This document shows, piece after piece, positions 1 to 64,000 of a DNA stretch of 64,000 nucleotides. Position numbers and translations under genes: made by a program. Each line of letters opens with the position of its first letter. The first letter of the stretch is position 1. The notes below the pieces were generated by a model. It was given only the letters and a program-made list of their open reading frames with translations, made no database searches and was not told the origin of the DNA. The stretch is from contig PAZL01000040.1 in assembly GCA_002715485.1 (NCBI GenBank), forward strand, positions 82,507 through 146,506, read 5' to 3'. The DNA comes from Aequorivita sp. (lineage in GTDB: Bacteria; Bacteroidota; Bacteroidia; Flavobacteriales; Flavobacteriaceae).

Positions 1-80
1 TATAACAAAAACACTGACATATAATGTCAAATATGTATTTTTAAGTATTTCTAATATTGTTTCCACTAATTAAGTGTGCT

Positions 81-764
81 CTAATTGCCGTCGCCAAAAT
101 CACTAGTGCCTGGTGGAGGCGCTACTCCTCCATCATTCAAAATGACACTTGTACTACCACTAAGGGTTGCGGAATTGGTTGAAATAAAAAGTCCAGCCTC
201 ATTCACACTCCCTTGGGGCTCATCTTGCGTCTGGTTTTTTTCCTTTTCGCTTAGACTATTCCTATTGATGGGCAAAGCAGTATATACCCCGTCTATTTCT
301 TCAAGATAAAAACCAACATTCTTACCTTCATAAGCCATTGTAGGCACCACGAAAAAACTATTTCTTTTTGGATATTTAACCATATCACCATTTGGGAATT
401 TATCACTATCAGGATAATTTGAGAGATAAAAACGCAATGTTTTGATATCCACATTAGCTTCTTTGGCCTCATGCTCAATATATGCTATATATTGCTTTAT
501 GGTTTCCAAATCAAATTCCGCATAGCGGGTGGGGGTAAATTTTGACCCGTCAGCAGCAATGCTATCCTCATATTTTTTGATTATCGGTACGCGTCTTTGC
601 GAATAGGCATCAAACATTTCCTGAGCGCGATCAACCGATATTATGTGATCTTTCGGCGGACCTTCATACGGTGGCTCAGTATGGGTTACTGGATCTTGAC
701 AGCTAAAAAGCATTAAATTGATACAAAGTAATAACAGTAAATGTTGAAGGGTTTGTGCTTTCAT
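81..764 (-). CDS. Hypothetical lipoprotein, function unknown
   Basis: ORF with signal peptide and lipobox-like LFSC; no recognised domain. Confidence 0.7.
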   Translation of the reverse strand: MKAQTLQHLLLLLCINLMLFSCQDPVTHTEPPYEGPPKDHIISVDRAQEMFDAYSQRRVPIIKKYEDSIAADGSKFTPTRYAEFDLETIKQYIAYIEHEAKEANVDIKTLRFYLSNYPDSDKFPNGDMVKYPKRNSFFVVPTMAYEGKNVGFYLEEIDGVYTALPINRNSLSEKEKNQTQDEPQGSVNEAGLFISTNSATLSGSTSVILNDGGVAPPPGTSDFGDGN

Positions 765-894
765 ATTGAATTGGTTTTAAATTGTGATATAAATTTAGTT
801 ACATTAAAAGGAATTTAAAAATGACCTTTTCCTAAACGTAGAGTGAAGATAATCCAAAAGTGTTGATTAGTAGCGCTCTAAATATAACTTACAT

Positions 895-902
895 CAAAAA
901 TA
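895..902 (-). promoter_or_regulatory. Putative Bacteroidota -7 box TATTTTTG upstream of the lipoprotein gene
   Basis: Reverse complement of caaaaata at 895-902; matches TAnnTTTG consensus. Confidence 0.4.
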
Positions 903-954
903 TAGGGAAAACACTGAAAATTTGGGGGAAATACCCCTACATAAAGTAGGAATA

Positions 955-1869
955 TCAATCGTCTTTTGTACGAATTTCATTCAATTCATTGTTCTTTTGA
1001 TCTGCATATTGGAAACCTAGTTCCCACCACTTTGTCATCATTTTTTTATCAAATATTAAAGAATTTGTTGTCAAAACGGTAGGAGTGTAATACAGGTTGA
1101 TGATCACATCTTTATTGGTGGCAACAAATTTCCCGATTCGGATGTTCTGTTTTTCAATTCGGTCCGCCATATAATTATGCATATTGGTAAGCAACGAAAA
1201 AACATTTTTTGAGGGAAGCCGATTGTAATAGGTAATCTCAGTTTCCAATACAATTACATCAATATGTGTTGCACCACGGTTAATCGCCTCTTCAATGGGA
1301 ACCATACTTCCAAAACCGCCATCGGCATACTCACAGCCTTCCTTTTTCACAAGACTCATAAAAGGGGTAAAATTTGAAGAAATCCATATCCAGTCCAGAA
1401 AATCCTGATATTCAAAATCATTTACACTTTTGTATTCCACTTGGTTAAGCGAAAGATTGGAAACCGTTACCACCACTTCTTTTTCCGAAGCTTTTAAATT
1501 GTTGAATTCTATTTCGGTCAAAGTCTTTTCTATAAGCTTGCGCAAATTTAAACTTTCGCCAAAGGTTTTTTTTCCTTTTAGAAAATTGCGAAGTACCGTA
1601 AAATGGTCAATGGCAATCTGTTTTCCGCCAAATTTATCTTTCTTAATAATAAAAGGACAACTGTTAAAAATACTGTTCTGGTTTACTGATGTATAAACCT
1701 CCTTTATTTTTTCAACCTTGCTTAAAGCTAAATGCGATATGAGCAAACTGCCAGTGGAAGTACCTACAAAAAGGTCATAATTGTGATGCAGTTCCTCCAT
1801 TAAATACTGAGCAACACCTCCCGCAAACGCCCCTTTACTGCCACCACCAGAAATTACCAAAGCTCTCAT
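955..1869 (-). CDS. Patatin-like phospholipase family protein
   Basis: SGGGSKGAFAGG oxyanion motif, GTSTG serine motif, DGGFG motif. Confidence 0.9.
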   Translation of the reverse strand: MRALVISGGGSKGAFAGGVAQYLMEELHHNYDLFVGTSTGSLLISHLALSKVEKIKEVYTSVNQNSIFNSCPFIIKKDKFGGKQIAIDHFTVLRNFLKGKKTFGESLNLRKLIEKTLTEIEFNNLKASEKEVVVTVSNLSLNQVEYKSVNDFEYQDFLDWIWISSNFTPFMSLVKKEGCEYADGGFGSMVPIEEAINRGATHIDVIVLETEITYYNRLPSKNVFSLLTNMHNYMADRIEKQNIRIGKFVATNKDVIINLYYTPTVLTTNSLIFDKKMMTKWWELGFQYADQKNNELNEIRTKDD

Positions 1870-3920
1870 TCCTTTATGATTGAATTTAAATAGTTAGCCG
1901 CTTTTTCTGAAACTTGCCTTCCCAAAACCTTTATTTGCTCGTAATACTTTTCATTTTGAAGCAAATCATTCAACATTTCCTTTGATGGTTTTGAAAAGCG
2001 CCAAGTAGGATGAACACAGGCTTCAACCAAATTTTTAAGCATTTCAAAATCCCAGAGTTGAAGCTCGTTTATATATTCAAAAGCTTTTTCGCGAATTTCG
2101 AAACTGTAATCTGTAGAAGTATAATTTTTCAGTTCCTTTAAATAATTTTCCTTTTCAGAGGTTTCATACCCTTCGGTAACCAAAGCCAAAGCAAGCCACA
2201 ACTGTCGAATGTTTTTATTCTGAAATCCTTCAATTCCTTTTGTTTGATTGAGATATACAGTTCGCATTTCTGGAAATTGCATCCACAGTTGATACAACGC
2301 AGTTTCCATTGTAACATATGAATCATCTTTCAGCAGACTTTCATATTCCGATTTAAGTTCATTCGGAATGGTTTGCAATGAAAGCGCCACAGCTTGGCGA
2401 ACATATAAGTTGTTACTTTCAAAAGCTTTTTTGTAAAGCGAAAGGGTTTCAGGAATCGCTTCGCCCGCCAATTGATATACCGCTTCCTGCCCAATAAAAT
2501 CATTGGGAAAGGTAAGCGCTGTGTTCAACTGATTTTTTTTGTTTTCTATAGGCGTAGCCCGCAGTGATGAGACTTCAAAATACTTTTTTATAAATAAAGA
2601 TTTCAGCAAGGATTGATAGGCCTCTTCACTTTGGAAAGCACTCTGTTGCAACCAATTCTTTTCAAAATCTGAAATATCAGTTTCTGAAACTGCTTTCACT
2701 TCATTCAAAAAATCTTCGGTGGAAACATTTTTGAATTTATATTTTTCAAGATAGTTTTTAATTGCCGTTTTAAAAGCCTCATCCCCTATTCGTTCCCGTA
2801 AAATATGAAGCGCCCACGCCCCTTTTTGGTAAAACGTAAGGGAACTTGCCTTAGGATTTAAAAGCGATTCACCCTTGCCTTCATCACTCATTGCTTTAAG
2901 TTGCTCGGCTGTTTGGTACAATTGCCAGTAATAATAATCTTCACCAAAAATATCCTTTTCGGCAAGCAAAGCGTAATAGGTTGCAAAGCCCTCCTGTAGC
3001 CAGTGGTCCTCATTTGCGGTTTCGGTAACCATATCGCCAAACCATTGGTGGGCCAACTCGTGGGCGTTTACGTTTACATAGTTTCTATCGTTAAACCCTA
3101 TGGAATCAACCACAAACGCTTCGGAGAAAAATGTGGCGGTTGTGTTTTCCATTCCTGCATACAGAAAATCACGAACGGGAACTTGCTTGTAATTTTGCCA
3201 CGGATACGGTACTCCGATTTCCGTTTCCAAAAAATCGAAAATCTGTTTGCTGTAGCGGTACGTTGGTTCTACTTTTAGGGAATCTGATGGTTTGTAATAT
3301 AATTCCAAAGGAATTCCAGAATTTGAAACGAGTTCTTTTTTATTAAAATCGCCAATGGCAAAAGCAACCAAATAACTGGACATGGGTTCTTTCATATCGA
3401 AGTGCCAAGCGTTTACTTCGTGAATATTCTGCAAATCAATTAATTTCCCATTAGCTATTACTACATTATTTAGTGGAGCGAATATTAGTAAATCGAATTC
3501 AATTTTATCATTTACATCATCTATGCTCGGCAGCCAATGTGAAGTGTATTTTCCCTGACCTTGTGTCCATATTTGGTCTTCAAAGAAATAAAGAGTTTGT
3601 TTTGGAAACATTTCATAATAAAAATCCGCCACATAAGTTTTTGCTTTTTCAAAATTTCCAATAAACCAAAGTTTCTTTACATCTGATGATATTTTAAAAT
3701 TTTTAGTTTGAATATCATTAATTTGAATATTGACGGCATCCATATAAATAGAATCCGTGTCTTTCAAAACTTCGAATGTGGCTAAAAGCCTCCCTTCAAT
3801 TTTCTTTTCAACAATATCACCACCAATGGAAGCCTCAATCTTCAAAAAATCCACAACATTAGTCTGCTGTGCAAAAGCTGTTACACTTGAAAAGAAAAGC
3901 GCAAAAAGAAATTTATTCAT
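1866..3920 (-). CDS. M1 family metallopeptidase (aminopeptidase)
   Basis: AGMENTT (GAMEN-like) and HELAHQWFGD motifs; signal peptide; overlaps the patatin gene by 4 nt. Confidence 0.92.
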   Translation of the reverse strand: MNKFLFALFFSSVTAFAQQTNVVDFLKIEASIGGDIVEKKIEGRLLATFEVLKDTDSIYMDAVNIQINDIQTKNFKISSDVKKLWFIGNFEKAKTYVADFYYEMFPKQTLYFFEDQIWTQGQGKYTSHWLPSIDDVNDKIEFDLLIFAPLNNVVIANGKLIDLQNIHEVNAWHFDMKEPMSSYLVAFAIGDFNKKELVSNSGIPLELYYKPSDSLKVEPTYRYSKQIFDFLETEIGVPYPWQNYKQVPVRDFLYAGMENTTATFFSEAFVVDSIGFNDRNYVNVNAHELAHQWFGDMVTETANEDHWLQEGFATYYALLAEKDIFGEDYYYWQLYQTAEQLKAMSDEGKGESLLNPKASSLTFYQKGAWALHILRERIGDEAFKTAIKNYLEKYKFKNVSTEDFLNEVKAVSETDISDFEKNWLQQSAFQSEEAYQSLLKSLFIKKYFEVSSLRATPIENKKNQLNTALTFPNDFIGQEAVYQLAGEAIPETLSLYKKAFESNNLYVRQAVALSLQTIPNELKSEYESLLKDDSYVTMETALYQLWMQFPEMRTVYLNQTKGIEGFQNKNIRQLWLALALVTEGYETSEKENYLKELKNYTSTDYSFEIREKAFEYINELQLWDFEMLKNLVEACVHPTWRFSKPSKEMLNDLLQNEKYYEQIKVLGRQVSEKAANYLNSIIKE

Positions 3921-3976
3921 TTTAAGAAGTGCAATTTTTTTGAGATAGCAAATTACAAATTTTCAACCAATGGGAA

Positions 3977-3992
3977 TCCCGCCTTCGCGGGA
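3977..3992. repeat. Short GC-rich REP-like hairpin TCCCGC-CTTC-GCGGGA
   Basis: Perfect inverted repeat in the divergent M1 peptidase/recG intergenic region. Confidence 0.55.
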
Positions 3993-4010
3993 ATTAAGTA
4001 TTTTCGTTTT

Positions 4011-6116
4011 ATGAATGCCAATTTCCTGCAAACTCCTATAGATTACCTAAAAGGCGTCGGCCCAAACCGGGCTGATTTGCTTAAAAAGGAGCTTGGCATT
4101 CACACTTTTCAAGATTTGTTGAACCTTTTTCCAAATCGATATCTGGACCGTACTCAGTATTATAAAATCGCACAATTACAGCAAACAAATGCGGAAGTTC
4201 AGATTATCGGGAAAATCACGCACATTAAAACCGTAGAACAAAAACGTGGAAAAAGACTGGTCGCCACTTTTATGGATGAAACCGGAAGTATGGAATTGGT
4301 TTGGTTTCGAGGTCAAAAATGGATTCGGGAAAATTTGAAGTTGAATGTTCCCTATGTAATCTTCGGAAAAACAAATTATTTCAACGGAAGTTTCTCCATG
4401 CCGCACCCTGAAATGGAATTGCTGGAAGCGCATGAAAAAAGTATCCGCTCTGCCATGCAACCCGTTTATCCTTCCACCGAAAAATTGGCGAACAGCGGCA
4501 TTACAAATAGGGTGATAAATTCGCTGATGCAACAACTGTTTTTGGAGAGCAAAAATGCCTTCGCCGAGACCCTCTCAAAACCCCTTTTGGAACAGATAAA
4601 ATTGGTCTCAAAAAAGGAAGCACTTTTCAATATACATTTTCCGAAAAGTCAGGCACATTTGGCACAGGCACAATACCGATTAAAATTTGAGGAATTGTTC
4701 TATATCCAACTGCAATTAATCCGAAAAAACCTGATCCATAAATCAAAAATTAAGGGTTACACTTTTGATAAAATAGGGGATAATTTCAACACCTTTTTTT
4801 CCGACCATTTACCCTTCAAATTAACCGAAGCACAGAAGCGGGTCATCAAGGAAATCCGTAACGATTTGGGTAGCAATGCACAAATGAACCGGCTCTTGCA
4901 GGGTGATGTCGGTTCTGGGAAGACCATAGTAGCGCTAATGTCAATGTTAATAGCTATTGACAATGGTTTTCAAGCTTGCTTAATGGCCCCAACTGAAATT
5001 TTGTCAGTCCAGCATTATAACGGTTTAATTGAAATGTGCAATAAACTGAATACCAGTATTGAGTTGCTTACTGGTTCAACTAAAACTTCAAAAAGGAAGG
5101 AAATTCATGAAAAACTCGAAAACGGCGCATTAAACATCCTAATTGGCACCCATGCACTGCTCGAAGATAAGGTAAAATTCAAAAATCTGGGGCTTGCAAT
5201 TGTGGACGAACAACATCGTTTTGGAGTGGAACAACGCAGCAAATTATGGCACAAAAACGAATATCCGCCACACGTACTTGTTATGACCGCCACCCCCATC
5301 CCCCGCACCCTCGCCATGAGCATTTATGGCGACCTCGATATTAGCGTAATTGATGAACTTCCACCGGGCAGAAAAGACATCAAAACCGTGCACCGTTTTG
5401 ATGCGAATAGACTGAAGGTTTTTAGGTTTATAAGAGACGAAATTTCCAAGGGCCGACAGGTGTATATTGTTTACCCATTGATACAGGAAAGTGAAACGAT
5501 GGACTATAAAGATTTGATGGATGGATATGAAAGTATTGTGCGCGAATTTCCACAACCAAAATATCAGGTTTCTATTCTTCACGGACAGATGAAACCAGCC
5601 GATAAGGATTATGAGATGAACCGTTTTGTAAAAGGCGAAACACAAATTATGGTTGCCACAACCGTTATTGAGGTTGGCGTAAATGTGCCAAACGCCAGCG
5701 TGATGATTATTGAAAGTGCCGAACGCTTCGGCTTATCACAGCTGCACCAATTACGTGGCCGTGTGGGACGTGGTGCGGAACAGAGTTATTGTATTTTAAT
5801 GACCAGCCATAAACTTTCAGCAGATGCCAAAACCCGTTTGGAAACCATGGTGCGCACAAGCGATGGCTTTGAAATTGCCGAAGTGGATTTAAAACTACGT
5901 GGCCCTGGTGATATGATGGGTACACAACAGAGCGGTGTGCTAAACCTTCGCATTGCAGATATAGTAAAGGATAGCGAGATATTGAAGATTGCCCGAAGTT
6001 ATGCAGCACAAACCCTAAAGGGAGACCCTAATCTTACTTCCGAAGAAAATATTCCTATAAAAAATACCTATGCCCAACTCGTGAAGTATCGGAATATCTG
6101 GAATTATATTTCGTGA
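4011..6116 (+). CDS. recG: ATP-dependent DNA helicase RecG
   Basis: GDVGSGKT Walker A, DEQHRFGV, TATPIPRT, QLRGRVGRG; N-terminal wedge domain. Confidence 0.97.
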   Translation: MNANFLQTPIDYLKGVGPNRADLLKKELGIHTFQDLLNLFPNRYLDRTQYYKIAQLQQTNAEVQIIGKITHIKTVEQKRGKRLVATFMDETGSMELVWFRGQKWIRENLKLNVPYVIFGKTNYFNGSFSMPHPEMELLEAHEKSIRSAMQPVYPSTEKLANSGITNRVINSLMQQLFLESKNAFAETLSKPLLEQIKLVSKKEALFNIHFPKSQAHLAQAQYRLKFEELFYIQLQLIRKNLIHKSKIKGYTFDKIGDNFNTFFSDHLPFKLTEAQKRVIKEIRNDLGSNAQMNRLLQGDVGSGKTIVALMSMLIAIDNGFQACLMAPTEILSVQHYNGLIEMCNKLNTSIELLTGSTKTSKRKEIHEKLENGALNILIGTHALLEDKVKFKNLGLAIVDEQHRFGVEQRSKLWHKNEYPPHVLVMTATPIPRTLAMSIYGDLDISVIDELPPGRKDIKTVHRFDANRLKVFRFIRDEISKGRQVYIVYPLIQESETMDYKDLMDGYESIVREFPQPKYQVSILHGQMKPADKDYEMNRFVKGETQIMVATTVIEVGVNVPNASVMIIESAERFGLSQLHQLRGRVGRGAEQSYCILMTSHKLSADAKTRLETMVRTSDGFEIAEVDLKLRGPGDMMGTQQSGVLNLRIADIVKDSEILKIARSYAAQTLKGDPNLTSEENIPIKNTYAQLVKYRNIWNYIS

Positions 6117-6211
6117 AAAATTATAAAATTCTCATAAAAAAATGGTTTTTAGCGGTGTTTATTTTACCATTTATAACCACTCCTATATTTTTGTTTCAAG
6201 CTGAATATTAA
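6113..6211 (+). CDS. Putative 32-aa hydrophobic small protein, GTG start overlapping the recG stop
   Basis: Translated by hand: MKNYKILIKKWFLAVFILPFITTPIFLFQAEY; GTGA overlap with recG; not in the supplied ORF track. Confidence 0.35.
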   Translation: MKNYKILIKKWFLAVFILPFITTPIFLFQAEY

Positions 6212-6222
6212 GATTTGCTATA

Positions 6223-6882
6223 ATGAAGAACTATCTTTTTTTATTGATGTTACTATTGCCTTTTTCTTCTTTTGCTCAGGACAGTAATTTTGGAAACTGG
6301 ATTATTTATTTCGGAAACAAGAAAATAGATAATAAATGGAATTGGCACCATGAAGTTCAGTACCGAAACTACAATGCTATAGGAGACTTGGAACAGTTGT
6401 TATTGAGAACGGGCTTTGGCTATAACCTTACCGAAAACAATAACAATCTATTGGTGGGGTATGGATATATTTTGAGCGAAAACTATATAGCAAACACAGA
6501 CGAGAAAAATTCAATAAACGAACACAGAATCTACCAACAGTTTATTACCCGCCAAAAGATAGCCCATGTGGGAGTACAGCACCGATATAGGTTTGAGCAG
6601 CGCTTTGTGGAAGATGATTTTAAACTTCGCTTTCGCTATTTTTTGGGACTGAATGTACCATTGAATAATGCCGAATTGATTGAAAAAACCATTTACCTAT
6701 CTGCCTACAATGAAATTTTTCTTAACACTAAAAATACAGTTTTTGACAGAAACAGACTATACTCTGGCTTGGGCTATAAGCTGAATAACTCATTAAAGTT
6801 TGAAATTGGTTATATGAACCAGTTTTTAGCAGGCGGAAATAACAGAGATCAGCTTAACCTAATCACCTCTTTTAATTTTTAA
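6223..6882 (+). CDS. DUF2490 domain outer-membrane-like protein
   Basis: Signal peptide, WIIYFGNKKIDNKWNWHHEVQYRNY and beta-barrel-like pattern. Confidence 0.8.
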   Translation: MKNYLFLLMLLLPFSSFAQDSNFGNWIIYFGNKKIDNKWNWHHEVQYRNYNAIGDLEQLLLRTGFGYNLTENNNNLLVGYGYILSENYIANTDEKNSINEHRIYQQFITRQKIAHVGVQHRYRFEQRFVEDDFKLRFRYFLGLNVPLNNAELIEKTIYLSAYNEIFLNTKNTVFDRNRLYSGLGYKLNNSLKFEIGYMNQFLAGGNNRDQLNLITSFNF

Positions 6883-7029
6883 ATACTATATCAAAAAGAA
6901 ATTACAAACAAACCCTCTTCTAGATTTAAAAACCTTAGAAAACGTATTTTTTTAATTAACAAATAACACACGTCCACTAAGGCCTTATTGCACTTGCCCA
7001 TTAAAATACTTTTCAATACTTTTAGGTTT

Positions 7030-9234
7030 ATGACAGAAGCCGCATTAGAAGAAGAGAAAAAGGAGCTCGCAAAGCAGTATAAGCAGTTGCTCAAGATCAG
7101 TTATCGCACCCTCACAAAAGACGATAAAAAACTGATTCGCAGCGCGTTTGATCTTGCTGTTGATGCTCACAAAGAACAACGTCGCAAAAGTGGCGAAGCC
7201 TATATTTTTCACCCTATTGCAGTCGCAAAAATTGTAGCCTCAGAGATTGGCCTCGATGCCACAAGCATAGCCGCAGCGCTTTTGCACGATGTGGTTGAGG
7301 ACACCGAATATTCGCTCGAGGATATTGAACGCATGTTTGGCACTATTGTAGCCCGCATTGTGGACGGACTTACCAAGATTGCGCACATTAACATGTCTGA
7401 AGACGTTTCCATGCAAGCCGAAAACTTTCGGAAAATGCTTCTTACGTTAAATGAAGACATTCGCGTAATCATCATAAAAATTGCGGACAGGCTGCACAAT
7501 ATGCAAACCATGGATAGCATGCCGCCAGACAAACAACGGAAAATTGCTTCTGAAACACTTTACATTTACGCCCCACTTGCCCACCGCATTGGACTTTATA
7601 ACATAAAAACCGAACTGGAGGATCTCGGTTTGAAATTCACAGAGCCTGATGTTTACGCCGATATTCTAAGCCGAATAAAGGAAAGTAAAGAAGAACAGGA
7701 CGCCTACATTGAAGCATTCAACAAAGTAATAAAAAGTTCACTGGATGCCGAAAATTTGGAATATGAAATTAAAGGCCGACCAAAATCTATCTTCTCTATC
7801 CGAAGGAAAATGCTTGCGCAAAACGTAAGTTTTGATGAAGTTTATGACAAATTTGCGGTGCGGATAATTTATAAAAGTGCGCCCGAAAATGAAAAATTCT
7901 TCGCCTGGAAGATTTATTCCATTGTAACAGATCATTTTCGCCCAAATCCTATTCGCTTACGTGATTGGATTTCTTCACCAAAATCAACAGGTTACGAAGC
8001 TCTACACATTACCGTCATGGGCCCGAAAGGCCGCTGGGTAGAAGTGCAAATTCGCAGCGAACGGATGAACGAGATTGCCGAAAAAGGTTTTGCCGCGCAC
8101 TACAAATACAAAAACAAGGAAAAGGACGACGGCGGACTTGAAAACTGGTTGAACAAACTGCAAGACACGCTGGAAAATTCAGAAATAAGTGCCGTAGATT
8201 TTGTAGAGGAATTTAAACTTAATCTCTATGCGAAGGAAATTTTCGTCTTCACCCCGAAAGGAGATTTGTATTCATTACCTAAAGGCGCAACGGCATTGGA
8301 TTTCGCGTTTCATATTCACACCGAAATTGGGATGCACACCCGCGGTACAAAGGTTAACGGAAAGTTGGTTCCATTAAGCCACGAACTTAAAAGTGGCGAC
8401 CAAGTGGAAGTTATCACCTCAGAAAATGCAAAGCCTACCGCAAACTGGCTGAATTACGCGACCACGGGCCGGGCACGATCCAAAATCAAATCTTCGCTGA
8501 AAGATGAAAAGAAACAGCTTGCAGAAGAAGGAAAGGTCGTTTTGGCAAGAAAATTAAAGTCTTTAAAAATAAATCTGGACGACACTACGATCAACCAACT
8601 TGTGGTTTTCTTTAAAGTGAAAACAAGCTTGGATTTGTACTACCGCGTGGGCGCAGGAATTATCGACAATCAAAAACTGAAGGATTTTGCCGCTTCACGT
8701 AGCAACGCCTTTATCAGTTTCTTCAAGAATAGAATCAGAAAGCCAGACAAGCCCGAGGATGTTAATAAAGAAGAAATTACAGAGAAGTTAGACCAGCTTG
8801 TTTTCGGGAAAAACGAAGATAAGTTGGATTATAAAATGGCAAATTGTTGCAACCCCATTCCAGGTGATGATGTTTTTGGTTTTGTAACCGTTAACGAAGG
8901 CATAAAAGTTCACAAGACCAACTGTCCTAACGCATTGCAACTACAGAGCAATTACAGCTACCGCATTATGCCCGCAAAGTGGATTGACAGTACACAGCGT
9001 GAATTTAAAGCCGTGCTGAATATTTCAGGAATTGATACTATTGGATTGGTAAATGAAGTGACAAAAGTAATTTCAAACAACCTTCACATAGATATGAAAA
9101 GTGTTCACTTTGATAGTAATGACGGGGTTTTTACGGGTAAAATTGTTGTCGTGGTAAAAAACAAGTCCATTCTTAACAACCTTGTGGAAAACATCAAAAA
9201 AATAAACGGAATTGATAAAGTTACTAGAGCATAA
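7030..9234 (+). CDS. Bifunctional (p)ppGpp synthetase/hydrolase, RelA/SpoT family
   Basis: HD domain (ALLHDVVEDT, HRLHNM-like), synthetase domain, TGS and ACT regions; ORF opens at 6988 but MTEAALEEE at 7030 is the likelier start. Confidence 0.95.
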   Translation: MTEAALEEEKKELAKQYKQLLKISYRTLTKDDKKLIRSAFDLAVDAHKEQRRKSGEAYIFHPIAVAKIVASEIGLDATSIAAALLHDVVEDTEYSLEDIERMFGTIVARIVDGLTKIAHINMSEDVSMQAENFRKMLLTLNEDIRVIIIKIADRLHNMQTMDSMPPDKQRKIASETLYIYAPLAHRIGLYNIKTELEDLGLKFTEPDVYADILSRIKESKEEQDAYIEAFNKVIKSSLDAENLEYEIKGRPKSIFSIRRKMLAQNVSFDEVYDKFAVRIIYKSAPENEKFFAWKIYSIVTDHFRPNPIRLRDWISSPKSTGYEALHITVMGPKGRWVEVQIRSERMNEIAEKGFAAHYKYKNKEKDDGGLENWLNKLQDTLENSEISAVDFVEEFKLNLYAKEIFVFTPKGDLYSLPKGATALDFAFHIHTEIGMHTRGTKVNGKLVPLSHELKSGDQVEVITSENAKPTANWLNYATTGRARSKIKSSLKDEKKQLAEEGKVVLARKLKSLKINLDDTTINQLVVFFKVKTSLDLYYRVGAGIIDNQKLKDFAASRSNAFISFFKNRIRKPDKPEDVNKEEITEKLDQLVFGKNEDKLDYKMANCCNPIPGDDVFGFVTVNEGIKVHKTNCPNALQLQSNYSYRIMPAKWIDSTQREFKAVLNISGIDTIGLVNEVTKVISNNLHIDMKSVHFDSNDGVFTGKIVVVVKNKSILNNLVENIKKINGIDKVTRA

Positions 9235-9242
9235 ATTTTAAG

Positions 9243-9250
9243 TAACTTTG
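9243..9250 (+). promoter_or_regulatory. Putative -7 box TAACTTTG upstream of fur
   Basis: TAnnTTTG match 11 nt before the ATG. Confidence 0.35.
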
Positions 9251-9261
9251 CAATCTTAATT

Positions 9262-9735
9262 ATGAGTTCAAAAACAGATATAAACAATCAGGCTATCGTA
9301 AAGAACGTATTTACAGGTTTTCTTGAGGAAAAAGGACACCGTAAAACACCGGAACGCTATGCCATACTTCAGGAAATTTATGACCACGATGACCATTTTG
9401 ATATTGAGTCACTGTACATAAATATGAAGAATAAAAATTACCGTGTAAGCCGCGCCACCCTTTACAATACTATTGAATTACTTTTGGAGTGCGGTTTGGT
9501 GCGCAAACACCAGTTTGGTCAAAACCAGGCGCATTACGAAAAATCATACTTTGATCGCAACCATGACCACGTTATTCTTTCAAACGGAGATGTGATTGAG
9601 TTTTGCGACCCGAGAATACACAGTATCAAAAAAACCATTGAAGAGGTTTTTAATATAGAAATAACCAACCATTCACTTTATTTCTACGGAAATAGAAAAA
9701 CATCCGCCAATACCGATAGCGGGAACAATCAATAA
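9262..9735 (+). CDS. fur: Fur family transcriptional regulator
   Basis: [16 protein letters not shown] winged helix, [24 protein letters not shown]. Confidence 0.92.
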
Positions 9736-9741
9736 AAAATT

Positions 9742-11013
9742 ATGGCAGTAGACTTACTACTTGGATTGCAGTGGGGCGACGAAGGCAAAGGAAAAATTGT
9801 TGATGTCCTTACAAAAGACTATGATATAATCGCTCGTTTTCAAGGCGGGCCAAACGCAGGCCACACTTTGGAGTTCGACGGACACAAGCACGTGCTTCAC
9901 ACTATCCCGAGTGGAATTTTCCACGAAGGTACTATCAATTTGGTGGGCAACGGCGTTGTGATTGATCCCGTAATTTTTAAAAGAGAGCTGGACAACCTTG
10001 CAAAATTCAATTTAGATATCAAAAAGAGCCTCTTGATTTCGCGAAAGGCACACCTTATCTTACCAACTCACCGTTTGCTTGATGCTGCTTCGGAAGCTTC
10101 AAAAGGAAAAGCAAAAATTGGCTCAACGCTTAAGGGTATTGGTCCCACTTATATGGACAAGACAGGCCGAAACGGAATACGTGTGGGTGACCTGGAAATG
10201 GATAACTGGCAGGAGAAATACCGCGCTTTGGCAGATAAGCACGAAGCGATGATTGATTTTTACAATGTGGATGTACAGTACGATTTAGCAGACCTTGAAG
10301 CAGAATTCTTCAAAGCGGTTGAAGTATTAAAATCCCTTACTTTTATTGATAGTGAGGAGTATTTACACCAAGCGCAACAAAATGGTAAAACTATTCTGGC
10401 AGAAGGTGCACAGGGTTCTTTGCTGGATATAGATTTTGGAACATATCCGTTTGTAACCTCATCAAACACTACAGCTGCAGGAGCTTGTACCGGTTTAGGT
10501 GTTGCTCCCGGAAAAATCAAGGAAGTTTTCGGAATATTTAAAGCCTACACCACCCGAGTGGGCAGCGGCCCCTTCCCTACCGAGCTTTTTGACGAAGCTG
10601 GCGAGATCATGGGGCGTGTGGGCAATGAATTTGGCGCAACCACAGGGCGTCCGCGCCGTTGCGGCTGGTTGGACTTGGTAGCACTTCGCTATGCAGTTCA
10701 AGTGAATGGAGTTACCCAATTGATTATGATGAAAGGCGACGTTTTGAGCGGCTTTGATACCCTTAAAGTATGTACTGCCTATAATTATAAAGGAGAAACA
10801 ATTCAGCATTTTCCATATAATATTGAAGCCGAAAATGTAACTCCCGTTTATACAGAAATGAAAGGCTGGCAGGCAGATTTAACCAAAATGACTGAAGCTT
10901 CACAAATACCTCAAGCCTTGAACGATTATATCGATTTCTTGGAAAAGGAACTGGAAGTTCCAATTAAAATTGTTTCCGTAGGACCAGACAGAAAGCAAAC
11001 TATCCATCGGTAA
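9742..11013 (+). CDS. purA: Adenylosuccinate synthase
   Basis: LLGLQWGDEGKGKIVD, FQGGPNAGHT, GTYPFVTSSNTTAAG. Confidence 0.98.
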   Translation: MAVDLLLGLQWGDEGKGKIVDVLTKDYDIIARFQGGPNAGHTLEFDGHKHVLHTIPSGIFHEGTINLVGNGVVIDPVIFKRELDNLAKFNLDIKKSLLISRKAHLILPTHRLLDAASEASKGKAKIGSTLKGIGPTYMDKTGRNGIRVGDLEMDNWQEKYRALADKHEAMIDFYNVDVQYDLADLEAEFFKAVEVLKSLTFIDSEEYLHQAQQNGKTILAEGAQGSLLDIDFGTYPFVTSSNTTAAGACTGLGVAPGKIKEVFGIFKAYTTRVGSGPFPTELFDEAGEIMGRVGNEFGATTGRPRRCGWLDLVALRYAVQVNGVTQLIMMKGDVLSGFDTLKVCTAYNYKGETIQHFPYNIEAENVTPVYTEMKGWQADLTKMTEASQIPQALNDYIDFLEKELEVPIKIVSVGPDRKQTIHR

Positions 11014-11025
11014 TCAAATTTTCTG

Positions 11026-12816
11026 TTGATATTTTCGTTGCTAATGAAAAATAATTCTTTTTTGAAAATATCATCTTTCATAATTGTAGGTATCTTTTTT
11101 TTCTTCGCAATCCAGCTTTCCGCGCAAGAAAAACAAAAGGTGGATATACAGTCTGGATACCTTGAAATAAGGCCTGAATTTCCCGATGCCGCCATTTACA
11201 CAAAAGACGAAACCGGACAGGTGTATATTGTGCACGAAGGGGTGGAAATGTGGTGCGACCAGGCTTTTGTTTATCTGAAAAATAATTTTGTAAAAGCTTA
11301 CGGCGACGTGCGTATAACACAAGGCGACACCGTTTCAATGAATAGTAAATACGCTGAATACAACGGAAACACACAATTTGCCTTTGCCAGCGGCGATGTG
11401 GTTTTAACCGAACCAAAAACTACCCTACAGACCGACACCCTTTATTTCGACAGAATAAAACAACAGGCCTATTACCGAACAGGCGGAACGGTCCGCGATA
11501 CAGCAAGCGTTTTAACAAGCCGCACAGGCAGGTATTTTGCCGAAAGCAAAAAGTACCAGTTTCTTCAAAATGTAAAAATTGTAAACCCGAAATATACCGT
11601 TAATAGCAACCAACTCGATTTTTATTCAGAAACGGGAGATGCTTACCTCTATGGCCCTTCAACGATTGTAAGTGAAACCAGTACAGTATACTGCGAACGC
11701 GGTTATTACGATACACGTGGCGATACTGGGTATTTCGTAAAAAATTCAAAAGTAGATTATGAAAACAGAACACTTTATGGGGATAGTATCTATTTTGACC
11801 GAAATAAAAGCTTTGCCTCAGCCACAAACAATATTCGGGTGCTGGACACTATGAATAAAAGTGTTATCCGTGGGCATTATGCCGAAGTTTTCCGTGAAAA
11901 AGATTCTGTTTTTATAACAAAAAGAGCCGTAGCAATAACCGTTCGCGATGGTGATTCTATTTATGTACATGCAGATACTTTGCGGGTAACGGGCAAACCA
12001 GCTAATAGAATTGTAAAAGGCTTTTATCGTGCTAGGCTATTTAAACCAGGAAAAGTAGGCGACGATCCCACAAGCGGAAAGTGCGACAGTATTTATGTAA
12101 ATGAAAAAAGAGGGATTACAAAACTCTTGCGAAATCCTGTTTTATGGAGTGGTGAAAACCAAATGATTGGCGACACCATTCACATTCTCTCAGACACAAT
12201 TACAGATAAACTTGACACACTTAAAGTTTTCAACAATGCATTTTTGGTACAAAAAGACAGCTTAGGTTATAATCAAGTTAAGGGTGAACGGCTTATCGGG
12301 TTATTTACGAATAATGAACTGGACACCGTGAATATCAACAAAAATGCGCAGGTAATTTATTATTCCCGAGACGACAATGAAAAATTAGTTGGAATAAATA
12401 ATACGGTCTCCAGCTCCATTCAAATGTATTTGGAAGAGCAGCAGATTACCGGAATCCGGTTTATTAAAAAGGCTGATGGAAAAGTATATCCTCCCTCAAT
12501 GTTGCCTGAAAATGCGAGAATTCTCCCAGGGTTTCAATGGCGGGGCGATGAACGATTGTATTCAGTGGAAGATCTATTCAAAGGAAAACCCGCACCCGTG
12601 CTTCCTAAAATAACCGGAATTCCACTACCTAAGGATGAAGGAGAATTTTTTGAGGATATTCCCGAAGACGAAATTGAACTTCCCGAAGAGTCCAAGCTTT
12701 CTCCGAAAGATTTACAAAACCGGCCAGACGATCCCAAACCCGAAACTTTGGAAAGCGAGGCGAAACGGGATTCCATTCAACAAAAAGTGAACGATTCCAT
12801 TCAACAGGGAAACTAA
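11026..12816 (+). CDS. OstA/LptA-like LPS transport periplasmic protein
   Basis: Repeated beta-strand OstA pattern (FVKAYGDVRITQGDTVSMNSKYAEYNGNTQFAFASGDVVLTEPKTTLQTDTLYFDR); likely start at MKNNSFL, 11044. Confidence 0.85.
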   Translation: MIFSLLMKNNSFLKISSFIIVGIFFFFAIQLSAQEKQKVDIQSGYLEIRPEFPDAAIYTKDETGQVYIVHEGVEMWCDQAFVYLKNNFVKAYGDVRITQGDTVSMNSKYAEYNGNTQFAFASGDVVLTEPKTTLQTDTLYFDRIKQQAYYRTGGTVRDTASVLTSRTGRYFAESKKYQFLQNVKIVNPKYTVNSNQLDFYSETGDAYLYGPSTIVSETSTVYCERGYYDTRGDTGYFVKNSKVDYENRTLYGDSIYFDRNKSFASATNNIRVLDTMNKSVIRGHYAEVFREKDSVFITKRAVAITVRDGDSIYVHADTLRVTGKPANRIVKGFYRARLFKPGKVGDDPTSGKCDSIYVNEKRGITKLLRNPVLWSGENQMIGDTIHILSDTITDKLDTLKVFNNAFLVQKDSLGYNQVKGERLIGLFTNNELDTVNINKNAQVIYYSRDDNEKLVGINNTVSSSIQMYLEEQQITGIRFIKKADGKVYPPSMLPENARILPGFQWRGDERLYSVEDLFKGKPAPVLPKITGIPLPKDEGEFFEDIPEDEIELPEESKLSPKDLQNRPDDPKPETLESEAKRDSIQQKVNDSIQQGN

Positions 12817-14006
12817 TGATAGAAGATTTTTTTAAATACCAAGCGCAAACAACTCCGCATCCGTTAGCGTTGGAAATATCGCATGCCAAAGGAAGTTATA
12901 TTTATGACACTTCTGGTAAAAAACACTTGGATTTTGTGGCGGGAGTTTCTGCATGCACCCTTGGGCATTGCCATCCGCGCGTGGTTTCCGCAATAAAAGA
13001 TCAGGTTGAGAAATATTTGCACGTAATGGTTTATGGCGAATATATTCAAGAAACTGCTGTGGAACTTGCAAAATTGCTTGCTGAACATCTTCCAAAAAAT
13101 TTAAACACAACCTATTTGGTGAACAGCGGCACGGAAGCCATTGAAGGCGCCTTAAAACTCGCCCGCCGCGCAAAAGGGAGAACACAAATTCTTTATGCAA
13201 ACCACGCATACCATGGCAACACCATGGGCTCCATGAGCGTGATGGGCTACGAGGAAAGAAAGAATGCTTTCAAACCTTTGATGCCGGATTGCTTTCCTGT
13301 GAATTTCAATAATGAAGCAGATCTTCAAAAAATAACTTCGGAAACCGCTGCAATTATTCTGGAAACAATTCAAGGTGGCGCAGGCTTTATTCAGCCCGTA
13401 AATGATTATTTAAAAAAAGTGCGTCAACGTTGTGATGAAACTGGAACGCTATTAATTTTAGACGAAATACAACCTGGTTTTGGAAGGACTGGTAAACTTT
13501 TCGCATTTGAACATTTCGGCATTGTACCAGATATTTTGGTAATGGGAAAAGGTATGGGCGGCGGAATGCCTATCGGGGCTTTTACTGCTTCCCACGAAGT
13601 TATGGCGCTGCTTCAGGACAACCCAAAGCTTGGACATATTACCACTTTTGGCGGAAATCCAGTGATTGCGGCTGCCGCTTTGGCAACATTACAGGAATTG
13701 ACGGAAACAGATCTTATTGAACAAACACTTCAGAAGGAAAAACTTTTCAGAAAATTACTAGAACATCCACTAATAAAGGAAGTACGCGGTCGGGGACTGA
13801 TGCTTGCCGCAATGGTGGAAACCCCAGAAATTGCTACCGAAGTAATCCTAGCCTGCAAAGAATTGGGACTGGTACTTTTTTGGCTGCTTTTTGAAGATCG
13901 GGCCATCCGTATTACGCCTCCGCTCACAATAAGCAATGACGAAATTGCAGAAGGATGCAAATTGATTCAAATGGCATTAAATCGAGTCAAATCAAGTCAA
14001 AACTAA
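12816..14006 (+). CDS. Class-III PLP-dependent aminotransferase (acetylornithine/4-aminobutyrate type)
   Basis: VNSGTEAIEGALKLAR, LILDEIQPGFGRTGKLFAFEHF, GKGMGGGMPIGAF. Confidence 0.93.
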   Translation: MIEDFFKYQAQTTPHPLALEISHAKGSYIYDTSGKKHLDFVAGVSACTLGHCHPRVVSAIKDQVEKYLHVMVYGEYIQETAVELAKLLAEHLPKNLNTTYLVNSGTEAIEGALKLARRAKGRTQILYANHAYHGNTMGSMSVMGYEERKNAFKPLMPDCFPVNFNNEADLQKITSETAAIILETIQGGAGFIQPVNDYLKKVRQRCDETGTLLILDEIQPGFGRTGKLFAFEHFGIVPDILVMGKGMGGGMPIGAFTASHEVMALLQDNPKLGHITTFGGNPVIAAAALATLQELTETDLIEQTLQKEKLFRKLLEHPLIKEVRGRGLMLAAMVETPEIATEVILACKELGLVLFWLLFEDRAIRITPPLTISNDEIAEGCKLIQMALNRVKSSQN

Positions 14007-14144
14007 TCAATTTGCACCAACCCCTTTATTTATAGGGTTTTATGCATTATCTTTCTGTTGATAAGTTCGTTAACAATAAACACGGCATAACTATTGAACT
14101 TGTCATTACATTATTATCTTTAAAATAGAAGAAACCGTTAAACC

Positions 14145-15551
14145 GTGCGTATGCAATTAAGTTCAAACGAGCATAACAACTTCTCGCTGGAAAGATTCGA
14201 ATCTATGCTGAAAACCAACAGCGTTTTATTTTTCGACTCAGAGGAATTTGAAGAGATAGTGCACCACTACCTTGAAAACGGAAAGATTGCACTTGCCAAG
14301 AAAGCGACTAAGCTGGGACTGGAACAACATCCTTCCTCTACAAACCTGAAACTTTTCCAAATAGAAATGTACATTTTTGAAAACCAACTGGACATCGCCG
14401 ATGAACTTTTGGATGAACTGTACCAATTGGAACAAAGCAACGAGGAAATTTATATTCAAAAAGCAAATATTTTCTCTCGTCGCGATATGCACAAAGAGGC
14501 AATCTCACTTTTGGAAAAGGCATTAGAAATAACCGCCGATGAGGCCGATGTGCTTTCATTGCTGGGAATGGAGTATTTATTTCTTGAAGATTATGAAAAT
14601 GCCAAACATTACTTTATGAGATGTCTGGAAGAGGATGAAGAAGATTATTCCGCACTTTACAATATCATATACTGCTTTGAATATTTGGATGAATACGAAG
14701 CAGCAATTGATTATTTGAACGATTTTCTGAACAAAAACCCCTATTGCGAAGTTGCTTGGCACCAAGTGGGAAAACAGTATTATGAACTTAAAGATTACAA
14801 AAAGGCACTTGCTGCCTTTGACTTCGCAATAATAAGCGATGACCGCTTTATTGGCGCATATCTTGAAAAAGGAAAGGTACTGGAAAAACTAAAAAAATAC
14901 GAGGAAGCAATCGAAAGCTACTCCATAACCTTAGGGTTGGACGATCCAACTTCTTATGCATTATTGCGAATAGGAAAATGTTACGAAAAGCTTGGCAACG
15001 CCGAAATGGCAATCCAATTTTACACAAAGTGTGTGGAAGAGGATTCTTTACTCGACAAAGGTTGGATAGCTATCACAGATTTCTACACAAAAAGCAAGCA
15101 ATTTCAGAAAGCCCTTTATTATATAGAAAAAGCTATCAATATTGACAGCGAAAATGTGCTCTACTGGAAGCGTTACGCAAAAATAAATAATAAGCTAAAC
15201 CATTTTGAGGAAGCAGAGGTAGGTTTCCGAAAAGCTTTGGAATTGGGCAATTACGAAATTGAATCTTGGTTGACTCGCGGTGACATTCTAATCAATCTTG
15301 GTGAATTTGAGGCTGCAATAAACAACTTCAACCAAGCTTTGGAATTTTATCCTGAGCATGCTGAGATAGAGTACCGTCTTTCGGGCTTATATTTCACACA
15401 AAGCGAAAATGACAAAGGCACATTTCACCTTAAAAACGCACTAAAATCTGAACCTGAGTATTTGATGATAATTGAAGAACTTTTTCCACAGGTTTACCAA
15501 ATGGAAACTGTTAAGGAAATAATCAAGCAACTCAAAAATCCTTCGCTTTAA
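14145..15551 (+). CDS. Tetratricopeptide repeat protein
   Basis: Successive TPR motifs across the protein. Confidence 0.9.
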   Translation: MRMQLSSNEHNNFSLERFESMLKTNSVLFFDSEEFEEIVHHYLENGKIALAKKATKLGLEQHPSSTNLKLFQIEMYIFENQLDIADELLDELYQLEQSNEEIYIQKANIFSRRDMHKEAISLLEKALEITADEADVLSLLGMEYLFLEDYENAKHYFMRCLEEDEEDYSALYNIIYCFEYLDEYEAAIDYLNDFLNKNPYCEVAWHQVGKQYYELKDYKKALAAFDFAIISDDRFIGAYLEKGKVLEKLKKYEEAIESYSITLGLDDPTSYALLRIGKCYEKLGNAEMAIQFYTKCVEEDSLLDKGWIAITDFYTKSKQFQKALYYIEKAINIDSENVLYWKRYAKINNKLNHFEEAEVGFRKALELGNYEIESWLTRGDILINLGEFEAAINNFNQALEFYPEHAEIEYRLSGLYFTQSENDKGTFHLKNALKSEPEYLMIIEELFPQVYQMETVKEIIKQLKNPSL

Positions 15552-15586
15552 TTTCTGTATTTTTGGGGTTTTAGCAAAATAGACCT

Positions 15587-16576
15587 ATGCCTCAAAGAAA
15601 TTTTCTTCAATATCTAACGGTAACTGCAAAAGGCCTCGCCATGGGCGCTGCCGATGTTGTGCCAGGTGTATCGGGCGGAACGATCGCCTTCATTTCTGGA
15701 ATTTATGAGGAATTGATAGAAACCATCCACAATTTGGATTTTGGCTTTTTCAAAATTTGGAAAAAGGAAGGTTTTTTTAAAGCTTGGAGACACTACAACC
15801 TTGGTTTTCTCTTAGCATTATTTTCAGGTATTTTCATTAGTATTATTTCATTGGCAAAATTGATTACTTGGCTTTTGGATGTGTATCCTATTATGGTCTG
15901 GTCATTCTTTTTCGGTTTGGTGATTGCTAGCATCGTGTATGTGGGGAAACAAATTACCAATTGGCGACTGGCAGTAATCGTAGCAATGATTATAGCTTCG
16001 GTGGCGTCCTATTTAATAACCATCGCAGACCCCGTAGGCTCTCCAGATAGCACGTGGTTTCTCTTCTTTGCTGGCTTTATTGCAATTATTGCAATGATTC
16101 TTCCTGGTATTTCGGGCGCATTTATTCTTTTGCTTCTTGGGGCATATACAACAGTAATTGGTATTGTAACACAATTGGGAGAAGGGATCACAACTTTAAA
16201 CAGCTCCCTAGTTCTGGGCGCCTTAGGTAAACTTTTAATTTTTGCCATTGGTGCTGTTATTGGTTTAAAGGTTTTTTCCAGAGCATTAAACTGGATGTTT
16301 AAACACCACAAAAATTTAATACTTGCTGTGCTTACAGGTTTTATGGTTGGCGCTCTAAATAAGATTTGGCCTTGGAAGGAAGTCTTGCAGTACAGAATGA
16401 ATCATGCCGGGGAACAAGTTCCTTTTATTGAAAGAAGCATACTCCCACAAAATTATGACGGCAATCCAGAGATTTTGTATGCAATCCTTTTTGCAATCAT
16501 TGGTTTTTTGACAATCTTTTTGTTGGAAAGAGTTGCAGTTAAGAAAGTAGCTATAGACGATGGCAAATCCAATTAA
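15587..16576 (+). CDS. DUF368 family membrane protein (PopT-like, undecaprenyl-phosphate transport family)
   Basis: MGAADVVPGVSGGTIAFISGIYEE and ILPGISGAFILLLLGAY signatures. Confidence 0.9.
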   Translation: MPQRNFLQYLTVTAKGLAMGAADVVPGVSGGTIAFISGIYEELIETIHNLDFGFFKIWKKEGFFKAWRHYNLGFLLALFSGIFISIISLAKLITWLLDVYPIMVWSFFFGLVIASIVYVGKQITNWRLAVIVAMIIASVASYLITIADPVGSPDSTWFLFFAGFIAIIAMILPGISGAFILLLLGAYTTVIGIVTQLGEGITTLNSSLVLGALGKLLIFAIGAVIGLKVFSRALNWMFKHHKNLILAVLTGFMVGALNKIWPWKEVLQYRMNHAGEQVPFIERSILPQNYDGNPEILYAILFAIIGFLTIFLLERVAVKKVAIDDGKSN

Positions 16577-16607
16577 TTTAATAACTCAGTAAAACAATTT
16601 CAAAAAA

Positions 16608-17630
16608 GTGTACGAAAATCGCTCCTTTTCCGATAAAACCTGGCTGGTCTTAAAAGGATTAGGGATGGGTGCTGCCAACAAGGTGCCTGGCGTTTCTGGG
16701 GGCGTTGTAGCCTTTGTTGCGGGTTTTTACGAAGAATTTATTTATTCCCTTCAAAAAGTAAACAGAAAAGCGTTCAAGCTTTTAATTAATGGGCGTTTCA
16801 AAAGTTTTTATCAATATACAAACGGGCAGTTTTTAAGCCTATTGATTCTGGGAATGGTCATTAGTTATTTCAGCGTTTCCAAGCTTTTGGATTATTTGAT
16901 TGAACATTACGAACTTTTTGTTTGGAGTGCTTTTTTCGGAATGATTATCGGTTCCATCTATTTTATTGCAAAAGATTTTGGAGATTGGAACCGTAAATAT
17001 GTTGGCTATTTGCTCTGCGGGGTTGCGGCAGGAGTGGCCATTAGTTTTTTGGAACCCGCTAAAGAAAATAGCAACTTGTTATTTGTATTTTTCTGCGGAA
17101 TTATAAGCGTATCGGGGATGACTTTGCCTGGACTTTCGGGCTCGTTCATACTAATGCTTTTGGGTAATTACGTTCTGCTTTTAGTAGATTCTGTAAACTC
17201 ACTTTTTGATACATTTGCTGATGTCTTTCAGGGAGATTTCAGTTGGATTTATGACGCAGAGCGTATAGAGCTTTTAAAGGTTCTAGCTGTTTTTTCGTTA
17301 GGCTCTTTGGTGGGCTTGGTCTCGCTGTCCCATCTTTTGGCATACGTTTTAAAAAGATTCAAAAAAGCAACCTATGCCGTGATAATTGGTTTTATTGCCG
17401 GTTCGCTGGGCGTGGTCTGGCCTTGGAAAGAAAAAAAATATGAATTGGATGCCCTGGGCCAAATTCAATTTGATGCCAACGGCAGAGAAATCATACGAGG
17501 TTACAATCGATTTTTTCCTTCCGAAATGAACTCTGAAACTATACTTGCAATTGTATTTATATTAATAGGAATCGGTATTGTGCTTAGCTTAGACTGGTAT
17601 GATAACCACAAAAAAAAGCACCGTGTCTAA
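16608..17630 (+). CDS. DUF368 family membrane protein, second paralogue (GTG start)
   Basis: MGAANKVPGVSGGVVAFVAGFYEE and TLPGLSGSFILMLLGNY signatures. Confidence 0.9.
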   Translation: MYENRSFSDKTWLVLKGLGMGAANKVPGVSGGVVAFVAGFYEEFIYSLQKVNRKAFKLLINGRFKSFYQYTNGQFLSLLILGMVISYFSVSKLLDYLIEHYELFVWSAFFGMIIGSIYFIAKDFGDWNRKYVGYLLCGVAAGVAISFLEPAKENSNLLFVFFCGIISVSGMTLPGLSGSFILMLLGNYVLLLVDSVNSLFDTFADVFQGDFSWIYDAERIELLKVLAVFSLGSLVGLVSLSHLLAYVLKRFKKATYAVIIGFIAGSLGVVWPWKEKKYELDALGQIQFDANGREIIRGYNRFFPSEMNSETILAIVFILIGIGIVLSLDWYDNHKKKHRV

Positions 17631-18354
17631 ATTTGGGTTGATAGGTAAAGACATTGATTATTCCTTTTCAAAAAAATTCTTTTCAGAAAAATTTGAAAAA
17701 GAGAACCTACAGCATACTTATGAAAATTTTGACATTTCCTACATCAAAAAATTTCCGGATATAATTAACACCACACCTGATATAAAAGGGCTAAACGTTA
17801 CTATACCCTATAAAGAAAAAGTTATTCCATTTCTTGATAATTTAGACCTCGACGCCGAAAAGATCGGGGCGGTAAACACTATTAAAATTTCTGGGAACGG
17901 AAAACTTACTGGCTACAATACGGACCATTTGGGTTTTCAAAAATCGCTGGAAAAGTTTTTACCACTTCAAAAAAAAACGGCCCTAATCTTGGGCACGGGA
18001 GGAGCTTCCAAAGCAGTAGCATATGCCCTGCAAAACTTAAGCTTTGACTTTAAATTTGTAAGTCGAAAAAAAGGAACCCATACCTTAAACTATTCTTCTT
18101 TAGATAAATTAGCTATTGAAAATAACTTGCTAATAATAAATACAACACCTTTGGGCACCTATCCAAATATTGCTGATTGCCCACCCCTTCCCTATCAATT
18201 TCTTACGGAAAATCATTTGCTTTTTGACTTAATCTACAATCCCGCCGAGAGCGAATTCCTGAAACGCGGAAAATATCATGGAGCCCAAACCACTAATGGA
18301 CTAAAAATGTTGGTACTACAGGCCGAAGCGTCCTGGGCAATCTGGAATTCATAA
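17599..18354 (+). CDS. aroE: Shikimate 5-dehydrogenase
   Basis: FGLIGKDIDYSFSKKFF, LNVTIPYKE, LGTGGASKAVAYAL. Confidence 0.95.
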   Translation: MITTKKSTVSKFGLIGKDIDYSFSKKFFSEKFEKENLQHTYENFDISYIKKFPDIINTTPDIKGLNVTIPYKEKVIPFLDNLDLDAEKIGAVNTIKISGNGKLTGYNTDHLGFQKSLEKFLPLQKKTALILGTGGASKAVAYALQNLSFDFKFVSRKKGTHTLNYSSLDKLAIENNLLIINTTPLGTYPNIADCPPLPYQFLTENHLLFDLIYNPAESEFLKRGKYHGAQTTNGLKMLVLQAEASWAIWNS

Positions 18355-18446
18355 ATTTCATATAAAAAGGTTCAAAAAAGCGCTGTGTTCTTTGCCAATT
18401 GCACAGTTGTTAGTATCTTGACCCTCTAAGAATATGAACCTAAACA

Positions 18447-20567
18447 TTGAAACAAATGTCTGACGAGAAATTGCCTCAGGAAGAAAACGAAAAGAAAATT
18501 CCAGCTATTGAATCTGCGGAAGAAACTAATGCTGAATCCATAAGCGAACAAGACTCAGCAAATGAGGAAGCATCTACAACTGAAGCTGAAGAAGTTCCTG
18601 TGGAGAATAGCGCATCCAAGGAAACTCCGGAAAACAAATCACTGGAAAATGAAAAAGCTGAGCAAGAAGATATTGTCGAAGATGCGATGGTTGCAGAAAA
18701 AGATGCCGTAAAGGAAAAAGAAACAAACGAAACAACTGCCTCTGAAAAGATTGTAACTTCCCAAGATGATGAAAACGAAGAAGAAGATGAAGAAGAAGTA
18801 GCTTCCTCTGAAGAGGAAGAGGAGGATGAAGACCATGAAGAAAAAGCCCAAAAGGATTACAGCACACTTTCAGAAAAGGAATTGGTCGCTGAACTTGACA
18901 AGCTTTTAAAGACAAAAAAAATACAGGAATTAAAGCACGATGTTGAGGAAATTCGCTCTGAGTTCAACAGTAAATTCAATGAAGAACTAGAGCACAAAAA
19001 GGAGGAATTTCTCGCCGATGGCGGAAATATTATCGACTTCCACTATACTACTCCCCTAAAAAAAGAATTTAATTCACTTTATTTTGATTATAAGGAAAAG
19101 CGCAACAAGCACTATAAAAATCTTAAAAAAGACCTGCAATCAAACTTGGACAAGCGCTGGGAATTGATAGAAGAGCTTAAAGGTCTTTTGGGGGCAGAAG
19201 AAAATATAAATACTACATATAAACACTTTAAGGAAATTCAAGAAAAATGGCACGTTGCTGGCGCAATTCCGCGCGATAAGTACAATACCGTTTGGAATAC
19301 CTATCACCACCATGTGGAGAATTTTTATGATTTTCTACACTTAAACCGTGAATTCCGTGATCTGGATTTTAAGCACAATCTTGACGCCAAGCTTAAATTG
19401 ATTACCCGTGCCGAAGAGCTTGCTCAGGAAGAAGACATCAACAAAGCTTTCCGAGAATTACAGATGCTTCACAAAATGTGGAAAGAAGATGTGGGGCCTG
19501 TTGCCAAGGAATATCGTGATGAAGTTTGGGATAAATTCAGCGAGGCCACAAAAGTAATCCACGACAAGCGCCAAGCCCAATTGGCTGAAATGGAAAAAGA
19601 TTTTGAGACCAATCTTGAAAAGAAAAAAGAAATAATTGAAGATATAAAGAAAGCCACCGAAGAGGCTAAACCAAGCCACCAAGGTTGGCAAAATGCCATA
19701 AAGAAAGTACAGGAACTTCGCGATGCTTTTTTCAATACCGGAAGAGTACCGCGTTCGAACAACAAAGAGACCTGGAAGGCTTTCAAAGACGTAACAGGCA
19801 ATTTTAATCATCAAAAAAACAGCTTTTATAAAAATCAGAAAAAAGAGCAATATACCAATCTGGAGAAAAAACGCGAGCTCATAAAAATTGCTGAAGAGAA
19901 TAAGGACAGTGAAGATTTTGATGCTACAACCTCTTTGATGAAAAAAATCCAAAACGATTGGAAAAATATTGGTCATGTACCAAGAAAAGACAGTGACAAA
20001 ATCTGGAAACAGTTCAAAAAAGCATGCAACCATTATTTCGACAGGCTTCATGCACAGAAAAACGAGGCCAATAAAGAGGAAATGGAGCATTTTGAAGCCA
20101 AGCAAGAAATGTTGGAAAAACTTTCTTCATTTGAATTGAGCGGCGACCATAAAGCTGATGTAAAAGCCATAAAAGAACAGATTAGTGCTTGGAAAGAAAT
20201 TGGGCGCGTGCCCTATAACAAACGTAACATTGAGCAGAAATTCAATAAAACTTTGGACGGTCTTTTTAGCAAACTAGATTTAGGCAAAAAAGAAACCGAA
20301 CTTATCAAATTTGATAATAAATTGAACACGCTTGTAAATCGTGAAGACGAGCGTAAACTACAAAATGAGCATTTCTTTATTTCAAAAAAGATAGATGAAA
20401 CCAAAGATGAAATTCGCCAATTGGAAAACAATTTAGGCTTTTTCCATCACGTTGATGAAAACAATCCATTGGTAAAGGAGGTTCACAAAAACATTGCACG
20501 CCATAAAGAGCAACTTGAAGTTTGGAAGGCGAAACTTTCAAAAATTAAAGAAGTTAGAGAAGATTAA
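18447..20567 (+). CDS. DUF349 repeat protein with acidic N-terminal region
   Basis: Multiple DUF349 repeats (W..iG.vPr....W..F), Glu-rich N-terminus. Confidence 0.93.
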   Translation: MKQMSDEKLPQEENEKKIPAIESAEETNAESISEQDSANEEASTTEAEEVPVENSASKETPENKSLENEKAEQEDIVEDAMVAEKDAVKEKETNETTASEKIVTSQDDENEEEDEEEVASSEEEEEDEDHEEKAQKDYSTLSEKELVAELDKLLKTKKIQELKHDVEEIRSEFNSKFNEELEHKKEEFLADGGNIIDFHYTTPLKKEFNSLYFDYKEKRNKHYKNLKKDLQSNLDKRWELIEELKGLLGAEENINTTYKHFKEIQEKWHVAGAIPRDKYNTVWNTYHHHVENFYDFLHLNREFRDLDFKHNLDAKLKLITRAEELAQEEDINKAFRELQMLHKMWKEDVGPVAKEYRDEVWDKFSEATKVIHDKRQAQLAEMEKDFETNLEKKKEIIEDIKKATEEAKPSHQGWQNAIKKVQELRDAFFNTGRVPRSNNKETWKAFKDVTGNFNHQKNSFYKNQKKEQYTNLEKKRELIKIAEENKDSEDFDATTSLMKKIQNDWKNIGHVPRKDSDKIWKQFKKACNHYFDRLHAQKNEANKEEMEHFEAKQEMLEKLSSFELSGDHKADVKAIKEQISAWKEIGRVPYNKRNIEQKFNKTLDGLFSKLDLGKKETELIKFDNKLNTLVNREDERKLQNEHFFISKKIDETKDEIRQLENNLGFFHHVDENNPLVKEVHKNIARHKEQLEVWKAKLSKIKEVRED

Positions 20568-20570
20568 CTA

Positions 20571-20600
20571 AAATGCCGGATATGAATCCGGCATTTTTTT
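20571..20600. terminator. Rho-independent terminator (AAATGCCGGA-tatgaa-TCCGGCATTT-T-run)
   Basis: 10-bp perfect inverted repeat followed by T-run, between convergent genes. Confidence 0.9.
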
Positions 20601-20611
20601 TTGCACACTGC

Positions 20612-21385
20612 CTACTGTTTTTTCGCTTCATTCCAAAAAACATCCATCTCTGCCAGCGTCATATCTTTTAAGGATTTATTGACCTCCTTGGCTTTGCTTT
20701 CCAAATATTGAAAGCGTTTTATGAATTTTTTATTGGTACGTTCCAACGCATTTTCTGGGTTTACTTTTAAGAATCTTGCGTAATTTATCATTGAGAACAA
20801 AACATCACCAAATTCAGCCTCTATTTTTTCCTGATTATTTTCGTTGACTTCGTGTTGCAGTTCACCCAGTTCTTCCTGCAATTTTTCAAAAACCTGCTGT
20901 GGCTCCTCCCAATCAAATCCTACACCTGCAACTTTATCCTGTATTCTACTTGCTTTTACCAAAGCCGGTAAAGATTTTGGAACACCTTCCAAAACACTTT
21001 TCTTACCCTCTTTCAATTTTAGTTTTTCCCAATTTTGCTTTACTTCTTCTTCATTGGCAACTTTCACATCTCCATAAATATGTGGATGACGGGAAATAAG
21101 CTTTTCGCAAATGTCATTGCAAACATCGGCGATGTCAAAATCATTGGTCTCGCTGCCTATTTTTGCGTAAAAAACAATATGTAGCAGCACATCACCTAAT
21201 TCCTTTTTAACTTCCTGCAAATCATTGTCTAAAATGGCATCGCCCAATTCATAGGTTTCCTCGATTGTTAAATGCCGAAGCGTTTCCATGGTCTGCTTTT
21301 TATCCCAAGGGCACTGCTCACGCAGTTCGTCCATAATGGTCAGTAACCTATCAAAAGCTTTTAGTTGGTCTTGTCGAGAATTCAT
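20612..21385 (-). CDS. mazG: Nucleoside triphosphate pyrophosphohydrolase MazG
   Basis: LREQCPWDKKQTMETLRHLTIEETYELGDAI; ELGDVLLHIVFYAKI. Confidence 0.95.
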   Translation of the reverse strand: MNSRQDQLKAFDRLLTIMDELREQCPWDKKQTMETLRHLTIEETYELGDAILDNDLQEVKKELGDVLLHIVFYAKIGSETNDFDIADVCNDICEKLISRHPHIYGDVKVANEEEVKQNWEKLKLKEGKKSVLEGVPKSLPALVKASRIQDKVAGVGFDWEEPQQVFEKLQEELGELQHEVNENNQEKIEAEFGDVLFSMINYARFLKVNPENALERTNKKFIKRFQYLESKAKEVNKSLKDMTLAEMDVFWNEAKKQ

Positions 21386-21391
21386 TTTTAA

Positions 21392-21426
21392 TTTTAGGTT
21401 CCAGATTTTAAGTTTCAGGTTAAAAG
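21392..21426. repeat. Degenerate heptanucleotide tandem repeat (5 units)
   Basis: TTTTAGG TTCCAGA TTTTAAG TTTCAGG TTAAAAG in a single 7-nt phase. Confidence 0.65.
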
Positions 21427-21480
21427 TAGAAAAAACTTAAAACCTATCTTACATTCATTGAGTTTATTTGAAAAAGTAAA

Positions 21481-21513
21481 AAATCCCAAAATCCATAATG
21501 GATTGAGGGATTT
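21481..21513 (-). terminator. Hairpin terminator downstream of DUF5606 gene
   Basis: AAATCCC-aa-AATCCA-taa-TGGATT-ga-GGGATTT stem; T-run on the minus strand. Confidence 0.75.
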
Positions 21514-21550
21514 TCATGCTAATATATAACTGACAACTTAAAATTCCTCG

Positions 21551-22102
21551 CTATGTTTTACGGGATGATGCACTTTTAGTCGCGCCACCCTTTTTTGCTG
21601 AAGAAGCTTTTGGTGTTGCTGAGTTTTGTGCAACAGCTTTTTTAGCGGCTGGTTTCTTTGCTTCTTTAGGTTTATCGCTTGAATCCTTTTCAGCTTTTTG
21701 GGTCTCTTCTTTCGCTTCTGAAAAATCGTTAATGCCGTTTTTGATTAGCATATTGTACCATTGCACTATTTTTTTTATATCGCTTGCGTAAACACGATCC
21801 TCATCATAATCTGGCATTACACCGAAGAAAAATTCTTCAAGCTCTTCTTTTGAAGCTTTATGGCTTATAGTCTCTTTTCCTTCTTCTTTTTCAGATATTT
21901 TTTTAAAAACTTCGCGAAGCGGAACCTCTTCGGTCAAAGTATATACAGCAATTTCTGAAAGCAAGCTCACATTGTGTCGCCCGCTAACGTTAATTGTTTT
22001 GCCGTCCAGTAACGATTCAGCGAGAAAGCCAGTACGGGTTTGGGTTTTTAATTTATAAAGTCCAGGTTTACCTGAAATGGAAAGCACTTTTTCTAAGCTC
22101 AT
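21551..22102 (-). CDS. DUF5606 domain protein with Lys/Ala-rich C-terminal tail
   Basis: N-terminal LEKVLSISGKPGLYKLKTQTRTGFLAESL; tail KEAKKPAAKKAVAQNSATPKASSAKKGGATKSASSRKT. Confidence 0.85.
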   Translation of the reverse strand: MSLEKVLSISGKPGLYKLKTQTRTGFLAESLLDGKTINVSGRHNVSLLSEIAVYTLTEEVPLREVFKKISEKEEGKETISHKASKEELEEFFFGVMPDYDEDRVYASDIKKIVQWYNMLIKNGINDFSEAKEETQKAEKDSSDKPKEAKKPAAKKAVAQNSATPKASSAKKGGATKSASSRKT

Positions 22103-22167
22103 AAAATACTTTTAAAATGTTTTATCGGATGCAAATATCTTTGGTTTGGTTTATATAAACAAGTGTG

Positions 22168-22758
22168 TTAACGTTTCTTTTTTGCATTAGGGAATTTCAT
22201 TCGGTAATCAACCCCTACTTTGCCTTTAGAAATGTTTGCCAACTTGCTTTTTATCAATCGTTTCTTTAACGGCGAAAGTTTGTCGGTAAAAAGTATTCCC
22301 TCAATATGGTCATACTCGTGCTGAATGATTCGGGCTACAATCCCACTGAAGTTTTCAGTATGCTTTTTGAAGTTTTCGTCATAATATTCCATTACGATGT
22401 TTGGCTGGCGAAAAACATCTTCCCGTACATCGGGGATGCTCAAACAACCCTCGTTAAAAGCCCATTCATCACCTGACTCCTCAATTATACGAGCATTAAT
22501 AAATACTTTTTTAAATGTTGAAACAAAATTTTGTTCTTCTTCACTTAAATCTTCATCGTCCCCAAAAGGTGTTGCATCAACAATAAATAGGCGAATGGGC
22601 ATATTTACCTGTGGCGCGGCAAGACCAATGCCACGGGCTTCGTACATGGTTTCAAACATGTTTTCCAGAACTTGATCAAGATTTGGGTAATCTTTTGTAA
22701 TTTCTTCGGTCTCTTTTCGCAATACGGGATCTCCGTAGGCTACAATCGGTAGTATCAT
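22168..22758 (-). CDS. def: Peptide deformylase
   Basis: GIGLAAPQV, EGCLSIPDV, QHEYDHIEG. Confidence 0.97.
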   Translation of the reverse strand: MILPIVAYGDPVLRKETEEITKDYPNLDQVLENMFETMYEARGIGLAAPQVNMPIRLFIVDATPFGDDEDLSEEEQNFVSTFKKVFINARIIEESGDEWAFNEGCLSIPDVREDVFRQPNIVMEYYDENFKKHTENFSGIVARIIQHEYDHIEGILFTDKLSPLKKRLIKSKLANISKGKVGVDYRMKFPNAKKKR

Positions 22759-22762
22759 TAAT

Positions 22763-23173
22763 TTATTTATTATATAAAAACTCTTGTAAAATTATAGTTG
22801 CGCTAATTTCATCAACAAGCGCTTTGTTTTGGCGCTGCTTCTTCTTTAGACCGCTATCTATCATAGTCTGAAACGCCATTTTGCTTGTGTAACGCTCATC
22901 TACGCGTTTCACTTCTAAGTCGGGGAAGACTTCTGAAAATTTCTTTAAAAACAGTTGAATTTGTTCTTCAATGGTGGAATGGGTTCCATCTTTTTGTTTT
23001 GGTTCGCCAACCAAAACCAAGTCTACTTTTTCTGAGGCAATATATTTTTTCAAAAAATCCATTAAATCAGTAGTGGCCACCGTGGTCAACCCTGAAGCAA
23101 TAAGCTGCAACTCGTCCGTAATGGCGATGCCAGTTCGCTTGCTACCGTAATCCAATGCTAAAACTCTTCCCAT
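22763..23173 (-). CDS. ruvX: Holliday junction resolvase RuvX/YqgF
   Basis: LALDYGSKRTGIAITD, VGEPKQKDGTHS, VDERYTS, EISATIILQEFL. Confidence 0.95.
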   Translation of the reverse strand: MGRVLALDYGSKRTGIAITDELQLIASGLTTVATTDLMDFLKKYIASEKVDLVLVGEPKQKDGTHSTIEEQIQLFLKKFSEVFPDLEVKRVDERYTSKMAFQTMIDSGLKKKQRQNKALVDEISATIILQEFLYNK

Positions 23174-23268
23174 AACGACTGCAAAAATAAGGGTTTCGGA
23201 AATAGTATGCTAAAAATGGGCATTTTATTGAATGTGAGGTTTTATATTTGTAAAAAGAATCTATACAC

Positions 23269-24084
23269 ATGACCGAACTCCAACAAATCATAGAAAAAGC
23301 TTGGGAAGACCGTTCCCTTCTTTCTGAAACTGAAACCATTGTCGCCATTCGTGAAGTTGTAAACCTTTGTGACGAAGGCAAACTGCGCTGTGCTGAACCA
23401 ACCGCTGATGGCTGGCAAGTAAACGAATGGGTTAAAAAAGCCATCGTACTTTATTTCCCTATTCAAAAAATGCGCACCATGGAAGCAGGCATCTTTGAAT
23501 ATCACGATAAAATACCTTTAAAATCTGGCTATGAAGCTAAAGGCATTCGCGTAGTACCGCACGCAGTTGCTCGCCACGGGGCATATATTTCAAAAGGAGT
23601 AATCCTAATGCCAAGTTATGTGAACATCGGCGCGTATGTTGATGAAGGCACTATGGTAGATACTTGGGCCACCGTTGGTAGCTGCGCGCAGATTGGCAAA
23701 AACGTTCACCTTAGTGGCGGTGTGGGCATTGGCGGGGTTTTGGAACCACTGCAGGCCGCTCCCGTTATCATTGAGGATGGTGCATTTATAGGCTCACGCT
23801 GCATAGTGGTAGAAGGCGTACGCGTAGGAAAAGAAGCTGTTTTGGGTGCAAATGTCGTGCTTACCGCTTCCACTAAAATTATTGATGTTACAGGTGAAAC
23901 GCCTGTAGAAAAGAAAGGTTCAGTTCCAGCACGTTCAGTAGTCATTCCCGGTAGTTACACCAAAAAATTTCCGGCGGGAGAGTACCACGTGCCATGTGCT
24001 TTGATTATTGGAAAGCGCAAGGAAAGTACTAATCTAAAAACTTCATTGAATGATGCATTGCGGGAGTACGGGGTAGCTGTATAA
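23269..24084 (+). CDS. dapD: 2,3,4,5-tetrahydropyridine-2,6-dicarboxylate N-succinyltransferase
   Basis: Left-handed beta-helix transferase; GTMVDTWATVGSCAQIGKNVHLSGGVGIGGVLEP. Confidence 0.97.
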   Translation: MTELQQIIEKAWEDRSLLSETETIVAIREVVNLCDEGKLRCAEPTADGWQVNEWVKKAIVLYFPIQKMRTMEAGIFEYHDKIPLKSGYEAKGIRVVPHAVARHGAYISKGVILMPSYVNIGAYVDEGTMVDTWATVGSCAQIGKNVHLSGGVGIGGVLEPLQAAPVIIEDGAFIGSRCIVVEGVRVGKEAVLGANVVLTASTKIIDVTGETPVEKKGSVPARSVVIPGSYTKKFPAGEYHVPCALIIGKRKESTNLKTSLNDALREYGVAV

Positions 24085-24149
24085 CTTAAAGCTATTGCGC
24101 TTCAGTTTAAAAAACTCCAAACCATAATAATCCTTACATTTTTATAAAA

Positions 24150-24812
24150 ATGAAAAACTTACTCCTGCTCTTTTTTATCGTTTGCACACCAATCCTATAT
24201 TCGCAAACGGTTGAAGAAATAGACGCTGCTGCAGCTGAAACATGTACTTATCTAGAAACTTTGGATTATATAGAAAGTGATGAAATAAAACTTGATATTC
24301 TGTACAGAAATAATTTCAGTGCTTTCTTGGAAAAGCTGCCTGAGGAAAAAATTGAAGAAGCAGAACGAAAACTTTATTACCGCCTACAGCGCAATTGTGT
24401 AGCTTTTCAGCAGCTTTTGCAAAAACTTGAACCACACGTAGATGACGCTAAAATTGTTGCCGAAAAACCAAAAATCACTATTTCTAAAAAAGAATTGAAA
24501 GCTTTTAAAAAGACGGAAGATTTCAGTTATTTCGAAGCAAGTGGTGAACGTACAATGGTAAAAATAAAAGACGGCTACTGGCAGGATCACTTTACTGACA
24601 ATACCTATTCCAAACTTTTCTTTAAATGGACCGGCACTTATGATTTTGAATTAGAGTTTATAGAAAGTGATAATGAGACTCGCTCAAATATGAGTGTCCC
24701 GGGTGATACATATCAATATTCCTTAATTGAAAAAAAGGAAGGGTTTTATGTCATAAGTGTAACAATGGAGGGGCAGGATATGTATCAAATATTCAAAATG
24801 TATTATGAATAA
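24150..24812 (+). CDS. Hypothetical secreted protein
   Basis: Signal peptide LLLLFFIVCTPILYSQT; no recognised domain. Confidence 0.75.
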   Translation: MKNLLLLFFIVCTPILYSQTVEEIDAAAAETCTYLETLDYIESDEIKLDILYRNNFSAFLEKLPEEKIEEAERKLYYRLQRNCVAFQQLLQKLEPHVDDAKIVAEKPKITISKKELKAFKKTEDFSYFEASGERTMVKIKDGYWQDHFTDNTYSKLFFKWTGTYDFELEFIESDNETRSNMSVPGDTYQYSLIEKKEGFYVISVTMEGQDMYQIFKMYYE

Positions 24813-24836
24813 AAGCTAGATTATAGATTAGCTGTG

Positions 24837-26567
24837 CTACCAGCTCCCGCCGCCACCGCCGCCAAAACCACCTCCCGAAGATCCACCTCCCCCAGAACTA
24901 CTACTGGACGGAGAACTGACCATTGTAGATTTGGTTGTTGATATGGAATCTGAAAAAGAACGCGAAAAGTTGTGCATGGTAAATGCCCCCGTAGATGATG
25001 TATACCAACTAGGCGGCTGAAGATTTAAGGCTTCAAACTTTTTTGCCCATTGATCAAAAAGTCCAAAAGCGAGAGCGTACCCCATAGTATTTTCAAAATA
25101 CGAAGGACTATCTTGCAATAGCATTTTTAGCTTATTTTCTTCAGCGATCTTAATAAAATTCCTAAATCCTTTTAATTCTGAAAATGCTGCATTGCCCTTG
25201 GCATTTTTCTTTACCATATAAACGCTCATAAACAAAAGAAATATGGTTACAGGAATAACGGCTAATGCGGCAAAAAGACCCCAAGTAATTAAAAAGACAA
25301 AAAATAGAAATAACCCAATAAGCAGTGTGCCAATAATAGTCCGGGTCTGCATTTTTTTGGCCTGCGGGTCGTAAAAAACTTGGGCTTTGGCTTTTAAAAG
25401 TGCTTTAGCACTCGTCATTTTTGTGTGAAAATTATCTTTTAGGCTACTAATTAAAACTTCTTTCCTTGACCCTGATGTACTGCCAAAAAGGCCAGTGAAA
25501 ATTTTCTGTTCATAGTCTGGAGCACCATCGGGTAAGGGCCTAAGTCTTGTGAGTTTAGTATCGTCTTTACCGAACCAACCTTTTTTTGGAATTTGCTCCA
25601 TTGCAATTAAACCTCTTGAACCCCAATAGGGAATCAATGAAATTAGGTCTTGCGTATCTTCTGTGTCGTCAATTAAAAACCCAGCCATTGCAGGATCCAT
25701 ACCGTTGGGCGGAAAAAAACTGGTCGTGGGCACTACCTTATCATCCTTACCATATTTATTCCAAATTAAATAAAAAAGCACTAAAAGCACACCAAGAATC
25801 AGCGTCCAACCATAATTAGTCCAAAAAGGCCACCACGGCTTTATTTCCTTGACAGAACCCGACGGAAGTTTCAGCAGTACCGTAACGTTCTGACCAGTGT
25901 ATGACTTAAATCGCGGCAAACTTCTGGCCTTAAAAACACCATCTTCATAATTAATATCATACTCATTGCTTTCATTGGTTTCGCCACTAAAACCCGTATA
26001 TACAAATATATTGTCTAAGTCCACATCAACATTTACCGGTGGATGAATGTTGAAATCTATTCTTTCAAAAACAGTATACCATTCATCAGATTTGACGTTC
26101 CAGTAAAAAATAATATGTGAATCCTTAAAGAGAAAAGCGTTGTAAACCCTGTATTTAATTTCGTAATGTTGTGGCCCAATGATGGTTTTGTTTTTATCGC
26201 CAATCTTTATCTGAAGGTTGTCAGTAATCTTTTGTATAAAATCGAAGTCAGCTTCAAAATTATGATTGGGCACGTCAATCTTCCTAATTTTAATTTTACG
26301 CTTTTCCTGGGTACCTTCCTCAGTAAGTACATCATAACTGGTTCTTATATTCCGATAAATACCATGTTTGTGAGCTGTGAAAGTAATGTCATAATATTCA
26401 ACAATATCAAAATAGCCTTCTTCGCTTATATAAATATCAACTACACACTTGTTGACTATAAAATCTTGAGCTGAAGCTTTCAGAAAAAAAAGCATCCCGA
26501 AAAGTAGCAGGAATAGTTTTTTATAGAAAAAATTAGAATCCTTATTTAAAGCTACAGTGCTATTCAT
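24837..26567 (-). CDS. DUF2207 domain membrane protein with Gly/Ser-rich C-terminus
   Basis: FTAHKHGIYRNIRTSY, central TM segments, GGGGSSGGGFGGGGGGSW tail; the ORF call from 26609 uses TTG, whereas MNSTVALNK at 26567 is likelier. Confidence 0.9.
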   Translation of the reverse strand: MNSTVALNKDSNFFYKKLFLLLFGMLFFLKASAQDFIVNKCVVDIYISEEGYFDIVEYYDITFTAHKHGIYRNIRTSYDVLTEEGTQEKRKIKIRKIDVPNHNFEADFDFIQKITDNLQIKIGDKNKTIIGPQHYEIKYRVYNAFLFKDSHIIFYWNVKSDEWYTVFERIDFNIHPPVNVDVDLDNIFVYTGFSGETNESNEYDINYEDGVFKARSLPRFKSYTGQNVTVLLKLPSGSVKEIKPWWPFWTNYGWTLILGVLLVLFYLIWNKYGKDDKVVPTTSFFPPNGMDPAMAGFLIDDTEDTQDLISLIPYWGSRGLIAMEQIPKKGWFGKDDTKLTRLRPLPDGAPDYEQKIFTGLFGSTSGSRKEVLISSLKDNFHTKMTSAKALLKAKAQVFYDPQAKKMQTRTIIGTLLIGLFLFFVFLITWGLFAALAVIPVTIFLLFMSVYMVKKNAKGNAAFSELKGFRNFIKIAEENKLKMLLQDSPSYFENTMGYALAFGLFDQWAKKFEALNLQPPSWYTSSTGAFTMHNFSRSFSDSISTTKSTMVSSPSSSSSGGGGSSGGGFGGGGGGSW

Positions 26568-26601
26568 AACTAATAGTCTAACAATCCAACTATCTAAAAA
26601 T
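26568..26601. repeat. Degenerate octanucleotide tandem words between lemA-like gene and DUF2207 gene
   Basis: Minus strand TTAGATAG TTGGATTG TTAGACTA TTAGTTAT. Confidence 0.5.
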
Positions 26602-27162
26602 TTATTCAAAACTCACTTTCACATTTTCACGGCTTACTTGGTCGGTTTCAAAATAATCAAAGTGCTGATAGTTCAGCATGCCTGCGAAAAGCACTCCGGG
26701 GAAACTTTCGCCATAGGTGTTGTTTTCGCGCACGGTTCCATTATAATATCTTCGGCTGCGCTCTAGGTTCTCCTCTATCTCGTTGAGTTTTTGCTGCAAG
26801 TCCAAAAAATTAGGATTTGCCTTTAAATCTGGATAAGCTTCCCCCAATGCAAAAATACTTCGTAGGGTCTGCTGTAGTTGGTTTTCGGCTTTTATCTGTG
26901 CATTTATATCGTCTGATGGTACTGCCATAGCGGTATTACGTGCCTGAATTACACTTTCCAATGTATTTTTTTCATGAGCCGCATATCCCTTAACGGTTTC
27001 CACAAGATTTGGGATTAGATCATAACGGCGTTTAAGGGCGACATCTATATTACTCCACGCGTCTTTTACCATATTTCTGTTTTTCACAAAACGGTTATAG
27101 ACTATAATGAGCAGGATAGCCACAACGGCAACAATGCCAATAACAAGTAAAATAATATTCAT
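26602..27162 (-). CDS. lemA: LemA family protein
   Basis: YNRFVKNRNMVKDAWSNIDVALKRRYDLIPNLVETVKGYAAHE; YNGTVRENNTYGESFPGVLFA. Confidence 0.95.
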   Translation of the reverse strand: MNIILLVIGIVAVVAILLIIVYNRFVKNRNMVKDAWSNIDVALKRRYDLIPNLVETVKGYAAHEKNTLESVIQARNTAMAVPSDDINAQIKAENQLQQTLRSIFALGEAYPDLKANPNFLDLQQKLNEIEENLERSRRYYNGTVRENNTYGESFPGVLFAGMLNYQHFDYFETDQVSRENVKVSFE

Positions 27163-27224
27163 AATAGCGGTTATTTAAATTGCTTATTGCTTCAAGATGA
27201 AGTATCTAAGATACTATAAAGTTT

Positions 27225-27287
27225 TTGTTAATGGTTAATTGTTGTTCGTTATTTGGAATTTGTCATTTGTTGTTTGTTATTTGTTCT
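27225..27287. repeat. Degenerate heptanucleotide tandem repeat (9 units)
   Basis: TTGTTAA TGGTTAA TTGTTGT TCGTTAT TTGGAAT TTGTCAT TTGTTGT TTGTTAT TTGTTCT. Confidence 0.8.
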
Positions 27288-27290
27288 ACT

Positions 27291-27896
27291 ATGGAATTGT
27301 TCAAGTTTGAAATGGATAGTGAGCGCAATCTTTTGCCGCGGGATGGTATTGTAAATTACTTTGGGAAAATTTTTTCTGAAGAAGAAGCCAACCATTATTA
27401 CAGCATACTTCTTAATACCATTGTCTGGAAAAACGATGAAGCCATCATCTTTGGAAGAAAAATTGTTACCAAACGTAAAGTAGCGTGGTACGGCGAGCGG
27501 GAATTTGAATACACTTATTCCAAGATCACCAAAAAGGCGCATATATGGACGCCGGAACTGCTTCATTTAAAAGAAAGAATTGAGGCCAAAAGCGGTGAAA
27601 GTTTTAATAGTTGCCTATTAAATCTTTACCATAGTGGTGATGAGAGTATGGCGTGGCACAGCGATGCCGAAAAAGACCTGAAAAGGAACGGCGCCATAGC
27701 CTCAGTAAGTTTTGGGGCAGAACGCAAGTTTGCATTTAAGCATAAGAAAACCAAGGAAACCGTTTCCCTATACCTAGAGCACGGCAGCCTATTGATTATG
27801 AAAGGTACTACGCAAACCCACTGGCTGCACCGCCTGCCACCTACAAAAAAAATACAATCGCCGAGGGTCAATCTTACTTTTAGAACGATTGTTTAA
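27291..27896 (+). CDS. alkB: Alpha-ketoglutarate-dependent dioxygenase AlkB
   Basis: YHSGDESMAWHSDAEKDL, GSLLIMKGTTQTHWLHRLP, RVNLTFR; start reassigned to MELFKFEM. Confidence 0.93.
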   Translation: MELFKFEMDSERNLLPRDGIVNYFGKIFSEEEANHYYSILLNTIVWKNDEAIIFGRKIVTKRKVAWYGEREFEYTYSKITKKAHIWTPELLHLKERIEAKSGESFNSCLLNLYHSGDESMAWHSDAEKDLKRNGAIASVSFGAERKFAFKHKKTKETVSLYLEHGSLLIMKGTTQTHWLHRLPPTKKIQSPRVNLTFRTIV

Positions 27897-27955
27897 TATC
27901 AAAGTATCTATTTTGGGCCTCGTATATAGATTCGTATCTTTAAAAAATAAATTCT

Positions 27956-28708
27956 ATGAAATATCTATTAATAATCTGTTCTGTGATAATTTTTAGCTCC
28001 TGCAAGCCAGAAGAGAAAAAACGCACCGCTCAGCAAATTGTAGACAAAACAATTGCCAATGCCGGAGGCGAAAACTATGGGGTAGCCATGATAAATTTCA
28101 CCTTCCGCAATACCAAATACAGCAGCAAGCGCCGAAATGGCCAATATGAATTTACCCGTACCATTACAGATTCGCTTGGCGAGACCTTGGACGTGCTTAC
28201 TAACACTGGTTTTGAACGTTATGTGAATGCCAATAAGATTATTGTTCCCGACTCTACGGCTACCAAATATGCAAACTCGGTAAATTCCGTACATTATTTT
28301 GTACAGTTGCCCTACGGCCTAAACGACCCCGCAGTTAAAAAGGAACTTGTAGGCAACGCTGAAATAGATGGTGAAAAATATTATGAAATACAGGTAACTT
28401 TTGAAGAAGATAGCGGCGGAACAGACCACGAAGATGTTTATATGTATTGGATAAACCAGCAGAATTTCACTGTAGATTATTTCGCCTATAAATTCTACAC
28501 TGGTGATGGCGGTATCCGTTTCCGCAAAGCCTATAATCCAAGAATGGTAAATGGCATCCGTTTTGTGGATTACGAAAATTACAAATTGGAGCCTTGGAAG
28601 ACAGTCGATTTAAAAACCGTGGACTCTCTTTATTTGGATGGTAAACTAGAGCTACTCTCCGAGATTAAAACAGAAAATATTTCTGTGGAAATTTTAGAGA
28701 ACAAGTAG
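27956..28708 (+). CDS. Lipoprotein, DUF6503-like
   Basis: Lipobox IFSSC; family assignment from general resemblance only. Confidence 0.6.
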   Translation: MKYLLIICSVIIFSSCKPEEKKRTAQQIVDKTIANAGGENYGVAMINFTFRNTKYSSKRRNGQYEFTRTITDSLGETLDVLTNTGFERYVNANKIIVPDSTATKYANSVNSVHYFVQLPYGLNDPAVKKELVGNAEIDGEKYYEIQVTFEEDSGGTDHEDVYMYWINQQNFTVDYFAYKFYTGDGGIRFRKAYNPRMVNGIRFVDYENYKLEPWKTVDLKTVDSLYLDGKLELLSEIKTENISVEILENK

Positions 28709-28712
28709 TTTT

Positions 28713-31175
28713 TTAATTGATAAAAAACACTGCATTTGCCAAAAACAGTTTTCCATTTTGCCAAAAGGAACGGAACGTAACATCATCAACCATATAAACC
28801 ACGCTACCCCTGCCCTTTTTCGCTTCCGCAAAAACGATGGAATTTTTTAATGCAGCCTTTGCCGTTTCCCCTGAAAAGCCTGAAACGCTTTCAGGTTCGT
28901 TTATATAACCCACATTATACCCATCATTTAAAAATTTATAGGAATCGCTACCTAACTTCAGACTATAGTAAGTTTCTCCATAACCAAATGCCAACGGGTG
29001 GGTATTGTCCAATTTCACTTTATAGATACTTCCGGTTATAAAATCTTTTGTGCTTTCCAGTTCGCGTTGGGCGTAAGGCACCAAATTGCCCAAGGATTCG
29101 GTTTCCTTTTCCTCCTTTTCACCACCATTCCTTTTAAGATCGAAACCATCTTTGCCTTCAAAAGCAGCTACTGCATTTCCAATTGCAATTATTCTTCCGC
29201 CCTTATTTATCCACTGTTCGAAAGATGTAAATGTGTCGTCGCTTAAAATACTTTTATAATTACCATCCGGAAAAATCAACACATCATAATCTGACCATTG
29301 AATATTTTCAATATCATCTGTATTTATTGAGGTAATTGGATATTTTAATTGGGTCTCAAAAAAATGCCAAAGCGCTCCGTAGCTTAAGGAAGAAGTGCCT
29401 TCCCCCTGTAGCATTGCTATTCTCTTATTTTTAATTAGATGTACATATTGTGACCCGAAATCGGTCAGGTTGTCTGCGAAACTCGTGGGTGAAGCATATA
29501 ATTGCCGTCCCATTTCATTCGCTATCTCAATAAGGGTTGTATCAAAATCCGGATTGGTTTTATTGTCGCTACGTGTAATAATCAAACTACCACGACCAAA
29601 GGCATTTCCTCCAAAACTGAGTTCATTTTCTGAAAAGCGCACTTTTATGCCTTCCTTCAACAATGCCGAAAGAAATTCCGCATCTTGCAAACTGTTCCAT
29701 TTGGCAATATAGCCTGCGGAATTTGGGGAAGAGACGTTTAAAATATTAGCGTTGGGCAAAGAGCCTTTTGCGGAAACCAAAGTTGTGCTTGCTATAGCAT
29801 CAAGCCCGTAAGCATAGGGCAAACTCCAAGCAGTAATGTCATAAGTAATAGGTGTAGATAAAGCTGCATTGGGCTCAAAAAGCACCTGCACCATCTTGCC
29901 TTTTGGCTGGTTTGTACTTACAACCAACGCGTCTTTAGCATCTATCGTCCCATTTTTGTTGTTGTTATAACTATAGCCCTTTACGGCACCTCCCGTAGCA
30001 TAACCATATTTTATTTCGTGCTTGTCCAATAATGCCGCTAGTGCTTGTAAATTATCGGGATTGCCTTTCAGAATAAAGCTTTTGTATTTTAAATTATCAT
30101 TTTGAAAAAATTTCTTAAACTCAGAATTGAGTGAAGTTGCCTGTTGCGACGCTACCTCAATAGTTGATAGCCCTGCAGTAGTATGGTGCGCCACACGATC
30201 TACAAGGGTAAGTTCAATTTCGTTATCGTTGATAATACCCAAACCCGCCATTCCATGGCCTGCCTGTTCGTAAGTCATCCCGATAGCACCCATAAATAAA
30301 GGATAAGTATCGCCATAGCTGGGGTAAAGTAAATCGAAACTCTCACGGGTAAAGAAAAGCCAGCCGATTTCATCAAAATATTTGGCGTTGTTCTTTCCTA
30401 TTCTCGTTTGAAAATCACGCTGCCAAGGTGTGATTATTTCATGAAAAGGTTCCGCTGCTGGCGCAAAATAATAGGGGTTATTAATAAACTGTTCGTGAAA
30501 ATCTACATGTATCTGTGGCATCCATTGATTGTAGATTTTTAGACGCTGTTGCGTTTCCACTTGGCTCGCCCACATCCAGTCGCGATTAAGATCAAATAGA
30601 TAATGGTTTGGCCTTCCGCCCGGCCATGGCTCGTTATGTTCTACGGCATCGCGTGAGGAATTGTAGGGCGAAGCTTTTACTTGGTTGTACCAATTAACAT
30701 ACCTATCGCGCCCGTCAGGATTCACGTTTGGATCCATAATTACTACTACATTCTCAAGCCAATCAGCATGTTCGGTTATAAGTTTGTAAACCGTATTCAT
30801 AGCAGCTTCGCTACTACTGGCCTCGTTGCCGTGAACATTGTAGCTGAGCCAAACAATAGCCTTTTCAGGAGAAGAAGTGCCCTTTAAAACGCCGATATTC
30901 TTTAAATTATCGGTACGTATCTGTTCCAGATTTGCAATATTTGCTTCGGAAGAAATAACCGCATAGGTTAGCCTTCTGCGCTCATTGGTCTTTCCATAAT
31001 CGAAATATTTTACCATTGGGCTGTTTGCCGCAACGTGTTCAAAATAGGAAACAACATCGGCATGGCGGGAAAACTGGGTGCCTATCTCATAACCTAAAAA
31101 CTCTGAAGGTGATTTCAGTTGGGCAAAAATAAATAGGGGAAAAACAAATAGTAAATAAGTAATATAACGCGTCAT
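28713..31175 (-). CDS. M14 family zinc carboxypeptidase
   Basis: SYNVHGNEASSSEA (zinc motif), NPDGRDRYVNWYN, HVDFHEQ; signal peptide. Confidence 0.92.
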   Translation of the reverse strand: MTRYITYLLFVFPLFIFAQLKSPSEFLGYEIGTQFSRHADVVSYFEHVAANSPMVKYFDYGKTNERRRLTYAVISSEANIANLEQIRTDNLKNIGVLKGTSSPEKAIVWLSYNVHGNEASSSEAAMNTVYKLITEHADWLENVVVIMDPNVNPDGRDRYVNWYNQVKASPYNSSRDAVEHNEPWPGGRPNHYLFDLNRDWMWASQVETQQRLKIYNQWMPQIHVDFHEQFINNPYYFAPAAEPFHEIITPWQRDFQTRIGKNNAKYFDEIGWLFFTRESFDLLYPSYGDTYPLFMGAIGMTYEQAGHGMAGLGIINDNEIELTLVDRVAHHTTAGLSTIEVASQQATSLNSEFKKFFQNDNLKYKSFILKGNPDNLQALAALLDKHEIKYGYATGGAVKGYSYNNNKNGTIDAKDALVVSTNQPKGKMVQVLFEPNAALSTPITYDITAWSLPYAYGLDAIASTTLVSAKGSLPNANILNVSSPNSAGYIAKWNSLQDAEFLSALLKEGIKVRFSENELSFGGNAFGRGSLIITRSDNKTNPDFDTTLIEIANEMGRQLYASPTSFADNLTDFGSQYVHLIKNKRIAMLQGEGTSSLSYGALWHFFETQLKYPITSINTDDIENIQWSDYDVLIFPDGNYKSILSDDTFTSFEQWINKGGRIIAIGNAVAAFEGKDGFDLKRNGGEKEEKETESLGNLVPYAQRELESTKDFITGSIYKVKLDNTHPLAFGYGETYYSLKLGSDSYKFLNDGYNVGYINEPESVSGFSGETAKAALKNSIVFAEAKKGRGSVVYMVDDVTFRSFWQNGKLFLANAVFFIN

Positions 31176-31221
31176 GTTGCGGGTTTTAAAAAGTGGCCTA
31201 AAACTACTAAAGTTTTACCAA

Positions 31222-31256
31222 ATTCCTGATTGGGAATTCTGAATTATGAATTATAC
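31222..31256. repeat. Degenerate heptanucleotide tandem repeat (5 units)
   Basis: ATTCCTG ATTGGGA ATTCTGA ATTATGA ATTATAC. Confidence 0.65.
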
Positions 31257-31258
31257 TG

Positions 31259-31266
31259 TATTTTTG
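31259..31266 (+). promoter_or_regulatory. Putative -7 box TATTTTTG for bshC
   Basis: TAnnTTTG match 22 nt before the ATG, immediately after the heptamer array. Confidence 0.45.
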
Positions 31267-31288
31267 TTTGAATCTTTCTAAAATTACT

Positions 31289-32884
31289 ATGCCAACCCAT
31301 TCCATTCCGTATAAAAGCACAGGTTATTTTTCAAAATTGATATGCGATTATCTCGCTGAAGATGAAAGCATAAAACCCTTTTACAATCGCTTTCCAAACT
31401 TGGAGAATTTTAAGCATCAGCTTACGGAGAAACAGAGAAATTTCACGGATGAAAAAAGGCATTTGCTTTCGAAACGGATCATGTTTCAGTATGGCGATAA
31501 TTCACTTTCACAATCTACTTTGAGCAATATAGATTTATTAAGGGAGCACACTACGTTTACAATAACTACCGGACATCAACTCAATCTTTTTACTGGGCCC
31601 TTATATTTTCTTTATAAAATATTTTCGGCAATAAACCTTGCTGAACAACTTAATAAAACATATCCCAATAACCATTTTGTACCTGTTTATTGGATGGCGA
31701 CGGAAGACCACGATTTTGAAGAAATAAATTATTTCAATCTCTTCGGAAAAAAAGTGAAATGGAACAGAAAGTCTTCTGGAGCAGTAGGTGAACTTTCAAC
31801 CGAAGGTTTGAAAGAAGTGAAACAACAATTGAAAAAGGAATTTGGCGAAAGTGAAAACGCTAAAAAGTTGATTTCTTATTTTTCCGATGCCTACACCAAT
31901 CACGAAAATCTTGCTGATGCCACGCGGTTTTTGGCCAATTGCCTGTTTTATCATCACGGTTTGGTGATTGTGGATGGCAATGATGCCGAATTAAAAAAAT
32001 GCTTTATTCCCTATGCCGAAAAGGAACTGACCGAAAACCTCAGCTTTAAAAAAGTTTCAGAAACAACTGAAAAATTAACTGATTTAGGCTTTTCAGAACA
32101 AGTACATCCTCGCGAAATAAATTTATTTTATTTGAAAGAAAATCTTCGGGAGCGTATCATTGAAAAAGACGGAAAGTTTTTTGTAAATGAAACCAATATC
32201 TCTTTTTCAAAAGAAGAAATTTTACATGAGTTGCACGAAAATCCAGAGCGTTTTTCACCAAATGCTCTACTGCGTCCGTTATACCAAGAAGTCATTTTAC
32301 CCAACCTTTGTTATATTGGCGGTGGTGGCGAGCTTGCCTATTGGTTTCAATTAAAGGATTATTTCAACAAAGTGGAAGTGCCCTTCCCTATTCTTCTACT
32401 TCGCAATTCCATGCTTTTGGTCCCGAAAATGCTTTCAGAAAAATTGCAGAAACTGCATGTTTCTATAGAAGATTTGTTTCTTCCGCAGCACGAATTAGCT
32501 ACAAAACACATGAAGAAAATTTCAAAAATAGATATCGATTTTTCTTCACAAAAAGAATTTCTAAAGCAACAGTTTGCCGATTTATACGAAATGGCAAAAC
32601 AAACCGATGCTTCCTTTTTGGGAGCTGTTGGCGCACAAGAAAAGAAACAGTTAAACGGCCTGGATAATCTTGAAAAGCGCTTGCTTAAAGCACAAAAAAG
32701 AAACCTTTCTGATGAACTGGACCGTCTAAAAAATGTTCAAAATCAATTATTCCCAAACCAAAGTTTGCAGGAACGGCAGCTTAATTTTTCAGAGTTTTAT
32801 TTGGAATATGGGGAAGAATTGCTGGACGCTTTGAAAGAAAACCTAAATCCCCTAGATTCTAGTTTCACTATTTTAGAGGTATAA
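31289..32884 (+). CDS. bshC: Bacillithiol biosynthesis cysteine-adding enzyme BshC
   Basis: TTGHQLNLFTGPLYFLYK, YWMATEDHDFEEIN, GGGGELAYWFQL; start reassigned to MPTHSIPYKS. Confidence 0.94.
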   Translation: MPTHSIPYKSTGYFSKLICDYLAEDESIKPFYNRFPNLENFKHQLTEKQRNFTDEKRHLLSKRIMFQYGDNSLSQSTLSNIDLLREHTTFTITTGHQLNLFTGPLYFLYKIFSAINLAEQLNKTYPNNHFVPVYWMATEDHDFEEINYFNLFGKKVKWNRKSSGAVGELSTEGLKEVKQQLKKEFGESENAKKLISYFSDAYTNHENLADATRFLANCLFYHHGLVIVDGNDAELKKCFIPYAEKELTENLSFKKVSETTEKLTDLGFSEQVHPREINLFYLKENLRERIIEKDGKFFVNETNISFSKEEILHELHENPERFSPNALLRPLYQEVILPNLCYIGGGGELAYWFQLKDYFNKVEVPFPILLLRNSMLLVPKMLSEKLQKLHVSIEDLFLPQHELATKHMKKISKIDIDFSSQKEFLKQQFADLYEMAKQTDASFLGAVGAQEKKQLNGLDNLEKRLLKAQKRNLSDELDRLKNVQNQLFPNQSLQERQLNFSEFYLEYGEELLDALKENLNPLDSSFTILEV

Positions 32885-32948
32885 TTATTCTGTTGAAAAC
32901 CCTTAAAAAAATTCTATACAACCATTTAACCAACTTATATATTTAAAG

Positions 32949-32956
32949 TATTTTTG
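32949..32956 (+). promoter_or_regulatory. Putative -7 box TATTTTTG directly before guaA ATG
   Basis: TAnnTTTG match ending 3 nt before the ATG at 32960. Confidence 0.4.
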
Positions 32957-32959
32957 CCT

Positions 32960-34489
32960 ATGCAAAACAACGTCCTCATTTTAGATTTTGGTTCGCAGTA
33001 CACCCAATTGATCGCAAGACGCGTGCGGGAACTGAATATTTACTGCGAAATTCACCCTTACCATCACATCCCAGAAAACCTTGACCCGTTTAAGGCCGTA
33101 ATACTTTCGGGCAGTCCGTTTTCCGTTCGTGCGGAAGATGCGCCCCACCCCGATCTTTCACAGATTCGCGGTCATAAACCACTTTTGGCTGTGTGTTATG
33201 GAGCGCAGTATTTGGCGCATTTTAACGGTGGAAGTGTGGAACCCTCAAACATTCGCGAATACGGAAGGGCAAAGCTATCTATGATAAAATCTGGCGAGGA
33301 TTTCTTTAAGGATATTCCAGAAAACACAAACGTGTGGATGAGCCACAGCGATACTATTGCGCAACTCCCCGAAAACGGAGTGCGTTTGGCAAGTACCGTA
33401 GATGTTTTGAACGCGGCTTACCGAATTGAAGACGAGGAAACATACGCAATCCAATTTCACCCAGAAGTTTATCATACAACCCATGGCAAGCAATTGCTTG
33501 AAAATTTTCTTGTAAATATCGCGGGCGTCGAACAATCATGGACCCCGGCTGCTTTTGTGGAAACAACTGTTGAAACTCTAAAAGAACAGATTGGCGAAGG
33601 AAAAGTAGTACTTGGTTTGAGTGGTGGCGTAGATTCTACGGTTGCTGCAATTCTTCTGAACAAAGCCATTGGCAAAAACCTTTTTTGCATTTTTGTGAAT
33701 AATGGTTTGCTCCGTAAAGACGAATTTGAAAACGTGCTCCACCAATATAAGGATATGGGGCTGAACGTAAAAGGTGTGGATGCTTCGGAACGCTTTTTGG
33801 AAGCTTTGAGAAACGAGAGCGACCCAGAAAGAAAACGCAAAGCCATCGGCAACGCATTCATCGAGGTTTTTGATGACGAAGCCCACAAATTAACAGGCGT
33901 TGACTGGTTGGCGCAAGGAACGATTTATCCAGATGTTATTGAAAGCGTTTCGGTAAATGGCCCTTCGGTTACCATAAAAAGTCACCACAATGTGGGCGGC
34001 TTGCCAGATTTTATGAAACTGAAAATTGTGGAGCCTCTACGAATGCTTTTCAAGGATGAAGTGCGACGCGTGGGAAAAGAAATGGGCATAGACCCAGAAT
34101 TATTGGGTAGGCACCCTTTCCCGGGACCAGGTTTGGCTATCCGGATTTTGGGCGATATTACAGCGGAAAAAGTTCGTATCTTACAAGAGGTTGATGCGAT
34201 ATTTATAAATGGATTAAAGAAGTGGGATCTTTATGATAAAGTGTGGCAGGCCGGAGCAATCCTATTGCCAGTAAACAGTGTGGGGGTTATGGGTGACGAA
34301 AGAACCTACGAAAAAGTAGTTGCTTTACGCGCCGTAGAATCCACCGATGGAATGACCGCAGATTGGGTAAATCTTCCCTATGAATTTTTGCAGGAAGTGA
34401 GCAACCATATAATAAACCGCGTTAAAGGCGTTAATAGAGTAGTCTATGACATTAGCTCTAAACCGCCCGCGACCATCGAGTGGGAATAA
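32960..34489 (+). CDS. guaA: GMP synthase (glutamine-hydrolysing)
   Basis: [51 protein letters not shown]. Confidence 0.98.
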
Positions 34490-34507
34490 CAAAATGAAAT
34501 CGAGACT

Positions 34508-36436
34508 ATGTTTGGCAAATCTAAAAAATTGATTATCTCTATGTTGAAGTGTTTAATATACGTTTCGGTGACCTTCCTTTTTATGGTTAGTTGTGGTTCT
34601 GCTGCCCAGCAACAATACAAAAGCCACGCGGTTCAAAAAGGAGAAACGGTTTACAGCATTGCAAAAAAATATGATATTTCTGAAGAAACCATTTACAACC
34701 TCAACCCAGACTCCAGAAATGAATTAAAGGTGAATAGTGTGCTCATTATTCCCTCAAGCAGTGTGATAAGCGCGGGAACAAATAATAACAACTACCGCGA
34801 TCATCGGGTGAAAAAGAAAGAAACGCTCTACGGAATAGCGCAACTTTACAACGTGAGCGTTGACGATATTAAAAAACTTAATAAAGAGTTATATTCCCGC
34901 GGACTCAGAAAAGGGGAGCGATTGTTGATTCCTGCAGCCCCCAATAATACTGAAAATACTAATACTGGAAATAATCTCCTCGGCACCCAAAAATATACCA
35001 TAAAAGCAAAGGAAACAAAATTTGGTATTGCCAGAAAATTTGGTATTTCCATTGCCGAATTGGAAGATTTGAACCCAGCTTTGGGGGAAAATCTTAAAAT
35101 AGGTGAAACCCTTATCGTTCCCGATAAAACAGTAATCGAAAATGCTGAAATTGACGACGAGAATTTTCAGTATTACGAAGTGAAACCAAAAGAAGGCTTT
35201 TTTAGACTTAAAGTAAAATTTGGGCTTTCCGAAGAAGAAATAATAGCGCTTAACCCATATGCAAAAGATGGTTTGAAAGATGGCATGATTCTTAAATTGC
35301 CAAAAGAAGAAACCTCAATTTCGCAGGAAAATATTTCGGTCATCGATCTAGAAAAAAGGATTGAAAATAAAAAAATGAAAACGGTAGCATTGATGCTCCC
35401 TTTTCGCTTAATGCGAAATGTAGATGACTCTATCAGCAATGACCAAGACTTGTTGAAAAGAGACCCAACCCTCCGGGTAGCTTTGGATTTTTACAGTGGC
35501 GCATTGATGGCCGCTGAATTCGCAAAGGATAACGGCATTTCCGTTACTCTAAATGTATATGACACCGAAAAGAGCGATAGCAAAGTGGCTTCCATTATTT
35601 CAAGAAATGAGTTTAAAAATGTAGATGCCGTAATTGGCCCGCTTCTTCAAAAAAATGTGGAAAAGGCTTCAAATATGCTGAAAGATGAAAAAATTCCAGT
35701 TTTTTCACCTTTGAGCAACAGGGAAATGGCAATGAACGACAATCTTTTTCAGACGCTTCCCACCGATGCCGTGCTTCAAAAAACAATGATTCATTATCTA
35801 AAAGAACACAGTGCAGGGAAAAATATCTTTATTATTTCAGATAGTAAAAGAGTGAAGCAAAAAGAAATGATTCAAACTGCAATTCCAACAGCAAAAACGG
35901 TATCGCCCAGAGGCGGCGGATACATTCAAGCAAGTGACATAACAGCGGTAGCTTCTGAGGGGATGGAAAATTGGGTAATTCTTGAATCTGAAAACCCAAT
36001 ACTGGTAAGTAGTGCCGTAAATGTACTTTCCGCAATGCCCAATAATTATAAAATGCGTTTATTCACTTTGAACAAAAATGAAGCATATGAATGGCACGAG
36101 GTTTCCAGTATGCGATTGGCAAAACTGAACTTCACTTTCCCATCCGTAAACAAAAATATTAATCCCGAAGACCGTATCCCTTTCTTAATAAGTTACAAAA
36201 ACAAATACGGCGTACTTCCTAACAGATATGCCATTCGCGGTTTTGATGTAACCTATGATGTACTGCTACGATTAGCTGCAGAAAAAGATATTTATGACGC
36301 TATTATGCCCGAAGGCGAAACGGTTTATATTGAAAATAAATTTCGATATGAAAAATCGAAAACCGAGGGCTACTGTAATCAAGCGGCATATATCTTAAAG
36401 TATAATGCCGACCTAAAATTTGAAGTAGTAGAATGA
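34508..36436 (+). CDS. LysM-repeat lipoprotein with periplasmic-binding-protein-like C-terminal domain
   Basis: Several LysM motifs (HAVQKGETVYSIAKKYDISEETIYNLNP) then AVIGPLLQKNVEKAS ligand-binding-like region. Confidence 0.85.
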   Translation: MFGKSKKLIISMLKCLIYVSVTFLFMVSCGSAAQQQYKSHAVQKGETVYSIAKKYDISEETIYNLNPDSRNELKVNSVLIIPSSSVISAGTNNNNYRDHRVKKKETLYGIAQLYNVSVDDIKKLNKELYSRGLRKGERLLIPAAPNNTENTNTGNNLLGTQKYTIKAKETKFGIARKFGISIAELEDLNPALGENLKIGETLIVPDKTVIENAEIDDENFQYYEVKPKEGFFRLKVKFGLSEEEIIALNPYAKDGLKDGMILKLPKEETSISQENISVIDLEKRIENKKMKTVALMLPFRLMRNVDDSISNDQDLLKRDPTLRVALDFYSGALMAAEFAKDNGISVTLNVYDTEKSDSKVASIISRNEFKNVDAVIGPLLQKNVEKASNMLKDEKIPVFSPLSNREMAMNDNLFQTLPTDAVLQKTMIHYLKEHSAGKNIFIISDSKRVKQKEMIQTAIPTAKTVSPRGGGYIQASDITAVASEGMENWVILESENPILVSSAVNVLSAMPNNYKMRLFTLNKNEAYEWHEVSSMRLAKLNFTFPSVNKNINPEDRIPFLISYKNKYGVLPNRYAIRGFDVTYDVLLRLAAEKDIYDAIMPEGETVYIENKFRYEKSKTEGYCNQAAYILKYNADLKFEVVE

Positions 36437-36837
36437 GTACGGCCAAAGTAACATATCTTGGAAACCTTCGCGCTGAAAATGAGCATTTAAAATCGGGCAA
36501 TAAATTCATTACCGACGCCCCTACTGACAACAATGGAAAAGGTGAAGCTTTTTCGCCTACAGATACTGTGGCAACGGGACTTGCAAACTGCATGATTACG
36601 GTTATGGGCATTAAAGCACGCGATTTGCAAGTAAATATGGATGGCACCACTGCAATAGTTACCAAAACAATGGCTGCCGATCCTCGCCGTATTTCAAAAA
36701 TTGAAGTAATTCTGGATTTTCCAGCGGGCATAGAGGAAAATGCACGAAAAATACTTGAAAATACGGCTAGAACCTGCCCAGTGCTTTATAGTCTTCATCC
36801 CAATATTGAAAAAGTAATTACTTTTAATTGGCACTAA
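36433..36837 (+). CDS. OsmC family protein
   Basis: FSPTDTVATGLANCMITVMGI, ARTCPVLYSLHPNIE. Confidence 0.9.
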   Translation: MSTAKVTYLGNLRAENEHLKSGNKFITDAPTDNNGKGEAFSPTDTVATGLANCMITVMGIKARDLQVNMDGTTAIVTKTMAADPRRISKIEVILDFPAGIEENARKILENTARTCPVLYSLHPNIEKVITFNWH

Positions 36838-36909
36838 AAGATTCTCTGCTGTCCGTTAGAACGCAATCGAGAACTTTATTTTAGGTATTGTTTTTGATAT
36901 TCCATACAT

Positions 36910-37440
36910 ATGAAACTACTCATAATCTCCATATTTTTCTTTCTTTTTGTTCCACAGCTTAATACCGAAAAAATCTTGTGGAATGAAAATCAAAAACTCA
37001 GTTGGAATGACTTCCGCGGAAAGCCAATTCCCAGCGCAAGTTTTGTGGCAAGCACCAATACTGGTATCAGTTTTCAATACTCATATTCTATAAAAAACGG
37101 AGATGTAAATGTGGAATATTCCGTGGATAGTTTTTTTAGCCCAGAAGGTTCGTGGTACATACCACAAAGAGTAAATTCTCATATTTTAAGGCATGAACAG
37201 GCCCATTTTGATATTTCGGAACTGCACGCCCGCATGCTTCGAAAGAATCTTCACGAAAAAAAATTTACTAAAAGAATTAAGTCTGAAATAGAAGATATTT
37301 ACAAGCAGGTGGAGCAGAAAAGACGTGCGATGCAGACTAAATTTGATGCTGAGAGCGATCATTCCCGCAATGAAGAGAAAGAAATTTTCTGGCAAAAATA
37401 TATTGCCCAACAATTAGCTGCATACGATGCTTGGAAATAA
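36910..37440 (+). CDS. DUF922-like putative Zn-dependent protease
   Basis: HILRHEQAHFDISELHAR; LSWNDFRGKP. Confidence 0.8.
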   Translation: MKLLIISIFFFLFVPQLNTEKILWNENQKLSWNDFRGKPIPSASFVASTNTGISFQYSYSIKNGDVNVEYSVDSFFSPEGSWYIPQRVNSHILRHEQAHFDISELHARMLRKNLHEKKFTKRIKSEIEDIYKQVEQKRRAMQTKFDAESDHSRNEEKEIFWQKYIAQQLAAYDAWK

Positions 37441-37654
37441 GCCCGACCCTAACCACTTGGAAGAATTGGCAAACTACAAAATGCCCTTCGGCAAGTACGA
37501 AGGCTATTACCTTGCAAATATTCCCGAATATTACTTTGTATGGTTTAAACAAAAAGGTTTCCCTGAGGGAAAACTTGGCAGAATGATGGCTGAAATGTAT
37601 GAACTGAAATTGAACGGTTTGGAAGGATTGGTGCAAAAATTGATAAAAAAATGA
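37427..37654 (+). CDS. DUF3820 family protein
   Basis: KMPFGKYEGYYLANIPEYYFVWFKQKGFP. Confidence 0.85.
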   Translation: MLGNKPDPNHLEELANYKMPFGKYEGYYLANIPEYYFVWFKQKGFPEGKLGRMMAEMYELKLNGLEGLVQKLIKK

Positions 37655-38316
37655 AGAAGCTTTTCAGCTACATTTGGCCCACTACACGGCGCTTTTCTTC
37701 AACAATTAATGGAACTTTGGAAATTACTTACGTGAACGGTAAAAAGGTTTTGGATACCGAAAATGCAAACTACTCCTACGGTTCGCTTCAAAAAATATTG
37801 GAAATTGGACTGACCAAAATTGATTTAAATACAGTAGAAAATATTTTACTTTTGGGAATGGGCGGCGGAAGTATCATTCAATCGCTTCGTGAAACATTTG
37901 ATTACCACAAAAATATAACTGCTGTTGAAATTGATCCCGAAATTATAAGACTTGCAAAAGAAGAATTTGGAATATCTGCTTCCAAAAACCTCCAAATTAC
38001 AGAAGACGATGCGTTTCATTATGTAAAAACCTGTAGGGAAAAATTTCAATTGATAATTATAGACCTATTTATAGACACCGAGGTACCTCACATCTTTTAT
38101 GGAACAGAATTTTGTAAAAATGTTTCAAAAATACTCTGTAAAAGCGGTTGGTTAATTTTTAATATCGGGGTAAACTTGAAAAACGAGTCGGAAACCGCTG
38201 AAAAAATTATCTCCAATTTTGGGAGCGATTTTGAGCTTCAAGTTTATAAAAAAATAAACGGAACCAATACACTACTTATCGGTCAAAAACAGCAAGCTCA
38301 GCAGTTTGATTTGTAG
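37651..38316 (+). CDS. SAM-dependent methyltransferase, spermidine-synthase-like
   Basis: LLLGMGGGSIIQSL, AVEIDPEIIRLAKEEFG, LIIIDLFIDTEVPH. Confidence 0.85.
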   Translation: MKKLFSYIWPTTRRFSSTINGTLEITYVNGKKVLDTENANYSYGSLQKILEIGLTKIDLNTVENILLLGMGGGSIIQSLRETFDYHKNITAVEIDPEIIRLAKEEFGISASKNLQITEDDAFHYVKTCREKFQLIIIDLFIDTEVPHIFYGTEFCKNVSKILCKSGWLIFNIGVNLKNESETAEKIISNFGSDFELQVYKKINGTNTLLIGQKQQAQQFDL

Positions 38317-38357
38317 AGGCCACATTTTAAACTTTATCCCTTTCCTTTCCATAATAA

Positions 38358-40022
<1,665 letters not shown>

Positions 40023-40068
40023 GACAATTTGACGCAATAAAAGAAAAGGCGGGATTATTGCCCTGCCA

Positions 40069-40094
40069 AAAAGCATTAACGTTAATATGCTTTT
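40069..40094. terminator. Hairpin between pyrG and yidC
   Basis: AAAAGCAT ... ATGCTTTT arms around palindrome ATTAACGTTAAT. Confidence 0.5.
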
Positions 40095-40121
40095 GATTGA
40101 TTTCAAAAGAAGAAATAAAAG

Positions 40122-42002
40122 ATGGAACAAAAAAAATTCGACCTTAACTCACTCATAGGCTTTTTATTAATCGGTGGAATCCTAATCTGGATGCTTTACC
40201 TCAACAAACCCACCGAGGAAGAAATTCAGGCAGAAAAAGCCAAAACCGAAGCCGCTGCCAAACAAGATGTTGAAGCCTCAAAAACCAAAGAGGAAGTTAC
40301 CCTTGCGCAAGCTACATCAGACTCTATGACTGTTAAGGGCGACTCCCTAGCTTTTGAGCAATTAAAAAACAAACTAGGCTCCTTTGCATATTCTGAAACA
40401 CTTCCTTCTGCAACGGAAGGTACAACCGTTTTGGAAAATGATGTGCTTTATTTGGAAGTGAGCAATAAAGGTGGATACATTACGGAAGCACTTCTTAAGA
40501 ATTTCACGAAATATGATTCGGTTCCCGTTTATTTGATCAAAGATGGAACAGCTTCCTTAAATCTTCAATTTACTTCGGAAAACCGAACGCTAAACTCACA
40601 AGAGCTCTATTTTGAACCTACATTGAGCAAAAATGGAGAAGACCAAGTGCTCTCTATGAAGCTCAAAACTTCAGAAAATGGTTTTATTGAATACCGCTAC
40701 ACCTTGCATCCGGGCGAATATATGATGGACTTCAGCATCAATAGCCAAGGATTGGATGGTATTATCAATACTTCGCAGCCTATGTATTTGGATTGGCAGT
40801 TGAAGGGGTATCGTCACGCCAAAAGTATTTCATACGAAAACCGCTATTCGCGCTTAACGTATGAATACGATGACGAAAAACATTCAAAACTTTCTCCTTC
40901 AGGCGAAGATGATGAATTGGAGAAGGACGTTACTTGGATGAACTTCCGCCAACACTTCTTTAGCTCTATGCTACTTACCGACACTCCATTTAAAGAAGTG
41001 AAATTGACCTCGGTTGATTTGGTAAAGAATGAAGAAGTAGATACCACGTTTACAAAACAATACGGTGCAAAAATGCTTTTGGAGCCAAAAAATGGTGCCT
41101 TGTCTTATGACATGAATATGTACTACGGCCCATCGGACTATCAGATTTTTAAAAAATACGGCCGTAATCTGGATGAAGCCATGCCTCTGGGTTGGGGTAT
41201 TTTTGGTGTGATAAACAAATATATTATCATACCGTTATTCGGCTTTTTGAGCGATTTCCTTCCTGCGGGAATTGCTATTATTGTTTTGACTATTCTTATA
41301 AAACTTTTGCTTTCGCCAGTGCAGTACAAACAGTATTTGGCACAGGCAAAGATGAAGGTGTTGAAACCAGAGCTTGACGAAATAAAAGAAAAATACAAAG
41401 GCAATAGCTTAAAAATACAACAGGAAACCATGAAGCTGCAAAACTCTGCTGGGGCCAGTCCGCTAAAGGGTTGCTTGCCAGCTTTGCTGCAAATTCCGGT
41501 ATTTTATGCGCTGTTTACGTTTTTCCCATCGGCTTTTGATTTAAGGCAAAAAAGTTTCCTTTGGGCAGATGACCTTTCAAGTTATGATACCATTGCAGAA
41601 CTGCCGTTCCATATTCCATTTTATGGAGATCACGTGAGCCTCTTCCCTATTTTGGCATCCATCGCCATCTTTGTTTATATGATGATGACAATGGGCCAGA
41701 ATATGCAACAACAGCAACAGCCCGGTATGCCAAACATGAAATTCCTAATGTACCTCTCTCCCCTGTTTATGTTGGTATTCTTCAACAACTATGCGAGTGG
41801 ACTATCACTGTATTATTTTGTTTCAAACCTCATTACCATTGGTATTATGCTTGTGATAAAAAACTTCATTATAGATGAAGACAAAGTACACGCTAAGATT
41901 CAGGTGAAAAAAGCCACGCCAAAGAAACAGAACAAATTTCAGCGAAAAATGGCCGAGATGATGGAACAGGCAGAACAACAGAAAAAAGCCGGAAAGCGTT
42001 AG
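40122..42002 (+). CDS. yidC: Membrane protein insertase YidC
   Basis: N-terminal TM, periplasmic domain, SPVQYKQYLAQAKMKVLKPELDEIKEKYKG, GCLPALLQIPVFYALF. Confidence 0.97.
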   Translation: MEQKKFDLNSLIGFLLIGGILIWMLYLNKPTEEEIQAEKAKTEAAAKQDVEASKTKEEVTLAQATSDSMTVKGDSLAFEQLKNKLGSFAYSETLPSATEGTTVLENDVLYLEVSNKGGYITEALLKNFTKYDSVPVYLIKDGTASLNLQFTSENRTLNSQELYFEPTLSKNGEDQVLSMKLKTSENGFIEYRYTLHPGEYMMDFSINSQGLDGIINTSQPMYLDWQLKGYRHAKSISYENRYSRLTYEYDDEKHSKLSPSGEDDELEKDVTWMNFRQHFFSSMLLTDTPFKEVKLTSVDLVKNEEVDTTFTKQYGAKMLLEPKNGALSYDMNMYYGPSDYQIFKKYGRNLDEAMPLGWGIFGVINKYIIIPLFGFLSDFLPAGIAIIVLTILIKLLLSPVQYKQYLAQAKMKVLKPELDEIKEKYKGNSLKIQQETMKLQNSAGASPLKGCLPALLQIPVFYALFTFFPSAFDLRQKSFLWADDLSSYDTIAELPFHIPFYGDHVSLFPILASIAIFVYMMMTMGQNMQQQQQPGMPNMKFLMYLSPLFMLVFFNNYASGLSLYYFVSNLITIGIMLVIKNFIIDEDKVHAKIQVKKATPKKQNKFQRKMAEMMEQAEQQKKAGKR

Positions 42003-42078
42003 TTTTCAAAAATTAGATTTAAAACGTTTTAAAAAATAGATTTTAAATTTAAACGTTTGCTTTTTAAGTAAATGAACA

Positions 42079-42768
42079 ATGAAAAAAACTGTTTTAATTT
42101 CTTTCTTCGCAATAATGCTCTGCTCCCATTCTGCTTTTTCACAAAGTGAGATTAACCAAATGGATGCACAGGGAAAGCGCCACGGTGTTTGGAAAAAAAC
42201 CTTTGAAGGAACTGATCAGCTTCGTTATGAAGGAACCTTTGACCACGGAAAGGAAGTGGGTGAATTCAAATTTTACTGTGAAGATTGCAAAAACCAGCCA
42301 ATGGTCATTAAAAATTTCACAGGAAAAGACAATATTGCCGATGTGAAATATTTCACCGTAAAAGGAAAGTTGGTGAGCGAAGGAAAAATGCAGGATAAAG
42401 ACCGGATAGGCGAGTGGATTTATTATCACGAAAAATCTAAAAATATCATGACCCGTGAACAATACGTCAACGGCAAACTTGACGGAAAGGTTACTACCTA
42501 CTATCCTAACGGAAAAATCACCCAAGAAACCACCTATAAAAAGGGGATTAAGGAAGGAGAGGATAATTATTATTCACCCGACGGAATTCTTTTGAAAAAA
42601 CTGCTTTACATAAACGATCAGCTCCAAGGTCCTGCCACATATTATGATGCTTATGGCAATGTAATAATTGAAGGTTTTTATAAAGAAGGGAAAAAGCACG
42701 GCCTTTGGAAATACTATAAAAATGGCACTATAGTTTTGGAAGAAACATATCCTAAAAAAGACAAATAA
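42079..42768 (+). CDS. YwqK/MORN-like repeat secreted protein
   Basis: Repeated G.....YY.nG....e..y..G pattern; signal peptide. Confidence 0.85.
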   Translation: MKKTVLISFFAIMLCSHSAFSQSEINQMDAQGKRHGVWKKTFEGTDQLRYEGTFDHGKEVGEFKFYCEDCKNQPMVIKNFTGKDNIADVKYFTVKGKLVSEGKMQDKDRIGEWIYYHEKSKNIMTREQYVNGKLDGKVTTYYPNGKITQETTYKKGIKEGEDNYYSPDGILLKKLLYINDQLQGPATYYDAYGNVIIEGFYKEGKKHGLWKYYKNGTIVLEETYPKKDK

Positions 42769-42824
42769 GCCTTTTCGGGTAAGTTATCAAACAATCTCCC
42801 GACAATTATATTCACAAAGTCTTT

Positions 42825-42832
42825 TATCTTTG
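42825..42832 (+). promoter_or_regulatory. Putative -7 box TATCTTTG upstream of mnmA
   Basis: TAnnTTTG match 16 nt before the ATG. Confidence 0.5.
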
Positions 42833-42847
42833 TACACATAAATTTTT

Positions 42848-44038
42848 ATGAAAAAACGAGTAGTAGTCGGTCTTAGCGGAGGCGTTGATTCCAGCGTTGC
42901 AGCCTATCTTTTAAAAGAACAGGGCTATGAAGTCATTGGGCTATTTATGAAAAATTGGCACGATGACTCTGTAACTATTTCTGACGAATGCCCTTGGCTC
43001 GAGGACAGTAACGACGCCATGCTCGTGGCAGAAAAATTGGGTATTCCCTTTCAAACGGTAGATTTAAGCGAACAATACAAAGAACGCATCGTAGACTATA
43101 TGTTCCGAGAGTACCAAATGGGACGTACCCCAAACCCAGACGTGCTTTGCAACCGTGAGATAAAATTTGACGTATTTATGAAAATTGCCCTCGGACTTGG
43201 AGCTGATTTTGTTGCTACAGGTCACTATTGCCGCAAAGGCATAGTTGAAAAGGACGGCGAGGAAATATATCAATTGCTTTCAGGGAAGGATCCAAATAAG
43301 GATCAATCCTACTTTCTGTGCCAGCTTTCACAAGAACAACTTTCAAAAACACTATTCCCTATTGGTGAATTGTTAAAACCAGAAGTGAGAAAAATTGCTT
43401 CGGAACAAAATTTAATTACCGCTGAAAAACGTGACTCCCAAGGCCTGTGCTTTATCGGAAAAGTAAGGCTACCGGAATTTCTTCAACAGAAATTGGCTCC
43501 AAAAGATGGCATTATCGTGGAGGTGCCTTCAGATTTAGAGGAATACAAATTGAAAACTCCTAATTTTACTTCCGAAGAAGAAGAACTGCAACATCTTGCC
43601 TCAAAACATACCTATTCTTTGTCTGATGGTAAAAAGATTGGTATGCACCATGGTGCGCATTATTTTACCAAGGGACAACGCAAAGGACTGGCCGTAGGCG
43701 GAACCAAAGAACCCCTTTTTGTTATAGATACCGATGTGGAAGAAAACGTAATTTATACCGGTCAAGGCAAAGGCCATCCAGGTTTGTACCGTCGCGGACT
43801 TTTTGTTAAAAAAGAAGAAATCCACTGGATACGCGAAGACCTAAAACTTTCCGAAAACCAAAAAATGGAAGTTATGGCGCGCATCCGTTATAGACAGCCT
43901 TTGGAAAAAGCCACTATACATTCCACAGTTTCGGGACTTTATGTTATATTTGAAAAACCGCAATCCGCTATCACCGAAGGCCAATTTGTTGCTTGGTATG
44001 ACGGTTCCGAATTATTGGGGAGCGGTGTAATCTCTTAA
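42848..44038 (+). CDS. mnmA: tRNA 2-thiouridine(34) synthase MnmA
   Basis: [53 protein letters not shown]...[10 protein letters not shown]. Confidence 0.97.
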
Positions 44039-44047
44039 AAAATTATT

Positions 44048-45682
44048 ATGATGAAAAAATTATCCCTATTGGTCTTGTTTTTTGTTTCCACGCTTAGTTT
44101 TGGACAAATAGAAGACGCACTTGTTTTTTTGGAAGCTAAGGATCCTACCGTTGTGGCAGCGGCTTTAGCAGACCCGTCAACCATCTTATCACAAGCGGCC
44201 CTTGATAGAAAAACCGCTCAAGGCACCCCTATCGATGATCGAGATGTACCTTTAAACGAAACCCAGAAAGCTGCCATTGAAGCTGCTACAGGCATTACAG
44301 TTTATGCAAAATCAAAATGGATGAATGCTGTTTATGTTCGTGGAACGGAAACCAATATCAACAACCTTTTAAATCTGAATTTCGTTACAGCAGTGGAATT
44401 TATGGACAAAAGTCTAAACAGACCATTTGGAACACCTATTGCCAAAGACAAGTTTGAAATTGAAAACCAAGAAAGGGTGATTTATAATTATGGTGATGCT
44501 ACAAACCAAACAACCATGCTAAATGTTGATTACCTACACGAAAATGATTATACCGGAGAAGATATTATAGTTGCATTTATGGACAATGGCTATCCAGGTG
44601 TATTGAGCAATCCTGCATATGCTACACTGCGCAGTGAGGGCAGGCTATTGGGCTATTATGACTTTGTGGATAGAGTAACAAATCCGAATGGTACAGGAAG
44701 CCACGGGGCTTCAACTTTCAGCGATGCAGCAGGCTTCCTCGATGGAGATTTTGTAGGTACTGCTCCAGACGCTTCCTATTATTTATTTGTAACCGAAGAT
44801 GGTCGCGATGAAAACCCAGTTGAAGAAGCATACTGGGTAGAAGCTTTGGAACGTGCAGACAGTCTTGGAGTTTATGTAGTAAATACTTCTTTGAGCTATC
44901 GCGATTTCTCGCCCAATTACCCACAATACACATATACTTACGAAGATCTGGATGGACAGACTACATTAGGTGCGCGCGGTGCAAATCATGCCTACGATAA
45001 AGGAATGATTATGGTAAACTCAGCCGGTAACAATGGTAATGAGAGTTTTCCTTGGGTTGGAAGCCCTGCAGACTCTCCAGGTGTGCTCACCATTGGAGCT
45101 GTAAATAGCAGTGGAGATTACGTGAGTTTTAGTGCAATCGGGCCCACTGTAGATGGCAGGGTAAAGCCTGATGTAATGGCCAAAGGTAGAAATGCAGCTA
45201 TTGTGGATGAATTTGGAGGTGTTACCACTGCTAGTGGTACTTCCTTTAGTTCTCCTATTACTGCTGGAGCTGTTGCTTCTTTGTGGCAGGCAGTCCCCAA
45301 CTTAAAAAATGGTGTGGTTATGCAGGCTATCCGTGAGTCGGCAGATAAATACAATAACCCTACAAACCAAATGGGCTATGGTATTCCAGATTTTGGAGAT
45401 GCTCTAAACGCACTGCTTTTATTAAGTGTAGAAGAACAAATGCAGGATTATCAGTTTGCACTTTATCCAAACCCGGTAAGTACCCAAATAAACATTTCAT
45501 TCCCAAAAAACTCAGAACGTGCTGAATTTGCGCTTTTTAATATTTTAGGAGAAAAAGTCCTTCAAACTAATGTTACATCCTTGAAAAATAGTATCGATGT
45601 ATCCGGGCTTTCTTCAGGAATGTATATAGCTTCAATCACTTCAAACAATAAAACAACTAGCTATAAAATTATTAAGGAATAG
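44048..45682 (+). CDS. S8 family serine peptidase with T9SS type A sorting domain
   Basis: ASGTSFSSPITAGAVA, NTSLSYRDF, C-terminal LYPNPVSTQINISFPKN...SYKIIKE. Confidence 0.93.
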   Translation: MMKKLSLLVLFFVSTLSFGQIEDALVFLEAKDPTVVAAALADPSTILSQAALDRKTAQGTPIDDRDVPLNETQKAAIEAATGITVYAKSKWMNAVYVRGTETNINNLLNLNFVTAVEFMDKSLNRPFGTPIAKDKFEIENQERVIYNYGDATNQTTMLNVDYLHENDYTGEDIIVAFMDNGYPGVLSNPAYATLRSEGRLLGYYDFVDRVTNPNGTGSHGASTFSDAAGFLDGDFVGTAPDASYYLFVTEDGRDENPVEEAYWVEALERADSLGVYVVNTSLSYRDFSPNYPQYTYTYEDLDGQTTLGARGANHAYDKGMIMVNSAGNNGNESFPWVGSPADSPGVLTIGAVNSSGDYVSFSAIGPTVDGRVKPDVMAKGRNAAIVDEFGGVTTASGTSFSSPITAGAVASLWQAVPNLKNGVVMQAIRESADKYNNPTNQMGYGIPDFGDALNALLLLSVEEQMQDYQFALYPNPVSTQINISFPKNSERAEFALFNILGEKVLQTNVTSLKNSIDVSGLSSGMYIASITSNNKTTSYKIIKE

Positions 45683-46623
45683 TGAAAAACCGGGTTACCG
45701 AACTTTTTAATATTCAATATCCCATAATTCAAGCTGGAATGATCTGGAACAGTGGTTGGCGCTTAGCCTCCGCTGTTTCAAATACCGGCGGGTTAGGGCT
45801 TTTGGGCGCAGGCTCCATGTATCCAGAAGTGCTTCGAGAGCATATCCTAAAGTGCAAAAATGCAACTGCAAAACCCTTTGGGGTTAATGTACCGATGTTA
45901 TACCCCGATATTGATAAAATAATCGATATCATCATCGAAGAGGGTGTAAAAATTGTGTTTACCTCTGCCGGAAACCCAAAAAAATATACTTCAAAACTGA
46001 AGGAGAATGGTATTACGGTAGTTCACGTAGTGAGCAGTGTGAAATTTGCACTAAAAGCCCAGGAAGCAGGAGTTGATGCAGTGGTTGCTGAAGGTTTTGA
46101 AGCTGGGGGCCATAACGGGCGTGAGGAAACCACAACTTTCACATTAATTCCAATGGTGAAAGAGCAGTTGAGGATACCTTTGATTGCTGCCGGTGGAATA
46201 GCAACCGGTCGCGGGATGTTAGCCGCTATAGTTTTAGGAGCTGATGGGGTACAAGTAGGAAGCCGCTTTGTAGCTTCGGAAGAGGCCTCATCACATCGGG
46301 CATTTAAACAAATGGTGGTCGATGCCAAAGAAGGCGATACACAACTTACCCTGAAAGAGTTGGCACCCGTACGCATGTTAAAAAATAAATTCTTCGAAAG
46401 TGTTCTACAGCTTTACACCACCAACCCCACAAAAGAAGACCTGATTAAACATTTAGGTCGTGCACGTGCCAAACGCGGTATGTTTGAAGGGGATTTGGAG
46501 GAAGGCGAATTGGAAATTGGTCAAATTGCTGGCTTAATCCACGACATTAAACCCGCAGCCCAAATTCTTACGGATATGGTTGCCGAATTTGAAAAAGCAA
46601 AGAAAGAAGTAATCAATTTATAA
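45682..46623 (+). CDS. Nitronate monooxygenase / enoyl-ACP reductase (FabK-like) family
   Basis: YPIIQAGMIW, AEGFEAGGHNGREETTTFTLIP, IAAGGIATGRGMLAA, GADGVQVGSRF; GTG start. Confidence 0.9.
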   Translation: MKNRVTELFNIQYPIIQAGMIWNSGWRLASAVSNTGGLGLLGAGSMYPEVLREHILKCKNATAKPFGVNVPMLYPDIDKIIDIIIEEGVKIVFTSAGNPKKYTSKLKENGITVVHVVSSVKFALKAQEAGVDAVVAEGFEAGGHNGREETTTFTLIPMVKEQLRIPLIAAGGIATGRGMLAAIVLGADGVQVGSRFVASEEASSHRAFKQMVVDAKEGDTQLTLKELAPVRMLKNKFFESVLQLYTTNPTKEDLIKHLGRARAKRGMFEGDLEEGELEIGQIAGLIHDIKPAAQILTDMVAEFEKAKKEVINL

Positions 46624-46652
46624 ATTTTAGAATATCAACTTTTAATAAATAA

Positions 46653-46684
46653 AAAACCCTTCCAATTAAAATTGGAAGGGTTTT
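46653..46684. terminator. Bidirectional terminator, 15-bp perfect stem
   Basis: AAAACCCTTCCAATT-aa-AATTGGAAGGGTTTT between convergent genes. Confidence 0.95.
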
Positions 46685-46706
46685 CTTTTCAATTAAAACC
46701 AAATGT

Positions 46707-49700
46707 TTATTCCTTGATAAGCCTTTTGGTGGTCTGTCCGTTTTCACCTTGAATAATTACAAGATACGTAGCGGCGGCCATTTCAGAAATATCAATTGTT
46801 TTCTCGGTTCCCATACTTCTAAGATCGATTGATTTTACCATTCTTCCTCTTAAATCAAAAATACTTAGTTTTTCAAGAGATAGACTTTGTGGGTTTCCAA
46901 TCATTACTGTATGCTTAGCAGGGTTTGGATACATTTGTAAACTTCCAATATCAGCATTGTTGTCGCCAGCGCCCAACACACTTTCAACGGTTAACTCAAA
47001 TGTACAAGTAGATACATTTCCGTATTCATCTTCCGCAGTTAGTGTAATGGTATAAACACCATCAGATAAAGGTGTGCCTTCTGCAGGATCTTGTGTAGTT
47101 AAAGTAACGGGGGCAGTACAATTATCAACTGCTGTCGCTTCTCCTGTTGTGAAATAATCTGGAACAATGTAAAATAAATTACCAGCTCCCGGATCAACCG
47201 TTTGATCTGCAGGACAAGTAAGTACTGGTGCCAATAAATCCACCACAGTTACTACAGCCGTACAAGTACTTAAGTTGCCGTTCACATCGCTCGCGAATAC
47301 TTGAACTGTTACAGGCGTGCCGATATCGGCACAGCTAAATTCAGTAATATCTACCGCCACAGTTGCAATTCCGCAATTATCAGTATTACTTGCTATTACA
47401 TCGTTTGGATCTAGTATAGCTGTTCCGTCAGCCCCAAGTTCCAAAGTAAAATCTTGACAAATAAGCTCTGGATTTGTGTTATCTTCAATAGTTACGATAG
47501 CCGTACAGGTACTAATGTTTCCATTAACATCTGTTACTGTAAGCACCACTGTGTTATCGCCAATGTTTGAACAATCAAAAGTATCAATATCCAAACTATA
47601 GGTGTCTATTCCACAGGCATCGGTACTTCCACCGTTAATATCTGTTCCAGCAATAGTTACAGTTCCGGTTACGGGATCCAATTCAACTGTAATGTTTTGG
47701 CAAACTGCAACGGGAGGAGTAATGTCCTCTATAGTTACGATTGCTGTACAAATATTGGAATTTCCATTAACGTCTGTAACGGTTAATACTACAGGGTTAT
47801 CACCCACATCACTACAATCAAAAGTACTCGGGCTAACCGATATACTTGCAATTCCACAATTATCAGTAGATCCTCCATCAACATCGGCTGCAGTTATTGA
47901 TGCATTTCCTGACGCGTCCAATTGAATTGTAATATTTTGGCAAACCATGGTTGGCACTTCATTATCAACAACCGTAATGGTAAAGCTACAAACTGCTGTA
48001 TTTCCGCTATTGTCTGTTGCAGTAAATTCAACTGTATTAACCCCAACCGGAAAAGCACTTCCACTTGCAAGACCACCTGTTTGGGAAACAGTAACACTAC
48101 AATTATCCTGACCTAAGGCCATTGGAAAGCCTACAACTGCACTACACATTCCCAAATCTGTATTTGCAGTAATATTTGCAGGACAAACTATTGTTGGTGG
48201 AAAGTCATCTTCCACTGTAACCACAGCTACGCAAGTGCTTGAATTTCCATTTACATCAGTTACCGTTAAGACCACATTGTTAGTACCGATGTCTGCACAG
48301 GTAAAATCTGTAATATCAATTGAAGAAGTTACAATTCCACAAGCATCTGTGCTTCCGCCATCAACATCACCAGCAGTAATTGAAACATTTCCAGATGCAT
48401 CCAACTGAACAGTTATGTTTTGGCAAACTGCCGCTGGAGCTACATTGTCTTCCACAGTAACTACAGCGGTGCAGGTACTTGAGTTTCCATTGACATCAGT
48501 TACAGTCAAGGTAACATTGTTTGCGCCTACATTTGCGCAAGTGAAAATACTTGGAGAAACACTTAAGGAAGCGATTCCACAATTATCAGTACTTCCACCA
48601 TCAACATCAGAAGGAATTATCGAAGCATTTCCAGAAGCATCCAACTGAACGATTATGTTTTGGCAAACTGCCACTGGAGCTTCGGCGTCATTAATAGTTA
48701 CATCAAAAGAACAAGTTTGTACTGGGTTTACACCATCGTCATACTCAAAAGTATTGGTGGTTGTTCCCACGGGGAAAGTGCTTCCGCTTGGCAAACCGGC
48801 CGTTTGTGTAATAGTTCCGCTTGGGGCTCCAAAAATGGTAAAGCCATTCCATCTGTCGTTTGCATATATCCATGCTAGTCCATTTTCATAAGCAAACCCG
48901 AAATCACTTGTAGTCAAACCGATTGAACTTGCAGCGGCATAAGCACCAGTTATGCGATCATATAAATGAACAGATTGGGTTGTGTTATCATAGATTGCAT
49001 ACTCATACCCAACTATACCTGTATATCCTACAGAATATGATGCATACACTGAACCTCCAGGAATTCCAGTAAGTGTTAAATTTCCATTTGTTGTTCCTGT
49101 AGCCCTATCTACTTGTCTGATGGAACTGGTATCATAATAGATTATTTCATTATTATCATAGTCCAAGTCGCCACATGATTGGACATTAGGTTGATTGTCT
49201 GGCAAAATAGGTGTAGTAGTTCCTGACGGGCAATCTCCTGATAAATTTGTAAGCACTACTCCGTTTGTACTAATGCCATTTCCTTCAGATTGATTTAAAG
49301 AAGGATTCCACCAAGCTCCTCTATATGAAAGACCACTTGCTATATTATTTAATAATACCCCACTTGTTCCATCAAAGCAATCTATTGGATATGCCCCAGA
49401 TCCTGCATTTACGCTATAGTATCTATCTGCTGAGGGATTATAACTAACACCAGATCTATTTCCTGTTCCACCTGCTGAAGAAATTAATTCTAGGGTTGCA
49501 ACACCTGTTGCCAAAGGCGAAGAACCGCCGCAACCCGAAGGAGATTCAACCGTATAATTTACAACAGCACCGCAAATGCCCGGATCGTTGTCTTGGGTAA
49601 TATTGCCAGGACAAACAAATGGGCCGCCACCGCCACCGCCGCCAATAACATTTACAATAGCTGAACAGGTTGAAGTTGCACCGTTGTCATTTGTTACCTC

Positions 49701-52529
49701 AACAGCAACTGTATTCAAGCCTGTGTCAGAACAGGTAAAACTCACCGTGGCGGCTAATGGGCTTCCAGCAAGTACTGTATAACCTCCGCAATCTACACTA
49801 ACACTAAAAAGCAAATCTTCTGCATTTACCGTGGCATTTCCGCTTCCGTCAAGAGTAACGTCCAATACTGGCGCAGTTACTTCATAATCGTAATCTATAC
49901 CCCAACTGTTTATTGTACCAGCGTCTGGGCTCACAACGTCAGAAACCGTAAGCTCCCATAATCCCATAGTGCTTTCTCCATCAAATACTGACAGTGGGTT
50001 GTTTGGTATGAAAGAACCATTTATTGTAGGCACTGATCCTGCACATTCATTTTCCACAGCAGTGGCAGCTTCATCATCTAAAACAGCAACAATATTATCT
50101 CCGGAACACCCAAATCCACTTGTTGTTCTTCCAGGCCTATCAATTATTGTAGCCATTGTTCCCGATGGTGATTTTATTGTAACAATTACGTCACCAACCC
50201 AGGTATGGGATATATTGAGATTTACATCCAAATCTGTAATGACTACATTTTCAGTAACATTCATATTCACAGTAACACCGGTAGGATTATTATCAGGAAT
50301 TGCCGTTCCGGGACTGCTTGTTTGAGTTCCTGTCATTGGTATAGTTCCTGAGCCCATACATATAATTTCTGGGGGGTCATTGGTTACATTAATATCATCT
50401 GTTAAAGTAGTTGGTACTCCAGTACAGAAATCGTTCACTATATATGTTACGGTTACCAAACCTGAGCCGCCCACAGTTGGGTCAAATGTAAAAGTAGTAC
50501 CATTGCCATCATCGGTTACCCCTAGCCCACTATAAACACCTCCCGTTGGGTTTCCGCCAGATAGTCCTGTTTGAATTCCGTCAGAAAGACAAACTTCATC
50601 AATAATATCCAAACTCGAAAAAGATGGTGGCAAATCAAAAGCTTCTGTCCCATCAGTTTTACTTCCCGAAGAACCTTGAATGGCACTATAACCAAGACCT
50701 CTTCTTGCAAAAGCTTCCCAAATGGCACATTGATTAGCCCCACCGTACATTGCCATATCAGCTGCTAAAATAGCGTCACGGCCATCTACAAAACCAGGTT
50801 GGCTTGGTTGTAATTTTAAGCCTTCTGTAACCAACGCCAAAGAAATGTTATTCCCGCCAGTACCATTATAAAAATCTGTATCAAATCCATGTATAGCTAT
50901 AAGCTCCCAAGTCATTTCCCACAACATTTCTGCCCAAACAGAGCCAACCCCGTGCGGCGCTACTTCAGTCTTAATATCATCATAGGTATGTGGGTTTACC
51001 CCAAAATTAGTACTGTACGGCCAAGTTCTTATACCTGGTCCGCCAGGGCCTTCGCCAATCAACCAAGTGCCAACACCTCTTGAGTCTGGTCCAGTATCTC
51101 CACTTTCCATGGTAAGCATTAAGCCATAATAATCGCTCCAGCCTTCTCCCATTTGTTCTGCTCCGCCTAATGTGCTCAACCTATTTGAAATTCCATGTCC
51201 GTATTCATGGATAATTACCATATTATCCAAATCACCATCCCTAGAATTACAAACATACATTTGCATACGCGGTCTAGATCCGTCTCCAGGAGTTGCAAAA
51301 TTAGCATTACAAGTTCCAGATCCATCCTGAGCTTCAGCATTTACCGGATCATTTCCCACCCCGCCGTTTCCGTAATTATTCTGCTGAAAATTTCCACTAG
51401 CTTCATCAAAACCATATTGATATGCTACATCGTGTATAATGTTTGTCCAATAAAACAAGTTAGTAATTGCGGCGTTTTCGGATTGGTCACCAGCACTATA
51501 TGTAGTGTTTAATGGAAAATCAAAAATCAAATTCCCGCCAGGACTAAAAGCATATTTACCGTCTGGATTATTATTTGCGTTATCATCATCATACGCATCC
51601 ACATTATTTCCGCGGGTGTTGGTAAATTCTGGGGTGTCATCTCCATTAGTATCGTGCCAGCCAAAAGGTGAGGCAGTTAAATTCTCTGGATTTGTCACTA
51701 ATGTACGGGTTCCGTAATTTGGGTTTTCAACGGGCATTGCGTATACTCTATAACTTGCTGCGGGTGGTGCGAAATTTTCTGAAAAAACAGCCTTATTTTT
51801 TACTGGCTCATTCATTGGACCAATGAATGGCGCCGACGGCGTAGCTGAAGCATGAACATGGTCTTTGTGATTTCCCAAAATATTACAAGAGATTGTCCAA
51901 TTATCTTTGTCTATTATTTTTCCGGTTGAAGCATCTACTCGAAAATTCCACCAGTCTGAAGAATTCTTTTCAGCAACGGAAAGCTCCCAAACCAAATAGG
52001 TTCCAATACCTTCCCGATAATAATACATTAATTTGGCAGGAATTTCCTCTGAAGAAATACCTGCTTTATTAAAGACAGTAGCTTTATTTTTACCTCCAAT
52101 GCTTTTTACTTCTTGAAGATTTGTAACTGTGTAACCCATTTGGCTTGCAACAGAAGTTACTGCCTGTCTGGCTGAAATTCCTTGCAAACTACTCTTAACA
52201 GTCGTTTGTACATCGGCTAAGAATTTATTGTGCTCCATTAAAACCTTTCCGTTTCTGTCAATGTGCACGCTGGATTCAGTTCCATAAACTTCCAAACCGT
52301 TAATAGCCTGCCTTATATATACATGGCGAATACCACTAATACTACTCACATGCTCCTTTGTGATAACATATACAGAACTGGGCTGTTTAATAAGTTTTTC
52401 TAGTGAAATTGATGATGGCTTAGCAGCCATCTTTTGGGTTTCCTTTTCTTTTTCTGGATTTTTTTGTTGTGCAGATAGCTGAATAGTGAGCAAGCACAAC
52501 AACATTAAGAGTAGTGTTGATCTTTTCAT
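46707..52529 (-). CDS. Giant M36 (fungalysin) metalloprotease with HYR-like repeats, proprotein-convertase-like P domain and T9SS sorting domain
   Basis: HEYGHGISNRLS, GEGWSDYYGLM, P-domain-like segment, repeated AVCQNITVQLDASGN..., C-terminal LQMYPNPAKHTVMI...KRLIKE. Confidence 0.95.
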   Translation of the reverse strand: MKRSTLLLMLLCLLTIQLSAQQKNPEKEKETQKMAAKPSSISLEKLIKQPSSVYVITKEHVSSISGIRHVYIRQAINGLEVYGTESSVHIDRNGKVLMEHNKFLADVQTTVKSSLQGISARQAVTSVASQMGYTVTNLQEVKSIGGKNKATVFNKAGISSEEIPAKLMYYYREGIGTYLVWELSVAEKNSSDWWNFRVDASTGKIIDKDNWTISCNILGNHKDHVHASATPSAPFIGPMNEPVKNKAVFSENFAPPAASYRVYAMPVENPNYGTRTLVTNPENLTASPFGWHDTNGDDTPEFTNTRGNNVDAYDDDNANNNPDGKYAFSPGGNLIFDFPLNTTYSAGDQSENAAITNLFYWTNIIHDVAYQYGFDEASGNFQQNNYGNGGVGNDPVNAEAQDGSGTCNANFATPGDGSRPRMQMYVCNSRDGDLDNMVIIHEYGHGISNRLSTLGGAEQMGEGWSDYYGLMLTMESGDTGPDSRGVGTWLIGEGPGGPGIRTWPYSTNFGVNPHTYDDIKTEVAPHGVGSVWAEMLWEMTWELIAIHGFDTDFYNGTGGNNISLALVTEGLKLQPSQPGFVDGRDAILAADMAMYGGANQCAIWEAFARRGLGYSAIQGSSGSKTDGTEAFDLPPSFSSLDIIDEVCLSDGIQTGLSGGNPTGGVYSGLGVTDDGNGTTFTFDPTVGGSGLVTVTYIVNDFCTGVPTTLTDDINVTNDPPEIICMGSGTIPMTGTQTSSPGTAIPDNNPTGVTVNMNVTENVVITDLDVNLNISHTWVGDVIVTIKSPSGTMATIIDRPGRTTSGFGCSGDNIVAVLDDEAATAVENECAGSVPTINGSFIPNNPLSVFDGESTMGLWELTVSDVVSPDAGTINSWGIDYDYEVTAPVLDVTLDGSGNATVNAEDLLFSVSVDCGGYTVLAGSPLAATVSFTCSDTGLNTVAVEVTNDNGATSTCSAIVNVIGGGGGGGPFVCPGNITQDNDPGICGAVVNYTVESPSGCGGSSPLATGVATLELISSAGGTGNRSGVSYNPSADRYYSVNAGSGAYPIDCFDGTSGVLLNNIASGLSYRGAWWNPSLNQSEGNGISTNGVVLTNLSGDCPSGTTTPILPDNQPNVQSCGDLDYDNNEIIYYDTSSIRQVDRATGTTNGNLTLTGIPGGSVYASYSVGYTGIVGYEYAIYDNTTQSVHLYDRITGAYAAASSIGLTTSDFGFAYENGLAWIYANDRWNGFTIFGAPSGTITQTAGLPSGSTFPVGTTTNTFEYDDGVNPVQTCSFDVTINDAEAPVAVCQNIIVQLDASGNASIIPSDVDGGSTDNCGIASLSVSPSIFTCANVGANNVTLTVTDVNGNSSTCTAVVTVEDNVAPAAVCQNITVQLDASGNVSITAGDVDGGSTDACGIVTSSIDITDFTCADIGTNNVVLTVTDVNGNSSTCVAVVTVEDDFPPTIVCPANITANTDLGMCSAVVGFPMALGQDNCSVTVSQTGGLASGSAFPVGVNTVEFTATDNSGNTAVCSFTITVVDNEVPTMVCQNITIQLDASGNASITAADVDGGSTDNCGIASISVSPSTFDCSDVGDNPVVLTVTDVNGNSNICTAIVTIEDITPPVAVCQNITVELDPVTGTVTIAGTDINGGSTDACGIDTYSLDIDTFDCSNIGDNTVVLTVTDVNGNISTCTAIVTIEDNTNPELICQDFTLELGADGTAILDPNDVIASNTDNCGIATVAVDITEFSCADIGTPVTVQVFASDVNGNLSTCTAVVTVVDLLAPVLTCPADQTVDPGAGNLFYIVPDYFTTGEATAVDNCTAPVTLTTQDPAEGTPLSDGVYTITLTAEDEYGNVSTCTFELTVESVLGAGDNNADIGSLQMYPNPAKHTVMIGNPQSLSLEKLSIFDLRGRMVKSIDLRSMGTEKTIDISEMAAATYLVIIQGENGQTTKRLIKE
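47470..48700 (-). repeat. Intragenic ~80-aa HYR-like tandem repeats of the M36 protease
   Basis: Repeated (A/T)VCQN(I)TVQLDASGN....DVDGGSTD(N/A)CGI....LTVTDVNGNSSTCTAVVTVED; boundaries approximate. Confidence 0.85.
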
Positions 52530-52644
52530 TTTTGAAATTTGATTTAGTTAGTTCTTTAAATGTATAATAAAATCGTCATTATCAACCAATTGTCATCATA
52601 TATTTGAAAAATAAAATTTTACACAAAATATTATATCCATAAAA

Positions 52645-52668
52645 AAAGCCCCCCAAATGGGAGGCTTT
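52645..52668 (-). terminator. Terminator downstream of cspA
   Basis: AAAGCC-c-CCC-aaat-GGG-a-GGCTTT; T-run on the minus strand. Confidence 0.8.
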
Positions 52669-52689
52669 GTCTTAAAAAAATTGTGTGTA

Positions 52690-52881
52690 TTAAATCACTT
52701 TTACGTTTACCGCGTTCAATCCTTTTTTGCCTTCTTGAAGATCAAATTCTACTTCGTCACCTTCGCGAACTTCGTCGATTAGGCCTGAAATGTGTACAAA
52801 ATGTTCTTTGTTGGTTCCTTCTTCAGTGATAAAACCAAAACCTTTGGTGTCGTTGAAGAATTTTACTGTTCCTTTGTTCAT
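52690..52881 (-). CDS. cspA: Cold-shock domain protein
   Basis: GTVKFFNDTKGFGFITEEGTNKEHFVHISGL. Confidence 0.97.
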   Translation of the reverse strand: MNKGTVKFFNDTKGFGFITEEGTNKEHFVHISGLIDEVREGDEVEFDLQEGKKGLNAVNVKVI

Positions 52882-53043
52882 TGTATTTAATTAAAATATT
52901 TATAATAAGTGGCAAAGATAATCTTATAAATGACAATTATTGATTTTTAACAATATTTATTTCAAAAACTTAAAATTTTAAATTTTTTTCTGAAATTTAA
53001 TAATAAATCCAAATATTTGATAAAGCATTGCCTATTTTAGCTT

Positions 53044-54726
53044 TTACTTAGCTACAATTCTACGTTTTTTGGCTGAAATTTTATTCTTAAGCCATACGGG
53101 ATAGCACGAATCATCCTCTGCCTCAAAGATATTAATCGTTTCGTCTTTTCCGTTTTTTAGTAACTCTGCCTGTTTCTTTCCTAAAATTTCACCCGCAGTT
53201 TGCAACCCTGAGTAACCGGCACCCGCAACTCCGTGACTCACAATACTAGCGCCACATAAATAAAGATTTTTTATTTCACTTTTTGCCCCATAGGCGAAAG
53301 GCCCAATCTGTGTAAGCTTCTTTTCGGTACCGTAAACACTTCCCCTTGTTGAATTTATGTAGTATTCATTGGTTATTGGCGTACCCAATTCTTTTTGTAC
53401 AATATGGTTACGAACATCTGGCAATACTTTTTCCAATGTCTTTATCATTTTCTCCGTAAGCAAGTCTTTAAATTGTAGGTATTCCCTTGAACGCGGATCT
53501 GTTTCATTTTTAAATTTCTCAAATATTTTATAATCCAAATAGGTAATAGCCTCTATGCTGTGGTGCTTACCGTCAAAACTTGACGGATCTTTTAAGGTAG
53601 TGCAGCTTATAAACATCCCTTCAAATGCGGCATCTGTAGTTACGTCTGGAATCATCATTCGTTCATAAACTACATCCATATCTTCATTTGGCATTAACCA
53701 AATATTTCCCGAATCCATTCCTGCGGCCCTTAAATCCATAGCGACCGTAAGAAAGAGCATTAGTGAAGTGCAGGAATAGGTTGTTTTGCTCAATTTTTTT
53801 TTGAGTTTTCTGCTTAGATTTTCTTCACCTATAAGCTTTTGATATGTAATGTTTGGGTCTGCATTTGAAATTATACGTTTGGCAAACAACTTCTCCCCGC
53901 TTTCCAATTCAACGCCCACAGCCGTTTTCTTTCTTTCGCCCTCCAGCAGTATTTTCTTTACTGATTGTTTTGTTCTCACTTCGCTACCGTGCTTTTTTAC
54001 AGCATTGGTCATAGCCTTTACAATTGCAGCACCACCCCCGCAAGGATAAAAACCTCCATTAAAATAATGGTCCATAACTGCACAATGTAACGGAAAACTC
54101 GCCTTGGATGGAGCAAGTCCGTGATCGCCAAACTGGATGTTAAGGATTTTTTTAAGAAGCGGATCTTTAATATGCCAATCAATAACCCTTTTGAGGCTAA
54201 AGAGCGCATACTTACCCATATTCTTGGTACGGAAAGGAATGGTGAGATGCTGCCAAAATCCTTCCACATTGGGAAGTAGTTGCAATTCTGCGCTCACGTT
54301 TCTTACCAAGTTTAAATATTTGATAATACTTTTTTCTTCCTTTGGAAATCTTTCAATAAGCGCAACGACCAAATCATCAAAATTTCCCGGAAAATCAAAA
54401 CGCTCTTCTCCAATATATGCATGTTCATAACCAGAAGGATTCATTCTGAAAAAAGAAAGATCCCCCGCAATGCCCAATGCTTTGTATAGTTGAGCCGTGG
54501 ATTGCCCATTTTCCAAAAGCCCAACATAGTGAACGCCCGGTGTAAAACGATGGCCGTTTAAATAAAAACTATGGCACCAGCCGCCAGGAACCTCATGCTG
54601 CTCCAAAACCAAAACTTTTTGCCCAGCTTGAGCTAGACAAATAGCCGCAGAAAGGCCACCAACACCACTACCAATAATGATTGTGTCAAAAATTTTTTCC
54701 GTGGAGGCTGGGAAAGTATTTTTCAA
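53044..54726 (-). CDS. FAD-dependent oxidoreductase of the CrtI/CrtISO/retinol-saturase type
   Basis: DTIIIGSGVGGLSAAICLAQAGQKVLVLEQHEVPGGWCHSF; LYLCGASIVSHGVAGAGYSG. Confidence 0.88.
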   Translation of the reverse strand: MKNTFPASTEKIFDTIIIGSGVGGLSAAICLAQAGQKVLVLEQHEVPGGWCHSFYLNGHRFTPGVHYVGLLENGQSTAQLYKALGIAGDLSFFRMNPSGYEHAYIGEERFDFPGNFDDLVVALIERFPKEEKSIIKYLNLVRNVSAELQLLPNVEGFWQHLTIPFRTKNMGKYALFSLKRVIDWHIKDPLLKKILNIQFGDHGLAPSKASFPLHCAVMDHYFNGGFYPCGGGAAIVKAMTNAVKKHGSEVRTKQSVKKILLEGERKKTAVGVELESGEKLFAKRIISNADPNITYQKLIGEENLSRKLKKKLSKTTYSCTSLMLFLTVAMDLRAAGMDSGNIWLMPNEDMDVVYERMMIPDVTTDAAFEGMFISCTTLKDPSSFDGKHHSIEAITYLDYKIFEKFKNETDPRSREYLQFKDLLTEKMIKTLEKVLPDVRNHIVQKELGTPITNEYYINSTRGSVYGTEKKLTQIGPFAYGAKSEIKNLYLCGASIVSHGVAGAGYSGLQTAGEILGKKQAELLKNGKDETINIFEAEDDSCYPVWLKNKISAKKRRIVAK

Positions 54727-54823
54727 CCGTATAAATTTTGTTTAATTATTCTTAATTGAATTTAAACAAAGCTATGGTTTTTATTTAAATGGCAGTATGG
54801 CACTTCTGATATTTTAAAAAAAA

Positions 54824-56029
54824 TTACAAATCAACCACAATTTGGTTTTTCAAAATATCCTCAAAAGTTTCCCGCTTTCTTATTAAATGCGCTTTCCCTT
54901 TATACCAAAGTACCTCTGCAGGGCGATAACGGGAATTGTAATTGCTCGCCATAGTAAAACAATACGCCCCAGCGTTGTGGAACGAAAGTATATCACCTTC
55001 GTGGACTTCAGGAATACGTCGGTTGTTCGCAAAAGTATCGGTTTCACAAATGTAACCCGTTACTGTGTAAAAACGATCCCTTCCGTGCGGGCGTGAAACA
55101 TTTGAAATTTCATGCTGCGACCCGTAAAGCATAGGACGAATCAAATGGTTAAAACCACTATCCACTTGTGCAAAAACGGTAGAAGTAGTCTGCTTAATAA
55201 CATTCACCTTTACCAAAAATTGTCCAGCTTCGCTTACCAAAAACTTGCCGGGCTCAAAAGCCAAGGTTAATTTTTTACCGTGTTTTTTACAAAATTCGTT
55301 GAATCTTTTACTTAGTTTTTTTCCCAATTCCTCAACATTTGTTTCAATGTCGCCTTCTTTATAGGGCACCTTAAAACCACTTCCGAAGTCGATAAATTCC
55401 AGATTATCAAAATTTTCAGCAGCATTGAAAAGTATTTCGGAAGCATACAGAAAAACATCAATATCCAAAATATCACTCCCCGTATGCATGTGGATCCCAT
55501 TGATGTTCATTCCCGTATTTTCAACTATCCTTTTCAGCAAAGGCATTTGGTGAATCGAAATCCCAAACTTACTATCAATGTGCCCCACTGAGATATTTGC
55601 GTTCCCTCCCGCCATAACGTGTGGATTTATGCGAATACAAACTGGAGTTTTAGGATGTTTGGTACCGAATTGCTCCAAAATGGAAAGGTTATCTATATTA
55701 ATCTGCACGCCAAGTTTTGCGGCTTTTTCAATTTCTTCCAATGAAATTCCGTTGGGTGTGTAAATTATATCCTCAGGCTTTGCCCCAGCTTCAAGGCCGA
55801 GCATCACTTCTTGGATTGAAACCGTATCCAAACCACTCCCCATATTAATGAGCAATTTCAACACGGAGATATTGGAAAGTGCCTTTACCGCATAATTTAT
55901 TCTTAAACCATCCACCTTATCAAAAGCGCTGGTCAAACGTTTATACTGCTTTTCAATTTTAGCGGCATCATAAACATAAACAGGGCTTCCGAATTCTTGG
56001 GCTATTGCCAGAAGGTCTTGATTTTTCAT
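54824..56029 (-). CDS. lysA: Diaminopimelate decarboxylase
   Basis: GSPVYVYDAAKIEKQY, INYAVKALSN, FEPGKFLV, ICETDTFANNR. Confidence 0.96.
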   Translation of the reverse strand: MKNQDLLAIAQEFGSPVYVYDAAKIEKQYKRLTSAFDKVDGLRINYAVKALSNISVLKLLINMGSGLDTVSIQEVMLGLEAGAKPEDIIYTPNGISLEEIEKAAKLGVQINIDNLSILEQFGTKHPKTPVCIRINPHVMAGGNANISVGHIDSKFGISIHQMPLLKRIVENTGMNINGIHMHTGSDILDIDVFLYASEILFNAAENFDNLEFIDFGSGFKVPYKEGDIETNVEELGKKLSKRFNEFCKKHGKKLTLAFEPGKFLVSEAGQFLVKVNVIKQTTSTVFAQVDSGFNHLIRPMLYGSQHEISNVSRPHGRDRFYTVTGYICETDTFANNRRIPEVHEGDILSFHNAGAYCFTMASNYNSRYRPAEVLWYKGKAHLIRKRETFEDILKNQIVVDL

Positions 56030-56186
56030 TTCTTTAGAATAAATTTTAAAAATTAAAGGCGCAAAAATAGCGAGGAAACCCGAATTACTTCATTAATAAT
56101 CACTTAAATTTTCATATTTATGAAATCCAGTAGATTTTCGAAACGTAAAGCTTCAAAAAACATTAGTCCATTCCTGCAACATTTGT

Positions 56187-56194
56187 TATTTTTG
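56187..56194 (+). promoter_or_regulatory. Putative -7 box TATTTTTG upstream of sucC
   Basis: TAnnTTTG match about 31 nt before the ATG. Confidence 0.5.
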
Positions 56195-56224
56195 CCTTCC
56201 ATAAACAAGTACAAAACCGCTACT

Positions 56225-57415
56225 ATGAATTTACACGAATATCAGGGAAAAGAAATTTTAAACAGCTTTGGCGTTGAAATACAACGCGGTATCGTGGCAA
56301 CCACTCCAAAAGAGGCTGTGGAAGCCGCAAAAAAACTTACCGAACAAACCGGAACTGGCTGGCACGTTATAAAAGCACAAGTTCACGCCGGTGGCCGCGG
56401 TAAAGGCGGAGGTGTAAAGCTTGCCAAAAACCTACAGGAAGTTGAGGATATAGCTGGTAAAATAATTGGGATGGACCTTGTTACTCCGCAAACATCTGCA
56501 GAGGGAAAAAGAGTTCACCAGGTTTTGATTGCTGAAGATGTTTACTATCCCGGCGATAGTGAGCCAGAAGAGTATTATATGAGCGTGCTTTTAAATCGTT
56601 CCACAGGAAGAAATATGATTATGTATTCTACCGAAGGTGGAATGGACATTGAAACCGTTGCCGAGGAAACCCCACATTTAATTTTTACCGAAGAAATTGA
56701 TCCGGCCGTGGGCCTTTTGGGATTTCAGGCGCGAAGAGTGGCTTTTAATCTTGGTTTGAGCGGAAAGGCTTTCAAGGAAATGACAAAATTTGTTACCGCG
56801 CTTTACAAAGCTTACAATGAATCTGACTCTTCGCTTTTTGAAATTAACCCAGTATTAAAAACAAGTGATGATAAAATCATCGCCGTGGATGCAAAAGTGA
56901 GTATTGATGATAATGCACTTTACCGCCACAAAGACTATATGGAAATGCGCGATAAGCGTGAGGAAAACCCCGTGGAAGTTGAAGCAAAAGAAAAAGGCCT
57001 AAACTATGTTGACCTTGACGGAAACGTAGGCTGTATGGTTAATGGCGCCGGACTTGCTATGGCAACGATGGACTTAATTAAACAAGCAGGTGGTGAGCCT
57101 GCAAACTTCCTAGACGTAGGTGGAACCGCTGATGCCGAACGCGTTGAAGCAGCCTTCAAACTAATCTTGAAAGACCCGAACGTAAAAGCAATCTTGATAA
57201 ATATTTTTGGTGGAATTGTACGTTGCGACCGCGTGGCGCAAGGAGTTATTGACGCCTATAAAAACATGGGAACCATCAATATTCCAATTATTGTACGCTT
57301 GCAGGGAACGAATGCTGATATAGCAAAAAAACTTATTGACGATAGCGGACTGGACGTTCAGAGCGCTATTGAATTTCAAGAGGCCGCAGATAAAGTAAAA
57401 GCAGTTCTTTCATAA
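56225..57415 (+). CDS. sucC: Succinyl-CoA ligase (ADP-forming) beta subunit
   Basis: MNLHEYQGKEILNSFGV, KAQVHAGGRGKGGGVKLA, NIFGGIVRCDRVA; start reassigned from 56120. Confidence 0.97.
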   Translation: MNLHEYQGKEILNSFGVEIQRGIVATTPKEAVEAAKKLTEQTGTGWHVIKAQVHAGGRGKGGGVKLAKNLQEVEDIAGKIIGMDLVTPQTSAEGKRVHQVLIAEDVYYPGDSEPEEYYMSVLLNRSTGRNMIMYSTEGGMDIETVAEETPHLIFTEEIDPAVGLLGFQARRVAFNLGLSGKAFKEMTKFVTALYKAYNESDSSLFEINPVLKTSDDKIIAVDAKVSIDDNALYRHKDYMEMRDKREENPVEVEAKEKGLNYVDLDGNVGCMVNGAGLAMATMDLIKQAGGEPANFLDVGGTADAERVEAAFKLILKDPNVKAILINIFGGIVRCDRVAQGVIDAYKNMGTINIPIIVRLQGTNADIAKKLIDDSGLDVQSAIEFQEAADKVKAVLS

Positions 57416-57432
57416 ATATAATTTATAATTGC

Positions 57433-57466
57433 AAAAGCCCTTCGCACTTGCAAGGGCTTTTTTTTG
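57433..57466 (+). terminator. Terminator after sucC
   Basis: AAAAGCCCTT-cgcacttgc-AAGGGCTTTT plus T-run. Confidence 0.9.
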
Positions 57467-57477
57467 AAATAAAAAGT

Positions 57478-57873
57478 ATGGAACGCAACCCCAAATCCCT
57501 TCTTAGTGATTTGATAAATATGGTGATGGCCGACGGAAAAATCAAATCTTCCGAAATAGATTTTATCCAGAAATTGGCCAGACGTATGGAAATTTCGGAT
57601 AGAGAATTGGTAGATCTATTTGAGAACCCTCAACCCTCACGCCCCGTTTTCAGTGAGGTGGAGCGCATCACACATTTCTACAAATTAATCTTGATGATGA
57701 ATATAGATAATGAAGCCCACGAATCTGAAATTATAGCTTTAAAAAATTTCGGACTTAAAATGGGCATTCGCCCCATTGTTGCAGATCAGATTTTGAAAAA
57801 AATGAATGAATCTGAAGAAAAGTTGGTGCCAGCTGAAGAACTCCTGAAAATTTTTAAAATATATTACAACTAG
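57478..57873 (+). CDS. TerB-like (DjlA N-terminal-like) protein
   Basis: LLSDLINMVMADGKIKSSEIDFIQKLARRM; likely start MERNPKSLL. Confidence 0.8.
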   Translation: MERNPKSLLSDLINMVMADGKIKSSEIDFIQKLARRMEISDRELVDLFENPQPSRPVFSEVERITHFYKLILMMNIDNEAHESEIIALKNFGLKMGIRPIVADQILKKMNESEEKLVPAEELLKIFKIYYN

Positions 57874-59144
57874 CCGGCAATCATTTTATCAATCATCGAA
57901 ACATCCCATTCGGAATCAAAAGAATTTTTGGCCTGCCCCAATAGTGTTTTCATCTCTCCCTTAATCACCGTTATGTAATTATCCTCTGCGGCTGGTTGCT
58001 TTTGAAGATAGACCAGCATCCACAATAGTTTTTCAACCATCACCGGATCGTGTTTACAATAGGTACGCAGTGATGCCATCACATTATACATCAATTCCTT
58101 AAAAGTAACAACTGCTACTTTGAGGATTGCATTTTCTTCATGTATAATAATCCCGTTATCATTTTTTTGCATCCGAAGGGCAAATAAATCGGTTAAATAG
58201 TCAATGGCATTTATAGCAGTACCGGGATCGTTTATTCCTGGGGACATTGCTTTTACCGCAATTTCAGTGATTTGCTTAAATGCAAGCACGTAATTATCTT
58301 CTACTAATTCTCCCCTGGCAAAACTAATGTTTGAAATAATGGAATCTACCACATTATCATCAAGTTCTTTTTCTGACTTTAGAAAAACCGCATTGTTTAG
58401 CACAAATAGCCCCTTCGGGATGGTTATATAGATTTTGGTTTCCTTTTCATCGCAAATCCTTAAGATATTTTTGATTGAAATATTCTGAAAATAGCCACTG
58501 CGTCCTGCTTTATATTCGTGCCAGTTTGAAGTTTGGGGGAATTCTTTGGTTTGCCCCTCTTCAGATTCAATCAACTTTTTAAGTCTTCTTTCTGCATTTT
58601 CAAAAATGGTATCCAGAATGTTGTTAATCTGTATGCTCTGTGAGATATTATGAATGAAATATATAAAAGCAACCAAACACAGTATCGTAAAAACAATTCC
58701 CAAAAGCACCGAAAAACCTGGGAGCGTATACTTATCCTCACTGGGCTCAACAGAAAAAAGAATAAAAATATTGTAAAGAATCGTGGCTAGATATATTCCC
58801 AAAATTACTTGATGGTGCTTGTCACTAATCAGTCCCGGAAGCAATCGGGGCGAATAATTATTAGAGGCTTGACTTAGCAATAACATTACCATTGAAAAAC
58901 TAAAAACCATTAAAGAAATGAGCCCTCCCAAGCAAGCACTTAGCACTGTGAGCGCAGTATCTCCGTCTTCTACCATCAATACGGGAAATACCTGCATGAT
59001 ATCTCTGGAAATACCGTGTTGTTCCAAATAAATCATTAAAAGGGCTATAAAAAAACCGGAAATAGCGAAAAGTGTGGGGTAAAAAGCAATTTTGCTTTCA
59101 ATTGTATTAAAGAAATCAAAAATGCGAATGAAAAGTTTTTTCAT
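57870..59144 (-). CDS. DUF2254 family membrane protein
   Basis: TM-rich N-terminus, SMVMLLLSQASNNYSPRLLPGLISDKHHQVILGIYLATILYN, SPGINDPGTAINAIDYL. Confidence 0.9.
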   Translation of the reverse strand: MKKLFIRIFDFFNTIESKIAFYPTLFAISGFFIALLMIYLEQHGISRDIMQVFPVLMVEDGDTALTVLSACLGGLISLMVFSFSMVMLLLSQASNNYSPRLLPGLISDKHHQVILGIYLATILYNIFILFSVEPSEDKYTLPGFSVLLGIVFTILCLVAFIYFIHNISQSIQINNILDTIFENAERRLKKLIESEEGQTKEFPQTSNWHEYKAGRSGYFQNISIKNILRICDEKETKIYITIPKGLFVLNNAVFLKSEKELDDNVVDSIISNISFARGELVEDNYVLAFKQITEIAVKAMSPGINDPGTAINAIDYLTDLFALRMQKNDNGIIIHEENAILKVAVVTFKELMYNVMASLRTYCKHDPVMVEKLLWMLVYLQKQPAAEDNYITVIKGEMKTLLGQAKNSFDSEWDVSMIDKMIAG

Positions 59145-59265
59145 AAATGTCAGTTAGTGATTCTTAAAAATACTGAAACCCCCAATCAAAATTCTTAAAA
59201 ATGAATTAAATATTCTAAACCTTCACATCCGTAGTGTCAAAAAGTCATCGCAATACCCTCATTTA

Positions 59266-59280
59266 CAGTCAAAATGTCTG
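59266..59280. promoter_or_regulatory. Imperfect inverted repeat CAGTCA-AAA-TGTCTG upstream of hsp20
   Basis: One-mismatch palindrome 71 nt before the hsp20 ATG. Confidence 0.35.
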
Positions 59281-59350
59281 TTGTTTTAAATTGGAATTAT
59301 TATTGAATAATAAGTTGAAAAACAAATAAAAATTTAAACAATATAAAGTT

Positions 59351-59782
59351 ATGAAAACAGTTAATAAAAACAGTATTTGGTTGCCAGGGCTTTTAGATAA
59401 CCTGCTTTTTGACAATAAGTTAGATGTCTTTAATAACAATTATGAAACATTTAGCATTCCAGCAGTAAATATAATTGAAAATTTCCCGAATTTTGTAGTC
59501 GAATTGGCTGTTCCAGGATTACAGAAAGAAGATTTTACCATTGAGGTTGAGGAAGATACTTTAAAAATAGCTTCAAAAAAGGTAGAGGAAAAGAAAGATG
59601 AAAACAGCGATTCACAAGTAAGAAGAAGGGAATTCAATTACCAAAGTTTTGAACGTTCTTTCAAACTTCCTGAAAACATTAAAACTGAAGACATTCAGGC
59701 CAATTACGAAAACGGTATTTTGAAGATTACACTCCCAAAGGAAGAAAAGAAAGCATTGAAGAAAATGGTTGAGATTTCATAA
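59351..59782 (+). CDS. Hsp20/alpha-crystallin family small heat-shock protein
   Basis: PAVNIIENFPNFVVELAVPGLQKEDFTIEVEEDTLKI; YENGILKITLPK. Confidence 0.96.
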   Translation: MKTVNKNSIWLPGLLDNLLFDNKLDVFNNNYETFSIPAVNIIENFPNFVVELAVPGLQKEDFTIEVEEDTLKIASKKVEEKKDENSDSQVRRREFNYQSFERSFKLPENIKTEDIQANYENGILKITLPKEEKKALKKMVEIS

Positions 59783-59815
59783 TTGAAATTTAATTTGGTT
59801 AGTTAGTTGAAAATG

Positions 59816-59849
59816 ACCGCGTGCTACTCAATCGGTGCGCGGTTTTTTC
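59816..59849 (+). terminator. Terminator after hsp20
   Basis: ACCGCG ... CGCGGT followed by TTTTTT. Confidence 0.7.
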
Positions 59850-59855
59850 ATGGGT

Positions 59856-60710
59856 TTATTTGGGGCCTCTGCGCCTTCGCCCTCCCGTACTTCTCTGCTC
59901 GCGTTTTAAATTGCGCTCCTCCTGTCTTTTCTTTTCAGGTTTTATGATTTCTACTGGCCTTTGACTGCCATCTTTTTGATAAGCTTTGGGTAAACCGTCA
60001 CTATCCTTTACCGCATCCCTTAAAGTTTTTAACTCCTCTTTAGTAAGGTCACGCCACTGCCCTACCGGCAAATTGCCCAATTCCAAATGCATAATCCGTA
60101 TTCTTTGCAAGGCCACAACTTCATAGCCCAAATATTCACACATTCTACGTATTTGCCTGTTTAAACCTTGTACTAGTATAATCCGGAACTCAAACCTGCT
60201 AATTCTTTCCACTTTACAGCGCTTGGTTACGGTATCTAAAATAGGTATTCCCGAACCCATCCGTTTTATAAATTCATCGGTAACAGGCCTATCTACCTTT
60301 ACAATATATTCCTTTTCGTGTTTGTTGCCCGCACGTAGAATCTTGTTTACAATGTCGCCTTCATTGGTCAGCAGCAACAAGCCTTCACTGGGCTTGTCTA
60401 ACCTTCCCACTGGGAAAATACGTTCCGGATGGTTTACAAAGTCTATTACGTTATCCTCAAAGCGGGTATCGGTAGTACAAGTAATGCCAACGGGTTTGTT
60501 CAGCATAATAAACACCTCGGCAGTATTCTCCTTAATAAGTTTTCCGTCCACGCGTACCTCATCATTTGGCATTACGCGATCCCCAAGCCCACTTTTTTCA
60601 CCATTCACGGTTACGCGACCTTTTTCTATTAAGGTATCGGCCTCACGGCGCGAACAGTAACCGCTGTCACTTATCGCCTTGTTCAATCTTACGGAGTCTG
60701 GGTGGTGCAT
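59856..60710 (-). CDS. rluF: 23S rRNA pseudouridine synthase (RluF/RluB family)
   Basis: [65 protein letters not shown]. Confidence 0.93.
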
Positions 60711-60825
60711 TGCTTAATTTTTAACAAAGATACCACTATTGCAGCGCATAGCGAAAAGGTTAAAATTGATTTAAACGCCCCGCCCAACATTTTGAAAAAT
60801 TGTAGTTTCAACAAAAAATTCAACT

Positions 60826-62352
60826 ATGGCAATACTGGGCTCCATTATTAAAACCGCAATTGACCTCCGCGGAGCAATCGTTTCTGAAAAATCTCCCGTA
60901 GAATCGCAACGGGAAGTATTAAAAAATCTACTAGAGAAAGCAAAAGAAACCGCATTTGGAAAATACTATGGTTTTGCCCATATTCTTGAAGCTTCGGAAA
61001 TTGAAAAAGAGTTTGCCAAAAAAGTACCTTATTTTGATTATCATCAAATGGAGGCCGAATGGTGGTGCAAGACACAGGAAGGCATGGAAGATATAAGTTG
61101 GCCAGGAAAGCCCACCTACTTTGCCCGAAGCAGCGGCACCACGGGAAAGACTTCAAAAAGAATCCCGGTTACCGATGAAATGATTGAGGCCATCCGAACC
61201 ACGGGAATAAAGCAGGTTGGCGCGTTGACCAATTTTGAAATCCCATCAGATTTTTATGAAAAGGAAATTATGATGCTGGGCAGTAGTACTAACTTGGAAG
61301 AACACGATCAATTCTTAGAGGGCGAAATAAGCGGCATCAGCGCCAGCAACATTCCGTTTTGGTTTCGAGGCTATTATAAACCGGGTGAGGAAATTGCCCA
61401 AATGGACGACTGGGACCAAAAAGTGGAAACCATTGCAAAAAATGCCCGTAACTGGGACATAGGCGCACTTAGTGGGATACCTTCCTGGATGGAACTGATG
61501 ATGAAAAAGGTAATTGAATACCATAACGCAAAAAATATTCACGAGATCTGGCCCAACCTTCAGGTTTATACCACCGGCGGTGTAGCCTTTCAACCTTATG
61601 AAAAAAGTTTTAATCAACTCTTGGCACACCCCATAACAGTGATTGATACCTATCTTGCTTCGGAAGGATTCTTGGCATTTCAGAATAGACCTGATACAAC
61701 CGCCATGAAATTGGTTGCTGACAATGGAATCTATTTTGAATTTGTTCCCTTCAAACCTGAATATATCAATGAGGACGGATCGCTTTCACAAGATGCCCCT
61801 ACCCTAACCCTTGCCGAAGTGGAACCCAATGTAGACTATGTTTTGATAATCACTACCGTTTCCGGAGCTTGGCGGTATTTAATTGGCGACACAATTGCGT
61901 TTACCGACGTGGAAAAGGCTGAGATAAAAATTACAGGACGCACCAAATTCTTTTTAAATGTAGTGGGTTCACAGCTTTCTGTGAACAAAATGGAGGTTGC
62001 CTTGCGGGAAATGGAGGAGCAATTTGATATAAAAATTCCTGAGTTTACCTTGGCTGCCGTAAAGATAGATGAGGAATTTTTCCACCATTGGTATTTGGGC
62101 ACGGAAACCGAAATCAATGCCGAAGAAATTGCAAACGCTTTGGATGAAGCTTTAAAAGAAGCCAATAAAAACTACGCCGTAGCACGTTCAAAAGCATTAA
62201 AAGGTGTAAAAGTTACAACCATAAACCCTGAAATTTTTCACGAGTGGAACGCCAAAAACAAAAAGAAAGGTGGACAAGTAAAAATGGAAAAGGTTATGGA
62301 TGAGGAAAAATTTGCAGATTGGGAGGATTTTGTGAAGACACAAAGTGAGTAG
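60826..62352 (+). CDS. GH3-like (auxin-responsive promoter family) acyl-adenylate enzyme
   Basis: ARSSGTTGKTSKRIPVTDEMI, YTTGGVAFQPYEKSFNQLL, YRYLIGD-type motif (WRYLIGDTIAF). Confidence 0.9.
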   Translation: MAILGSIIKTAIDLRGAIVSEKSPVESQREVLKNLLEKAKETAFGKYYGFAHILEASEIEKEFAKKVPYFDYHQMEAEWWCKTQEGMEDISWPGKPTYFARSSGTTGKTSKRIPVTDEMIEAIRTTGIKQVGALTNFEIPSDFYEKEIMMLGSSTNLEEHDQFLEGEISGISASNIPFWFRGYYKPGEEIAQMDDWDQKVETIAKNARNWDIGALSGIPSWMELMMKKVIEYHNAKNIHEIWPNLQVYTTGGVAFQPYEKSFNQLLAHPITVIDTYLASEGFLAFQNRPDTTAMKLVADNGIYFEFVPFKPEYINEDGSLSQDAPTLTLAEVEPNVDYVLIITTVSGAWRYLIGDTIAFTDVEKAEIKITGRTKFFLNVVGSQLSVNKMEVALREMEEQFDIKIPEFTLAAVKIDEEFFHHWYLGTETEINAEEIANALDEALKEANKNYAVARSKALKGVKVTTINPEIFHEWNAKNKKKGGQVKMEKVMDEEKFADWEDFVKTQSE

Positions 62353-62356
62353 TGAA

Positions 62357-62391
62357 AAATCACAAATCATAAATTATCAAATCCCAAATTT
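62357..62391. repeat. Degenerate heptanucleotide tandem repeat (5 units)
   Basis: AAATCAC AAATCAT AAATTAT CAAATCC CAAATTT. Confidence 0.65.
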
Positions 62392-62442
62392 CAACTCTAG
62401 CATCCCTGATCGCAGCCGCAGGTAAATTGTGTGTCAATTCCA

Positions 62443-62458
62443 CAATTAAACAATTAAA
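62443..62458. repeat. Perfect octamer direct repeat CAATTAAA x2
   Basis: CAATTAAACAATTAAA. Confidence 0.45.
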
Positions 62459-62466
62459 CATATCAA

Positions 62467-63117
62467 CTAACCTTCCTCCCCAACAATCTCAATCTCCTGC
62501 GTTACTTTGTTTTTATTAATAAGTTCCATTACTTCTTCTGGTGAGATATATAATCTGCGAATTCGCTCTTTGTATTTTTCTGAAAGGTTAGCATTATCCA
62601 GGATGAAGTTTTTCGTAGTCAAAATATAATCCCCCATCCCGTGTTGTATGGCATATGTATCTGCCGCACGCTCCACTTCCTTAATGTGCGCAGCAGAAAA
62701 AAGATATTTAATCCCGAAAATGAGCATCCCAAAATTTGTGCGTTCCCTATAATCCATAATATGGCCTAGTTCGTGACCAATCCAACCTACCTTGACATCT
62801 GATGGAATATCTGCCATGGTAAAGTGCTCGCCTTCTATCTGAATGTTTCGGCTGATGAGTATAACGTATTCCCGACGCTCCTTAGGTTTAAAAAAACTGC
62901 TAAAGCGCGGTTGCGCTTGCATGGTAGATTTCTTTATGTCATCCTTAAACTTAAACTCAATGGCAGTATCGTAAAGTTCGGGGTAAAAAGACAATGCCGC
63001 TATCACTTCCCGTTCAATACTCTTGGGGATAATTTTATTATCTAATCTGATATTTTGCGCTGGTAACATATAACAGGCAAAATACAAAATAGGTAAAGTA
63101 AGGTACGTTAAAGGCAT
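62467..63117 (-). CDS. Uncharacterised putative zincin metallopeptidase
   Basis: GWIGHELGHIMDYRER and EVERAADTYAI motifs; hydrophobic N-terminus. Confidence 0.75.
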   Translation of the reverse strand: MPLTYLTLPILYFACYMLPAQNIRLDNKIIPKSIEREVIAALSFYPELYDTAIEFKFKDDIKKSTMQAQPRFSSFFKPKERREYVILISRNIQIEGEHFTMADIPSDVKVGWIGHELGHIMDYRERTNFGMLIFGIKYLFSAAHIKEVERAADTYAIQHGMGDYILTTKNFILDNANLSEKYKERIRRLYISPEEVMELINKNKVTQEIEIVGEEG

Positions 63118-63123
63118 TGTAAA

Positions 63124-63291
63124 GTTATCTGTTTTCAGTTGTGGGTTGTTAGTTGTCGGTTGTCTGTTTTCAGTTGTCGGATGTAAATTGGTTCTTGACT
63201 CTTGGCTCTTGACTCTTGCCTCTTGGCTCTTGGCTCTTGCCTCTTCAAATTTCTCTTTTCGGTTTGCCTATAGCTTACAGCCTAAAGCCAT
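63124..63291. repeat. Long degenerate heptanucleotide array (24 units of 7 nt), includes 7 copies of CTTG(A/G/C)CT
   Basis: GTTATCT GTTTTCA GTTGTGG GTTGTTA GTTGTCG GTTGTCT GTTTTCA GTTGTCG GATGTAA ATTGGTT CTTGACT CTTGGCT CTTGACT CTTGCCT CTTGGCT CTTGGCT CTTGCCT CTTCAAA TTTCTCT TTTCGGT TTGCCTA TAGCTTA CAGCCTA AAGCCAT read in one phase. Confidence 0.88.
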
Positions 63292-63295
63292 AAAA

Positions 63296-64000
<705 letters not shown>

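Follow-up and report, generated by a model that had tools for sequence, protein, structure and literature searches.

The gap between uvrB and the HELGH gene in the window, by which is meant the whole 64,000-nt stretch of Aequorivita sp. DNA that was analyzed, is occupied by an array of degenerate heptanucleotides that grew in place by whole units. It is one of many such arrays, almost all of which lie between genes; they retain their phase while their words diversify, and turn over fast. We consider it probable that this non-coding array grew near-neutrally from a short seed through slippage in 7-nt steps, as an occupant of dispensable spacer DNA that is filtered before start codons.

The array fills a 178-bp gap (63118-63295) from the HELGH gene start codon to the uvrB stop codon. 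Identity at lag 7 across positions 63124-63291 was 0.679, compared to a mean of 0.299 (sd 0.040, maximum 0.455) in 5000 first-order Markov simulations, with lags 14, 21, and 28 likewise high, and this segment was the top lag-7 stretch of the window. Tandem Repeats Finder (TRF) reported the gap as two period-7 arrays together with 21-bp higher-order versions, with consensus units GTTGTCG (6.7 copies) and TTGGCTC (8.3 copies). The first block (63124-63186) consists of nine GTTGTNN-type heptamers, reported by TRF at period 7 over 63138-63184 and at period 21 over 63124-63184. The second (63187-63249; TRF period 7 over 63188-63245) consists of ATTGGTT, an exact run of seven consecutive CTTG(A/G/C)CT units (63194-63242), and CTTCAAA. 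These two blocks are in phase, relative phase 0 giving the best score (0.47 vs 0.38 for the next). The third block (63250-63291, 42 bp) is weakly periodic, with about three AGCYTAN-like units and T-rich sequence, and fits other phases better than that of the first two; none of the three blocks is assigned to a strand. The original prediction of a period-7 array filling this gap, with seven consecutive CTTG(A/G/C)CT copies, was confirmed by a lag-7 signal far above shuffled DNA and by TRF, while its count of 24 units in one phase holds for the first ~18 units and not clearly for the last six. Unit identity declines smoothly with distance, from 0.68 between neighbors to 0.35 at 12 units, and none of 10,000 random orderings of the units gave neighbors as similar, bearing out the claim of a word that drifts under a lasting period. 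The units run head to tail without spacers, unlike the identical ~20-50-nt repeats and unique spacers of a CRISPR, as had been anticipated. An RNA element was rejected: Rfam gave no hit at E ≤ 1, and neither strand folds unusually (z of -1.05 and -1.22).

Both flanking genes lie on the minus strand, so that the array is upstream of the HELGH gene (62467-63117; 216 aa, with an HExxH motif), whose start codon at 63115-63117 adjoins it, and downstream of uvrB, of which the 3' part (63296-64000, stop codon 63296-63298) runs off the window. UvrB was confirmed by Pfam and NCBIfam, and the HELGH protein, which has no family match in either, has relatives in many Flavobacteriaceae; these relatives identify the genus as Aequorivita. 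A second, TTTGTTA-type period-7 array (27224-27285, no strand assigned; from TRF, sequence, and ORFs) sits in the divergent gap 27163-27291, between a minus-strand gene (26602-27162) and a plus-strand ORF with a likely ATG at 27292; similar-word arrays appear to occupy the same gap in genomes G016 and G017 (interval 51098). TRF also found a weak period-7 stretch, again without assigned strand, between a GH3-family gene and the HELGH gene (62343-62394). In several Aequorivita, about a dozen imperfect 21-bp repeats of the CCTCAAAGCCAATATCATTTC type were observed ~3.3-3.8 kb upstream of this gene (L043:3616-3861, L044:374-651, L045:1692-1948, and L059:6562-6860), as were another AT-rich 21-bp array in L040 and L042 and a 22-bp array in L046.

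Comparison of the same gap between relatives carries the case for growth in place. Among congeners with the gene pair, the gap ranges from 23 to 218 bp, and long gaps usually hold arrays of the same period with different words, whereas in Ulvibacter, Marinirhabdus, Cochleicola, Patiriisocius, and two further genera it spans 14-105 bp without clear periodicity. CTTGGCT-type units number 15 in A. lipolytica and about one in Aequorivita CIP111184, and the gap lengths of 153 and 55 differ by exactly 98, or 14 × 7. GGGATTA is present in 0, about 1, 4, 4, and 6 copies among relatives that largely share the start-proximal sequence, and the gap differences between three close species are in phase, at 7n. 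Gain and loss of units in this gap, which had been proposed, is therefore what relatives display, and among them the gap varies greatly and is rich in repeats. That the period is common to relatives while the words differ points to a fixed-length copying step and not to a conserved signal.

Replacement of whole arrays is also seen. UBA3180 carries a wholly different array although the adjoining sequence is ~2% diverged, which is faster than slow drift predicts. Between G016 and G017, all 19 array-bearing intervals are unequal in length and most have different words; the length difference is a multiple of 7 in only 4 of the 19 because most of those gaps were replaced and not stretched. Birth of arrays via isolated 7-bp duplications in unique DNA was rejected, since 7 bp was not one of the frequent length differences that separate these two genomes in such DNA; this result also counts against the slippage account.

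The position of the array against the HELGH start codon allows another reading, in which it is a regulatory element of the downstream gene, acting as a unit-number switch or as a series of protein-binding sites within the leader, for example; repeats ahead of start codons have been interpreted as translational sites (PMC4679880). Strand composition bears on this reading as well. In 31 of 40 arrays of the half-gap beside a gene 5' end, the sense strand was C-rich and G-poor (p = 0.0007; some of these loci are orthologous), while arrays beside gene 3' ends had no significant strand bias. This bias fits purifying selection on leaders, and selection against G-rich leaders accounts for it as well as a regulatory role would. 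Words and lengths vary between species, several relatives have no array at all in this gap, the folding and Rfam results were unremarkable, and arrays are found also in convergent gaps, all of which argue against a regulatory role and make it improbable. In gaps where the skew switches (such as L143:6737-6822, L214:1403-1543, and L230:932-1049), a G-rich part came before a C-rich one in 15 of 16, some loci again being orthologous so that the counts are not fully independent, and the left words resembled the reverse complement of the right words (permutation p = 0.0008). This order with complementary words is not predicted by simple slippage.

The uvrB–HELGH array is real but not singular, as many gaps in the genus are similar. 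At score 20, period-7 tracts (with multiples) occurred at 36-43 per Mb, as sampled from this genome (273 kb) and from two single-contig congeners (400 kb and 360 kb), and we estimate a hundred or more arrays like it in the whole genome. Periods 8 and 11 were also present, less frequently than 7. Period-11 arrays around AAAGCCATAG (L127:1955-2030 and L124:1520-1574) were noted as a second period beside 7 in the window's own genome. At 7 nt, exact tandem dimers between genes far outnumbered the chance expectation (31 vs ~4 and 31 vs ~2), and at 4, 5, and 6 nt they were little above it. A crude ORF caller placed 35 of 40 arrays outside ORFs, and the array at 27224-27285, which it scored as coding, is intergenic once the ATG at 27292 is used. 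A preference for gene orientation was rejected on raw counts, with 22 co-directional, 6 convergent, and 4 divergent array gaps against 338:84:130 for background gaps. The assembly is a draft of 70 contigs, about 90% complete, and three sampled contig ends bear arrays, so an artefact of assembly or a chance periodicity was considered; however, Markov controls gave no tract at score 20, and arrays of the same kind also occur in G016 and G002, each a single contig, and in named isolates, which leaves this explanation scarcely credible. Breakage of the assembly at arrays, hinted at by the three contig ends, was rejected, as none of 20 other contig starts carries one. One 25-kb contig start (L241, G000:C2:1-400) looks GC-rich, unlike the remaining genome, and may be assembly contamination.

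Counted inside arrays, since whole-sequence counts of dimer words were swamped by the A/T-rich background, the words of the Aequorivita samples fell into 86 rotation/complement classes at 74 loci, most of them restricted to a single locus. Phase was nevertheless kept where words changed. For blocks with differing consensus within an array, phase 0 scored highest for 166 of the 225 pairs with 2 differences and for 136 of the 388 with three or more, against an expectation of 1 in 7; such pairs are not independent, and the mean fraction per array was 0.53 over 40 arrays. This retention across changed words indicates that the arrays evolve mostly by gain or loss of whole units and by substitution, and rarely by 1-nt indels.

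Some words are shared between loci, and array pieces might have been copied from gap to gap, whether by gene conversion, by template switching, or because related DNA was taken up, yielding a shared vocabulary and sudden replacement. Unlinked loci of G016 shared words in 27 pairs vs 3.0 expected (0 of 300 composition-matched nulls was as high), which suggests some inter-locus copying, and GGGATTW double units, scattered over many unlinked loci, occurred in 18 of 28 Aequorivita genomes compared to 1 of 31 other relatives. The wholesale replacement in UBA3180 also speaks for spread, and together with the G016 sharing it leaves room for copying between loci. As the origin of the array, however, this is unlikely: the G000, G017, and G002 samples had no excess of sharing, most words are confined to one locus, growth in place is clear at the uvrB–HELGH gap, and the flanks of the replaced array were not raised in divergence.

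For growth in place, the following mechanism is proposed. A strand would slip during DNA copying and re-anneal at a distance of one or a few 7-nt units, whereby the array would gain or lose whole units; point mutations arising between slips would be copied along, so that the word would drift with its phase retained. Arrays would survive where the DNA is dispensable, between genes, and the step length would appear to belong to the copying or repair apparatus of the lineage, not to the word. We infer slippage as the event and an array with no selected role beyond toleration. Mismatch repair would correct 7-nt loops poorly, these being larger than the loops it handles well. Loss of mismatch repair was rejected as a cause, as MutS1 was present in all 40 genomes and dimers of 4-6 nt were near chance. 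Production of the repeats by a reverse transcriptase was likewise rejected, as PF00078 had no match in the array-rich genomes searched, this one included (G000, G010, G016, G017, G020, and G022).

The periodicity extends well beyond the genus. TTG repeated five times at period 7 was found in 207 of 396 genomes of the class Bacteroidia, the highest count being 401 matches; the period-8 form was found in 46 of 149. Over the 149 shared genomes, the summed matches were 1953 at period 7 and 465 at period 8, overlapping matches inside one array being counted many times, and period 8 outnumbered period 7 in 16. In G092, G164, G085, and G158, all of this class and with more matches at period 8, degenerate octamer arrays were seen to drift alike. 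Such arrays are class-wide in Bacteroidia, sporadic, and mostly but not exclusively of period 7. A broader reading, which we put forward tentatively and hold to be rather less probable than its opposite, is that in many Bacteroidia lineages the copying or repair machinery has a sequence-independent, built-in tandem step, 7 nt long in most cases and 8 nt in some genomes, that continually creates, drifts, and replaces intergenic arrays. If this is true, step length is a lineage trait that could map to a polymerase or repair factor.

Aequorivita lends itself to the question of why heptanucleotides are over-represented among bacterial repeats: some of its species are in culture, its arrays are numerous and unrestricted in their words, orthologous gaps reveal how arrays are born and lost, and close relatives are free of arrays. 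Other Bacteroidia that favor period 8 add a contrast, and together these make the question of what sets the step length directly testable. Fast-changing gaps in array-rich genomes should meanwhile not be taken for conserved regulatory signals.

Head-to-tail 7-nt units beyond chance, in whole-unit copy numbers that vary among relatives, place the array among heptanucleotide tandem arrays in the broad sense, and the likeness to degenerate heptanucleotide repeats drawn in the original prediction was borne out. The cyanobacterial STRR (of Calothrix and others) are tandem degenerate 7-nt units between genes that use few characteristic words. The Aequorivita arrays differ from these in phylum and in vocabulary, with 86 classes at 74 loci and moderate sharing in one genome only. 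Phylum, which the prediction had also set between the two, is no barrier, as heptamer arrays are already recorded in this phylum and genus: direct repeats of TAACTGA and companion heptamers (MacGregor 2015), proposed as regulatory in Beggiatoaceae, were reported also in Aequorivita sublithincola, Gramella forsetii, and Elizabethkingia anophelis, and a near relative of A. sublithincola without heptamer arrays was noted (PMC4679880). That system resembles the present one in its intergenic tandem heptamers in Flavobacteriia, several words per gap, and close relatives with shorter, repeat-free gaps; it tracks one fixed word, whereas in the Aequorivita arrays the period and not the word is common to loci and species, and a TAACTGA/TCAGTTA tandem unit is absent from the units of the uvrB–HELGH array. 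As to position, this array adjoins a start codon, and Aequorivita arrays in general also occupy convergent and 3' positions. G-rich GGGAATC and GGGGA(C/T)T repeats in Xanthomonas and Nostoc (PMC4692102) are similar in being intergenic heptamers with strong variation in length and sequence among close relatives, but have one consensus word per genome, as against the 80-plus word classes sampled in Aequorivita. Both papers cite Mrazek 2007 for the 7-nt excess among long simple sequence repeats and for the suggestion that step length has its basis in polymerase contact; as represented there, those surveys count long perfect repeats, while the Aequorivita arrays are degenerate, with drift across several words. 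A literature search, which covered few subscription journals, returned no description of word-independent, phase-keeping period-7 arrays for Aequorivita or Bacteroidia. What was known already is that heptanucleotide repeats occur in bacteria, Aequorivita included; what is new is the word-independent step, the retention of phase, and the fast replacement.
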